From Favolaschia claudopus (taxonomy: Eukaryota; Basidiomycota; Agaricomycetes; Agaricales; Mycenaceae), in the NCBI GenBank assembly GCA_037176885.1, contig JAWWNJ010000069.1, forward strand, positions 248,001-312,000: a DNA stretch of 64,000 nt, in the 5' to 3' direction. Below, piece after piece: positions 1 to 64,000 of the stretch. The notes under the pieces were generated by a model. It was given only the letters and a program-made list of their open reading frames with translations, made no database searches and was not told the DNA's origin. The stretch's first letter is position 1. The number at the start of each line of letters is the position of its first letter. Made by a program: the position numbers and the translations under genes.

Positions 1-182
1 GGCCAGTCTGATTTACATGCTAATTTACTTGCAGCTAATTGCAGCCACAGTGTCGCGATGTCCACCAACGCCATCGAAGGGAACTTACAGACTATAGGAA
101 ACGAGTTGTGCGTTATATACCCCTCTCGCGCGACCTTTTACTAACTTAGCGTGTCTCAGCTCTTTCGCGCCATCTGCGGGAT

Positions 183-1788
183 GGGTTCCTGCCTCTGGAG
201 TCCCAAACTCCACCGATCCATTCAACGACGACTACGCCTTCAACGCCAATGACGCCAACAACAGTGGTGACTCGGGCTTTGACGACGATGGCGCCTTTGG
301 TGATGTGGACTTCGGGTTTGCTGGAGGTGTGGACCCGTTCCCTGCCGAGCCTATCACTTCCGTCCCCGCCTTCGCTGAATAATTCCGGCTTCGACAAAAA
401 CACTACTTCCGGCACAGCGGACTACGGCTCACTGGTGGTGTGGACCCGTTCCGTCCCTCGCTTGTTGCTTCCCCCCTGCCCTCGGCCAACGAACGTCATC
501 CCAAGCTGTGGTTTGAGGGTCATGGGGGCAACACGCCCCGCGGAATCGGCTAGCCCATACCGCCGCAGCGTCCTCTTCGACGCCTTTCGTGCCAGTCCCG
601 TACCACAAACGCCCACCTCCACGGCTCGACGTGCATACACGCACTCAGCAACTTCCCCTCAGCGTACTTCTAGCACAACGCCAGCCTCGACATTCGCTGC
701 TCAGGTGGTCCTCGCCTCCATCGCCGAATTCACCCCCGCCCCTATGCCGCCAGCACAAACATCGCCACCGACTACACCTCCAAAGGCCCTCACACCCGCG
801 CACATTGCCGACAAGTCACCGGTGACTGTCGCGCCGGACTTTGCGACCCATCCCACCGCTCTACGAGCCCCGGGCGCGGTCTGCTGGAGCAGTGTGCGCC
901 TGCATCTTCCATGCCCGTCCGCTCGTACCCGCGCCCCAAACCACTTGGCCCCCGTCCGATCCCGAAGCCTCTTGACAACCGCCAACGTCGCGCCCCGTCC
1001 CTGCTGCGCACACCTCGACTGCACCCTCCGCACCACTCCCCGTCCCCAAATCACTGCCACCCCAGACGTCGCCTCCCCTCCCGTCCCCATGGCATCCTCG
1101 TGCACCCCGCTGCGCTTCCCGACTCGCGTCCGCGCACCAACCCCTTTACGCAGACGCGTCCGGCGAGGAAGGCCGTCGCCGCTGCCAAGGCGGATCAGCG
1201 CGAGGCTGCCCGCGCATGATGCGCAGCAGGTCGCTGTTACCAAGCAAAGGGGGCGGCCTCGCAAGACCGTTCTGACCAACGTCACAAACGACGTCGCTGC
1301 CCGCTGCGGACGTTGTGGCTCCGCCTGCTTCCGCGCCCGGCTGCGGAAAACCAGCCTGTAGGCAACGGGTACGAGCGGGGTCACGTCAACGTCTGCCACC
1401 CCCCCGCCCGCAACAACACAAACCGGGTTAACGCGCAGAAGGAGGCTGCGGCGACGAAGCGGGCGAAGGAGAAGGCTGCGAGGGAGGCGGAGATGGAACA
1501 GCGGGAGAAAGAAAGGGAACAGGGGTTTGTCGAGAGGATTGTCGACGGGGTGACGGTGGTGACCTTCATCCGCAAACGAACGCAGGCCCGGCTTCCGGAC
1601 GGCTCCAAATTCAAGCTGCAGCCCAAGGGTACCCGCGAGGTGGAGACGGCGGCGAAGACTGGGAGCAAGCGAAAGGCGGCGCCAGCGACGAAGCAGCCCG
1701 CGAAGAAGGAGGTACGTCGATATAGTTTTAATTTCTCGGTTTCTTTCGCTCATGATTGCAGGTCGAGGAGGTAGGATATTTTGATTAA
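183..1788 (+). pseudogene. Decayed AT-hook / lysine-rich protein gene
   Basis: Protein-like segments lie in different frames along this stretch. An Asp/Gly/Phe-rich acidic start (around 205-380) ends at an early stop. A Pro/Ser/Arg-rich middle follows, then an AT-hook core RGRPRK near 1250. The C-terminal part is coherent and Lys/Glu/Ala-rich (about 1430-1711), with a typical intron at 1712-1761 and a final exon ending VEEVGYFD then stop at 1786-1788. The frame changes at least twice between the AT-hook and the Lys-rich part. A second, diverged copy of the VDPF segment lies near 435-460. I infer a former DNA-binding or element-associated protein gene inactivated by frameshifts. I do not recognise the family; an intact gene with more introns than I found is the alternative. 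Confidence 0.35.
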
Positions 1789-1802
1789 TATTCTTACCAC
1801 CA

Positions 1803-1901
1803 TGAGCTGCTCAACCAGCTTCCACGTTCGCTCGCTGTTCAACCAGCTTCCAGTTTGCTGCTCAACCAGCTTCCCCGCTCGCTGCTCAACCAGCGCGTCC
1901 G
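1803..1901. repeat. Short tandem repeat, GCTGCTCAACCAGCTTCC units
   Basis: Four imperfect direct copies of GCTGCTCAACCAGCTTCC, spaced about 24-28 bp, follow directly after the decayed AT-hook gene. Later copies diverge and the last is truncated. It could be a remnant of a repetitive coding segment or a local minisatellite. Confidence 0.6.
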
Positions 1902-3190
1902 TTCTTCTTCTCCTTTCTACACATACTCTCCGTCGTCGAACGAATGGATTATCTACTTGTCGAATACATCGTGCTTACTTAAATATGAATATATGCCTAT
2001 GGAATGGTTGCGTACAATTCTTGTGAAGTCAGTGGTAAATACTACAAGAGCATGGTAAATACTACAAGACCGTGGTACAATAAGGTGGTAATAATACGAA
2101 GGACTGCAAAGTCCCATGAGAACGTGACATATCAACGTGGTATAATACGACGGACTTAGAAGAAAAACGAGAAATTGAAGATCATTTTGGACAAATCCGT
2201 GTCTCTGAAGTGAAATACACATATATTGGTGCTGGAATAAAGACAAAAGAGTAGCTAATATACTATTGAGTATGTATGTAGGCGTTCGTTGCTGATGTCG
2301 ATCCAATATATCAAAATTGACGCAAAAAAGGCATCGAGGCGAGCGACAGAGAGGCTAGTCTGTTGAGAAGTCAAAGAAAATAGCTATGAGAGCAATATTC
2401 AGCAATATGGGAATCAAACTCACCGCATTAACACGGGACGAAGCTGCGGGGAAAGGAAAAGGGAAATAATCCGGGTTTTGAGGAATTAAAGCCTAGATCA
2501 CGTCTGTAATTGGTAGAGAGACTGTTACTGAGGGTGAGTTTACTTACCTTGAGCACGAACCAACGACGACCAATGGCCCAGACCTGGGAACGAGGAAATC
2601 GAGGGACCTGCTAAGGATTAAATATTAATTTGTGCCGCAACCAGCACGTTTTGCGCAGATAAAAGCGGGTATACCTCAATCAAAGGAGTAGCCGAGCCTG
2701 GTTAGAGGAGCCAGAGAGCGAGCCAGGAATTTTGAAGCCAAGCAGCGCTAATCGGGTACCGGAGCAAGCGGTCAAATTGCGGCGGAACAGAGGGGGAGGA
2801 GAGTCCAGAGAGAGGGGCGGCGTATAGGGCAGACCTATCGGAGAGCCTGTGAGCAGTAGTGGCTGGTATGGTGGTGGGGAAGGCGAAGGGGAGCTGAAGG
2901 GAGGGCGGAGGCGCGAAGTGGCGGAACGGATTGATGGATGACGGCTTGATGGTAACAAGAACAAACAAAGTACCCGTTTCGGAAGGGCGGACAGCGCCTT
3001 CTGCACGGACCATCAAGGCGCATTCCGCGGGCGAGCGGTGGGCGCGGGTACGGGCGCTGGCGGCCCCCGAGGGTGGGGCTGGCCTACGCCTCCCCCACCT
3101 CTGACGTTGCCTATTTGGGAAATCATTTCCTCTTTTGGACAGAAAAGGACGTGATGTATTGCCATCAGTTTGGGTGCTTGTGTCTTCACT
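1902..3190. other. Intergenic, no gene supported
   Basis: AT-rich sequence. Around 2034-2155 there are a few degenerate direct repeats containing GGTAAATACTACAAGA and GGTATAATACGA. Open frames here are short, without homology I recognise or plausible splice sites. Confidence 0.5.
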
Positions 3191-3266
3191 GTAGTAGAGT
3201 GGTTTCGTGTTGCTATCGTTGTCGCCATCATTCGTTATGATGAGGTCTGGCGTTCGATCCCCGTGT
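3191..3266 (+). ncRNA. Possible tRNA-derived relic (A-box and B-box)
   Basis: TAGTAGAGTGG matches the A-box consensus. About 50 nt downstream GGCGTTCGATCCC resembles a B-box/T-loop. A small hairpin (CATCAT/ATGATG) lies between them where an anticodon arm would be, and T-rich runs follow. The acceptor ends do not pair and the T-stem is imperfect, so this is at best a degenerate tRNA or SINE head. Confidence 0.25.
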
Positions 3267-3330
3267 TTACGGTTTTGTTTTGCATTTACTCGTTTTTTTA
3301 ATCACCGCTCCACCGCGCGAAAAATATGTA

Positions 3331-3557
3331 TGAGCTCCACGCAGTGGGCCCTAGCGGCGAGCGCTAGCACCACGCAGTGGGCCAAGCGGCGAGCGTTAAA
3401 GGGGGGTCCGCGGGGGTCTCCCCCGCGCTAGATTTTCCATCAATATTGTATTAAACATTGAAATCAACGATACAAAAGCCAAAAACAAATCTATCTCTCC
3501 TCTAATGTGCCGTCAGGCCAAAGGAGGGGGGTCTGGGGGGAACATTGTTCCCCCCAG
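3331..3557. repeat. GC-rich duplicated motif and two strong hairpins
   Basis: CCACGCAGTGGGCC followed by GCGGCGAGCG occurs twice (3337-3364 and 3370-3396). Two perfect hairpins follow: GCGGGGG/CCCCCGC with a TCT loop (3410-3426) and an 11 bp stem CTGGGGGGAAC/GTTCCCCCCAG with loop ATT (3533-3557). The surroundings are AT-rich, so these are local GC islands. Their origin is unknown; an organelle-derived or small non-autonomous element is possible. Confidence 0.55.
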
Positions 3558-5493
3558 CATCTCAAGATGCCCACAAATTCTCCATGCCTACAACTGATTA
3601 AACATATTCAAATTCAAGTTCCCTTATTGAGAAAAAATCCCTTAAGAAAAGACACCTTCATACAGAACTAGCTAAAGCACTTAGGATACATACTACATCC
3701 AAAGAGCGTTGTCTATAAAATAAGTAGGTCGTTCGCGATTCATCGCCGAAATCACTTTCGGATCAGTTGACCAAAAAAGGAAATTTGTTACGTCATATGT
3801 CAGAGGTGGGGGAGGCCAAGGGGATTTCGAGGGTGAGTGGTATATACCACCCTCCACTCTCCCTCTCCAATCTGATTCCACCACGCACCATTGCTAATTA
3901 GAGTGCGTCTAGTATACTATTTCCCCGTATACGCCTGTCAAGAATGCAAGTCACGGATCTCGGCTGATATGAGACGCCTTATACGACAGATTGCGCACGA
4001 ACTCAGTGATGAATCCACCATCTGATGACGGGAGCGTCTCCGGAACACTCAGTGGACTGTTTGGGTGAGTTACTGGCTCCCCTGAAGTTCGTTTGGACAT
4101 ATAACAGCGAGAATTCGGAAGATCAAGCATTTCTTAAATTATCGAATATCTACCGCGACAAATCTCGAACTGAGTAGCGCAGCACCTGCGGACAGGCGAG
4201 GCAAGCACGTCCATATAGAAATCTCGTCGATACCTCCAGAATTGAGCTCATAACGAGCGAAATGGTCGAAACCCTAGGAAAGTGTCCATTTTAGGAAAAA
4301 AAATCGTCCGCGCCCTAAGTTCCGCAATCAGCTGTAAAGCTAAAATGCCCGAACAAGATATCGGACTTCGGTCCGATATCAGATGGCCGAAATCATCCGA
4401 TCATTTCGCTTCAACGCTTGCAGACCACCACCACCATGCTCTTTGACGCGACTTGGGCGTATATCCTGGATGAGCGACTCAGACATCTCGATCTTGAGCT
4501 TCCTCAGAAGGCTTCCCGAGCTAGGCGCTCGAGACTACTGTTTTGACTCGGCAGAGAATGGTCTTACTGGGATTTTCTTTGTGTCGCTGGCAGCTGCCAG
4601 TGACTTGGATTCTCAATGATTCAGATCCAACTCCTGCAAAAATCTATGTGTGATGGGTTATTCTCAAACCACGAAAACCTATCTAGGTATATCTATTTAT
4701 GTTATCGGTGACTCCCCTTTCCCCAGTGCCGTTAGGCGATACGCTGACTGAAAGCGATGCAGTATTTTGCGACTCGGTGGGGTCTCTTTGTCTGGCTTAA
4801 AGCTTTCTCCCGAAAATCCACGTCTTCGAAAGCTATCTTTGATGCTTCATTAAATCTGTGAGTATCCCTTCGCCGCTGAGTTCCGACTCCCGAGATTCGT
4901 GATTTACAGAAATTCTCTCAATAGCCGTCCGCACTTGCTCGAAGACCGTTAATATTCCAAGGTCGACCGTACGAAGTCGCATTCCGTTGCGTCTCTGAGT
5001 AGGTTGTTTGTTTTTCGCATTGAAACTCTCAAATATCTCACATCTACTTATGGCAGCTCGCCGTCAATTTGAAATTTTAGTATCGTCAATCGCAGTGTGC
5101 GGTACGTTCCAACAATCTCGAATCAGCTGTGCGACCAAACGGTATCTATTATTCTCGAAACTGGAAGCATCACTTCAGCTGCTGACTCGATACGCTGCGA
5201 AAAGAAACCATACTCGAGGGCATAAATTATAGGAATGTTTTTGCTGAATTCCCAATAATGTGATTGATTATTATTGCCTCATTCAGGATCCCGCATCCGG
5301 TCCTCCATCTGTTCGACTTGCGCGTCAATGCTCTCTATACCTAGCCCCTAGAGGTGCGAATAAGCTCCCCGTAACGCTTTGAGTTACTTAGGTAAGCGTG
5401 AGATTTTCTTCTCAGTACAATGAATGTCCCAAGCGTCGAGTGTTTGGCCACACAAACACACTCTTTCCTCCTTACTACCATCCCATCCTGAAG
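3558..5493. other. Mostly non-coding; possible F-box/LRR fragment near 4440-4560
   Basis: No gene with coherent exons was found. A 78-residue open frame at 4383-4619 contains LSFLRRLPELGA, which resembles an LRR of the F-box proteins elsewhere in the window. It has no partner exons and may be a decayed fragment. Confidence 0.35.
4357..4380. other. Perfect hairpin with UUCG tetraloop
   Basis: GATATCGGAC and GTCCGATATC form a perfect 10 bp stem closed by TTCG, i.e. the extra-stable C(UUCG)G tetraloop if transcribed. No T-run follows and no gene is adjacent upstream, so a terminator role is not supported. Confidence 0.6.
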
Positions 5494-7668
5494 ATGCCTG
5501 GCGCCTCTTCCCTCATCACCGCGAACGAACTATCCGCAATCCCTATTACCCTCCGCGTGCGTCCCTATCTCGTTCCTCACCCGAGTACTATTTCGCTGAA
5601 AGCACCATGCATCATCTCAGAAAGTGGCACAAGACGCCGCCAACCCCTCGAACTCCCTTGCAGCTATTGCCACCTCCCTCCGCACACTCTACCATGAATG
5701 CGAAAAACGCACCAACCGGACCATCCTGACCCCCACCTTCCTCCCTCTCATCTCCGCACTCCTCGACCCCGCGCGCATGCCACCCGACGAACCAGACGAT
5801 ACCAGCTCTCCCGATTCTGTCTTCCGTCAATCGTGCGAATGCGCCTCCCGCGCAATCATGCTACTGCCCCTCTTCGGCGAGACGAGCATGCGCTCTGCCG
5901 CTGGATTGCTATGGCGTACGCGTATCTGGCCGTGGGTGCAGCTCATGGATAACTATGACTGTTTCCCTGTCCAGGTCGGGGGTACTTGCGGACGATGTTC
6001 ACTGCTGAAATTCATTGCTCCGATCCTGGCCTTCGATACCACCATCCCTCTGTTCTTCGGCACTCCCGAAATCGGAGGCTTCATCGCGCATGTGTTGAAG
6101 AGTATATTGTGCTGCTGGAATAAGGGGTTGATCACGTCTTCTCCGAGCGGTGGCATGGTTCCTCTGCAGGTATCTGCGGTATTCTTCAGGCGCTGCATCG
6201 AGTATCCTCGCGTACTCGATGATCTTGTTGACGGCGTGGGTGGCATGGACAAAATCGCCGTTTTGTTCGTTGAATACGCCGTCCTCGTGTTGCGCGAGCT
6301 ACGCCACGCTGGGAGCCAGAACAGCGTGCGTCTTGATATCAACTTCGTGGTCGAAAACTTGAAGACGGCTCTCGGGTTTCTGGAAGATCTGGGTGAAGCT
6401 CACCGCACGCTTTGGGGTTTTCTGGCGGATTCTAAATATGTCGTCATTGCTATCCGATCCATTAAAGCTCTTGCCTCACGCGCTGTCGCATCCGCGAACC
6501 AGAACTTCAAGGTCGCGATGGTCGAATATCTTCAGATCATCACTCTAATCATTCAAGACATGAACGCAAAACAACTCGCGAAGGCATTGAACGCTGGGCT
6601 GATTGAAGCCTGTCGCATGTGCGACAGTCTCGTTGACATCGCTCACGAGAGCCTTGATATCCATGTGCCGCTCACTGTACTATATACTCAACTCTGCTGG
6701 GCGACTCTGGATTATCCCACTCTATGCACCATTGCGAAGAATCTTTTGATGGCCGTCGAGGTTGATAAGAAGGCGACGGAGGGGAGTGCTGGTGATTTCC
6801 CGTATTTAGTGTCGGAGGCGTGGACAACGTTCATTGGGGTCATGGTATGGCGGCTGAATTGCTTGGGACAATATCACTCGATTGACACCAGGTCGTGTTA
6901 TAATTTCGAGGTGAGTCTCCGCGCAGTATCGGCGCTGAGTTTCTCTGACACTTACTGATCCTCATATTGCAGTGCCCCATGATCAACGTCGAGAAGACAC
7001 AACTTCGGCGGCGCTGTACCGGGTGTACGATCGCTTTCTATTGCTCGCAAGAGTGCCAAAAAGCGTGCTGGATGACCTACGGGCATCGCAAGCTCTGCCA
7101 GTCCACGTCTTCCTGTAAATGCATTCAATTCATGATTAACTCTCTTTGCTTTACTCACCCGTCTTCAGCAGCGAACTCCTACAATCGAAACCTGCGCTTC
7201 AAGCGCTTCCTCTACCTGCAGGACTATTTATACGACAAAACCGCCATGTATCTCCTCAAACTCGATCACATATACAGTACCGGCGGCACCGATTTCTGCG
7301 TCGAGCTGGATTACACAAACGGATACTGCGTGGCGGGCGTCGCTCCGCTCAAGATGTACGCCCACCTATTCCCCAGCGGTATTCTAGAGAGACGTGGAAA
7401 GAATGGTGCAGGCTCTCTCGAGCTGCACGTCATGCGTCGCAACTCGAAGTTTAATACCCGCGAGGCTTTCGCGCTCCCTCTAGTTTATCGGTGTAGCTCT
7501 TTCGCGGCGCTCGATGGGCTGGTGAGGATTGCTGGTGAGCTTCCAAAGGGCTCGGAGATCGCATTCCTGGAATTAAAAGACTCGCACCCTGCAGTCTTTC
7601 AGCAGGTTTGCGAGTTGGCGGAGTTGGAGATGGTCGAAACGTATGAGGGAGATGATCTTTATGTATGA
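5494..7668 (+). CDS. MYND-type zinc finger protein
   Basis: Four exons: 5494-5556, 5621-6910, 6973-7114 and 7169-7668, giving 664 residues. The introns (64, 62 and 54 bp) are GT-AG and preserve frame. The ATG at 5494 is the only in-frame start; the longest single open frame begins at a GTG inside exon 2. The N-terminal 430 residues are helical and repeat-like, as in many basidiomycete MYND proteins. The finger is assembled across the second intron: CYNFECPM, then CTGC, YCSQECQ, and W..HRKLC, giving the C-C, C-C, C-C, H-C ligand pattern of MYND domains. MYND domains are protein-interaction modules, not DNA-binding fingers. The C-terminal 190 residues have no domain I recognise. The partner and process are unknown. 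Confidence 0.85.
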
Positions 7669-8670
7669 TTTATGCTGTATGCGATATATGCGGTTTTTCC
7701 TTGCATATCTGCCCAAAACCTCAGCCCATGAGAGTCGCGAATTGTTGTCAAGTTCCCGGGTTTTTCCGACTTGTGCCCGACCCGTTTCGAGAATTTAATT
7801 TCCGCAAGCGAAGTGGAAAGTCAGCAAGCTGAAATCCCCCTCGGCAAGGGACTTCATTGGTCGGTCTTGCATTGCCTTGCATGCGCAACTGCGTGTACTT
7901 TCGAATGACTTGTTGCATGGCGAGTAATTTTGGGCAGCCGTGACGTCGCTCTGTCAGGACTATAATCTTGTTTGATCCGCGTTCTCGCCTGCCTCCGCTC
8001 CGTCGCTTCATAAATTTGGTTGAGATTCGAGAATACCCTGCGCAGCACACACAGCCCTTCTCGAATTGAACAATAAGTAATCAGTAGCTCATGGTTGAAA
8101 ATTCGTTCAAGTCCGAAAGGCTAGGTTTGGATTCACGTTGAATAAAGTCAAAGGGTCGAAAACTTGAAAATCAGGGTTTCAAATTGAAGCCCAACACAAA
8201 GATATATCTCGGCCTGAACGGGAAACCATGTTGGCGAGCCTTTTCAAGAATCAAGGGTTTCGTAGTCTGACGTGCGAACAATCGCAACAATGATGGCATC
8301 AATTTACCTTCTTTTCCTCCGACCTCGTTACGTCGTCGATGCTGCGGAAATCTGCCTTCCCTGCGCGCTGTCGGGACCACTACGCGCTATCCATGCCATC
8401 CCCCGAAGAAACGCTCAGGATTCTGTCTCTTACACACTACTAGAATGGTTCCAGTCAAGGGAATGGTAACATTATCGTCCACGGTGGTACAACAGGGTAC
8501 GACTTCGCAATCACACTAACTTAGACATGAATAAAGAACGACCTTTAATAGTTTCCTCTCCCAAGAACACAAAAGTAACAATTTAATGAAGGACTTCAAC
8601 TACGATCACAGCAACACATTCATCATCATGTCGCCGCACACCTTGCCACGTGTCATTCCCGCCAGCTCGC
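7669..8670. other. Intergenic, nothing supported
   Basis: No coherent exon chain, repeat or RNA gene was seen on either strand. Confidence 0.5.
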
Positions 8671-9025
8671 TCAGATACCAGGACCAGTGGGCTGTGTGAG
8701 GGTGGTGGTGGGGCTGGCACTGCACAAACTATTATTGGCGCTGCAAATTGCGAGAAAATGAGAGGAACGTACGTCCAGACCATGGTTGTAGTCTTGGTGA
8801 CGATGTACGGCGCAACGTCGGTGAGGGTCTTGAACTCGCGCGTAGCGGTGAAGACAGATCTGGGAGGCTCGTTAGCCTGGCGGGGTCTCTTGGGCGCCTT
8901 CAAAAATCATTCAAGTCAGCCTTTCCGGTCTGCACAACGCCCATAATTGGTGCCTTGTTTCGAATTCCTACCGCAACGACAGCCGAGGCGAAGGCAAGGA
9001 AGAAGACGGCGACTTTGAAAAGCAT
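8671..9025 (-). CDS. Small secreted protein (82 aa)
   Basis: Three exons on the minus strand, in coding order: 9025-8972, 8897-8773 and 8740-8671, total 249 nt. Exon 1 encodes a classical signal peptide, MLFKVAVFFLAFASAVVA, ending in a good cleavage context. The mature part is about 64 residues, basic then Thr-rich, with a TATREFKTLTDVAPYIVTKT segment and one Cys; it ends PTGPGI. Introns of 74 and 32 nt; the second is very short, so that junction is less certain (the CDS total is a multiple of three and ends in TGA). No family recognised. A secreted or cell-wall role is inferred from the leader only. Confidence 0.6.
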
Positions 9026-9533
9026 TATTGGTTGCGTTGTGAAGAAAAGTTAAGGCAAGGTTGGGTAGGATGTTATGAAAGAAGGTGCAAGCGGTGAAGT
9101 GGGTTTCTACTTAATCTCCGTGCCCATTTCCTCCTTATGTACTCAGACTTACTTTCAGCTTCCGCAAGTAACCTATCACCGGTGAAGCTTGCCATCGGCC
9201 GAAAAATGTCTCAACACACGCCGTCCGTTCGCTCGCTCTTCCGCAGCAGTCCCGCAGCCCTAGAGCCTGAGGCAGGAATTACTCAATTCGGTGAAAATCC
9301 GACGATCGGTATGCACAGGTACGCTGTAAGTAACAACGGTTCTATGAATATACCCAAGAAAAATAAGCCACCAAAACAGTAACCAAGGACGGATGCGACA
9401 GCATTGCTGCGGCGCCGGCAGCTCGCGTTATGCGTATATCCTGTCTGATGGCAAAATCTGCTCGCACCAATCTACCTTGGTTGGTTCTAATTCTGGCCGT
9501 GTCGATCCGCCGTTACGATGCGTCTAGAGCCTG
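9026..9533. other. Intergenic region upstream of the laccase
   Basis: Presumably holds promoter elements of the laccase (+) and the small secreted protein (-), which are divergent here. No individual regulatory site other than the TATA box is claimed. Confidence 0.4.
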
Positions 9534-9540
9534 TATAAAA
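9534..9540 (+). promoter_or_regulatory. TATA box of the laccase gene
   Basis: TATAAAA lies 141 bp before the laccase ATG at 9681, a plausible distance for a fungal gene with a short 5' leader. Confidence 0.6.
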
Positions 9541-9680
9541 GCCTCACTCCCCAGCAATCTCGTTCTCCCATCCACTATTTGCCAGCGTTTCTATCCCGGC
9601 GGCCGACTCAGCAGCGACCCATACTTCAAGTTCTTGCTCTTTCACTTACCCATCTTTCCATTCTCTTGCACCGTTGGACT

Positions 9681-12434
9681 ATGGGCGACTCGCATCCGTT
9701 CCACAAGCTTCTTGCCACAGCAGCAGCTCTTTCATTTTCTCTATCATTCATTCCCTCCGCATTGGCATCTATTGGTCCAACCGCGGACCTCACCCTCGTT
9801 AATGTTGATGTGTCTCCGGACGGATTTTCGCGCTCGTATGTTGTCTGTATTCATCAGATTGAATCTCGTGCTTACGGTGAACCATTTGTTGTTTTTAGGG
9901 CTGTTACTGTCAATGGCATTGTGCCGGGGCCGGTAATTGTCGCGAACAAGGTTCGTTCTCTATTCGGCACGCGACCCCGTATCAGCATGAATTCAAATTT
10001 TCCCAAGGGCGACCAATTCAGCCTGAACGTTATCAACACCCTCACCGATGACACCATGCTTCTTAGCAGCTCCATTGTACGTCTCCATACCCCGATCTGT
10101 TGCGCATCCGACTTTTAATTTTCATTTGACTCGTCCAGCACTGGCGTAAGCTCTCGCGTGCCCAGCTTATTCATTTCGGCCCTTTGCTTACCACGGTCTA
10201 TCGTAGATGGTTTCTTCCAGAAGAATACCAGCTGGGCGGACGGGTAAGCGCTTCGCTGAGTGCATTCATCTCGACAATCGCTAACTCGTGAATCTATCAG
10301 CCCCACAGGCGTCAACCAATGCCCGATTGCAGCGAACAACTCTTTCGAGTATACGTTTGATACTGCTGACCAGGCAGGAACGTTTTGGTATCACAGCCAT
10401 TTGTGTAAGTCACACTGATTATTCCATGCTTTTGACACTACTCATTGTTTGTTGACTAGCCACCCAATATTGTATGCATTCATCTATCATGAATGGTGAA
10501 CTGACTGACCGACCAAACTCGCAGGCGACGGACTTCGCGGCGTGATGGTTGTTTACGACCCTGCTGACCCACATTTGAGCCTCTACGGTACATTGATTCG
10601 TTTTCTCACTTCAGTGACTCAGATAAAGCTCATTCTGCACCCACAGACGTTGACGATGGTAAATTGCCTTCAATCCGACATTTTGGTTGACCTCGAGGCT
10701 AACACGAGTCTTCTTTCAACAGACTCGACTATCATTACCCTCTCAGACTGGTACCATGACCCCGCACACAATCTCGGCAACGTTCCGACCCTCATATCAA
10801 CCCTCATCAATGGACTGGGTGGGTCCTGTTAATATTCGTCTATGATTCAGACTGACAAACCACCTTAGGACGATATGCCGGCGGTCCCACTTCCCAGCTC
10901 GCGGTCGTTTCAGTGACTCAGAACAAGCGCTATCGATTCCGCTTGGTGTCGATTTCTTGCGGTAAGACATTTCCGTCTAAATCGACTTTACGCTCAACGA
11001 GATCTCCAGACCCCAACTTCATCTTCACCATTGACGGGCATAATTTCACCATCATCGAAGTCGACAGCGTGAATGTCCAGCCTTTGGTCGTTGACTCAAT
11101 TCAAATTTGTGCGTTTTTTGTCTCTTCCCATCCATCATGCATGTTTCCTCATTCTATGCTCAGACGCCGGCCAACGTTACTCCTTCGTTCTCAACGCCAA
11201 CCAGGCTGTCGACAACTACTGGATCCGCACCGTCGCGAACGGCGGTACAGCCGGTTTCGACAATGGCATCAACTCAGCCATTCTGCGGTATGTTGGTGCG
11301 GATACAGTAGACCCTACAACGAACGCAACAACTGCCGCCGCCGCCCTCGATGAGACGAACCTCCATCCTCTCGTGTCGAGTCCCGTGCCCGGGACGCATA
11401 CCGTCGGCGCAGCGGACGTAGCGCTTAACTTGGTCATCACCCTCGATTTCACGACCTTCACGTTCCAAGTCAACGGTGCCGTGTGTGCCCCTCTATTCTG
11501 GCTTGACTTCTTGCGTTTGTTTATAATGCCACAGGAATTCATTGCCCCAACCGCGCCTGTCTTGTTACAAATTCTGAGCGGGGCGCATACCGCCGCTGAG
11601 CTCTTGCCCAACGGAAGCGTGTTCACTCTCCCGCCCAACTCTGTTGTTGAGCTCACCATTCCGGGTGGTACGCCTGGTGCCCCGCATCCTTTCCACTTGC
11701 ACGGTGTGAGTCCGATCATGTCCTTGAATGCAACCGAACTTGAACAACATTCTCAGCACAACTTCTGGGTTGTCCGTAGTGCCGGTAGCTCCACTTACAA
11801 CTGGGACGACCCCGTTATTCGCGATGTTGTGACGTGAGCTGCTCCGATGTTTTCTTTTAGTTCGAGCTAGAACTGACTTTTTCCTAGCACTGGCTCGGCT
11901 ACCACGTTTGTCTATCCCAGGTCTATATTTCTCCCTTTTGACCTCTTCACAGCGACAACACCACGATCCGCTTCGTCACTGACAACGCCGGCCCGTGAGT
12001 TGATCTATTTCCTTGTTGGCTCAACGCTGATCATCATCAATCGCATCAGTTGGTTCCTCCACTGGTAACTTTGCTTGCTCTTTGCGCCGATTTCAATCGT
12101 CTAACTTGCCTTCCCCTCCAGTCATATCGACTTCCACCTCGGTGAGTCATCCTCTACAGTGATAAGACCGATTTACTGACATTTCTCCCATCTTCCTTTA
12201 GAGATGTGAGTGCGGATTTTCCCGGGATGTCAGGTATTCTGACATAGTTTCGCTGTAGCGGCCTTGCCATCGTCTTCGCGGAAGACACGGATACGATCGC
12301 AAACTCTGTGCACCCCAGTACGTCTCTTCGATACAACATTTGTTTGATTCTCGATTAATCTTGTGCTAGGCGCCTGGGACACCCTCTGCCCCACTTACGA
12401 CGCGTTGACCTCGGCACAACTTGGTGGCTTGTAA
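9681..12434 (+). CDS. Laccase (multicopper oxidase), secreted
   Basis: Twenty-two exons: 9681-9835, 9899-9950, 10008-10076, 10139-10145, 10207-10243, 10301-10404, 10460-10471, 10525-10587, 10647-10658, 10723-10818, 10869-10961, 11010-11108, 11164-11480, 11535-11705, 11757-11833, 11888-11920, 11953-11994, 12050-12064, 12122-12141, 12202-12205, 12259-12317, 12370-12434; 533 residues. A signal peptide ends near SALAS. All four copper signatures are present: HWHGFFQ, WYHSHLSTQYCDG, HPFHLHGHNFWVV and HCHIDFHLEIGLA. The Cys and ten His ligands are complete. The residue ten after the type-1 Cys is Leu, as in class-2 laccases. It oxidises phenols with reduction of O2 to water. Several N-glycosylation sites (NNT, NAT). 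Exon 4 is 7 nt and exon 20 only 4 nt. Confidence 0.95.
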
Positions 12435-12789
12435 GCGGAGGGATCAAAATTGGACAGTCAGGGTCTCGGTACATCCTTTACAAAAGCTTTCTCAGAATTC
12501 CTTGGACACTTTTGAACACAATTCGGAACAATTTTAGTCGATTAATTGTATAAGATTTTAGTGGATAATTACACTGGGCTTTTGAGCTACTTAGCGTCTT
12601 CGCAAAAGGCATTAAAAAGGTTCGACGCGCAACGATATCAGTGATGTGATTAACAGAATACGAGTTCCATTTGAACTTACGGCAGTGCTCGGGTGTCTCG
12701 GCGAAGTTGGACTTCACGGGACCGCCCGAATTGTTGATTGCCGTCAGCGCTCGGCTCCCCGGCTCCCTTTTTTGAGTCAGCACGTATCG
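12435..12789. other. Spacer between laccase and F-box/LRR relic
   Basis: No gene. The open frame entering the relic starts at 12646, but its first 50 residues do not resemble the paralogue at 33-35 kb. Confidence 0.4.
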
Positions 12790-13988
12790 GTGGCTAAAGG
12801 GTATGCCTGGTACGATCCGCCCATTGAATTCCCTAAATTGGCAGAAGTTTTGGCTGGGCACGCTTTTTGCTCGCTTCGGATGCCCAATGCTGGACTTTTC
12901 CTCCCCGACTTGAGTGCAGTTCCAACCTTCGATTTTCTAGATATCGTGTGCGACCCGCATTTCCCAATCGACCTGTGCTCATTCCTCGGGCCATTATCCC
13001 CTCTAAAAAAGCTCGTTGAGTTCTCTTCTTATTCGCGATTTCCCATAATTACACAGCGCTTTGACGCGTGCACAATTACCACCCTCTCTATCAGTTTCAG
13101 ATCCATTCAATTCGATAGCACCCAACTCGAATTCATCACCTTCATAAACACATTCAACCTCTCTAAGCTCGAGCAACTCGAGCTAACCTGTGCCTTCATT
13201 GGTATAAAGGCCGAAAACAGGCTCATCAGCGTGCCTGAGGACTGGGAAGCTCCGCCCTTCCCCACTCTCCACACCCTTCGACTCGTGAAGATGGGAATTA
13301 CCCCAAAAACCTGGCTCTCATCCAGAGCCTCAGCCAAGAAATCACTACGCTCCAGCTCATCCACACCTCTGGAAACAAGCATTTGTTAACCCCGCTCCGT
13401 CAAGACGGTGGATGGCCATCGCTTTCATCCCTCACAGTGGAAACATACGATGACCCCTCCTGGCTTCCCCCATTTCTCGCCGCTCGTAGCGGAATCTCAA
13501 CTCTCACCATCTCCCCTGCCCTCCTTCCCATCGCCCAATGCATCACTTCCCCACTGGGACCGAACTCGACTCTCGATCTCCGCATCCTCTTCAACGGGCC
13601 CTCTTCGTCTTTCGCCGAGTTTGCCTCCCCCGCTCACACAGGCCGATTCTATTACGACGATGACCATCTCGGTATCTCGGACTTCGAATACACAGAAGTC
13701 CCTTTTATTATTTCCTCACGCTCATTCATCCACCCGACCTATTGGTATGGGGATGGATACAGCTCGTATCGGGACAAACTCGAGGAAAACCAGGAAATCA
13801 CGGAGGATTGGTATGCGGGGAATTTCAGCAAGATAGTTGCTGAGTTGGCGCGAACGAAGGGAGCATTGAGGGAGAAGAAGAGGGGAAACGCGAAGAGGAA
13901 ATCTTCAAGGCGAAGCTCGAAGGGTGGGAGACGGCACAGAAAAGGTTGTGTATTAAATTTGAAAGAGATGTTTGACTCTTATATGTGA
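12790..13988 (+). pseudogene. F-box/LRR protein relic, 5'-truncated and frameshifted
   Basis: Two open frames (to 13389, and 13383-13988) match the C-terminal half of the gene at 32981-35095. Shared features include LAEVLAGHAFCSLR versus LAELLAGSVVRSLR, PEDWEAPPFPTLHTLRLV versus PEEWEAPVFPRLRTLRLV, and PLRQDGGWPSL versus PLRRDCGWPAL. The frame shifts by one base at a run of C and A near 13298-13306. In the other frame, NLALIQSLSQEITTLQLI continues the homology. The F-box half is missing. The only GT-AG pair spanning the shift is 39 bp and would delete conserved residues, so splicing does not rescue it. A sequencing error at the homopolymer is the alternative for the shift, but not for the missing 5' part. 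Confidence 0.65.
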
Positions 13989-14163
13989 TGGTTTCCTGGA
14001 CACGGGTAGACGCGGTTTGAATCAAACGGGATAGAACTACTAGGTTCACAATCAGTCAGGGAGATTCCAAAGTACACGAGCAAAGACAAGCACCGCCGAA
14101 AAGCCCCATCTAGCAATCAATCGAATCCGGAAATCTTTCCTCTTCGCACGTATTTATATCTTG

Positions 14164-15806
14164 CTATGAGTTCGCCTACATGATAAATCATTGAGCAGAT
14201 TATCAAGGATAAATTAGGATGTACTTACCTTCGGCGGCAATTTCGCTACAGAATAAGTCCTCCCATCCACAAAGATCCTTTCAAGTGAAGGATGAGAGCC
14301 CAGACTCTGCATCAATTCTAACACATCGGACTCGGGAAACGTCTCATCCGTGTCGAGCTCCAAGTCGATGATGCAGGGAAAGAGCGAAAGGAATTGAATC
14401 AACGGGTTCGTGTGCCGGAGCGGTACGAGGTCCCTGTATTTTCCATGCATCTGGATTCTCTGTATCAGTGGGAAACGGTCTTGCGAGGCGGATAGATAGG
14501 GGGCAGTGCGATCTGCGAAACTCGATATCTCGCGATCGACGATGGAGAGGGAGATATGGAGTGGGCAGGTAGCGTGAAGGGGAGAGAGTCTCCGTAGGTT
14601 GGAGAGGGTAGGACGGATGAAGGATTCATGAAATGTCGTATCGTCCATCATCCACCAGATCAGAGATATCGAACGAATGGAAGGGAGTGCCGAGTGGGCA
14701 AGCAGGTGCTCGACCACAACAGGGATAGTGTGTAGGGATGTGAGTCGTTTCATGGGACGATTTAATTTGGATAGCTCGAAGTTCCGTGACCAGTGATGGA
14801 AATCAAGGTCGAGCGTCGTTAGATACGCAAGTCGGGCAGCAAACGCTAGGAAGATGTCCGCGTCCTCACCCTGGACTCTTTTGATGGAGAGAGAGGTAAG
14901 GTGCGGCGCTGCAGATGCAACGAGGGGAAGGATGTGTTGCCATATGAGGGTGTCGTTACCGAGGCGAGGAAGGGGAATCGACAAGGCGAGGGAAGTGAGG
15001 CGTGATTGGCGGAGAGCGGATAAGGTCCAATCAAGACCAGGAGGAAGAAGTAGGGTGGCAGAGTGGATCGTAAGGGATTTGAGTTGAATACGTTGGGTGA
15101 CTGCGGGTAGACGGATCGTGATCGTTCCCTGGGTAGAACTGCGTCGGAACTTTGAATTTGACGCAGATGTCGCGCGAGCAGGGAATATACGTCTCATCCA
15201 GCGAGGAATGAGAGAGTTGGATAGAACGAGGTCGTAAGTCTGGGCCATGTAAGTGCCATTGACCAACGTAAAGGATTCGCATCCTTTCGTTACGGTGCAG
15301 TTGAGCAGACCGCCAAACTCGAGCGCCCAATTCCCCAGTGCTTCGTCGGTCCCGGTAGACAGGCACATGGATAATTCCCAGTGATCGTCTCCGAATTCAA
15401 GTTTAACCGTTTTGACTGAAGATAGACGAGACATGAAGCACTGGAGCCTGTTCATATGCGCCACAATTTGACGCGTAGAGGCGCAGCTTGGATGCGGCAG
15501 CACGCATGTGATATCTTGGAGATCTAGAGAGTCAAGGCAGAGATATATGCGCAGCGCGGAAAGTGAATCCGGCCATCCGATGGCTATGGGTTTGGCATGA
15601 ATCGTAACGGATTTTGTCGCCAAGTCGATACCATGGCGGGAAAAGTAGACCGAAAGCGCAGGAAAATGTAGCCGTCGATTGAGCAGAGCCATGTAATACA
15701 GACTTTCTGGGGGGAATATCGATTGCTCGAAGATATGCAAGAGAAGCTCCTCTGGGAGATCCATTAAGCTGGCCAGAGGCTCGAAGTCTCGAAGATGACG
15801 TGGCAT
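14164..15806 (-). CDS. F-box protein with LRR-like C-terminal region
   Basis: Coding order 15806-14229 then 14175-14164 after a 53 bp intron whose donor is GTAAGT; the last exon adds Ala-Asn-Ser and TAG. 529 residues. An F-box-like N-terminus starts at about residue 15: LMDLPEELLLHIFEQSI, followed by YMALLNRRLHFPAL. The rest has irregular LRR-like strands (LTSLALSIPLP, LTSLSIKRV, LTTLDLDFHH). F-box proteins bind Skp1 and present substrates to the SCF ubiquitin ligase; these families are greatly expanded in mushrooms and substrates are mostly unknown. It is not closely related to the relic directly upstream. Confidence 0.75.
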
Positions 15807-16201
15807 TGTAGATCCACGGCTTGAATTTCAGCTAACAAAATTGTGCGGTTAGAGAAAGAGCGGGAATAACTTTCTGGATGCTTTATGTACCCGGTTTGAA
15901 CAAGGTTTGAACCAAGTCCAGCTCGAAGACGAGAGGAAGAGACAAGGAGCATTCGGCCGACCTCCCGACAATCAAATTCAAATTGCCGAACTGACTCATT
16001 GATCACGAGATTCCTTACCACGATCATGTGCTTGGCGACGTGGCTTTTCCCTGCTTTTCCTGAATCCTTTCCTTCCTTGTTCCCCTCTATCCCCGGCGCT
16101 ACTCAAGAATAGCCCTACAGCATCTTAACTTATCGTTTTCGAACACGCTTCGACTTCGCGTCAGCTTCTTTGGGTGCCTGGCGGAAGAGTCGAATTTGAA
16201 A

Positions 16202-16460
16202 TACTGTACTATTCCGACCAGTTGTTCACATAACGGGTAACGGCCGGCTGTGAACTGAACAATTTTGGTCTCCGTAACGCATAACAGCGACTTTTTCGGC
16301 CCAAAAAAGGCCAGAAAATGTCAAAATTTTCGCTCCGGCATTTGCCGGAGCACCATATATGGTAATTTTTGCTTGATTGCCGGCCGGTGAACAATGTTTC
16401 CAGTGAACAATTAGGCTAACGCGTAACGCCCAGTGAACAACCGGTCGGAATAGTACAGTA
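16202..16460. mobile_element. MITE with 26-28 bp terminal inverted repeats and TA duplication
   Basis: The left end TACTGTACTATTCCGACC continues AGTTGTTCAC. The right end is its reverse complement with one mismatch. The terminal TA at both ends (16202-16203 and 16459-16460) is read as the target duplication, so the element is 16204-16458 (255 bp). There is no coding capacity. TA targets and short TIRs fit a non-autonomous Tc1/mariner-type element. Internal inverted pieces (GCCGGCCGGTGAAC, CTCCGGCATTTGCCGGAG) give it a foldable body. It lies between the F-box gene and the 7TM receptor. Confidence 0.8.
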
Positions 16461-17160
16461 CTGGTCCCAGTTTAGATGCTGTAGAGGAATCATGGTCTAA
16501 GATATCTAGATGCAAGTTGAGCATCGCCGTGTACTATAGATGCTGGTAAATTCTGGTAAGTATACCTACCTCAACTCCATCATGTCAATAAAACTCACAG
16601 TCAAGACGTTCATCACCTCAGCGTCAATCTATCATTCCAGCCAACGCCGCAATCACAGGTCGAAGACATCCTTGGTTCATTCTCGCACTCGAACTGGATG
16701 CATAAAAATACAAAGGTGAATATCTCCCACCGGCAGAATTTCACAGAAAGGCACTGGAGTCCCGCCTCCACCGCTGGTCCCCTAAAAAATCACAGATCGG
16801 GCGCTTCCGACTTGTTTGAAATTGGCCTGTATCCATGTCTGTCTCCGTTCCTCATACTTCCTTATCGCACGATCATAAATCTGTCACTAGACGGCCTCGT
16901 ATGGCTAGTATACGTCGGAGTAAAGGTGCATGTGACAATGATCTAGCTGCTGGAGCGTTTCAGGTACCAAGTCCCCGCCGCGTGTAAAGCGTCTCTGTGC
17001 GGCAGTGCCGTCTCAAGAGGCATACTTCTCCCGTTATCACGTTCCTCTTCGTTTTCATCTCCCTTATACTCCCAGCGAGGCTAGCCCTCTTTTCCGCTCT
17101 CTTCGACGCTGCGGCTGCGTCGCCCCGCCCGCAATCTGAAGCTCTTCTCTTGGTATCATC
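16461..17160. other. Intergenic, upstream of the 7TM receptor
   Basis: No supported gene. A 60-residue open frame at 16997-17179 overlaps the receptor start in another frame and is hydrophobic, but lacks a coherent continuation. Confidence 0.4.
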
Positions 17161-18898
17161 ATGCTGGAGACGACGGTGACGCTCCCGGATGGCTCAGAGA
17201 AGCTCCTCCGATTGGAGTACGATAGCTCCAGCATAGTTCCTGGTGTAACGGTACGCTCATACATTCCATTTCTCTTCACAGTTGAACTAATTGAACGACT
17301 CTTAGGCTCTCGTTGTCATCTCATGCTTATCTCTCATTGCGGTGGTCGGCTTGCTCCTTGCAATAGCCGTGAGTCCTTCTTTCATCCTTTCATATCTGTA
17401 ACTCATCTGTATTTTTGCGCTCAAGATCTCAGCATTCAACACTCGCTCATCTCGCGACCAATATCTGTTCGTTCGCACCCATGTATGCCTTCAATTTCGC
17501 TTCAATACATCATATCTCAGCCATGAATTACGAAGGTCGCCGCCTACTTCCTCTCCCTTCTACTGAGCGACATCATACAAGCCGTAGGCTCAATCATGAA
17601 TGTCAAGTGGGTCCAGGAACGGGCAGTATCTGTCGGGGACGTCTGTACCATTCAAGGTTTTTCCAAATTCACCCACTCCTCGCATATCTACAAACCGATC
17701 TCCTCCTCTTACTCTGTACAGGTATACTAAAACAAACTGCCGACGTGGCCACGGCGTGGTGGACTCTCGTCATCGCAGCACACACCTTCTGCGTTCTCTT
17801 CCTGGATCTCAAACCCAATCGCATTGCGCTACTGGCGACGTTCGTAGGCGGCTGGGCGTTCATTGGAGCTACTGTGATACTTGGACCAGCTGCGTTAGAT
17901 ACAACGCGTCACGGCCCTTTCTGTGAGTACTAGCCGTCCTTTCGATTCGATCAACGTCATTTCTCCATTCTTATCATATACTAACGCGTTGCTCGGATAC
18001 ACAGTTGGTATCTCGGGATATTGGTGCTGGATTGCTCCAGCGTACCCGACTCCTCGGATTGTGTGCGTCTCCTCTACCTCACTTAGACTACTCATTCATT
18101 CGCCGCTTCAGACTCGATTATTTATTTGTGCGTCTATGCCTGCAAAGCACTTACACTAATTCTGTGCGCTGTGACTGACACAACTGTAGATGTTCGTCGC
18201 CGCTGCATTCAGCTTCCTTCTATACACGCTCGTGTTTCTTCGCTTGCGAGGAAACATCGTCATGGACCGCGGACGTGTCTCGTTCCACCGGACGGGCGTA
18301 AGCCTCGGGGTCAGTTCGTATCGAGGACAGCAGCTAGAAAATCGGACGTCGAGTATTTCTAAGAAGATGCTGTTGTGAGTAGTCCCTCGATTTTATCAAG
18401 GCATCGTGCTAATGAATTGTTGCTTGTAGATATCCGGTTAGTATATTGATTGGAATGCGAATCAGAATGAGTTGTGACCGCTTTTAGGTTGCATATACCA
18501 TTATGATCTTGCCCATCGCCGCGTCACGGTTTAGTTCTTTTGCTGGTCAGGATGTCCCCTTCGCAGTCACCATGTTCGCGTGAGTATTCTGTTCATTCTT
18601 TTTCTCACACTGAGCTATACTTGATTCTAGTGACGCTGTCTTCCTTCTCTCCGGCGTCGTCAACGTTGTGCTATTCGGCATGACTCGGAGGATACTCCCA
18701 TCAGACTCTGTCAATCTCGTGAAATGGATACGACGTCGATCTCAGCCACAATCGCAGTCCATGACGGGTGTCAGTGTCACCATTGAGTTGACGCGCGATT
18801 CGTTCCACCATCCGTCCACGGCTGGATCCTCTGATGAAACGAAAGAGGATGCAGAATCGAGAATTGGCATGGGCGAGAGGAAGGTGGGATCGATGTAA
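17161..18898 (+). CDS. Seven-transmembrane receptor-like protein (fungal GPCR, Git3-like)
   Basis: Eleven exons: 17161-17250, 17306-17368, 17426-17482, 17536-17656, 17722-17922, 18005-18062, 18112-18127, 18190-18374, 18430-18436, 18488-18579, 18631-18898; 385 residues. Seven hydrophobic spans are visible: ALVVISCLSLIAVVGLLLA, YFLSLLLSDIIQAVG, TAWWTLVIAAHTFCVLFL, LLATFVGGWAFIGATVIL, FVAAAFSFLLYTLVFL, VAYTIMILPIAA and AVFLLSGVVNVVLFG. A short outer N-terminus and a 90-residue Ser/basic cytoplasmic tail fit a GPCR of the nutrient/cAMP-receptor type. The YFLSLLLSD and WW patterns support this, but the subfamily call is an inference. Exon 9 is only 7 nt. The stop codon overlaps a GTAAGT, so a longer spliced tail is possible. 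Confidence 0.75.
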
Positions 18899-19101
18899 GT
18901 TTCATACTTATGCGTGTTCGGCATGTCTTGTAGCTTGTACTTGTACTGCTAATGGTTGTACCGAGTAATTGTAGAACTAGCTTCTTGGGATTGGGGTGGG
19001 TGCTTACATCCCACTCGAATATGTATGTACTTGTACAGCTAATTATCATATCGTGTCCTTCAGCGTCCTTCATTCGTTAAATGAGATACCTGACGTTTCA
19101 A

Positions 19102-19866
19102 TCATTTCTCCTCGTCCCTCGAGACCCGCAGGCTTGGTTTATCAACCCAATTATCTCCCAGCGGGATACCACGTGTTGCAACTCGTTTTTGTCTTACCCG
19201 CCGCTTCAGCCAAAAGGCTCCGATGGAGAGAAGAACAGCCGCCGCCAGCGCTCCAACAACTGTGCCTCCAATTATCGCACCCCGACGGAACGTGGGTACA
19301 TTATGACTATTTTCGCGTCGTCGGAATCAGAGGCTGGGAAAGTCAAAAGGCGTTTGATTTCGCACCTATAAATGACGTAGTCTAATTGTATAAACCAATC
19401 CTCGAGCTTGGGAGAAATACGGAGAATGTGGGGTGCGTCTGCCATGCTGGAGTTTGTCCACGCGAGCAGGATTTCGTCCGAGTGGGTGGTATTTGGGCGA
19501 CTGAACTCAAAGACGTCCGTCCCGTCTAGATTGAAAATGCAGTCCCCGAGTGTTGAGAGGTAGACGAACATCGCGCTCCCTGGATTGACAGATATGGGTC
19601 AAGGTTCTCTCACTGCACCGCCGGCTAAACGGATACGGACCTGTGAAGGGAATGACTATAGTCCCATCCGTTATGGTCGAAGTCCCGTTAAACAACTGTG
19701 AGGTGAAATCTGTGCTGCATTCTCCATCATCTGGACTGCAGCGTAGTATCGGCGCCTCAGTGTAGACAATCGACGGTGCTGTATCGTCCAGCGTGAAATT
19801 CGTCAACATGGCTTGAACGGCGACACATGAAAGAGCCAATGCCCCGAGACAGCCAGAGGATCGCAT
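19102..19866 (-). CDS. Single-pass membrane glycoprotein, unknown function
   Basis: Coding order 19866-19641, 19579-19366 and 19306-19102; 214 residues. The signal peptide (CLGALALSCVAVQA) is followed by an outer domain of about 135 residues with several N-glycosylation sites (NFT, NGT, NTT, NSS). Then comes one TM segment (IIGGTVVGALAAAVLLSIGA) and a basic cytoplasmic tail starting LKRRVRQKR. The layout is common among basidiomycete surface proteins of unknown role. A GTAAGA directly after the TM segment could be a donor, so the tail is uncertain. It is convergent with the 7TM receptor. Confidence 0.65.
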
Positions 19867-21679
19867 TCCAAAGACGAGGGAGCTGAGTGCAGGGGCACAA
19901 AAGTGGGGCCTTGATGACACATTCTCACTTCGAATATATATGCAGAATATCGTGGATATGGGAAGACCGTCTATGGGAATAATTAGGTGCGTTGGGAAGA
20001 ATTTTGGAATTCAACTTGCGTCATTTCACTGATCTTCCAATTGTCTTGGGAAAAACAAGTGCCAAGAGGGAGGAATTATAATGCCTCCTCTTGGACGAGA
20101 AGTTCAATGACATTCTCAAAGCTACTTCTACTCTTTTATATGTAATCAGGAGACCAACCTCGAATATTACGGCTCATTCATCATGCCTGTGGCTGGCTAT
20201 GTCTCGGCTAGACATAGCCAGTGATCCTGCTTGATCCCGCCCATTCCGGTTGATCCCTCCTGTCAAATTCGGCATTTGCCGCTCAACGAGGCCTTTTTCC
20301 TTTGACGTTGGAAATCCCGTCGTGCTTGAATCTCAAGAGATAATTAACTGTGATATCAAGTACGCCTGTCTGCTTCTCAGGCGGGAGATCTTTTGGTGGA
20401 CCTCGTGTTCAAGAACTTGCAACTGAATGAATGAGTTGAGTTGTTTTCCTTAAATTGACCAGATTGACCGAAAACCAGGGGAGTAAGATTCAGAATAGAG
20501 AGGAATTTCAAAATTCCTGCGCACAGTTCGTTGAAGAATGCTCGCAAACAGATTTTCGGAGAATATTGTGATTTAAGTTTTTTGAGGTCTGAAGTCTGAA
20601 CCGGCCGCGCAGCGCCGGAAAAAAATACCAAGGAGCGATATTTACCCAGATAATGAGGATCCCAGTGCTTTTTACTGTAGCACTCCTGTTGTGGGACATC
20701 TTGTTCAGTTGAAATCAGTTCACGGGTTGTTCCTAGCAACTATATTGATTGAAGGCAGTGTTATTCAGGACAAGAGTCAAGTATCTTTGCTTCAATGCAG
20801 CAGTAGTTCTCAGGGTGACTACACTGCTGAGAATCTAAAGCATGACTGCGAACATAGAGCGCTGAGAATGAAAATGATCCAAAGGTTGAAAGCGGCCCCG
20901 TTTAAAAATTTGAAGTTGCAAGGGCATTCTGATTTTGGGGAATTCTGGAAGTAGGAAACTGAGTTCTTATATTGATGATCTTGGGTGGCAGAATAATTGG
21001 CGGACTCGAAGAGGACCGGGGAACGACGAAAACGATTGTAAGGAGGTGCTCGGAAACGGTGAGAGCCACCGAATAAGCGCCCGTTAGCGCTCAAAGCCGA
21101 GGTGCCGTGTTACGAAAGCTTACGAATCTTGAATTCCATTCGCTGGGTCCTATGTTTTTTTTGGGAATTAACTCCGAGGGACATAGCCAGAAATCAAGAT
21201 GACCTACCATAAAGAGATAGGAAATCAAGATGCCGAATCGCTCTTTGCACAGACTCAGCGGCGTCTGACAGCGAGAAACCTGAGGTACAGAGTCTCTGGT
21301 ATTCATCAGAGGTCTCTCTTTTTTCTCTTTCTTTCTCTCTTTTTTCCCAACTTGAAAACTTGATTTTTTCATCGCAGCCACAGACATAGGACATAAGCCA
21401 ATATTACCGTGCAGTGATTCACAATTTGGTTCATCATCAATCGCATAAACGCTGGTCCGCGGTGACTACTGGTGGGAACATGTGGAGCGCGAAAGAGAGA
21501 CCTGAGAAAGTGCTCAGTGAAAGCGCATTTCAGCTAAGAACGATGGTACGGAGTTACGGGTACATTTATTATATTGGAAGCGGTGTAAGTGTAAGGAACT
21601 GATTGTACACGGGTCTGCGCAAGCTATACTGCAGGTTTTCCCATCGATGTTGACACATAGCTTGAATGATGACACAAGC
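19867..21679. other. Intergenic, no supported gene
   Basis: Low-similarity open frames only. Contains the hairpin at 20193-20221 and a T/C-rich run around 21310-21350. Confidence 0.5.
20193..20221. other. Perfect 12 bp inverted repeat
   Basis: CTGGCTATGTCT, loop CGGCT, AGACATAGCCAG. No adjacent gene or T-run explains it. Confidence 0.6.
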
Positions 21680-24600
21680 TCAGGCATCATCAGCGTCGCC
21701 AGGGCCTTTTCCGCCCTTAGTGGCATCGGGTTCAACATCCTTTGCCTCATCCTCCTCCTTCTTCGCCTTTGTGCCTTTCGCCTCATGTTCTGTCTCTTCC
21801 TCCTTTTGAGTCTCGCTTCCTCCAAGCCGGTAATAGTCCTCCCCGGCCTGAGTACGTTCGTGATGAATCGTCAACCGTTGTAGTTCCGCGATGAAATTTT
21901 CAAGTCGTTCGTTCTTCTTGGAGCGTGGCAGCCGCCCGAGATGTCCTAGCCAGTCCCATTTGTTCAATACATAATCTATAGTGAATCGTCAATTATAAGT
22001 TCTGTAAGCCTTGAAGCTGAACTCGCACATGTGAGGGCCACCACAACCGTGACTCCAAATGAAAAGCACCATATGCGCACCACGGTAACCTGAATATCGA
22101 TGAGCGGACCCTCACAACTACGCCTTGGGAGCTACTCACAATATCAACGTGCCTGAATATGAAGTCAGACTTCCATTCATACAGTTACAAATCCCCTTAC
22201 CCGTGATGAGGTGCATCTCCACTGATCCAACCGAAAATACAGAAGACTGAGGCCAGGATATCGACTCCAAATACCTATTCGAACGATATCACGCCAGAGC
22301 TGAGGAAGCAGACAAATTAGGCCTACCGCTGCTAGTAGCTGGAAAGAAGGTAGAACATTCTCCTCATCGTTACCTTGACTCAACCGCGTGACGAATATAA
22401 CCTAGTGTAAGGATTATGAAGCAAGTGATCAAATAATCCGACCCTAACGCACCCAGGACTCGGTCAATGCAACTTCCAGAAAGAGAATTTCTTGCACACT
22501 AATATCGGTCAGTATCGGGGATTCGATGGATCTTGATTGCCGACCTTCCAAAGTTTTGAACGATTCCGCCCGTCGGTGCTCTGAGAAGCGTTCCGCGTAT
22601 TGCCCTAGACATTGGCGACATCAATCCACAAAACGAATTCCTGAGAGAATGAGATTGACCATGTTCCTGCGGCGAGGATGAGACCCTGTCGGCGAATTTC
22701 AGCTATGCCAGTGAGCAGAGATTGAAGGAATTGATTCACCATTATGGTGGAAATAACCCAAACCTTGGGAAGTTCCCACTCGACGTGAGTTTTGGCATCT
22801 ACAAATATGCGTTGAATATTGTTTACTCAAAGATTGATTTAAGCAACTTACAGGGCGCCCGGTCGTATGCAATTGCAATGGTCGCGACATCAGCAAAAAT
22901 TGCCTATCGAATCATGGTCAAAACTCTCATCCTCAGAACTTTACTTAAGCAGCCGACGAACGAGGAAGACGATCTGAACGACGAGTAGATTTCGTTGAGA
23001 ACAAGTCAAGATAAGAATTCAGCATCCGTACCAAATCGACCCGAATAGTTTCGTTTAGAATGAGCATAGACAGGGCGAGGTAGACTTCGAGGTGAATACA
23101 CAAAGCGATTCTGTAAATGATATATGCCTGAACGGCAGTTCGATCATTCTCAACGGGTTCAGAGCCTACAGGGGGACATACCTTCATCCGATGGAAAATC
23201 TGCCGTGCAACCTTGATGGAGGTGATAATCGAATTGAGTCCTTCGTCCAAAAACACAACGTCTAGAATTAATTCCAAGAATTAGTGTGATCCGTGCAGCC
23301 GAAGTGACGTAATCCTCACCGGCTGCGGAGCGGGCCGCATCGCTCGCACCCTCAACAGCGATTCCACAGTCCGCTTTTTTCAGTGATGGAGCATCGTTCA
23401 CACCCTGAAAACCCGTGAGATGGACTTCAAACGAGTTTACAGTGTAAGATCAGTCTTACATCGCCAGTCATTGCCGTGAGGTGTCCACGCTGTTGCAGCA
23501 TTTCTACGACTTGATATTTATGCTCTGGAAAGACTTCCGCAAATCCATCTTGGAGAGACGTCAGCGATATCCACTGCTCGATATCCGAACGAGGAGGAGT
23601 GAAAAGTACGTACCGGCAGCTTCTACGAAGTCCCGCACATCAGATCCGCTCATCCCACTTCTTATGAGACGTTCAGAGTCGTAGACATTCGTCCCCAATC
23701 GAAGCTGTTTGCACGTCTCCTTTGCAATCGCCACAGCGTCTCCGGTAAGCATCTTGATATGAATTCCCAGATCCTGCGCTTCCTGGATGGTCTGACCCGA
23801 GTTTCAGCTGCGTTGTGAGATTGAATCCAAGGGGTAGATCTCACCGCAGCAGTGTCACTTCGCGGTGGGTCGAACATGCTCATGATACCCAACAACTCCC
23901 AGTCCTTCCCTTCCTCCCTAATGGCGACACCGAGCGATCGGAAGCCCTTGGTAGCGAAAGATTGTGAAATATCGCGATATTCGTTGGCGGTCTTGGTGTC
24001 GAATTTCCTTAGTTTGAGGATTCTGATCAAGAGGATGATATTAGCCCTTCCATCGACGCAGTTGATAAATCAAACCTACGCATTTGGGGCCCCCTTGCAA
24101 GCGGTATATTTCCTACCATCCTTCTCTACCTGGGCTTCAATGCGCTTGGAAACAGGATCAAAAGGCGTAAACTTGATTGTTTTCCATCCGCTCTTCAAGT
24201 TTTCTTGGGCTCCGGGGTAATCCTGCGTGTGAATTCAATACTCATCTCGATTGTGTCATCTACATGAGGCTAGCAAGGAGCTTACTTTGAGCGCAATGAC
24301 TGTTACTTTATCGATCGGATCGAGGGATTTGACGTTATGAGAAGAGGCGAGGACGGCTACGGTCATGAACCAATCCCTATCGACGCCTGCCGATCATTGA
24401 CAGGAAGCGACATGAGATTTCTTAGCAGAAAAACCATGAAGGAAGATACGATACCCGGTGAAACGTATGGTTCATTCAAGGTGAGCTTGTTGGCTGTGAG
24501 CGTGCCAGTCTTGTCGGAGCAGAGCATATCAACACCGGCAAGAGATTCGATTGCTGTGAGTTTCTGAACAATGCATTTACGGCTGCCCAAGTGGTTGAGT

Positions 24601-26556
24601 AATTTCCGTGTATATAGGAACCTAAGAAATACTTACCGCGCTAAATACGCGGCACCAACAGCCTATGTGAAGATGAAATCATCGAGGGATATTGTGCGTG
24701 GTATTTTCTTACCATAGTGGTGGTCGTGACACAGGGTAGACCAACGGGCACGCCGATAATCTCGAGTGAAAGTGAGAAAGCTTGTATTGAGAGCGAAGAC
24801 AGTGAATGATTTACGAAGAAGACAAGCGCATACACGAGCAGGGAGTTTTCTTTCGGAGTAGAGATGTCGATGCCCCTTGTGGTCAAGGAAGTTAGGGTGA
24901 GCATCAGTGAGCAAAAGGGCTGATTGCATACCGAAAGAAGCCCCCGACCCAAACGATGAAAATGAACACGAGGACGAGCACCAACAGTACCGTGCCGATC
25001 CCACCCAGCACGATTTCGAAATGTCCTCTCTCGTTCGAGCCTAGATTCGTCACAACATGATTGAGCCCGCGACAAATTCGAAGGTCTACGAATAACGCAC
25101 TCATAACCAAAGAAGCTGTCCTCCCAACGAATGATTGTTTCGCCGTTGCGCTCACTATCGCGTAGCACTACAGTTTCATCATTCTTTGTGTCAGTAAGCT
25201 CTCAACAATTGGAAGTGTGGTTTATACCTTCCCGCGCTTGACAATGCATGTGTAGTATGCGATATCGCCAACAAATTTGTCCACTGCCAGTGATTCTCCC
25301 GTGATAGCGCTCTGGTCAACGGAAGCGACGGAAGGGCCCTTGTCGGCTTCTTCGTCCTGGTCGTCGTTGTCGGTGTCATCCGACCCCCGTCGCTTCTTCT
25401 CGTTGCTGTCGTTCTTGTCGTTGTCGGAAGTTCGCGCTGGAGAGCCTCTTGCCTGTGGAAACTCAAGAGTGGGTTAACGACCAAAAGTCATGAAGACGCA
25501 CATTCGACCCGTCTTTGTCGTCATAGCTTGCGAGAATCTGAACCAGAGATATTGGATGAAGCCCACTAATACAAATGGACGACAAACCTTCGCATCAGCT
25601 GGGATCGTATTCCCCTCCTCCAAAACGACCTGAGAAGCGGAAAGTCAGGTTCTACATATAGGAAAGAGAGCAACGAATTTTCGACGCACGATATCTCCAG
25701 GCACCAATTCTCTAGCTTCTATCTCACTTTCTTTCCCTGCGCGGACAACAATCGCCTTCATCGCAATTCCAGCTTTCAGTTCAGCGACGATGTCGCCTGC
25801 CTGTTTCTCTTGGTACCCTAGAATCCAAATTCTGAATCGTCCAAGACATAGAAAAGTCTAGAGATCTCACACCCGACACCAGCGTTCAACATCAAAATCC
25901 CGATCTGAGAATTTCAGCTGCTGCGTTCCATCAATGCAAACATTGCTTCACTCACGATGACACCAAAGTCAATCCAATCTTGCAAACCGGCCGACAGAAT
26001 GACGGCGATTTCCATAGTATAGAGAACGGGACCGCGAAAATACGATATAAACTTCAGTACTTGATCTTCCTTCGGGCTGGCGACATTCGGTGAGACCAAG
26101 ATTTTAACGAGAAGACAAGATGGCGAACCTTTCCAATTCATTATAACCAAATTGATTTCGCCGGGTGTTAACATCGTTGTCGGCGAGACCTTGAGTCATC
26201 TCCGTTCGTAGCCAATTCTCGGGAACCTACCACCAACGAGTCAATAGACGGACAGCAAGGATACGAGTTTGCGATAGCCACACCTCCTTCTCCTTCTCAC
26301 TTTTCACAGTCACAGTTTTCCACGGCGCATACCACAAACGCTTCCTCTTCGCACCTTCCTCCTCCTCCTCGTCTGTTGTACCCTTCCCAGCTAGCTCCGC
26401 CTGGTCCCGCACATATCGTAGCAAGACATCATACTCCTCCCCATCGTAGCTCGGAGGTTCTTTCCCGTTCGCCTGGGTTGGGGAAGGGGGTGTAGAAGGT
26501 CCAGATTCCAAGTCGTCTGGGGGTTGACTTCGTTTTCGGTGCTTCAGGATGGACAT
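21680..26556 (-). CDS. Plasma-membrane H+-ATPase (P-type, subclass IIIA)
   Basis: About 33 exons with introns of about 45-70 bp run from ATG at 26556 to TGA at 21680; roughly 1,070 residues. Exon 1 is 26556-26284 and exon 2 starts at 26226. The order of motifs is canonical: actuator QSAITGES, the pre-M4 segment [16 protein letters not shown], phosphorylation loop CSDKTGT (near 24500), nucleotide-binding KGAP, MLTGD, and TGD-GVNDAP (split by an intron at about 23400-23460), then DVVFLDEGL and the TM5-TM10 block with [13 protein letters not shown]. The enzyme pumps protons out of the cell with ATP and energises nutrient uptake. Unusual: an acidic Asn/Asp/Lys-rich insertion of about 45 residues lies just before the TGES loop. 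The C-terminal tail is also long and charged (last 50 residues). All junctions can be spliced without frame loss. Confidence 0.92.
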
Positions 26557-27800
26557 GGTGGGCGGAAGAATACGGTGGAGTCTGTGGAGAGCGTCATGAT
26601 ATTCGTATGTTTAAATTAAGCCCGAGAGGATATTTTAAGCTGGGTAGATATTCATAGTTGATGACGCAGTATGACGTGGTCATTATTGCGCGGATGCGAC
26701 GACAGGCGACGACTCGGATGAGGGCACCTAAGGTTGGTGAAATTCACTTCGAGGGAGCGAGGGCGAGTGGGAAAATCGAGGGCCAGTTAACAATTTTGGA
26801 TTGCAATGCGTCTTTTTCGAGCGAAAGAAAACGAAGAAAATAATATTGGAGCAGTGAAAAAGACGAAATGACGTTGCGCACCATTTATCCGCATGCATGT
26901 TCACCAACCTCTTCGAGCTCCAGGGCTCACGGATGACGCTTTCGCCGTTCGGAACTCTTCCAAAAGAATTGTCGTCAAAGTTTTCCGACTCGGCCCGGGA
27001 GTCGTCGCCCTGCCATGGCCGGCGCTAACTTCGAGCGGTGTATGAGGAGCGTATAGACGAGCTCGAGAGAGGTCAAATGGCGCTGAATCTGGGACGAAAA
27101 GCTCAGTGCGGCCCGCAGTGGTGGGCAAGAGAAAGGGAGAATGTTGTGACGTAGCGCGTCACGCTCTGACAACGCCATCACGTGCATACTCACTCACTTT
27201 CCAAATTTGAGCCATACGAGATTTGACGTAGTCAGGCTCTGTATATTATTCTAAAGCACAAACTACATGGAAGAGACGAGGAGCCACGCTTTTTGCTAGG
27301 GACGAGATCAGACGCGATGGGATGAGGGGAGAGAGTAAAGAGCGGGGGCACAGCCTCGATATTTGGCCTCCGGATCATCTAAAAATGATGGCCGCTTCAC
27401 CTCTTGTCCTCTCCCACCATGTCGTTCGCTTTCTCTTCGACATCTTGCCTCTGTATCGCGCGGATACTGAACTCTACAAAGCTTGGTTGTGTCTCACAAA
27501 GCTGCCCGCTGAACATGAGCCCACAAGTTGACTTTTGGAGTCTGGCCCGGGACCCGCTTTTACAAGTAAGTTTCTCCAGATTTAAAGCTTTGGCCTTAGG
27601 CTACGACGATGAGTGCACGAGCCAAAGCCTGACACAGGAAGTTTACGCTATAGGGCGCCCGCAAGCCAGGCTCTCTTGCGCAGAGTGGCTGCTTCATTGT
27701 CCAGCGCAAACTTCAAAGCGGCGATGGCCAAAGCGTTCGGTTGTCCACGCTTTGCCACCACTTCCGTTTTGGGAACTCGGTGGCTTCATTGTTCCCAACA
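26557..27800. other. Intergenic between divergent genes
   Basis: Separates the H+-ATPase (-) from the hypothetical gene (+). Probably holds both promoters. No gene supported. Confidence 0.45.
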
Positions 27801-27807
27801 TATATAA
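27801..27807 (+). promoter_or_regulatory. TATA box of the hypothetical gene at 27892
   Basis: TATATAA lies 91 bp before the ATG. Confidence 0.5.
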
Positions 27808-27891
27808 GCACGCCTATCCCCCTCCTGAACCCCCACTCTGTCTTGACCGGCGCATTCTCCCTGGCTCTATCTCTCGCTAACCACACCTCAT

Positions 27892-29256
27892 ATGTCGCAC
27901 CATCGAGCAATGCCACACGTACGCCCATCCTCTCCCTGCTCTCAATGGAAGTGCTCATTGACCTCAGATGCCTCGGCGCCCCCACCCCTACATACCGCAG
28001 CAGCAGCAGCAAAACGAAGAACAGCAACGCACTCGACGCAACGCGGTCGACTACACCGCTCAAGCCGCTGCCATTCAGCAACAAAAAGCGGAACGCCCTC
28101 GACGGAATGCCGTAGACCTAGGACTCGCCTTCGTTGCCCAGCCCTCAACTCCGAACCCGACCCCACGCCCACAGGTAACCTACAATCCTCACTTGATGTT
28201 AGTTTCCCCGTTTGCTCATCCCGATGCAGCTCCATTTTGACTACGATGCGGTTCCCGCTCATGTTCGCCTTCAGCCTGGACTCGTACTTCGAGCGCACCA
28301 GAACAACCCCAACCTCCGGATCCCAGAAGTAGTTCTCGATGCTTCCGCTAAGAATATGGCCTGGAGTCGTGTATGGTTTCTTCGCTTTGATTTTACGTGC
28401 ATCCCTCCTGACTCCTCATGTCTTGTCTCGAATCTTACAGGATCTCCTCCAAGTTGCCCACGCACTCACACCCGGTTCAGCCACCTACACTTCAATCCCA
28501 CTGCGCCGCGTACGTCTCTATTCCTCTTCCTCCTCCCCCTCCCTCTCAATCATCTCGCCAACTACTTATTAATTCTCATCACTTCCAGGACATTCCACCC
28601 TCCCACCACCCCGCGCACCCCTACACCTTCCTCCACCTCCACACCCCCTCCCAACACTCTGGCTGCCCCGCCTGCCTGATGGACGTCTTCGTCGCGGATA
28701 TGAAACGTATCGTGTACCCGACATCCCCGATCGACACCACCACGCAAACCTCGAACGACAAGCGCACGAATCAGATACACGTGCCGTTTAACTACGCGAA
28801 CCGGGGGAAGGACGAGCTCATGGGGGTGTGGATTTCTGATGTTATTGGGTTCAGAGTCAATGTGGATGGGGCGGGGTGTCGAGTTTCTCAAATTGGGGGA
28901 GGAGTGGGGGCGTTGAAGGTGAAGTTGAAGGTGAGTGTCGGTGTTCTGGGTCTCTCATTTTTTTTCCCTCTTTGCCTGCTCTACTGTCTCGTTCGCTCAT
29001 TCCTTTCCTTTCTTGCATGCAGATCCAAGACCAACTCAACCGCACCCTACTCGAAATAACCGACGTCCTCTACGCTACCTGTGAACACCGCACCATAACA
29101 ACCTTCAATCTCGCATATGCCTTGGCTGCGTCGTTGACTTGCATTGCGCAGGCTCATAAATTGAATCCGGAGAATTTGAGGCTTCTGTGGATTAAGAATG
29201 GGTTTCTTGATGATGGGTGGGTTGCGGAGGCTGCAGTTGTTCCCCGCGCTCGGTGA
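27892..29256 (+). CDS. Hypothetical protein (339 aa), Gln-rich N-terminus
   Basis: Six exons: 27892-27918, 27968-28174, 28230-28370, 28441-28509, 28589-28930 and 29023-29256. All junctions are phase 0, and each exon length is a multiple of three. The N-terminus holds QQQQQ and two copies of RRNAVD (about 17 residues apart). The middle carries HSGCPACLMDVF, a CxxC pair that could bind metal. The C-terminal 78 residues look helical (LNRTLLEITDVLYATCEH). I do not recognise the family. The regular splicing and smooth composition argue for a real, expressed gene. Nucleus or cytoplasm is likely, since there is no leader or TM segment. Confidence 0.7.
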
Positions 29257-29405
29257 TTTTTTGTTTTGGACTCTATCTGTGTCTCGCTTCTATTCCGCTT
29301 GGTCTACTTAGAATAGAAATATGGTAAAAACTCGTGATGATTCAGCCTTTTCTCGTCTCTAGCCCAATCAGCCTACTTAGATGTCCTTAATCTGATCTCT
29401 GACTC

Positions 29406-30707
29406 AATCACACCGCAAAATTGGAAGTTTCTGTTCGACCGGTAAACTTTGCAGTAAATATTACTTACATTTGTAACAGAAAGCTTACCAGTAAATTAAG
29501 AATACAGTCTGTGCAGTATATGGAACAGAAAACAAAGCTTTCGGCACGACAGAAAGTGATGCCGAAAGTAAAGCTTTCGGCAAGGCAGTAAATGATCCGG
29601 AAAGCATTGCTTTCTGGAGCACTTTCTGGGGCCCAGAAAGCGAGCCAGAAACAATAGCTTTCTGCGCGCACAGAAGGCACCGATTTCTGTCACACAGAAA
29701 CCGATCCGGTAAGCAATACTTACCTAAAATTCAGAAACAATAGCTTTCTGGTTCGGCTTCTGTGCAACTGTAACCGGATCAGAATCTTATTGTTTCTGAT
29801 TTTCAGGTAACTATTGTTTCCTGGATTGGTTTCTGTCAAACAGTGGGTGACTTCCCGTAAGCCCAGATACTTTTCTACAATATTTTCGACTATCCGGCGG
29901 AGATGCCGAAGCTTCCATCAGGACCCCATCGGACTTGGATCTTGCTTACGTTGCGTTTCCGTCGCTCTAAACCTTGCTAGATGCTTAGATCTGAACAGGG
30001 GGTCGGTACCCCCTGTTCAGATTCTAAGCTACTCGAATAAACGGATTTGGAAGGTGTCTGCCTTCCATCCGTTGATTGCGTCACCGGCATTTTGCCCCGT
30101 CATCCTCGGCATCCTCCTCCTGCAGCTGCCGTCGTACCAGACATCCCGGAGAAAGGTTCCGATCAACGAACATCGCAAAATACGCGTCTTGACGCGTTGA
30201 GTCTCGTGCAACACGCGTAGGGGACGCGTTTGACGAGGGCAGCAGACTGGCGCCGCATGGGAGAGTTTACTGATAAACTTAGTTGGATTCTAGTCGTCAA
30301 AACGCTGTGGGAATAGAGTATGAATATTTCTACGCCATCAAAGAATGGATGCCGACATCGCTGGCACCCCTCAAATAGCCTTAAATATTGGCAAAAAAGT
30401 ATCTGGGCTTACGGGAAGTCACCCAGTAGCCAGTACTTTCTGCGGGCGCAGAAAGCTATTGCTTCTGGTTCGCTTTCTGCGCCCCAGAAAGTGCTCCAGA
30501 AAGCTTTGCTTTCGGGATCATTTACTGTATTGCCGAAATCATTACTTTCGGCATCGCTTTCTGTTGTGCCGAAAGCTTTGTTTTCTGTTCCATATACTGC
30601 ACAGACTGTATTCTTAATTTACCGGTAAGCTTTCTGTTACAAATGTAAGTAATGTTTACTGCAAAGTTTACCGGTTAAACAGAAACTTCCAATTTTGCGG
30701 TGTGAAT
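29406..30707. mobile_element. Foldback element with about 285 bp terminal inverted repeats
   Basis: The left end (CACACCGCAAAATTGGAAGT from 29409) and the right end (ending 30704) are inverted repeats. They align nearly without gaps for about 285 bp with roughly 90% identity, then again at GGTGACTTCCCGTAAGCCCA after an extra piece of about 150 bp in the left arm. AAT flanks both ends (29406-29408 and 30705-30707), a likely 3 bp target duplication. The arms consist of repeated short palindromic modules (GCTTTCGGC, CAGAAAGC, GCTTTCTG). The centre holds a separate 15 bp stem (29989-30022; ATCTGAACAGGGGGT). No transposase is encoded; open frames in it are mirror images from the two arms. Confidence 0.85.
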
Positions 30708-31096
30708 AGACTCGTGCTAGACACGCGTTTGAACCGTTCCTAGCCGAAATGCCGCAATGCATCTGAGTCGGGACTCGCTGCAACCTTAACTGCTGCTTGA
30801 GACTGGCTTAGTTTGGACGTCTGCAGCCTATAGCGAATTCCCATAATCAAATCGATGGTTAAGCGCTCATTATAGTCACATCTAATTTGCATCTAATTGA
30901 TATTGCTCCTGAACCTCGTGCCGAATTATCATCGTCCCTCGTAGACGACGAAAATCCAACGAAAATCAAGGGAAATGGTGGAAGATTCAAACTCCGCTGG
31001 ACATCAGCGGTTGATTCACAGATTGATGATCAATTTTCTCCTTTGCCACGTCCCACTACCTCCCGCTCACAGTCTCCTCGTTCTCGTCTAAGCGCC

Positions 31097-32729
31097 ATGC
31101 ACCCATGCTGGAACGTACCGGAAATTACTCGAATGATATTTGAATCGGTTGACGATGACGATGAGGCGCCATGGCACGTACAAGCCAATGGCAATTACTA
31201 TCGACTTGCAGTCACTTGTCGGCAATTTTCCGATCCTGCGTTGGACTTGTTGTGGCGGGAAGCTAGCGAAAATGGCATCCTACGAGTGCTCGAATTTCTT
31301 CCTATTGGGTCATGGGACACAGACGAGGAGGATAATCTTGTGCGTCTTGTTTTGTAAAAATTCTGTTGTCAAACTTATGAGAGCGAATCATTTTATTTTG
31401 GAGGAAATTGTTTTGCCCCTTGAAGCTCGGGACTGGAACAGAGTCTCATACTACACGAGACGGATTCGGAATCTCTGCATTGATGCAGATCAGGATAGGG
31501 ACCCCTTCACTCCATCCGTTGTCGAGGCGATGATTACGCTCCCGCCCGGAACCTTCCTACCCAACGTACAAACTTTATACTGCACCTCTCTCTCCAAGCT
31601 GTTCACTTATCTTCCGATGCTTCTCGGACCTTGTCTCTCGGCCCTCCGCATGTCCCTCGGGGGTCCCATCTCTCGCTTGTCCGTCCTGGGATCGATTGCA
31701 TCACGTTTCCAGTCGTTGAAAGTTGTCTATTTGTATCACGTCGACGAAAGTCCCATCGGCGCGAGACATGTCTCCGCTTTCATTGCACAGTTGACGCGAC
31801 TCAGCAGTCTCTTCATCTCCACCCTCGAAGAAAGGGGTTTTCGCTATATCGCTTACCTCGAAACTCTCGAATCTCTGACCATTCAATCGTTGGTCGAAAG
31901 ACCATTTCCAGATCCCCGCGCTCTTTTAAATCCTCAGTCTCGAACACTTTTTCCGCGCCTCCGCACGTTAGATCTCGGGGTATCTGATCTAGGTGCTGCG
32001 ACCAATTTTCTTGCCGTACTGAAGGATACCCCGCTGAAAGCCTTGGCCATTCTCTCTCGTTCCTCAAAAACGGCACCATACTCTACTGCCCTCTTTCGGG
32101 CCCTCTACGCTGGTTGCGATTCACAACAGCTTACATCCCTCACCATCACGGTTTCATCATCCGATTCTTTGGCCTCAGCATCTTCGGATGACGCTCTAAA
32201 AGCCGACTTGCTACGTCCCCTGCTGGCCCTACGGCAAATACAGATACTCGAATTGACGTTTCCATCTGGCGTCATATTCGAGAACGACAGACTCGTAGAT
32301 GACATGGCCCACGCTTGGCCAAACCTCAAAGTCTTGATGTTCGAAGGCGACAGTCTGGTCGGCGCCACTCGTTACCCCACCCTCATGGCACTCTTGTCGC
32401 TCTCCCGCCACTGTCCGCGGTTGTACAGACTTTCCCTCTCGGTCAATGCAACAGAAATTCGCATGGACCATGCGTCGCGAGCTCCGCGCGTGGTGCAGGT
32501 TATGTTAAAATCATGGGATGTATCGTACTCCCCATTGGATTCTCCACCCAAGGTTGCGAGACTGCTGTCGTCTGTATTTCCCCGCTTATCCATCGTGCCA
32601 TCGCCGGAATCGGGGTTCGCGAAGAAATGGCACGATGTCTCGAGATTACTACCCGAGCTCGCTGCCAGCCGTGAGGATGAAAGATTACTCATAGTGGCTG
32701 AGCGCAGTGGAGACGGTTCGATCGAATGA
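31097..32729 (+). CDS. F-box-like protein with LRR region
   Basis: Two exons, 31097-31339 and 31404-32729, joined by a 64 bp intron in phase 0; 522 residues. The N-terminal EITRMIFESVD, then YYRLAVTCRQFSDPALDLLWRE, is the degenerate F-box of the basidiomycete family in which exon 1 ends after a Glu/Asp-rich linker. Exon 2 has LRR-like repeats (FPRLRTLDLGVSDL, LRQIQILELTFPSG, WPNLKVLMFEGDSL). The gene at 46193-47777 has the same architecture and intron position. The presumed role is as an SCF ubiquitin ligase adaptor; the substrate is unknown. Confidence 0.75.
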
Positions 32730-32980
32730 ACGGATGGTGAGTCTCGTATAAACATAATCTGATGGCACTTTTTCCAGCGTATTCCAACTTGCAGCAGAAC
32801 GCTAAAATGTATTGTCATTCTCAATATTGATCGAAATATGTAAATCGTTTCTCTCTCTCTCATTCGATTTGAGCTGTGTGTTCTCAATTCGGCTGGATTT
32901 CAACGAATTTCACCGTGACATCACAGCACATAAAAGTCATCTTCACAATCCAATCTGCGCCTATCAGCGATCCGCGCAAG

Positions 32981-35095
32981 CTACCTCTCCCTTCTCATCT
33001 CCCTCTTCGCCTCTCTCAACGCCCCCTTCATCGTCCTCCATTCTCGATCATGTTTAAACGCCTCCGCAATAAAGCCGTCCTTGTCCTCCTCGTCGTATCC
33101 GAGATTTATCTCATACGCGAGAATGTCAGCGTGAAGTGGAAAGGGATATTCCCCTTCAAGTTCTCTATCGTCGTCGACAGGGGCTCTGCGATGGGATTCC
33201 GTCCATTCGAAGTCGAGGTTCAGTAAATCGTCTTCGTCATAGAAGAAGCAGTTTCTTTGGGAATTGTGGTACAAACTTGGAGACGATCCGTGAAGGAGAG
33301 GTCTGAGTTCGATGTTACAGTCACTGCATGCGCTTGTGAGGGTGTCGGATTGAAGGTGCGGAGAGACGGTGAGTTTGAGTATCTTCCTGTCGGGTGTGGA
33401 AGCGCGGACGGAGAGAAATGGGATCAGCCACTCGGCGTACGGGTCCCGATAGTGCGTCTCAATCGCCAATGACAATAGTGCGGGCCATCCACAGTCTCTG
33501 CGCAATGGATGGAGTATATGATGGGCGGCGGAGACGCGAATGAGCTGCAGCTCGGTCACTGTTCGGCTGAAGGACTGGATGATGGCTAGATTCGTTGAGC
33601 TGAGCTCTAGCTCCACCAGTCGAAGCGTGCGTAAGCGGGGGAAGACTGGAGCCTCCCACTCCTCCGGTAAGGTGAGACTCTCGGATTCCAGATCTGCCCC
33701 ACCGAACGCGTGGATGAGCTCGAGGTGCTCGAGATTGGGTAGGTTGAACGTTTGGGTGAGAATTCCAAAGTCATAGTCGCGAAAGCTGACAGCGAGAGTT
33801 GTTAGATTGCAAGCGTTGAATGGCGCTCCGAAATATGCGCCTTGTTGGGAGGAGAGACCGCGAATGACGAGACTTCGAAGAGGCGAAGCAGGGCCTAGGA
33901 TTGAGCGCAAAGCAATTGAATGTTGGGGCGAATAAACAAGATCTAGATGGCTGAGCGCACGAAAGCCACTCAACCTCTGGAGCTCCAGGTCGGAGTCGAT
34001 TCTTAGCGAGCGAACGACGCTGCCTGCTAGGAGTTCCGCGAGGGAGGGAATAGGGTTGTTCACACCTCCCCTTTTCGGCTCCTTTTTGCTTCCTTTTTGC
34101 GGCCTTTTTGCTTCCCTTTTTCTTTCCTTTTTGTGTCACGCCCGGAAGGTCCCATGTTCCAAGTCAACGAGCAGGGGTGAACAACTTAGATGTATAAGTA
34201 CTCTCTTGCCTAACATCCAAGAAAAAGGAAGAGTAAAATGAGATCAAAAGGGCTTAAAAAGGACGCTCTGAGCGGAGCGTTCACACCTCCCTTTTTGCAG
34301 CCCATTTTTCGCTCCCTTTTTTCTACTGTTTCGGCCAAAACTGCACATTTGACCCCCAATTTTTTCATAGGTCTTCCCTTTTTAACAATCTGATTGGAAA
34401 AGGCCAAAAAAACCGGAAGAAAAACGAAGAGAATACAAAAAACGGCAAAAAAGGGAGTGAAAAAGGAAGTGAAAAAGGAGCGGAAAAAGGGAGGTGTGAA
34501 CGACCCTAATTTTTGGGAATTGCATATTGTGACAATATTCCTCTTCTATCACCGATATATGCAGTACTTCCAGGTTGACTGCAGAGAGAGCCGAGTCTTT
34601 GATATACGAACACAGCTCCTCCAACTGTCTCAAGGTACACCGCAAGGCGAGCGATCGCCAGCGCTCGATATGCGGTCCGATAAGCTCGACAGCTTTTGCG
34701 AATGGCAAGGGTCGTAGAGCACTGTACGACGTAATTCCATAGTACCCGCTAAATGAGCAATGACTCCAGGGCGGACCTTCTGCCGGCCGCCTCACCGACA
34801 TGTACGCCTCCAGATTGACGCTGATATCAAGCAACTCTGTCTGCGAACGCTCCAGAAATAACGGCGCCCACTTCCAGAAGTGTGTGCGATGGGAGAGTCG
34901 AATGGTGGTCCAAAGCTCTGGGGAGGCAAGCGCTAGGTCGCGAATTCGACCGTTAATGCGGCTTAATTGGATGGGAAAGGGCGGAACGCGATGCCAGACG
35001 GGAATTGGTGAATCGGCAACGAGATTCAAGATTTTGAGGAGGATGTTGGAGGGGAGAGTTGATAGATTGAGAGCGGGAGATGTGAGGGGATCCAT
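32981..35095 (-). pseudogene. F-box/LRR gene split by a MITE
   Basis: The 5' part (35095-34509) carries an F-box: LSTLPSNILLKILNLVAD, then RINGRIRDLALASPELWTTI. The 3' part (34050-32981) carries LRR-like repeats (LSHLDLVYS, LEHLELIHAF, LRTLRLVEL). Between them sits a 454 bp TIR element. With the element and one TA copy removed, the two parts are in the same frame (1,659 nt in total), consistent with one former gene. The junction then matches the relic at 12.8-14.0 kb. As it stands, translation runs from the F-box part into the element and stops near 34382, leaving the LRR domain untranslated. An in-frame ATG at 35143 is also possible. Confidence 0.8.
34051..34508. mobile_element. MITE inserted in the F-box/LRR gene
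   Basis: The ends read TA-GGGTTGTTCACACCTCCC and, reverse complemented on the right, TA-GGGTCGTTCACACCTCCC. The TIR similarity extends through a T-rich stretch (GGCTCCTTTTTGCTTCC versus CGCTCCTTTTTCACTTCC). TA at 34051-34052 and 34507-34508 is the target duplication. A third copy of GTTCACACCTCCCTTTTT lies inside at 34279, suggesting a nested or internally duplicated element. It has no coding capacity. Confidence 0.85.
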
Positions 35096-35875
35096 GGGCA
35101 CAAAAAAGCTAGGCAATGCTCTGTTCTTTAAGAATGGACGCATAATATACCATCAGACAGAGTCATTTCCGAGTCGAATCAATGCAGGCGGTCCCGACTC
35201 CCGACGCCCTTGCGACTCCCGCGTTCAATTGCTGGAAAATCCGCAGCTGAAAATTCATGGGCTAGGTGAGATACTCCAGTGGTTCTTTCTTTCCTCTCAA
35301 CATACTGACTATATGTTGTGGGTTCAACGCCCCAAAGAACATCAGGAAAATCCAGTTTTGAGCCATAGACCGCCATAGAAAACGGCCTACTATGGGGTGC
35401 TATGAGTCGCTCTGACGCACTATGGTGCACTTTGAACTAGGCCCCTCCACTATGAGTGTCTATGAAGTGCTATGATGCTCTATGGGGTTCAGCGCGGTCA
35501 CTTTAGCAATTTGTCACTGAGGAGGACGCAGAACGAGCACTCGAGCACATACAGTATTTCAAAGATAACATAGCGGAGAACAGTGGAAGCCCGGCCCAGT
35601 GACTCTGAGGGTGGAAACTCGCAAGTCCGAGGTCGAGAAATCTGAAAAAGACGAAGTCCGAATGGTCACGTGTGCGTGTGCGTGAGATCTTGTTCGTTTT
35701 GATCAAACCAAATATCGTACGACTTTTCTTCGCCCTTTCCTTCCATCCCCTCCAGTCTCCCCTCGAACCCCCGCCACCATCGCATTCAGCTTGCATGCTA
35801 TTCAAACACTTCAAAGCTCCTTAAGTCGTGCTTCTTCTTCATCTTGCTGTCCTCGCAGTGTCCTCGAGCAGTTAA
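35096..35875. repeat. Non-coding, with CTATG-rich repeat at 35360-35490
   Basis: Between 35360 and 35490 the sequence repeats CTATGG/CTATGA at irregular 8-15 bp spacing (CTATGGGGTGCTATGAG, TCTATGAAGTGCTATGATG). The same kind of tract recurs at 37030-37200. No gene is supported in the rest. Confidence 0.5.
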
Positions 35876-36268
35876 TGGCGTCTACACCCGGTGTGTATTT
35901 CCTCTCTAGTTAGGCTATACTGGCTAATTCGATGAGCATTGAGCGGTCAAGGTCCCGGGAAAGGGCCCTTTACGCCCTTATCTCCTCTGCTATTATCCGC
36001 ACTTGGCATCGGGCTTTCTAGTGGGCCCCCGTACTTGGCGTCCACTCGATCTCATCTCCCGCTCGTCAATCAAGTGTCGAGGCACTTCCTGCCTTCAACA
36101 TCCCTGCTCCTGTACCGCTCTCCCCGCCCTTCCAGCCCATGGTATAGCTACTCTTCCATCGTCCGCGGCAACACCACGCATCTCCGGCGCTCTGGGATTG
36201 AATTCCGCCAGCGGCCCGCACTCCACCGCGCAGTACCGTTCGCGCATTCGTATAACGATATCACTTGA
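35876..36268 (+). CDS. Hypothetical short protein, weak model
   Basis: ATGGCGTCTACACCCG followed by GTGTGT could be exon 1 (35876-35891) of a gene with a 56 bp intron ending at CAAG (35947). The continuing frame gives about 110 residues rich in Ser, Pro and Leu, ending NDIT. Other frames downstream also contain protein-like pieces (DTQLFLNDCKNCGLVPQECY at about 36410-36470), so either more introns exist or the locus is decayed. No function assigned. Confidence 0.25.
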
Positions 36269-37707
36269 TCGCACCGCCGCCACCTGCTCATCGCTCCGAC
36301 GGCAGGCGTGGTGCAGCGCAAAACTTCGCGGGCTGCTGTATGCTCGTCCTCCCTATTCACTTCCCAATGCTACCTCAACTGAAACCGCCTCGACATTGTC
36401 GACGTCGTCGACGTGGACACTCAACTCTTCCTCAACGACTGCAAGAACTGCGGGCTGGTCCCTCAAGAATGCTATGATGTTACCACTAGTCCTTTTCAAG
36501 AAACGGCAAGTACTTCTGCAATCTCAGTGTTCATCACACATTGGCGCACCACACACGGGGTACTAGCCGGCCTGTCTCGCTGTCTCGCTTATCAACGCTC
36601 AATTGACCCTAGCACCTGATGCCGCCTGACTCCATCTCCCGTTTTCTCCTCGCAATTCATAATCCGGGCGTACCCAATTCCTCGCCTCGTCGACCCTTTG
36701 TTTTCGCTCGACCACTCAAGTTTTCCGTTGGTTCTTCTAAGTTCTATCCTTCCAGCAAGAGGCACCACGACGCTCAGTACACTCCCCTCAAAACTTCCTT
36801 CAACCTCTGTGATGTCAATCTTTGAAGCACCGTGGACACCTCGCCTCTATCCCCAATCCGTTTCCGGGCTCCTTGTCTGCTTCTCCTGCTCTTCCTATCT
36901 ATCACAACATCCACTCTCCCTTGGTTTGCTCTGGTGTCAGCCGGCCAGTTATATACTGTACATGTCATGCTTATTCTCGTTACAATATATGATTCGTTTC
37001 GCATTTTTATTGTGTGTGCTTCGACCTACTTTAACGACTTTGAGCACTATGAGCGCTATGACTTTGGCTACTTTGACCAACTCTGGGTGTCTATGAATCT
37101 GATCACGGTGCACCCAGGTTTCTATGTGGCTCAGTCCTCTGCTATGACGACTTTGACGTCTATGGGGTGCTCTGGCGGTCTATGGAGGTCTTTGGCGCAA
37201 TTTCATTTTTTCCTGATGAACATGGTGGTCGGTTGCCAAGGAGTGATCGGTTACTTCGGAGATTTGATTCGATCTATCTCGGGATCCGTGAGCGGTCGGC
37301 CGAATGCTCCTTGCCTCTTCCTCTCATCTTCTACGAGCAGCGACGGATGGAGCGGGCGACGGACGAGGACATAGTACTAGTATTATATGTAAGTCGGAAC
37401 ATTCCACTCATCGGCTGGCTTTGTGACCTGCTGCGAATGTGGAAGCGCAATGGAAGCGGTCAAGAAGAATACCAAAAACACAGGAAAATCCTACGTAGTT
37501 TATTCAAAAATTTGAGAGAGATTCCACATTGATAACGAGCTACAGATTCATGTTGGAAACCACTTACAAGTGCCAACAATATTCGTTCGCCATTTTACTT
37601 TGTACACCTTCTACAAGCGTTCAAATCATAAACCTCCACTCTCATTTCAAGTTGTCATAAACCGGTGCTCTTGTCTTCTATGTCTTTCTGTGGTACTCCG
37701 TCACCCG
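36269..37707. repeat. Non-coding or decayed sequence with second CTATG-rich tract
   Basis: A Ser/Thr-rich open frame near 36300-36566 and the Cys-containing piece near 36440 may be remnants of the gene starting at 35876. The 37030-37200 tract (CACTATGAGCGCTATGAC, GTCTATGGGGTGCTCTGG) matches the repeat style at 35360-35490. Confidence 0.35.
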
Positions 37708-38965
37708 CTAAACCTTCCAAGCCGCAAACATCTCATCAATCTGCTCATGCCTCTTTAGCGCATCTTCAAACGTCGGATACCCCTTCCCATCCGCAAACGC
37801 CTCGTACAGCGCCCCGACAGAGCGCGACAACAAAGGCAGCTCCTCCTGCCAGGGCTTAGCCCAAAGCGAGTCCGGATCAATACGCTCGACTTCGCCGTGC
37901 TCAGAATTGATACGGTCGACCTCCCCGTTCTCGAAATCAAGCACCTCAAGACTCACGCCACCGGGAGCATACCCCGAAGCATGCAAACCCGTGCCGGCAG
38001 TGCTCGTCAGGCGAACCTCGCCTTTCGAGCCAACGATGCTCCAGACGAGGGACGGTTCCGAGCCGGCGAATGAGAATGAGGGCTGTCCGCGGTTGAAGCG
38101 CACGAGGAGGGTCGCAGAGTCTTTCTGGGTGGAGGATGCATATGAGGCGGGGAGGGATGCGGTGACGATGGCGAGGTCGGGGACGGTGGAGGTGACGGTT
38201 TTGATGATGGTGTTGGTGCCAGATGAATCGCGGATTTTGTTGGTGGGGAATTGGAGCTGGAAACGAGAGTGCAGGATGGTTGCGTCGCCGTGGACGAATT
38301 GGATCTGGTCCCATACTGGGTGAAAGAGGTAAGTAAACGGCTCGAATGCTGAAAAGTCGTCGTCACTAACGATGTCCAAGTCCAATGGTGATGATATTCC
38401 CGCCCACTTCTTTCCTGGTGAAATATTCCAGCGTCGCCGGAATAATTTGCCTGTCGTTCAGACCACCCGCAGCTCTCACCTCTACGCTGACGACATCTCC
38501 AATGCGCCCACTTTCTATCAACTCTTTCACTTTCAGCACCGCTGGCGCCACTCGTCCCTGTACGCCAATCATCGTCCGCAATTGTTTCGACCTCGATATC
38601 TCCACCAAATCACGGACATGCTGAAGATCCTGAGCAAGTGGCCATTCACAGTAAACCATCTTCCCTGCTTCGAGCGCAGGACGAATCGTTTCGTAGTGGA
38701 CGTCCACACGAGTAGAGCAGACGACAAGATCGACATTTGGATCGGCTGCAAGCTCGGCGGGCGAACCGTAAGCGCGTGTCTCAGGTGAGAGCTTGAAGTT
38801 TGCAATGGCGGCTTCCGCTGATTCTTTCGATGAATTACAAAGTGCGACGATGCGGAAACGTTCCAGCCCGCGAGGAGATAGGAGGTAAGGGAGATGAGCT
38901 GCTGATGCCCAAGCAGTTTTGGCGGAGGCGGAGAGCCCTATGAGGCCGATGCGAATGGGTGACAT
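37708..38965 (-). CDS. Gfo/Idh/MocA-type oxidoreductase (Gal80-like)
   Basis: Coding order 38965-38371 and 38315-37708, with a 55 bp intron in phase 1; 400 residues. The N-terminal Rossmann motif IRIGLIGLSASA is followed by helix AWASAAHLPYL. VCSTRVDVHYETIRPALEAGK and CEWPLAQ are the conserved NAD(P)-binding fold segments of this family. The second half is the alpha/beta substrate or dimer domain. GGNIITIGLGH at the junction and WDQIQFVHGD after it match Gal80-like members. Fungal relatives include the galactose regulator Gal80 and sugar dehydrogenases. The Lys-Pro usually present in catalytic members reads EWP here, as in Gal80-like proteins, so a regulatory or divergent enzymatic role is possible. 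Confidence 0.82.
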
Positions 38966-39357
38966 GGAGGTAGGTGGGCGAGCATTAACGACTTCGTGAG
39001 TACGAGCTTATATGGGAGGTGAGAGCATTAGTAAAGGAAGAAACGGCGAATTCATAAGCGGATTCGCAATCGCAAGCAGATTCGGCAATTTCCGGTTCCG
39101 GGTCGAGAATCGGACATCAGGTGTGACTGATTTTGTGACCCACCTTTTTGCTTTCCCCCTCATCAGCGCACTGTTGCAGGGATCCATGGCCGACGCTCTG
39201 ATTTTGAATAATCTCTATACAGCCTATCATATTCTGGAGCGAAATGTAACCCGTATTCAACAGCGGCATGAGATTTCAAATATTTTTCTGGGGCGGCTGA
39301 CAGCAAAGCGTTCTAAGACTCTAAGTATTGACCAGTGAGTAATATTCAACATTCACA
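38966..39357. other. Spacer upstream of the + strand tRNA-like array
   Basis: No gene supported; a 108-residue open frame lacks recognisable features. Confidence 0.4.
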
Positions 39358-39474
39358 GCCATCGAAGACAACGGTGTTCACTTCCTCTCTTTTGGGGTTT
39401 CTTACTCTTGGTTCGGAAGTTATCATCGGGTTCGACTCCCGACGACGGCTTGGAATAGCTCGATGCTTCTTTTT
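39358..39474 (+). ncRNA. tRNA-like element, + array copy 1
   Basis: The element spans 39358-39449. Acceptor GCCATCG/CGACGGC (one mismatch), a weak D-like hairpin around ACGGT, anticodon-like stem ACTTCC/GGAAGT, and T-arm TCGGG-TTCGACT-CCCGA. A T5 run at 39470-39474 would terminate Pol III. Confidence 0.6.
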
Positions 39475-39672
39475 AATCAATTCAGCCCCGCGCACTCGAG
39501 GCCTTTTTATCTTGCCGTAATTCAGACTCGACGATTGACTTCACTGTATAGCGGCGCGGCGCCGCTTCAAATGAAATTTAAAACTTAAGTAGACGTCATG
39601 GGTTTATTTATCCCACCTGGACCTCTGCAGTTGGGTAGTCGCTTGGCTAATCTCATTACTCAGAACAAAGCA

Positions 39673-39792
39673 GCCGTCGATGACCACGGTGGTCCTTTCC
39701 TTCCATGTGGCGGACTACAAGGGTTCGGAAGACCAGAATTGGGTTCGACTCCCAACGATGGCTATCGCATGTTCAGTGAACCATTTCTTTTT
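39673..39792 (+). ncRNA. tRNA-like element, + array copy 2
   Basis: The element spans 39673-39762. Acceptor GCCGTCG/CGATGGC pairs over 7 bp (one G-T). D-like hairpin GACC-ACGGT-GGTC, anticodon-like stem TTTCC/GGAAG with a loop of about 26 nt, T-arm TTGGG-TTCGACT-CCCAA. T5 at 39788-39792. Confidence 0.7.
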
Positions 39793-40004
39793 GTTCTGGT
39801 CTGCTTCTCGTGGCGAATATAATTATCAAGTTCATCCCCTACCCAACGGCCTGCGACCTGTTGGTCGCGACTTATTTCAACAATGAAGTTAGTAATTGAT
39901 TTTTCAACATGCCTTGAAGTACTGGTGGTTTGGATTCGCGTCGGTGTGTCTTCCACTCTTGAAAATTCTCTACGTATATGACACCGACGACGACAAGTAC
40001 GCCA

Positions 40005-40129
40005 GCTGTCGACGACCGCGGCGGTCCCTTCATATTCATTTCTTTTGTTCTTCAAATTCTGATTGATTGAAAAGTCTTCTGGGTTCGACTCTCAGCGACA
40101 GCATGATCATCCAACCCCAGATCCTTTTT
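40005..40129 (+). ncRNA. tRNA-like element, + array copy 3
   Basis: The element spans 40005-40102. Acceptor GCTGTCG/CGACAGC is perfect. D-like hairpin GACC-GCGGC-GGTC, anticodon-like stem TTCA/TGAA, T-arm CTGGG-TTCGACT-CTCAG. T5 at 40125-40129. Confidence 0.7.
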
Positions 40130-40329
40130 CTTTTTCACTCGGCCTCGTTCAAATCGTCGGGTAAGTAATGTGATACTGACTTCCCAAACTCACTCACCCT
40201 CCACAAGTTCTACATTGATACTTGATTTTAATCCGTCTGATCCTTCTTTCTTTCTACTACTGATACCCCTTCCCCCACCCGCTCACTCTGAGTCCTTTAC
40301 TAATATCAAGAACAGCAAGCAATAAATCA

Positions 40330-40442
40330 GCTGTTGAGGACCACGGTGGTCCCTTCCTCTGAGTAAATTTTTTCAAATGGACGTTCGGAACATGTACTGG
40401 GTTCGACTCCCAGCGACAGCATTCACAAACCAACTCTTTTTT
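40330..40442 (+). ncRNA. tRNA-like element, + array copy 4
   Basis: The element spans 40330-40420. Acceptor GCTGTTG/CGACAGC (one G-T). D-like hairpin GACC-ACGGT-GGTC, anticodon-like stem TTCC/GGAA, T-arm CTGGG-TTCGACT-CCCAG. T6 at 40437-40442. Confidence 0.7.
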
Positions 40443-40649
40443 CTTTTCTATTGTGGTTCTTCCCCGCACGCCAGCTACCACGCCACTCGATCTCGTCGCT
40501 GTCTGTTGAATCGTCGGATCCGAATGAGTCTTTAGTTTATTCCATCCATCCATCCTTCCATCCTTTCGTTCCTCCTTCTAGATTGCAATCATCATAATAC
40601 GAATACCTACCTACGAATCTACCTGACGAAGCACTGTGCTCCTCTCCCT

Positions 40650-40690
40650 ACCCCACCCCACCCCACCCCACCCCACCCCTCCCCACCTCC
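40650..40690. repeat. CCCCA pentanucleotide microsatellite
   Basis: Six near-perfect CCCCA units just downstream of the Ser/Pro-rich gene stop. Confidence 0.85.
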
Positions 40691-40714
40691 CCTCCATCCA
40701 TCCCCTCCTTCACG

Positions 40715-42396
40715 CTACATCGCCCCCCACGCCTCCCCCGTCCGACTCTCCCATCCCTCCCGCCACTCTCCTCCCCCCTTCAAATTATCTCTTTCTTTTT
40801 CCCTCTCCCTCGCCTCACTATCTCTGTCTAACTCGCGCTCCCGCTCCCTCTCCCTTTCCCTAACCCCCCTTGCACTATACACCGTCCCATTCCGCGTACT
40901 CGTCCCCGCGAGCGTGCGTCGTAGGAGCAGGGGCGGGGAGGTGAGGCTGAATTTCGATGTGGGGGCGGGGTGGCTTTCGTGCTGGTGAGTAGCCGGCGAA
41001 TGTGAATGCGGGAACGAAGGAGGGGGACGCGCGGAGTCGCTCGACACGCGTCTCCCAATCCCACTCCCATTCCCGCTCCCAATTGAGATATGCGAGTGCG
41101 AGTGTGAGGAAGAGTGGGAGGAAGAAGGAGGCACCTCGACCGACGCCCTCCGCTGCGGATGTACGGGGGGCGGGCCTTTCCTGCTCATGATCGCCGGTGC
41201 GCCATCGAACGGCGACGCCGAGGATGGGGTGGGCGGCATCACCTGCACCCGCGCGTGTGCGTGTGCGTCGAACGGCGACGTTGCTGCAAATGGCGATGCT
41301 GCAAACGGCGATACCGGCATCGGAGGCGGAGGGACGATAGGCGAGAACGTCGACCTTGTCGGCGGCGCCGTCCTCGGCGGCGTTGTGTGATTAGCGGCGG
41401 CGTCAGGGAGCGGGAGAGATGTGGAAGAGAGCGAGGCGCGGCGCGGCGGCAGCGGGGGTTTGCCAAGGGGCGGGTGGTGCGTGCGGAAGGGGTTGTTTTT
41501 CGTGTGCGAATGCGGCTGTGTTTGCGGGTGTGTATTTTGAGAGGGAGATAAAGAGGGATTGGGGATGGCATGCGAGGGCGAGTACGGCGGGGACCGATTG
41601 GAAGTCGAGGAGGAGGATACGGACGTCGAGCGAGAAGTCTGCGTCGACGCGCGGCGCAGAGGATGGCTCGGCGGGGGCGGTGTCGGTGCAGCGGCGGCGG
41701 AGGTGGACGCCGAGTACGCGTGGTGGTGGCGATGGTGATTTTGGGGCAAGCTGTGATGCGAGGAGGAAGCCGACGTGGAGCTCGACGCCGACGACCGCGA
41801 GGAGAGGGAGAGTTGTCTTAGATGGTGGCGCGTGTGGGCTTCGGGGGATGGAGCGGGAGTGGGGAGGAATGGGTTGAATGTCGTCGTCGTCGTCGATGTT
41901 GACGTCGGTGGCGGGGAACTTGGGAGCGGGGCTGTGTTTCGATCGGATACGATCGAAAATTCTTCAGCTTTTCTTTTTTTTGCACAAAAAACAGACAAAA
42001 GACGCACCTTGAGCGAACGCCAAACTCCGATCCACAGCTCTCCCCGCCTGTACATGCAGCACAAGTCTCAGCAGGGCGAAAAACGCGCCCCCAGTAAGCG
42101 TCGCAGGAAACAGTCGGAGAATCTACACCGTCACAAATCTCAGCAAACTCCCCAAAAACAAAAGAAACCGCAAAAAGGAACACAAAACGCACCTCATCCA
42201 ACACCGCACCCCCCAACCCCTGATACCTCCCCCTCACCCACGCACGCGCCTCCCGCGCCGTCACATCCACCTTTTCCCAGTCCCCGATGTTCGTGTGGAG
42301 CTCAGCGAGATCGGCGAGGCTGCCGGTGAAGAGCGTGTATTCGGCGTCGCTGAGCGCGGAGGGGTGCAGGGAGAGTCTGCGCGGGGTGGTGGACAT
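40715..42396 (-). CDS. Ser/Pro-rich low-complexity protein
   Basis: Coding order 42396-42193, 42047-42008 and 41961-40715; 496 residues. The N-terminal 90 residues are ordered and helix-like (SDAEYTLFTGSLADLAELHT, DVTAREARAWVRGR, LDEAGRAVDRSLAFAQ). The remaining 400 are disordered: Ser/Pro/Thr/His tracts, proline runs that could bind SH3 or WW domains (PPLPPRR, PIVPPPPMP), and a C-terminal Arg-Glu repeat. The middle exon is 40 nt; the second intron is 46 bp. An upstream in-frame ATG could add about 20 residues. The role is unknown; such proteins are often cytoskeletal or signalling adaptors, but nothing here proves it. Confidence 0.6.
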
Positions 42397-42932
42397 CGTG
42401 GTCGTGGTGGGAAGCAAGGCAGGTAAGCGTCTAAGCGGGAGTGGGGTGTACATGTAAGCGGGAATGAGGCAGCGGAGCGTGGCACGGCTTTCGGGCCGAC
42501 TGATCAACGTAATCACTCTCACGCGGTTTCCGGCGATTCCGACGGAGGCCAAAGCGCCCGTAGGTCAAGCAGAAATGGAGGACACGATGCTGTATGTGCG
42601 CCCTGGGTGCGCCTTGACTGATTCTATTTGACAGAAAAGTGGTTGTCGAGTCTCTCTACGATACAAGAATTTTTTCTTTGATTTTTTCTGTTACCTATTT
42701 TACAGTTGAACCTCTCAGCCAACGAAAATAGCCCTCCTTCTCCTTCTCGGCCAGGCACCGGAGCGTATCGATCATGATATCAGACGTCGCTGTTCGCGCT
42801 AAATATGCATTGTATTGAGTCAGATCTAAACCAAGCTGTAATGTAAGACATTTACTTAAGTAAACAACCCGTGTTGACTTGGAATTTGTGCTTCAGGGGA
42901 CAAGAAAGCGAAGGATTGAAAGAAAATTGAGA
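42397..42932. other. Spacer upstream of the Ser/Pro-rich gene
   Basis: Contains its promoter region presumably; no other gene seen. Confidence 0.4.
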
Positions 42933-42993
42933 AAAAAAAATACCGCCTGGTTGTTTACACACGGCTGAACCCCGGCTCGAACGGGATTCAGCC
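42933..42993 (-). ncRNA. tRNA-like element, - array, reduced copy A
   Basis: On the minus strand GGCTGAA and TTCAGCC form a 7 bp stem directly around a T-arm (CCGTTCGAGCCGG). A T9 run (A9 on the plus strand at about 42933) follows about 20 nt downstream. D- and anticodon-like arms are missing or diverged. Confidence 0.4.
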
Positions 42994-43135
42994 ACTCCAC
43001 TCAACAGCTTTGTTCTCTACGATCTCTTATGCCGCTTAGACTGTATAGGCTGATTATGTCTTAGCGGAAACTACGCTGCAGAGGAGACCTCACCTTCAAC
43101 GCACAAAACAGCGGAAAATACGCATGAACACCCTA

Positions 43136-43173
43136 CGGGTGAACCCCGGGCCGAACGGGACTCAACCACCCAA
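43136..43173 (-). ncRNA. tRNA-like element, - array, reduced copy B
   Basis: T-arm CCCG-TTCGGCC-CGGG on the minus strand, closed by GGGTG/CACCC. Partial copy of the array family; only a T4 run lies downstream. Confidence 0.35.
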
Positions 43174-43445
43174 GTTTATTTATTTCCGCAGTCTCCGATA
43201 GACGGCTGTTGCTCCGGAATGCACTTCTTGAACTCGACAAGCGATTTGCGAATAAGAACTTGTCAGGAGTGCCAGTTCGATACATTTGGTCCGTCGTTGA
43301 CACTTTGCAACAATATTTCTCAGGAGGCCAAGCGGCAAGCCAGTGAAGGGAGTAAGTAAAGAAATCCCCCCCCCCCCCAAATTTGATTCAAATCTTATAT
43401 CCAAAATATAACCAGCGGCTTGACCAAAGAATTCATATCGCAAAA

Positions 43446-43573
43446 GAAAAAGAAAAAAATTGGCTATGCATGGATATCAACACAACCCGACCCCGAATCG
43501 AACGGGGGACCTGTTGACAAGTTTGGTGAAGCGCTTATTGATTGAACTCAGGCGCAGTCCGACTGCGACGGGT
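43446..43573 (-). ncRNA. tRNA-like element, - array unit 1
   Basis: The element is 43483-43573. Minus strand: D-like GCAG-TCGGA-CTGC, anticodon-like CCTG/CAGG, T-arm CCCCG-TTCGATT-CGGGG, 3' acceptor TCGGGTT. The 5' acceptor carries a small insertion. A-rich plus strand at 43446-43459 is a T-run downstream. A C-homopolymer lies about 70 bp further (near 43370). Confidence 0.6.
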
Positions 43574-43810
43574 GATTGGTATTTCGTAGGTAGAAGATCC
43601 CCGAGAGGTTGCAACGTGGCAGAAACCTTTAGTTACAATGGAGAGGTTAGGTTTTGCCCTATCATAGTCATTCAGAGTGTGAATCAATGATTTCCAGACA
43701 GCAGAAGGCCCAAAAATAATTGGAGCCGGTCCAGGTTCAAAAATACAAGCAAAGGCGAACCACAGTCGTGGCGTCGTGTTTGAATGGAAAGAATTTTCAT
43801 AACAGCATAC

Positions 43811-43897
43811 AACCCGATCCCGAATCGAACGGGGAGCCTGTTGACCATTCGAGAAGAGAACGTATTGAAGGCAGGCGCAGTCCATCTGCGACGGGTT
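43811..43897 (-). ncRNA. tRNA-like element, - array unit 2
   Basis: Minus strand: acceptor AACCCG/CGGGTT, A-box-like TCGCAGATGG, D-like GCAG-ATGGA-CTGC, anticodon-like GCCTG/CAGGC with a loop of about 31 nt, T-arm with TTCGATT. Nearly identical to unit 5, including about 90 bp of flanking sequence. The downstream T-run is weak. Confidence 0.65.
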
Positions 43898-44125
43898 GGT
43901 TTTAACTTTTTGCTGGCTAGAACATCTCCGAGACGTTACAAGTTAGAAATATTTACCTACAAAAGGAGAGAAAAACAGAGGTCATGTTGGCTCTTGTCCT
44001 ATTGAGAGTTTGAATCATCATCTTGTAGGCGGACAAGGCTGCGAAGAGACCCAAAGAACTCAGCGATTACAACACCCTTCACATTCGAATTAAATCCTAC
44101 TGATATTCAAAATAGAAGCAAAGGG

Positions 44126-44256
44126 GAACGTTGAATAAAAAGAATCTTCGCACCAGCACCGTACAACCCGACCCGAATCGAACGGGAAACCTGTTAACAA
44201 TTTGGTGGCTGAAGAACTATTCAAGAAGGACAGGTGCAATCCATTTGCCACGGGTT
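44126..44256 (-). ncRNA. tRNA-like element, - array unit 3
   Basis: The element is 44165-44256. D-like stem GCAA/TTGC and anticodon-like stem ACCTG/CAGGT are compensatory variants of unit 2. T-arm CCCG-TTCGATT-CGGG, acceptor AACCCG/CGGGTT. T5 about 25 nt downstream. Confidence 0.7.
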
Positions 44257-44403
44257 GGTATTCGATTCTCATTCAGGCACGCAAGCCTCCAAATGGGACG
44301 AAAAGCATTCACCGATTACAACCCCCTCCACATTCGAATTAACTTGAAATCATACATCCCAAATACAAGGAGAGGCGAACCACAAAGGAGAGTTCATATT
44401 GAA

Positions 44404-44515
44404 CAAAAAGGTCTTCCCGTCAAGCATACAACCCGACCCCGAATCGAACAGGAAACCTGTTAACATCCATTGCCAGCAGTTATTCAAGACAGGCACAGTC
44501 TACCTGCGACGGGTT
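44404..44515 (-). ncRNA. tRNA-like element, - array unit 4
   Basis: The element is 44430-44515. D-like GCAG/CTGT and anticodon-like GCCTG/CAGGT each keep pairing through a G-T wobble. T-arm with TTCGATT, acceptor AACCCG/CGGGTT. T5 about 20 nt downstream. Confidence 0.65.
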
Positions 44516-44756
44516 GGTATCCGGCAGTGGTGATCCCCATATATGAATTCTACAAGTCAGAAATAATTGGGAGAGAAACCTAGAGATCAAGTTCTGCCTT
44601 ATCATAGTCGCTGAGAGTTTGAATCAATATCTTTATCTTTCAGGCAGACAAAGCTGCGAAGGCACGAAAATAACTCTAGCCGGTCCAGGTTCAAATCCTA
44701 TATCCGAAAAATAAGCAAAGGCGGACCAAAACCATATGCATGAATTCATGTTGAAT

Positions 44757-44866
44757 CAAAAAGCTTTTCCTCTGTGAATACAACCCGACCCCGAATCGAA
44801 CGGGAACCCTGTTAACCATTCGAGAAGAGAACGTATTGAAGACAGGCGCAGTCCATGCGACGGGTT
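44757..44866 (-). ncRNA. tRNA-like element, - array unit 5
   Basis: The element is 44782-44866; near-duplicate of unit 2 with one base missing in the D-like arm. Acceptor AACCCG/CGGGTT. T5 about 20 nt downstream. Confidence 0.6.
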
Positions 44867-45113
44867 GGTTTTTGCTGGCTAGAACATCTCCGAGACGTTA
44901 CAAGTTAGAAATATTTACCTACAAAAGGAGAGAAACATAGAGGTAACGTTTTGCCCTCTCAGAGTCGCTGAATCAATCCCTTTCAAGAGACAAGCCAAGC
45001 AAGCCACGAAATTATTTGCGAGCAACCAAAAGCCAGTGCAGATTCGACTCCTGTATCGAAATTCCAAGCGCAGGAAATCTGCAACGGGCTGATCCGAGAA
45101 TTCATGGCGCTTA

Positions 45114-45236
45114 GAAAAAAAAACCGTTCAAGTTTTATGCCTTCATGGACACAACCCCGAGTCGAACGGGGAAACTGTGACCAAATTCGTGCTCGAAGAT
45201 CCATTCAAGACAGGGGCAGCCCAGCTGCAACGGGTT
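45114..45236 (-). ncRNA. tRNA-like element, - array unit 6
   Basis: The element is 45153-45236. D-like GCAG-CTGGG-CTGC, T-arm CCCCG-TTCGACT-CGGGG. The 3' acceptor strand is shortened by a 4 nt deletion. A T9 run follows about 30 nt downstream. Confidence 0.55.
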
Positions 45237-45334
45237 GGTGGTACTGATGAAATGCCCTAGATAATCCGAGTAATGAGTCAGCAGATTTTGCAAAGGGAGA
45301 GCAAAACTGGGAGCAAAACAGACAAGTGCATCAT

Positions 45335-45420
45335 ACAGCTCGCCCCGAATCGAACGGGATCTCATGCCGGTGTTATTTGATCTTGCAAGAAATTTTTCCA
45401 ACTCGCACAGGAGCAGAAGA
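45335..45420 (-). ncRNA. tRNA-like element, - array unit 7 (diverged)
   Basis: T-arm TCCCG-TTCGATT-CGGGG is intact with 3' acceptor CGAGCTG, but a pairing 5' strand is not evident. A diverged or partial copy. Confidence 0.4.
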
Positions 45421-45569
45421 TCCAGAAGAGCTCTCCGAATATCGAGTAAGACTTGAGTAATACCGTAAACTCTTTCGACTCTGATCTCACATCCTTATTT
45501 GGAATGTCTGGCTTCAATAAAGGTCCCTGAAGCGAAGAAAATCAGATAAAGCTCGTGTCGGGAGCCATA

Positions 45570-45689
45570 AAAAGAAGGAAGAAATTGACCACGGTGCACA
45601 ACCCGACCCCGAATCGAACGGGACTCTGCTGCTACGATTCCATTTCGACCCTATACGCGAACGCAGAAGCGGACCATCCGCAACGGATT
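45570..45689 (-). ncRNA. tRNA-like element, - array unit 8
   Basis: The element is 45600-45689. D-like stem GCGG/CCGC and anticodon-like stem TCTGC/GCAGA differ from other units at both sides of the pairs. T-arm CCCG-TTCGATT-CGGG, acceptor AATCCG/CGGGTT with a wobble. T5 downstream. Confidence 0.7.
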
Positions 45690-45790
45690 GCTTGTCGTGG
45701 CGCTTTCAATGGAGATGCAATGAGTCGATGAGCTGTGAGTGTACGGACCGCGCAATGCAAGATCCAACATGGAAGTAAGGAGCAAGCGAA

Positions 45791-45850
45791 ACATGAAAAA
45801 ATACTTTCGTCCAATCATCCACTCAACTCGACCCCGAATCGAACGGAATC
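45791..45850 (-). ncRNA. tRNA-like element, - array unit 9 (partial)
   Basis: T-arm with TTCGATT and the 3' acceptor CGAGTT are present, with T6 about 20 nt downstream; the 5' half is missing or unrecognisable. Confidence 0.4.
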
Positions 45851-46192
45851 GGTTGGGAAAGGAAAAGTAGGCGAGCGAACTGAAGTCACGAGTGTACGTG
45901 AGATAGACCACTAGCTCGTTGCAAGGCGGAGTCAAAGCGTGGGAGTAAGACGGGCAGATGCGAGATAGAAAGAAGTAGATACCGCTGGTTTCTACTTCAA
46001 AACTTCAGGGGCAACGAAGAAGACAAAATTGGAAGGATAACGATATCGGCGCAAAAACATATCCGAAATCATACCTGTCGATGAAACTGGACGCCATAGT
46101 CAACTCCATTGTTCAACCTACACGCAATGCGTCAGAGAATTGACAATGCGAGCGTAAGTCATTCAAACTCACCCGTTGACCATATCCTCATC
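45851..46192. other. Spacer between - array and F-box-like gene
   Basis: No gene or further array unit recognised. Confidence 0.4.
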
Positions 46193-47777
46193 CTACATCG
46201 TGTCACGTAGAAGCCTCCCCACCTCAGCCCACAACTCCAACCGCCTGCATTGCGCAGCAAACTCTGGATCGTCATCATCACCCCCCGGACCCACAGGGTC
46301 TGAACTATGAACGAAGGAAATGTTGGGGAATAAGCAGGAAATGGATGCCGCCACCGCCTTTGCATGTGTAATGAGAGATTCCTCCATGAACAGTCTCCGC
46401 AGAGCCGGATGAAGGGGATACGGGTCGTCGTCCAAAGCGAGAGATGGGACGGCTCGAGCGTCCAAGCAAATCTGCAGACTCTCGAGCTTGGGACAGTGTT
46501 TTGCGAAGGAGAGCAAGGCGCGGAGGGTGATGGATGGGTCGTTTTGTCGCGGGCTCATAAGCTCGAGCGCCTCGAGTTTAGGCCATGCCGTAGCCATGGC
46601 ATGCATATCTTCGTTGTCGAAACGATACGGGTACAGGAGTTGTACCGAGCTGAGGTTGGGAAACAGCAGGAGATGTGTCCACCCTCGGCTGGATACCAAA
46701 GATTTTGTGTCAGGAATCTGGATGGAAGAGAAGGTGATCTCGATTGTGTGAAGTGCATCACGAGAGCAATGCTCCGATAGAGCGCAAAATAGCGCCTCCA
46801 ATGATGTGGCAGAAGGAAGGGATATAAAGTCGATCTTGAACGATGTCAAAGGCGAGCGGCCCGAAGACTGAACCAGCCTCGTCACACGATCAAGCGAAAG
46901 TCCCTCTCCGCTGAGTCCAGTGAACGCGAAGGCGGAAAGATCCTGAAAGAGTTGTCCGCGAGGCAACCCTCCAGGTAGAACCGATGCGTCGGACATGTCA
47001 AATGTCAAGGATTTGAAGCCTCCTAGTTTCCCCAGGTGCAGAATCGCGTCCGCATCAATCGCGCTAGTAAGGTGTAGGGAAGCGAGAGTCGGGAATGCGC
47101 AAACAAACCGCGACAAGATCACTACATCGACTGAATCAATGTTTGCCTGAAGTTGAATGCTAGTGAGGGAAGGGCGTGTGCGGGATATCGTGGCGAGGAA
47201 CTGCTCAACCAACTTGCCCGATAGCAGTATCATTGATAAGTGCGAGAGCCGCGGACCCAGGACCCGGTCGATATCCAAGAGAGCATCAGTGAAGGTGGGT
47301 ACCCAGTGCAGCTCGACGAGATTGGGCAGCAAATAGTTGTTGGCGCCCCGGTAGCGGAGCAATTTCATCACTGCCGCCAAGTCATGCAGTAGAACTTCGT
47401 CAATGGTGCAAATCTTGACGCGTCGACCGTAGTAATCGGCTCGCTCCCAGTCTGATGGTATAGGAGGGCGATGGAACACCTAATCAAGACGGCTGAGGTA
47501 AATTCCTGGAAATTCCTTACAAAGCACTCACCAAATCAGATTCCTCGAAGTCCTTGATGTTTGAGATATCCTCCGGCAAACATCGGATAAGGTTGACGAG
47601 AGTTTCTTGCTTCTTCCACAACTGATTCACAGCTGCTTCGTGAAAGACGCGACATCGAGCAAGAGCTGCTAGCGTTGGTGAGTCGACATTCTCCCCAGAC
47701 CCGAGCTCGTAGTTATCAGGATCAAAATGGGAAACGATCATTGGCGGAATTTCCGGAATTTCGAGAGCACGATGCAT
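46193..47777 (-). CDS. F-box-like protein with LRR region
   Basis: Coding order 47777-47532 and 47479-46193 with a 52 bp phase-0 intron; 510 residues. The first exon encodes a degenerate F-box: LEIPEIPPMIVSHFD, then LAALARCRVFHEAAVNQLWK. The second exon starts VFHRPPIPSDWERADYYGRR, a conserved opening of this basidiomycete family (compare EARDWNRVSYYTRR at 31.43 kb). LRR-like repeats follow (LPNLVELHW, FPTLASLHL, WPKLEALELM). The same architecture as the gene at 31097 suggests duplication within the family. The ATG at 47777 is preferred over upstream non-ATG codons. Confidence 0.8.
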
Positions 47778-49556
47778 GGTTAGACGTGTCAAAAAGCTGG
47801 AAAGACTGAGTCAGTGTCAGACTAGAGATCAGACTTGAAAGAGTACGGAAGGTGGCGTACTGCAGAACTCGCGTGTGGTTTCAGTATGTGGTGGTTGAGA
47901 CGAAGCCGTATCAGTCACAGTAACACACCAGTCACGTCGATCAGATGGCAGGCAGTATGCCGGTAACGTGTCCCGCGCCTCGGCTGAGCCCAGTCGGGTA
48001 GGTAGAGTTAAATTATTGTGAGCAACTTGAGAGAGGCCAGTTTCTCGTTGTTGGATCTATGAGTACTTAATCTATGTATGTCGCAACTCAAAATTCGATC
48101 GAAATCCACGCTTAGGCTTCGGTTACGGAGAAAACCGGATCACCCGCTCGAACCGGGGTGACACAGTAACTGTGACTCCCCGTCGTCTTGCCACCATGCC
48201 ACCTATGACGAACGAGGCGACGATTGGACGACGCAGTGGGGTCCGGCGACCTCGAGCTTCGCAGTGTTGCTAAACACATACTGAGTATCTGCTGCGGGTA
48301 TCGCTTTCTCGACGCTTCGAATTGGCATTGCCACACGCGAATTGGAATCGCCATCTTTGACATTCTCCTCTTTGCCAACTCTTTGAGCCTCATCACAGCG
48401 TCTCAATCTCTTTATCTCGCATTTTGAAGATAGTATTCTGCAACTTCCCGGCACTTCAGATCTTGGACTTCCCGAACGGTGTGTACGTCTCGTCAAACTC
48501 TTCTTACTCTTTCTCTCTCAATCTTGGTAAATTGTCGCTGCAGATGGTCATTGGTGGATCGTTGACTGGCTGAAGCGCTTCCATGGGGATGCGCCGCCTC
48601 AGAGCTCGTTTACGAAGCTTCGAGGCAGGTCTTCTTTTCCCTACACATCCTCAAACCTACCATCGCTACTTCCTGCCTTAGCGCTGAGTCAAACTGTCCT
48701 GTGTACTCGACTAATCCGTATTTCGTGTTCAGTAACAAAGGAACTTCCTTCACCTGAACGAACTGCCAACCTTTACATAGTGAGTCAAGTTGAAGTACTC
48801 ATACGGCGAAGGAACTCGGCAGTTGATCGAAGGTGACGCCTCACCACATCTCCGCCCGAAATATCAGCGGTGACAGTGCCGCCCGAAAAAAAAGCGGTAA
48901 ATGCACCAGGTTTCATATGCACGTTACATTTGAAGGCGCGCTAAGCCACTCACGCGGGTTTTCAGTTGCACACGTTATCGATGAACACGAGTTGTACATT
49001 TCGCTTGAAGTTGTCGGGCGCGGACGTTAAACACCTACTCGGATGTACTCGTCCTTAACGTTTGCTGCCTCAGCCGATCATGGAATCCATGTATCAGTAT
49101 CACCCAGCCGAAGTTTCGCGGGTTCAAGTTGGCTTCAAGGGCAATGGCAAGATGGACTTGGGTATTGTTAGTCTGAAGCGCTAGCAGGAGAAAGCGATAC
49201 GAGGCATAGGCAAGTGGAGTTGGGTAAGGGCAGAATTGATTGTTGCGCAATTTGTGGTGTTGGGGTAGCCATCGCACAACTGGTTCCGCTGAATTTATCT
49301 CGGGCGGCGTTCTGCAGCGTGGCGCGATTGCGTGACGCAACATGAAGCATTTTATAGTGGGCGCTTTTCCGAAGCTTCCCAATTGAACTGGTTGTTCTTC
49401 TACCAAAGAAGGTTGCGACATAAGTAGAGTCTAGACTTCCCTGTTTGAGGCTGTCTCCCCTCTTTCCCTTGTACTTGTTGCACTCACGCTGAACTCTTTC
49501 ATCCAGAATCGACGCCCACAGAAACCTCTCCACCCCCACGTTGATACGTTTGTTCC
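47778..49556. other. No resolved gene; possible tRNA-like element and F-box fragment
   Basis: At 48130-48180 (minus strand) a B-box-like GGTTCGAGCGG sits in a CACCC/GGGTG context, preceded by a CACAGT/ACTGTG hairpin and followed by TTTT: possibly a stray member of the tRNA-like family. Around 48420-48470 (+) the piece FCNFPALQILDFPNG resembles an LRR of F-box proteins but could not be joined into a gene. Confidence 0.3.
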
Positions 49557-51321
49557 ATGCCTCACCAGTCGCCGCCCAGCTTCATGACGAGATATCGACT
49601 GGGCTATAGCCCTCAACGGCGTATGTCTCTTGCCTTTTCTAAAATTCTACTTTCAGAGTGGTTCTGACTCGTAACCACTTTCAGCCTACCCATGGCTCTG
49701 GACGACGCCGCTTGCGATTCTGATTATGTTAACTGCAGCGATTCTTTTCATTCTGATCAACAGTCCGTTTTTTCGGTGCCAATGATACGAACGAGTCGAT
49801 GCTGATATTCCTGGCAGTCCCGCTTTCCGCATACGAAACTGTACAAGAGTTCACTTATTTTCCGAATTCCTCTGTCCCACCTCCGCCCTTAAGCGGTCTG
49901 GTGCCCTCTGCCCTGCGCCAGTCCACCAACCACTTCTCGCCTCAGCATCTGGACGTCGGCCAGTCATTTCGACTGAACAACTCGGCTCTTTCCTACACGA
50001 TCGGTAGCGCATTTGACTCGGTCGAAAACGGGAGACCAGTAACTTCATTCCCGTACTACAATAACCCATTCTCGGAAGGATGTGATGTAGTGCGTCGGTT
50101 GTCATTTGTTTTTGTCTACTCAACAAAGCCAACGCTACCTAGACAAATGTCTCCGCTGTCGTTCAAACCCATACGGCGGACTCGGCGAAACGGTATCAGT
50201 ACTACGACTACTCCGTCTCAGTAAGTTCAAATATGCTTCGCTTTCGCAATCCTTCGCGTGCTGAAAGGTTTGAAGGGTTTTGTTACGTGCACAAGCCCAA
50301 CATCATTTGAAATGAGTTGGAACTTCGATGGCGGCTCAGCTCTGGACACGGGGTTGTCGCCATCCTTACTGGATGTTTTTGGGCGAGACTTAGTGAGTGC
50401 CGCATGTAGAATTCAAGGCAGCGTTCAAAAAGCTGAACGGTTTATTACAGAGAGCAGCAATGTGGTATGGGTGAGCACTGTCATTTGGAAGTCTTTTGAG
50501 TCTGATGATAGACGTACAGAGTTATGGGGTATTCAAGCCAGTCCTCCCCCACGGATGCGTTCTCAGGACAAGGTGTCATCCGGGTCACCGCACGCCCGTG
50601 TTGCACATGCAATGCACGTATGGACTTGGCTGCCCTACAGGAAGATCGCTTGCAGCTCACCAGCGAGCCTTGCCGTTCACAAACGAGTCAATTTATTGGC
50701 TTAACTGGACAACTGACGAATACCACGAGTAACTTCGCCCCCTGGGGCTACTACTGGTCAGTCGCCAACACCACTAGCCTCTTTTCGGGCGCGGACCCTC
50801 AGTTCCGGAAAGGCTACATCGGTGTCAACGACCTCTCAGCGCTGGACACACCGTTTCAGAACCTTTTCCAGATCATGTATCATCTTGTTCGCAGCGACCT
50901 CGGCGTCGTTTTCAACAACCAAATTTTCGATTCGGCGGACATGTTCAACAAGAGCATCCTTGCTCTGGACGTTCCAGCGGATCTCATTACCTACGATGGT
51001 TCTCCTTTTGGCACGCTTGGACCTTCTGCGGCTAATACAATGCGGGCTGCTACATCGAACCCAACGATGATGGAAGAGTGGCGGAAGTCCGTGGCTCTGA
51101 TGACGGGGACAGACCGTGTGCCAGTCCTCGAGTATCTTCGTCCCGTTTCTCGGCGGAAGTCTTTGGGATCAGCCATAGTGGCGGTTTTTGTCGCCACATT
51201 CACGATGCTTTCGGCCGTGTGGACAATTTTTGGTCTCGTCGCCCAGGGGTTGGTTAAAGTGTCTCACCAAGATAAAGGTGCGTCGCGCGTTAGTTCAGAT
51301 TATCCATTGTTCGCAATTTAG
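49557..51321 (+). CDS. Two-TM membrane protein, tandem copy 1
   Basis: Seven exons: 49557-49620, 49685-49762, 49818-50089, 50143-50220, 50276-50392, 50451-50470 and 50520-51321; 476 residues. An N-terminal TM anchor (PLAILIMLTAAILFILIN) precedes a large lumenal or extracellular domain with glycosylation sites and a CC-C motif (RVTARPCCTC). A second TM segment (AIVAVFVATFTMLSAVWTIF) lies near the C-terminus. The paralogue at 53005 has the same seven exons, with four of identical length. No domain I recognise. Downstream (51440-51566) another frame reads like a coiled coil ending MEEIESAKRD; it may be an alternative last exon that I could not splice cleanly. Confidence 0.75.
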
Positions 51322-53004
51322 TCTGAAATGTACCAATGTAGTTCCACTGCCTGCCTATCGAACAAAGCAAAGTTCGAATTGCAAGTCAATTTTTTTTTTT
51401 GCCCAGGTCTATGCTGACTTGACTGGATAGATGTGGATGCTACCGAACTAGAGTTACCAAAACTTTTGAAATGGGACACAATGATGATCGAGTCAATGAT
51501 CTTTTGCAACGGATCACCTTGTTAACGAAGCGGATGGAGGAGATAGAGTCAGCGAAGCGGGACTGAAGTCGCCAGTCAGCGCGTGAATATAATGACCGTG
51601 ATTCGAAATACACACTGGATGAATAAATGCGATGTTCCTTGTGATCAAACGGCGCCAATGGAATACCGTATCGAAATTCTTGTAGTTGGAGTAGCTGTAG
51701 CCTAATATATACGCCTTCTGCGAACGAGGGAGTCTAGTACCTTCCATAATCTAAATCCAGTTACAGTGCCACCTTTGAAACGCAATGGATGATGCATTAA
51801 ACGTAAATTAAGTATTTTAAAACCATGTATAAATTGTTGATAAATTGTATAAAAAATAATCTTGGAATGTAGGTTGGCTGCTCGGTGCCGGGAGATCTCT
51901 TCCGTTAGACAAGTAATTTTATTTTCTCGGCTTGTGCTGGCTTTGCTCTGTGCACAGCTGACAGCAAAACAAACCACGCACAAGTATATGCGACCAGTAA
52001 CGCCCACGTGGCCGTTACCGCGTGACAATCTTTCCTTTTCGCTACCACGATGTCGCTCCGGGACCCGGGTGAAGCCTCTCAGTGTGTCCCCTACGTCAGA
52101 TCGAACATCTAGTCCCTTAGTCCAAATTAACCATTCTTGTAGGTTTCGCATCTCAGCCCGCGATTTATTCGCCAGCTAATAAGTGGCCACATTTGGGCCA
52201 CATGCTAGCTCAGGCTAGTAGCTCTGCGGTAAGTGCTCAACGACAGCCTCTCGCATCGCTCAGACTGCTAGATTGTTCAAGTCTTCTTCTTTTCTTATCT
52301 TTTATTCAAAAATCTTCTACGCAGTCAACGACTCGGATAAGTCACAAAAGCGCCGCTGGGATGATGGGGTCGAACTTCGCAACGAGGTAACACCTCGACT
52401 CATGTCGTCCGCTCGAGAAGCACCGCACAAAGAACCATTCGTCTATCATCTATGACCTTACACCGGTCTTGAACCTCAGGGATATTAACAGGGAGTATGT
52501 GACAAGATGAACCAGTTTCCCATGTGTGCGGAATATCCGTATATACTCACGCTCATACTTTTGCGGGCTTCCGAACGCAATTCAGTCTCATGCGTCATTT
52601 CATCGATCCATCTTTTCTCGCTTGTCGGGCTCTGCACCATGCGCCCTGACTTTGACCTATTTTGACCGATCAGATCATGATCTTTCATTCGACTCGGAAG
52701 CGCTGGGAAATTCTCTACAGGTCATACCTCAGCCTCCCTTGCCTCAGCCAGGTTCTGGGAGATACACTTCGACTTGGTCGTTTCAAGACAGCTGGAATGC
52801 ATTCACCGGGCAAATCACGACTCCGGTACCCACACGGTCCATAGAAAAGTTCTCTGTTCTGTTGCTCGATTGGTTCCGTGGAAGTTGCGTGGAAGCATCT
52901 TTCCGGATTTCGTAACGCACCACGATCCTATATATATAACACAGAAGCCTTGTACGCGGAGCTTCGAGGTTGATACGTTTCCCCAACGCTGCCTTTATTC
53001 CCCC
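51322..53004. other. Spacer between tandem paralogues
   Basis: Besides the possible alternative last exon at 51440-51566, no gene is supported. An open frame at 52526-52915 has protein-like pieces (RYTSTWSFQDSWNAFTG) but no splice structure. Confidence 0.35.
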
Positions 53005-54717
53005 ATGCCCCGCCTGCTGCCGCGCTTTGTAACCCGGTATAGAGTGGGATACCAACCTACGCTCCGTAGGTGTCCTGCTTTATGAATCTCTACAGCACAA
53101 TTATGACGTTTCTTTTCCCTATGTACAGCGTACCGATGGCCCGGGACCACACCGCTCGCCTTCCTCATCATGTTAACCGCAACGATTCTTTTTATCCTTG
53201 TCAACAGTATGTTTCTCGAGGGTCAGGAGCTGCTGTTGATTTCTTTTTCTTGGTAGTTCCACTTTCTGCTTACGAAACTGTGCAAGAGTTCACGTATTTT
53301 CCGAACGCCTCTGCTCCGGCTCCACCGCTGAGCGGGCTGGTTCCCCCCTCCCTGCGTCCTTCCACCGATAAATTCTCGCCTCAACATTTGGATGTCGGAC
53401 AGTCTTTTCGACTGAATAACTCAGCTCTTTTATATACAATCGTCAGCGCCTTCGACTCAGTCGAGAATGGGAGACCAGTAACGTCTTTCCCGTACTCTAA
53501 CAACCCGTTCTCAAATGGTTGTGATGTTGTACGTTTCCGTTGATTCGTATGTTTCGCCCGCTGGAACATTGCTCTTCTGCAGAAAAATATATCGGCTGGC
53601 GTCCAGCTTTCTGTAGCACAGGCTGCGGATCGATTTCAGTATTACGACTACTCTGTTTCGGTGAGCTAGAGGCTGGTGATTTCTCAGCGATGGGGCGAGA
53701 TTGCTGAATCAGAATTTTGTAGGGTTTCATAACCTGTACCAGCCCAACCTTATTCGAGATGGGTTGGAACTTTGACGGCGGTCGTCTGGATACAGGGATA
53801 TCTCCATCTCTATTAGATGATTTCGGACAGGACTTGGTCAGCGTAAAGCCCACTCCAATGTCCAGGCGCTGACTGGATTAAAACAGAGGGAAGCAGCGTG
53901 GTATGGGTAAGGACTATCAGCCCTATTTCTCTTACAGCTTCTCAAAATGACGAACATAAGCGTACTGGGATCCCACGTGGACTTCACCGCTAACTTTACC
54001 GGGCAAGCTTACATCAGGGTCACTGCCCGCCCCTGTTGCGATTGCACTCCAGACCTCACGCCAGATGCCTTGAAGCAGGATCAACTGCATCTCGCACAGG
54101 AACCCTGCCGATCCAAACCCAGTCGGTTCATCGGATTAACCGGACAAGCGACGAACACAACCGCACAATTCCAGCCTTGGGGATTCATCTGGTCGATCGC
54201 CAACACATCTAGCTTTTTCGCAGGTGCAGATCCTAGAACTCGGCAAGGCTACATCGGAACCAACGATCTCTCTGTGCTGGACAAACCACTACAGAACATA
54301 ATGCAAATTATCTACCAGGTCGCTCGTCGCGACCTTGGTGTCATTTATAACAACCAGATCTTTGGCTCGGCGGATATGTTCAACCAGAGTATCGTTCCAG
54401 TGGACATTCCCGACAATGTAATTGGCGTAGATAACACTCCCTTCGGCAAAATCGGCCTCTCCATGGCGACTTCGATACGGGCCACCACGACCAACGAAAC
54501 CATGATGGATGAGTGGCGAAAATCGCTGACTCTGATGACGGAGACGGACCGTGTACCTGTGCTCGAGTACCTTCGTCCGGTACCTCGACGCAAGGCGTTG
54601 GGGTCCGCAATAGTCAGTGTCTTCGTCGCGACCTTCACGATGCTGTCCGCCGTGTGGACCGTTTTCCATATCATCGCGGGGGCATTCGTTCGGGATAAAG
54701 GCTCGTTCTCATTATAG
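53005..54717 (+). CDS. Two-TM membrane protein, tandem copy 2
   Basis: Seven exons: 53005-53065, 53129-53206, 53257-53528, 53583-53660, 53723-53836, 53887-53906 and 53961-54717; 459 residues. It mirrors copy 1: exons 2, 3, 4 and 6 are 78, 272, 78 and 20 nt in both genes, and protein segments are near-identical (PLSAYETVQEFTYFPN, DVGQSFRLNNSAL, TDRVPVLEYLRPV). The N-terminal TM is PLAFLIMLTATILFILVN; the C-terminal TM is AIVSVFVATFTMLSAVWTVF, followed by a short tail ending SFSL. Membrane location is inferred from the hydrophobic segments; function unknown. Confidence 0.78.
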
Positions 54718-56175
54718 ATTGTGGTCTCATCCTCATTGTGCCGCCGCAGACCAGTATGAACCCGCGTGGGATTGAAAGAACCATGTAGCGCCTCAGGCCT
54801 CAGGTTCAACTTAATGGCAGATGCGCATGCGGTATCGGGAGTTTCAGTGGAATAATGTGATCCTTTGTACCGATCAGATATACGATTGACGACAAATAGA
54901 TAGATTCGAATTTTGGGGACAAAATTTCGCTGAGAAAGAAGATCAGTCTCCTCTTGAGTCTCCTTGCAGTCCCCTGACTCCCCTCAAAATTCAAATTAAC
55001 AGCTGACTCTCAGTCAGTAAACGGTAACACTGATGAAGCGGGGTTTCTTTTGATACTAGAGTAGATCGTCGCTGTAGAGCGGCGGGCGGTTTGTGGAGTA
55101 ATTTGAGATGAAAAACGAAAGTGTTGTGGCTGAAGTTGTGAAGACCGTTCCGGCGATCACCGAGTGATCACATCATTTCTGATCGGTAGGCTGTGCTCGA
55201 TGCTGCCTGCCTTTCCCTCACATCTCCTCGCCTCCCAATTTCTACTGTGTCTCTTTTATTCGAGCGCTTTGGGATCCGACTATTTCTACTAGCTCTTTTG
55301 CTTAGTTTTCGCTCTCGAATCCGACTACTCGTGAGTTAGAGGTGTACTCGACAACCGAAACCCCACTTGTGACACTCCGTGCTTCATCCGGAAAGGGTAG
55401 CCTGAGCGTCTCGGACGGGCGAATATGGCATTACTCATTCAAGGACCAGCAAATCTCACTCCCCAACCGTTCTAACTCAAGTTTCACACCTATTCTGAGT
55501 TTCTGATCGAAGCCAAAAATCATTCCTGCGATCCCGATCCTGTATAGCCCTCAGGCTCCAAGTCCAGATCCTCCAAGCGAATCGAACAAATGGTTCTCGA
55601 CAGTGTCAGCTTCTGTCTACGTCCTCATGGTATGTTTCGAATAGATTCCATTCAACAATCATGTCAAGTGGTGTTTCGGCTTTGACGAGAGCAACACGTT
55701 CTCATTCTTGCGGATAAAAATGCTATCGGTTGGAACCCCACTCCACCGTCTTTCCCCCACACGTGAAGACTCCTTGTGGCGTAGCACAGCATCCGACGAC
55801 AGTCTCTCAAAACACCCGACACCATGGATACAACCTACCTCTTTGCAGCCTGCACCTCCTCTCAAAGTTCGGTCTCGCTAGGGCGTTGATAATCCGGCTA
55901 TTTGAACTCTTGCCTCCATTTCTTTCACTGCTTCACAAGTCTCTGAATTTTGACAGTGACGCCGCGGCTGGTCTATCTTGAGTATTTTCGCACACATCAG
56001 CACCCTCGAAACTAGGTATCATGATCGACCTACATACTTGGTGCTAAACACAAATAAACTCGATCGCCTCCCTCTATGTCCGGCTGAAATCACACCGGGG
56101 TGGAGCTCGCGACCAACAGGCAGGTCGATCTGTTCAAAGTGTGACCGGCTGTAACTGTACTTTTGCTTACAGGAA
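54718..56175. other. Intergenic, no gene supported
   Basis: No coherent exon chain was found on either strand. Confidence 0.45.
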
Positions 56176-56181
56176 TATAAA
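56176..56181 (+). promoter_or_regulatory. TATA box of secreted protein A
   Basis: TATAAA lies 109 bp before the ATG at 56285; the inverted paralogue has TATAAAG at a similar distance. Confidence 0.55.
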
Positions 56182-56284
56182 CGCTCCCCGGCGCCCAATC
56201 CTCGAACCTCAAGCTGGTCTTTGCCTTCCTTTCCTTCCTCTCGCCATCCTCTTAATTCCTCGAATTTAACTACTCACATCCATC

Positions 56285-57124
56285 ATGTTAACCTCTGCTT
56301 TCTTGATGTTGTCGCTGCTCGGGCATACCCTCTCCGCGCCTACATTACTCTCACGGGACAATCCCTCCGACACCGATTTGTTACTTTCCTGCCCTGGTGC
56401 TGCTGGTACGGGTTTCATTCTTTCCAAGGTCGCTCGTCGGGACCTGTTGATAATCGTACAGGGTCCCCAAATATCAAACGAGCGGATAAATGCACTCTCG
56501 TCAATATCGTCAACAATCCTGATACTACTCTGCAATACAACGTCGGGAATGTTCAGGGAAAGTAAGTGCTATTCTTGTTTCTACTGTGGAAACGTGTTGT
56601 GCTAACGCACCCCCATTGATAGCTGCGAAGGCGGAACGAATCCTGTAATGCTTACGATTGGCGGCCAGACAACGACCAGCACCACGACCACTGCCAGCGC
56701 CAACGTCGGAATCAGCTTTGAGGGGATTAATATCGGCGGTGGATTGAGCTCTGCAGACACGAAGTCTTCAACCCAGTCGAATTCGACGATGATTACGATC
56801 GCGCCCGGGAGGCAATCTGTTATGACGATGGGCGTCTTGGCGCATTCGCAGTCTGGAAATGTTCAAGTTAATTTTGGGAGTAGAGTCGATGATCATTTCA
56901 TCGTATGTGACTTTTCTTCTCTTCAGGTATTGAAGTACTGATATTTATGCCGCTTTTCTTAGTGGTTCACCGGCGCTGTTATCACGCAAACGGTTCCGAC
57001 AGACCAGATCACCTTTGATGTACACGAGACGGTGTGTGGTGAGTTTGCTTTAGCGGAGGACATCGAAGCTCGAGCTGATCATTCGATAGGCACCAATGCG
57101 TTGGACTTCAACAACCATTCCTGA
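56285..57124 (+). CDS. Secreted protein A (203 aa), convergent pair
   Basis: Five exons: 56285-56405, 56462-56561, 56623-56902, 56963-57038 and 57090-57124. A signal peptide (FLMLSLLGHTLSA) is followed by a mature domain with four conserved Cys in the contexts LSCPG, DKCTL, NCEGG and TVCG. The middle is a Thr/Ser/Gly-rich strand region (TTTTASANVGISF, INIGGGLSSA). The end FTGAVITQTVPTDQITFDVH looks like a beta-rich fold. I do not recognise the family; it resembles no enzyme motif I know. Intron positions and phases are identical to those of gene B opposite. Confidence 0.78.
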
Positions 57125-57415
57125 GGAAACTCTGGGGATGATGGATTGGAGAAATGTCTATATATTCACATATGCACGGAAAGTTAATTTGAGATCGGAT
57201 CTCCAATTTCTGCGGTCATATTCAACGGAAGATGTCAGTGAGAATGAGTGTCGGCACAGTGGCAAAATTGAGAATTTGACGCATGTCTCAGATTTCGCGA
57301 CATTACACCCCGAACGAGATTTTCAAATGAATCTACCATGGCAAGGCGGATGATATAAAAGTAGAATTAAACCCTCCCAATTAATCAGAAGCCACCCAGC
57401 GTACATCACAATATC
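57125..57415. other. Gap between the convergent secreted-protein genes
   Basis: About 290 bp separates the two stop codons. It must hold both 3' ends. No other feature seen. Confidence 0.5.
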
Positions 57416-58289
57416 CTACGAGGTATTGGTGAAATCGAGGGGGTCGGTGCCTGTACAATCAAGTTCAGTCTGAATTGCAAGTCGTATTCAATTGCAGGAA
57501 CTGACCACATTTCGTCTCGTGCACATCAAACGTGATCTCGTCGGTAGGAATCGTCTGGGTTATAACCGTGCCGGTGAACCACTACACGGATATGTAACAT
57601 AGGTCAATTAGTAATCAAACCTGATCATATAATCGCGAACGAAACTCACAATGAAATGCCCATCGACCCTATCCCCATAATTCACCTGAACATTCCCAGA
57701 CTGCGAGTGCGCTAGGACGCTCATGGTCATCACGGCTTGCCGTCCAGGGTTAACGGTGATCGACGTGGAATTGGACTTGGTTGAGGATGTGGATTTTTCG
57801 GACTCGATCCCGCCGCCGATGCTGATTCCCGCGAAGTCGATACCGAGGTCGGCGCTGGCGGTGGTGGTTGTTTCTGTGGTTGATTCGCCGCCGACTGTGA
57901 GCGATACGGGATTAGTCCCGCCTTCGCAGCTGCCGGACGAAGCGTATCAGTACAATTCCGGGCTGTGTATATATAGCGATGTGACTTACTTTCCCTGGAC
58001 GTTCCCGACGTTATATTGCAGGTGTGTGTCAGGATTATTGACGATATTGATGAGCGTGCATTTGTCCGCTCGCTCGACGTTTTTGGAACCTTCATAATGA
58101 GAAGACAAGTCAGACATTTGCAAGCAAGGAAAAATAGCATCTTGAACTTTACTTACCAGGGCCGCCGGGGCAGGATGCGAATAGATCGTTGTCTGAGGGT
58201 TGGGCGTCCCGAATGTAAAGGAATGTGGGGGCGGATAGTGTGTGGCCGAGCAGCACGAAGATCAGCAAAGTTGAAGAAAGGGTGAACAT
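57416..58289 (-). CDS. Secreted protein B (207 aa), inverted paralogue of A
   Basis: Coding order 58289-58157, 58089-57990, 57929-57650, 57581-57506 and 57450-57416. Exons 2 to 5 have exactly the lengths of gene A (100, 280, 76, 35 nt); exon 1 is 12 nt longer. The signal peptide is LLIFVLLGHTLSA. The same four Cys contexts recur (ASCPG, DKCTL, NCEGG, TKCG), as does the strand-rich C-terminus FTGTVITQTIPTDEITFDVH. The pair lies tail to tail, which fits an inverted duplication. Function unknown, extracellular or wall-associated by the leader. Confidence 0.8.
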
Positions 58290-58380
58290 GATTGTTGAGT
58301 GGAAAAAAGGTGAGATGAGCGAAGGGCAAGGAAATCGAAGGGAAGAACTAGCTTGAGGGTATGAGGCTGGGAGCTGCGTG

Positions 58381-58387
58381 CTTTATA
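58381..58387 (-). promoter_or_regulatory. TATA box of secreted protein B
   Basis: TATAAAG on the minus strand, about 95 bp upstream of the ATG at 58289. Confidence 0.5.
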
Positions 58388-58679
58388 CTGTACCGGCGAA
58401 TATGGGCCGAATCTGCTTCAATTTCAGCTGTTGTTTCGAGAGATATATCCAGAATCCGAGATCGGCGAGAACAAGGATGAGGTTTCAGGTGAATTTTCAG
58501 GACGAAACATAGTGTCTGAAATAGAGTCTGAGCCGAGGTGCACGGCTGCCAATGGCCATCCAGTCTCGTTATAAGCGGAAGCTTCGGCTGAACTATAGCG
58601 CGACATTTTGCACAGGATTTCAGCTGACAAGGCGGGAGATGTTTTGCACCCCAAAAGTTGCGAAGCAATTTGGTGGGAG

Positions 58680-60050
58680 AGCATAAAAATAGACATTGAC
58701 ATAGAACCCAGGTGAGAAAGAGATCGGTCGAGCGAGCAACAATTCGAGATAAATCGACTGCGGGGGAAATGACTAAACTTCGAGACGTGCCATGGTTGTT
58801 TCGAATGATGGGTTATGAGCGTATTCCAGCGATTGTGATAAATATTTGAGCTGGTTCTCTGCGCACGAACCCATTGGACAGTGAATACGGTCTGGAACTG
58901 ACTTGAGATCTACCGCAGAGCAGTTACGCAGATTGAGTTGCAGGGTGTTCACCTCGAAGGGGTGACGCTGAGGGGAGTAGGAAGTTAATATTAGCGTTCA
59001 TTTTCAAGGCAGCTGTCAGTGAGTATAAATATTTCTAGCTACTCACTCGGTATTGGTATTATTCGTCGTTGGGAATGACGCAGCTAGGTTTGTACCCCGG
59101 AAGATGGGTGCTGGGTGAGATCATAGGTATTTCGGAAATCGAGCCTTGAGTATGTCGCATCTTTGTTCTGTGTCAAGTCGTCGCCTTCTGAAATCGAGAG
59201 ACTGCCAATCGCGCCGCCGCCAAGAGCATAGAAATAGAACTGGAACAGAAGTGAGAGAATGTGAGAGCTAGCTGGTCGAATAAGAATCCGAAATCTGCGG
59301 CGGTCACTCCGAGTCGTGTACGAGCAGCAACAATTTGTATCGACTAAGTAACTCACTCAGATTTTTTGAGCGGATAGCATTTTTACGACGAAGCGCCACC
59401 TGACATGATAGTTAGATTCAGATGAATAAGAATGTGATCGAAGCCGCCACTGTCCAGTGCCAAGAAGACGCACTGTAAATAGATGCTGACACCGTTGGGA
59501 ATGATTTTCCTGGAGATCTCGGACCTCGAGCGAAGATGAGTATAGCTGGGACATGTCCCAGCTAGAAAATCCAAGTGGGAACGTGAGTTGTTTGTTGGGC
59601 CTTAAGAGCTAGGAGCCGCCCGCCTTGAATAAGAGCATGGTGGGATCGTATCGTATGTATATTCAGAGAATCGAGGCTTCTGTTGCGTATTAAGGATCAC
59701 CTTCTGATTGATCAAAGAGACCGCCGCCAAGAGCATGGAAATGGAACCCAGGTCAGAGACTCGGAGAAATCAGAGGGGCGAGGCAAGAAGAGCAAGGATT
59801 CGAGATAAATTATAACTCGACTGGAGGGAAACGACAGAAATCTGAGACGCGTGATGAGCAAGTTCCAGTGAGTGTGATGAACTGGAGGCAGAAACTCAGT
59901 GAGGACTGGCAAGCGAGACTCAGATCCCGCATCCCGATTCCCTGCAGACGATGTAGATTGGACATGGGACCGAAGTTACAGAACGTCCCCGCATATTGAA
60001 ATGCAGGGTGTTCGCCTCGAAGGAAGGATTGACCCTAGCCCAGGCGCAGC
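58680..60050. repeat. Diverged direct repeats, about 1.06 kb period
   Basis: GAACCCAGGT and CGAGATAAAT blocks at 58700-58760 recur at 59740-59810, and GCAGGGTGTTCACCTCGAAGG at 58938 recurs (one change) at 60003. A third, weaker related block (GAGCATAGAAATAGAAC) lies at 59225. No gene is supported inside. Confidence 0.55.
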
Positions 60051-61529
60051 TTCAGGAGCGAGCAGAAGTTGCATCGGAACTCTTGGCAGAACTTAGATGA
60101 CCCGAACACTGAGCGCCGGACAGAAGATCAAGAGCGGACGAGATTGGGACCAGAGTACGTAGTTCAAGCTTGCGGAGCTGCCGCAGTAGCAGTCAATTCA
60201 GCGATTCGCGTTGGCGTCGTCGGTGGAGCAGGAGGAGGTTGGAGAGCGTTGATGGCGGGGTCACGAATGAGTCACATACTTCTCACGCTCGGTGATTGCC
60301 GTCTGGCGATGCGCAGGATTGAAGAGTTGAAGTTCAAAAGGTTCGCCGAACAGCGTTTGCGTTTGTTTTTCTGGAACAGTTGCCAACCTTAATTTCAGAG
60401 GCGACTTGGGTATTTGCGTCGGTGCGTACAGCTGCTCACTAACGTGGAAATAAATAAGCGCAGACTCTGATTCCCTTCAGGTTGCGAATGAAAACTTTGG
60501 CGCTGAGGATGACAAAAGGGGAGGGGTGGTTGCTGGCCACGGGGTTCACAACAGATTCCGAAAAGGTGTCAGATCTGAGACATATGTCTTATACACATGA
60601 TGGCCTTGCATGTCTCAGAGCAATAAGTTCAACCTGAATTATGTCGTATCATCACTAGTCCATATACTCGGAATCCAGCCTGCTGTTTCAGCCACAACTC
60701 AAACTTCCGAACAGGGTAGCAGAAAAATTACAACATCTGCTTCTCCTTCTTCAAGTTCTTGTTGATTTTCGCCACGCGAGCATCTCGGGAATCACGATCA
60801 ATTAACGTTAATTAAAGACCCCGCGTTGCCGCTCCACCCGTCGCCGTGTCCCGTCGTCACCGTTTCACTTAAATTTTACGAGAAAAAAAGAGTAAGCGGG
60901 CGGGCCGGCTGACGGGCCGTGTGTGGCGGGAAAAACCGCAAGCGTGGCAGCGTGGGTATAGTGGGTTTGTCATACGTGACAGGAGTGGGAAGAACGGTGA
61001 TTGGCTCGCCGCCTACATACGCCACAGTGCTCATCTCCTTGTCACTGTCGGCGACGCACACACCCATCCACCCCTCTCATCCACCCTCACCCCACCCCCA
61101 CGACTCGAGCTACGACTACGACTAGGACGAAGAGCGGAAGCGAACGCCGAGAGATCTAGACAAAGGGAGAAGCGAAGGAGGTCCACGGACGAAGGGAAAT
61201 CGCCATCGCGTTATCATCGGCTGTTAGCGGCAATCGTTTTTGCCGTCGCCACTTGCTTGCTTTCTCTCGCTCTCACCCACCGAGCAAAGTGTAGCGAGCG
61301 GGTTTCTTCCCTTTCTTCCTCCCTTCTTCCTCCCTCCGACCAACCTACGCCTCGTCCTTGACTCACCCCGAGCCCAGTCGACGTCGTCGTATTCATCTAC
61401 CCGCTACCCTATCTTCGCCTATTCCGTTCTTTCATCTCTCCGCGACACCTCAGGCTCGCCACTCCCTTCTCGACTCAAGGGCATTCGAGAGTAACACCCT
61501 ACACCTTCGCTCCAGAACGAATCTGAAAG
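60051..61529. other. Intergenic upstream of G-alpha
   Basis: Contains C/T-rich tracts typical of a fungal promoter and leader near 61300-61500; no gene supported. Confidence 0.45.
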
Positions 61530-62788
61530 ATGGGCGGCTGCGTATCCTCCCCCGTGGCCCCAGGCGCCGAAGTGACGGATCGAGACCGACAAATGCATCG
61601 GCAGGCGGAGAAGGCGTTGAAAGAGGCGAAGCAGAAGATGGCTGTTCAGGTTAAGGTTCGTCTTTCCCCTTGCCCCCATCTTTCTCGCTGTTCCGGCGCA
61701 TCCCGCGCACCCACCGTTCCCCGCATCCCACCTCCTCCTCGCTTCTCTTCCCCCTCGCTTCCCCCCGCATACCCATCTACTCCCCCCGCATCCACCATAT
61801 CTGAATCATGACTGACCGACAAACAGGTCCTCCTCCTCGGCTCCGGCGACTCCGGCAAATCCACCATCCTCAAACAAATGCGCCTCATCCACAAAGTCCC
61901 CTTCTCCCCACAAGAAACCGAGTCCTTCCGGCAGCTCGTATTCGAGAACCTCACGCGGGGGCTCAAATACCTTCTCGATGCCCTCCCCGACATGGAGCTC
62001 GAGCTCCCTTCCTCGTATTCGCCTTCGAGTATGCAAACGCGAACGAGTGATAATGGTGATGAGGAGCAATGGGTGAAGGGATGGGCGCCGGGGGAGGTGG
62101 GCGGGCTGGTGCGGGGGACGAAGGGGATGCCGGCAAGGGATAAGGAGGGTGTAAGGGGGGAGGGGATCGTGGAGGATGTGGAGTTTGTGGAGAGGGCGGA
62201 GGATTTGGGCGATGGGGAGCCGTTTCCGATGAGGTATTATGGGGTGCGTATAGCCTTTTACTCTTTATTTTACTCTTGTGTTTTTATTACTTTTGTTGAC
62301 TACATACGCAGCCGCTATCAAGGCTATGGAACGAGGAGGTCGTGAAGACGGCGTGGAGTCGGGGGAACGAGGCGGCGGTGCCCGAGAAGTGAGTTCTACG
62401 CTTTCTTACTTGCTGTCTACTTTTTCGCCATTCCCTACGCCCACCTCTTTCCCCTCCTCCCACTGCCCTTTCTCTTCCCCCACCCCGGTCCCCGCGTCCA
62501 CCCTCCCCTTCCTCGTTCCCCTACCCCTGTCCCTCCTTCTCCCACCTCCACTCCCCATCCCATCTTCCTTCCTTCCTCCCTCTTTTCCCCTCCCTTTTTA
62601 TCTACTACCCTATTCCTATTATTAACGCTTAACCCTCCAGCCTCCACTACTTCTTCTCCGACCTCCCGCGCCTCTTCGACCCTTTGTACGTCCCCACCGA
62701 GCAGGACATCGTCCGCGCCCGTGCGCGCACGATCGGGATCACCGAGACGACGTTTATGCTGAGGGAGCATGAGATGTTGATGGTTGAT
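61530..62788 (+). CDS. Heterotrimeric G-protein alpha subunit, 5' part only
   Basis: Four exons are visible: 61530-61655, 61827-62243, 62312-62388 and 62641-62788; 256 residues, open at the 3' end. MGGCVSS fits N-myristoylation (Gly2) and palmitoylation (Cys4). The P-loop is GSGDSGKST, with Asp where GAGESGKST has Glu. Switch I reads RARTIGITETTF. The helical domain is enlarged by about 60 charged residues (around DNGDEEQWVKGWAPGEV). After LMVD the next expected motif is VGGQ (switch II), then NKxD and TCA; none is seen in the remaining 1.2 kb. The next exon is either beyond the window behind an unusually long intron, or lost. It transduces receptor signals to effectors such as adenylate cyclase. 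Confidence 0.8.
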
Positions 62789-64000
62789 GTGAGTGGGCTT
62801 TTGTTTTGAGGGTTTTGAGGGGGTTGGAGAGAGAGGGAGAGGGTTTTTTTTTTCTTTGTTCGGTCGCCCGGTCGCCCTTGATCTCGACCTCGCTCGCCAG
62901 ACCCATCCGGCCCGCGGGGGTGGGAGTGGTACGGCGGATCTTGCTCCGCAGTGTGGCAGATGGACAGATCGAGAGCGTTAGAGATAGATGGGGAGGCGAG
63001 GGAGCGAGGTCTGTCGATCTTTTTTGTGGGGAAGTGGAGACAGAGCGCCTTTCCTAATACCGCCGTCGGTGTGGACGCAGACGCATGCGGCCGGTCGCAC
63101 TTGTCGGGACTCGACGTCGAGTGTCCGTCGAGCCTTTTGGGTGGTGTGGATGGTGGTATTTTCTTGTTTCTGGTTTGTCCTAGTCCAGCGGTGATTGGGC
63201 GATGGGAGCGACATGGGGGCGACATGCGGGAGATTGGGCGGCGGCGAGGAAGCCTAGCTTGTCGTGGTGGGGGTTCTGTGGGTGCGATGGATGGGCGTGC
63301 GACGTCGTGAGTGGCAGATCGAGGGGCAGGGAAGCATCTGTCGACTGTCGATCTTTGGATTGGATGGGGTATTCGGGTGATAGAGCGCTGCCCGCCGCCT
63401 TCTGCTGGGCTCAGTTTCTCCGTCGTCGATGACGAGGCTGTCGGTGGTGGCGTTGGGGGATGGTAGCGCTGTGCCCTCGCTGTGTGGGACGGGAGGCGGA
63501 GATAGAGCGCTACGACAGGGCGGGTGTGGACAGACCGCCAGCCCGCCTTCTCGCGGCCGCCGGTGTCCGTGTGGACGCAGCCGACGTCCGCGTGCGTGCG
63601 GCCGCGGTACGCTGATCGTGCTCGTTGGAGTAGCCCCTGCATTTAAGTCTTCGTTTTCGAGTGTCTGCATCCGCCGCCCTCTTACCTCCTACTTCGAGGG
63701 TTTTTTCTTTCTTTGTTCTTTGTTCCTTCGCTCGTCCGTCCGCCCGCCCTCGGTGGTGGTACGGCGGATTGGGACCGGGACCGGGATACTGGCTTGGTCG
63801 TGTCGTGGTAAAGCGGTTAGGGGATGCGGCAGATCGGAGTAAGGGGATGCGTAGGCTGCCTGGCGTGCGACGTGGCTGGGCGAGGTGCACGCCTTTGTCG
63901 AACGAGATGCGTCCGGCGGCTGAGGCCGAAAGAGTCGACGTATGTATCGGCGGGTACCACGCTGATCATGCTGTCGGGAGCCGATCCTGCGTTGTCGTTT
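62789..64000. repeat. G-rich, internally repeated sequence at window end
   Basis: Poly-T plus CTTTGTTC, then GTACGGCGGAT, occurs near 62850-62940 and again near 63700-63770, about 0.85 kb apart. GTGTGGACGCAG motifs occur at 63070 and 63570, and CGCTGATC-TG near 63610 and 63960. Long open frames on both strands here are repeat-driven and lack protein features. It lies exactly where the G-alpha gene should continue. Confidence 0.5.

Follow-up and report, generated by a model that had tools for sequence, protein, structure and literature searches.

Clustered tRNA-like units with maintained stem pairing in Favolaschia claudopus: probable non-decoding RNA genes of Pol III type

What are the tRNA-like elements that recur on the minus strand at this locus of the wood-rotting mushroom Favolaschia claudopus (Mycenaceae), and do they maintain an RNA fold? 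Within the window, i.e., the whole 64,000-nucleotide stretch analyzed here from an assembly in which both haplotypes are present, the T-arm sequence CCCGTTCGATTCGGG (≤3 mismatches) had 11 minus-strand matches at 42971–45847 and one plus-strand match at 48143, versus 2.3 expected and a maximum of 6 across 100 shuffles. A sequence-only reading had counted about eleven units: the array at 42963–45883 does hold 11 T-arm copies, but full units are fewer, with seven cloverleaves and four hairpin-like or degenerate copies. The recurrence it described was confirmed, although start-to-start spacing ranged over 174–366 bp, wider than the 260–360 bp proposed. T-runs (T5–T9), which it had placed downstream of most units, were detected ~18–25 nt 3′ of the element in 8 of the 11 copies, those at 45358, 43833, and 43159 being the copies without one. 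An independent descriptor combining T-arm and T-run, applied to the whole window, identified 11 places, seven in this array and four in a plus-strand array at 39.4–40.4 kb, while its controls returned one place on the reversed sequence and none with an A-run.

The seven minus-strand cloverleaf units scored 67–96 bits with R1, which was trained on these same units. They lie at 45598–45691 (69.9 bits; acceptor CAATCCG/CGGGTTG, D stem GCGG/CCGC, anticodon-type stem TCTGC/GCAGA, T5 at 45573–45569), 45149–45238 (67.3 bits; 3′ acceptor strand shortened, T9 at 45123–45115), 44780–44868 (89.1 bits; acceptor CAACCCG/CGGGTTG, T5 at 44762–44758), 44428–44517 (90.6 bits; anticodon-type stem CCTGT/ACAGG, T5 at 44409–44405), 44163–44258 (91.1 bits; D stem GCAA/TTGC, a 35-nt loop in the anticodon position, T5 at 44141–44137), 43809–43899 (95.7 bits; D stem GCAG/CTGC, anticodon-type stem GCCTG/CAGGC, no T5+ found), and 43482–43579 (82 bits; 2-nt insertion in the acceptor, T7 at 43459–43453). 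The array opens with a hairpin-type unit at 45823–45883 (CCAACCGATTCCG TTCGATT CGGGGTCGAGTTG, T6 at 45801–45796), assigned from its sequence and an R1 score of 24.4 bits (E 2e-4), and includes a degenerate unit at 45335–45433 (18 bits; acceptor AGCTC/GAGCT, no T5+). Two further hairpin units lie at 43135–43173, where an acceptor-like stem sits directly on the T arm with no T5+ (12.8 bits and sequence), and at 42963–42993 (GGCTGAATCCCG TTCGAGC CGGGGTTCAGCC, T9 at 42940–42932; sequence and CCCGTTCGATTCGGG match). All of the stem variants listed in the sequence-only reading (GCAG/CTGC, GCAA/TTGC, and GCGG/CCGC; GCCTG/CAGGC, ACCTG/CAGGT, and TCTGC/GCAGA) are present. The plus-strand array comprises units at 39358–39451 (T stem TCGGG/CCCGA), 39671–39764 (acceptor AGCCGTCG/CGATGGCT, D arm GACC ACGGT GGTC), 40002–40104 (acceptor GCTGTCG/CGACAGC), and 40330–40422 (acceptor GCTGTTG/CGACAGC).

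These arrays belong to a much larger family. Genome-wide, CCCGTTCGATTCGGG had 242 exact matches versus none for the reversed control, and 623 versus 8 when one mismatch was allowed. Among 162 copies fetched for comparison, in 90 clusters, T5+ occurred at the same downstream spot in 131 copies and 71 clusters, versus 21/162, 8/162, 11/161, and 8/147 at other offsets and 3/162 for A5+ at that spot. A cloverleaf with four paired stems was parsed by descriptor in 61 of the 162 copies, and 48 of these 61 carried T5+ 16–28 nt beyond the acceptor; the remaining 101 anchors did not reach the descriptor score of 12.5, and included several near misses alongside others without a clear cloverleaf. A hairpin reading of the unparsed copies suits a few array-end units but fails for the family, because score 4 was reached by only 6/162, compared with 105/3240 in the swapped control, and score 5 by these 6 again, compared with 17/3240. 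The Pol III type 2 B box core GTTCGANTC is present in the units, both in the window and among genome matches of the T-arm, and every unit has an exact or near-exact GTTCGATTC core. T at position 7/8 was found in 54/61 parsed units and a D-loop GG in 59/61, while the D loop is shorter than the A box consensus of Pol III type 2 genes, TRGYNNARNNGG, and the A box is imperfect. The acceptor register is shifted by one position between subfamilies.

We next consider whether the stems co-vary. Acceptor stems differ among clusters but pair (e.g., GGTCCAT/ATGGACC, GACCTGA/TCAGGTC, and GCCTCGA/TCGAGGC): an acceptor score ≥6 together with D and anticodon-type stems was obtained for 50/162 copies, or 16/90 with one copy per cluster, compared with 33/810 in controls that exchanged partners between clusters and 0/162 when the upstream part was shuffled. 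For the locus itself, a plain MAFFT alignment of 18 units had double changes in 3 of 20 pairs, a value reached by 75/500 shuffles; shuffles reached the observed value in 3/500 cases for double-changed cells, 7/500 for covariation score, 10/500 for percentage paired, and 446/500 for pair types. In a model-fitted alignment (34 distinct rows drawn from five copies of the locus), which leans towards structure, 94.6% of cells were paired and 11/20 pairs had double changes, with 0/500 shuffles reaching the observed value on any of five measures. Counting double changes within clusters, pair by pair and in strict register, yielded 12 in the D stem (3.0 expected) and 6 in the anticodon-type stem (1.4 expected), all of which keep the pair, although they trace to only two sites, one D pair and one anticodon-type pair, both in the family of the minus-strand array. 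Acceptors showed no excess within clusters under the same counting (3 double changes, 1 of them paired, 3.2 expected), so that the diversity of acceptors is a between-cluster feature, part of which could descend from different founders. Folding energies were unremarkable (z −0.2 to −2.2), several minimum-energy folds differed from the cloverleaf, and RNAalifold did not recover the anticodon-type stem.

Constraint was then compared across regions of the unit. Over 53 homologous comparisons, which are mutually non-independent, differences affected 5% of positions in the acceptor, D, and anticodon-type stems (92/1696; acceptor 30/742, anticodon-type stem 38/530) and 17/371 positions in the T loop, versus 28% in the anticodon-loop insert (484/1746), 32% in the 3′ trailer (305/954), and 20% in the flanks (1206/6002). 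In parsed copies, stem change is thus about four to five times below that of loop and flanks, and eight pairs chosen on their flanks displayed the same pattern. Within the loop, the ends are more conserved than the interior in parsed units. The proposal that double changes reveal a maintained RNA fold is therefore supported, modestly from the locus alone (MAFFT and fitted alignments) and strongly genome-wide, where acceptors of differing sequence still pair and stems have diverged far less than loops or flanks.

Taken together, we suggest that the units are probably RNA genes of Pol III type which derive from tRNAs but do not decode, and whose loop resembles an intron. The T-arm would double as the B box (GTTCGATTC), and a T5+ terminator would usually follow 16–28 nt past the acceptor stem. 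The predicted transcript is a near-canonical cloverleaf with a 7-bp acceptor, a 4-bp D stem with a 4–7 nt loop nearly always containing GG, a 5-bp anticodon-type stem, and a 4–5-bp T stem with TTCGATT, which may adopt an L shape, its D and T loops meeting at the elbow. In place of the anticodon loop it would carry a 20–45 nt loop that is partly conserved in the few bases at either end but drifts in between, as an intron or spacer would. Multiplication would have proceeded by local tandem duplication, each cluster with its own acceptor stem and with stems held by selection. We infer transcription by Pol III and trimming by RNase P and RNase Z; the loop may be removed or dispensable, and the product may be a structural RNA engaging the tRNA-binding machinery and not the ribosome.

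One alternative, which we consider unlikely, is that the clusters act at the DNA level, as TFIIIC sites (extra-TFIIIC or chromosome-organising-clamp boundaries) in which B-box arrays insulate chromatin and any RNA is incidental. TFIIIC-only boundary clusters of this type (ETC/COC) are known in yeasts, and the per-unit GTTCGATTC core, the ~11 B boxes arrayed on one strand between genes, and the conserved D and T arms, which taken by themselves could reflect A and B boxes, would all fit. However, a DNA site would need neither cluster-specific matching acceptor strands, nor acceptor and anticodon-type stems (30/742 and 38/530) held so far below loop and flanks (484/1746 and 1206/6002), nor constant spacing to a T-run; acceptors that pair in cluster after cluster and constrained stems are not what B boxes would present if no RNA fold were under selection.

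Less likely still, the units could be remnants of tRNA-headed retroelements, i.e., tRNA-derived SINEs or Helenus-type TRIMs with tRNA-like LTRs, perhaps as LTR-internal-LTR tandems. Such elements occur in fungi, several Agaricomycetes among them, and yield tRNA-like calls with senseless anticodons; Helenus TRIM retrotransposons are reported from some Agaricomycetes (Kojima 2024, PMC10886601), and AfuSINE2 is a fungal tRNA-derived SINE (PMC5063351). However, four subfamily probes searched against the genome had no matches outside their own locus and its apparent homologues, with at least 20 matches in 5 arrays, at least 1, at least 19 on 3 contigs, and at least 5, respectively (all lower bounds), so that these units do not look like dispersed transposons with near-identical copies; stem constraint amid diverging flanks is likewise unexpected of dead insertions. 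For the third of these probes, C101 and C274 appear to be homologous copies of the C8 locus.

The units also do not look like decoding tRNAs, since Rfam gave no tRNA match, D loops are 4–7 nt, and anticodon loops span 20–45 nt without a constant anticodon. RF00005 had no match in the window at gathering score and none at E ≤ 10 in 42500–46200, where Rfam hits at that threshold were limited to chance-level MS2 and snoTBR5. ARAGORN found no tRNA in the window by default, and its intron and relaxed modes gave scattered, weak calls with inconsistent anticodons, which we rejected. The genome does contain at least 58 ordinary tRNAs at 37–61 bits (63 of 8616 candidates scored), and none overlapped, by eye, the 100 T-arm places listed. 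It is nevertheless conceivable, if highly improbable, that these are odd but genuine intron-bearing tRNAs, e.g., suppressor tRNAs, which still decode. In the family of the minus-strand array, the loop often begins CUUSAA and ends GUUA, resembling positions 32–37 and position 38 on either side of an intron, and C-G occupies the positions of the anticodon–intron pair (the A-I rule of intron-bearing tRNAs) in 12/61 parsed units, mostly of that family; a 34-nt intron was also predicted in one of four ordinary tRNAs fetched. Against this, conservation among the loop-end positions of that family is lowest (0.49) at what would be the middle base of the anticodon, U33 occurs in only 29/61 parsed units, the anticodon-like loop is absent from other subfamilies, D loops are short, and the ARAGORN intron calls are mutually inconsistent. 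That the units are tRNA pseudogenes in decay, without a current function, is equally improbable: degenerate units exist (45335–45433 and the hairpin types) and 101/162 copies did not parse as cloverleaves, but in parsed copies the stems have diverged roughly four- to fivefold less than loop and flanks, and T-runs persist.

Returning to non-decoding RNA genes, a more speculative and less probable extension is that several hundred L-shaped, tRNA-like RNAs form a lineage-specific repertoire spread across the genome, in which selection keeps the scaffold around a fast-drifting 20–45 nt loop with partly conserved ends. This loop could be cut out by the tRNA splicing endonuclease, which would leave tRNA mimics lacking an anticodon or set free hundreds of distinct small RNAs, linear or circular. 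If so, the loci would make up a gene family of a new class among eukaryotic non-coding RNAs. Neither Rfam nor ARAGORN in default mode finds anything in the window, whereas ~620 T-arm copies occur genome-wide over both haplotypes. If these RNAs are made, the fungus would maintain several hundred tRNA-shaped, non-decoding transcripts, with a bearing on tRNA processing load, the origin of new RNA families from tRNA genes, and the interpretation of erroneous tRNA calls in large mushroom genomes. Among the matches listed from the open-licence PMC literature, we found no account of such a family in fungi, and a spurious ORF used as a query for arrays in other species gave no match. A guide-RNA role was rejected, as three loop sequences (≤3 mismatches, genome-wide) matched only their own unit or an allelic copy. 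A partner protein was likewise rejected: across 508 ORFs from 35 loci, inter-locus matches at E ≤ 1e-12 linked loci that are homologous copies of one another, and also involved L022 (F-box-like and another window ORF). Pfam searches of 20 ORFs beside other clusters identified ZZ finger/DUF7514, BCS1 lid, NACHT, ankyrin, and DUF6699 domains, one each.

Compared with known systems, the units share with canonical nuclear tRNAs (RF00005) and fungal intron-bearing tRNAs the cloverleaf plan, the TTCGATT T loop, D-loop GG, position-8 T, an internal B box, and a short trailer with a T-run. They differ from these in D loop, anticodon loop, and the lack of a constant anticodon, in the 1–2 nt that separate a 4-bp T stem from the acceptor, in having no Rfam or consistent ARAGORN match, and in their hundreds of diverse, locally clustered copies. 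Helenus TRIMs and fungal SINEs resemble the units in tRNA-like sequence with A and B boxes, false anticodons, and many copies; unlike these elements, the four probed subfamilies are single-locus and stems are conserved after duplication. Yeast ETC/COC clusters share the B-box arrays, whereas the units maintain stem pairing and a terminator-like T-run. Finally, vault RNA, gammaherpesvirus tRNA-miRNA precursors, and mascRNA (tRNA-like by processing) are likewise non-decoding small RNAs that are tRNA-like or bear a B box, but these number few per genome, compared with the hundreds of T-arm loci here, whose loop drifts fast.

The minus-strand array of tRNA-like units at 42963–45883 contains 11 matches to CCCGTTCGATTCGGG (≤3 mismatches), where 2.3 were expected and 100 shuffles of the window yielded at most 6. 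These correspond to seven cloverleaf units (45598–45691, 45149–45238, 44780–44868, 44428–44517, 44163–44258, 43809–43899, and 43482–43579, all minus strand), one of which has a shortened 3′ acceptor strand, along with one degenerate unit (45335–45433, minus strand) and three hairpins placed at both ends of the array. A typical unit reads CAACCCG-T-C-GCAG-ATGGA-CTGC-G-CCTGT-(~28–35 nt)-ACAGG-TTC-CCCG-TTCGATT-CGGG-GT-CGGGTTG, and a T5–T9 run lies ~18–25 nt downstream in 8 of the 11 copies. ARAGORN at default settings found no tRNA in the window, and Rfam returned no match at the gathering score and nothing sensible at E ≤ 10. In the array spacer, 44688–44698 carries on the plus strand, opposite to the array, the B-box/T-arm sequence GGTTCAAATCC as in ordinary tRNAs; a related repeat occupies 43704–43741.

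We evaluated the family genome-wide. A single T-arm sequence had 242 exact matches (control, 0) and 623 matches with one mismatch (control, 8). The F. claudopus draft genome (265 Mb, PacBio/Falcon) is described as having 86.8% of BUSCO genes duplicated (PMC10905254), hence the assembly appears to contain both haplotypes, and these counts may therefore be ~2× the haploid number. We analyzed 162 copies with ≤2 mismatches, taken from the arrays and from stretches surrounding many of the 100 T-arm places listed first. Each differs from the others within a 75-nt window, though some only slightly, and at 75% identity they form 90 clusters. A run of T5 or longer was found 25–60 nt past the T arm for 131/162 copies and 71/90 cluster representatives, compared to 3/162 for A5 or longer at the same place, and 21/162, 8/162, 11/161, and 8/147 for T-runs at other offsets. 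When acceptor, D, and anticodon-type (AC) stems were all required, an acceptor score of 6/7 was reached by 50/162 copies and by 16/90 clusters (first member of each), versus 33/810 after swapping 3′ strands between clusters and 0/162 with the upstream sequence shuffled. All three stems were near perfect in 27/162 copies and 7/90 clusters (swapped control, 7/810). The overall cloverleaf threshold was reached by 61 “parsed” units, while the 101 copies below it included several near misses and others without a clear cloverleaf.

The strongest evidence for pairing is that acceptors of different sequence still match, as in CAACCCG/CGGGTTG, GGTCCAT/ATGGACC, GCCTCGA/TCGAGGC, GACCTGA/TCAGGTC, GACTCGA/TCGAGTC, and AGAACCG/CGGTTCT. 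Comparing units within clusters in strict register, with expected numbers calculated for sides that vary independently, double changes were paired in 12/12 cases for the D stem (3.0 expected) and 6/6 for the AC stem (1.4 expected), each at one site in the window array’s family. The acceptor showed only three, one of them paired (3.2 expected), and acceptor diversity thus lies mostly between clusters. An alignment of the window’s locus and its copies fitted to the structural model, and biased towards structure, had 94.6% paired cells and double changes in 11/20 pairs, with 0/500 shuffles reaching any of five measures. An unfitted MAFFT alignment of 18 units gave a weaker signal, the observed value being reached by 10/500 shuffles for paired cells, 7/500 for covariation score, 3/500 for double-changed cells, 75/500 for double-changed pairs, and 446/500 for pair types; on this alignment, RNAalifold missed the AC stem while recovering those of the acceptor, D, and T arms. 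For 11 units, the thermodynamic z-scores were weak, ranging from −0.2 to −2.2, and in several cases the minimum-energy structure was something other than the cloverleaf.

Constraint was assessed in 53 alignments, each covering one parsed unit and both flanks without demanding that the partner fold. The fraction of differing positions was low in the stems (acceptor, D, and AC combined, 92/1696; T, 16/424) and in the T loop (17/371), and higher in the AC loop (484/1746), the 18-nt trailer (305/954), the surroundings of the T-run (221/1166), and the flanks (1206/6002); these pairs overlap, some being counted both ways, so that p-values are not meaningful, and alignments forced to reach the flanks are biased for conserved flanks. 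Eight flank-chosen pairs with both members parsed displayed the same pattern (stems 8/320, AC loop 62/278, trailer 31/144, 5′ flank 169/800). Across all families, AC loop identity was 0.66–0.86 at the first seven and last five positions, 2 of these 12 being barely above the interior (0.62), as if the loop ends were part of the RNA and the middle an intron. Three AC loop sequences searched genome-wide had no other near match.

The array is flanked by an ORF (46193–47479) identical to a Favolaschia claudopus protein across 96% of its length, with relatives annotated as F-box, although a Pfam search found no domain. Contig C15 carries a related array, and C1, C67, and C231 each carry one of a near-identical set of three. 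Identity to the window was 92–94% on the F-box side, ~66–76% in array pieces, and 74–78% on the opposite side, and the array’s divergence is therefore not unique. The locus occurs as two diverged copies (C69 and C15) besides a ~99% identical trio on C231, C67, and C1, each ~15–20 kb or less from a contig end. Among 508 ORFs (Pfam on 20), no protein family recurred beside unrelated clusters, except one paralogue of the F-box-like protein, which adjoins a lone unit at C1:4996938. The L044 probe likewise matched three contigs (C8, C274, and C101).

A second T-arm type, TGGGTTCGACTCCCA, had 52 exact matches (counted from listed rows) and 314 with one mismatch (control, 13), ordinary tRNAs included, and its copies were likewise clustered. 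In the window, a smaller plus-strand array (39358–40422) comprises four units of the same plan bearing TGGGTTCGACTCCCA and variants, with double changes in acceptor and T stems and T-runs in 4/4 units. On C15, C1, C67, and C231, similar copies are located no more than ~10 kb from the arrays, and further clusters of this type (≤1 mismatch) were found at C7:512825–774343 and C8:4999–39887.

The best rival to an RNA product is that the clusters constitute a TFIIIC boundary, which leaves the cluster-specific acceptor pairing unexplained. The copies are unlike decoding tRNAs in appearance: U33 is present in just 29/61 parsed units, the middle anticodon position has the lowest loop-end conservation in the window array’s family (0.49), and D and AC loops as parsed span 4–7 and 20–45 nt, while four ordinary tRNAs fetched from the same genome have normal D loops and T arms of other sequence. 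Nor do they look like dispersed mobile elements, with four probes confined to their own locus and apparent homologues. We favor a candidate non-decoding tRNA-like RNA: units would be transcribed by Pol III, the primary transcript trimmed in tRNA fashion, and the loop removed, and the L shape of the RNA may engage tRNA-binding or processing proteins. With a T-run 16–28 nt past the acceptor in 48/61 parsed units, the combination of B box, cloverleaf, free trailer, and T-run is the anatomy of a Pol III gene with a tRNA-like trimmed product.
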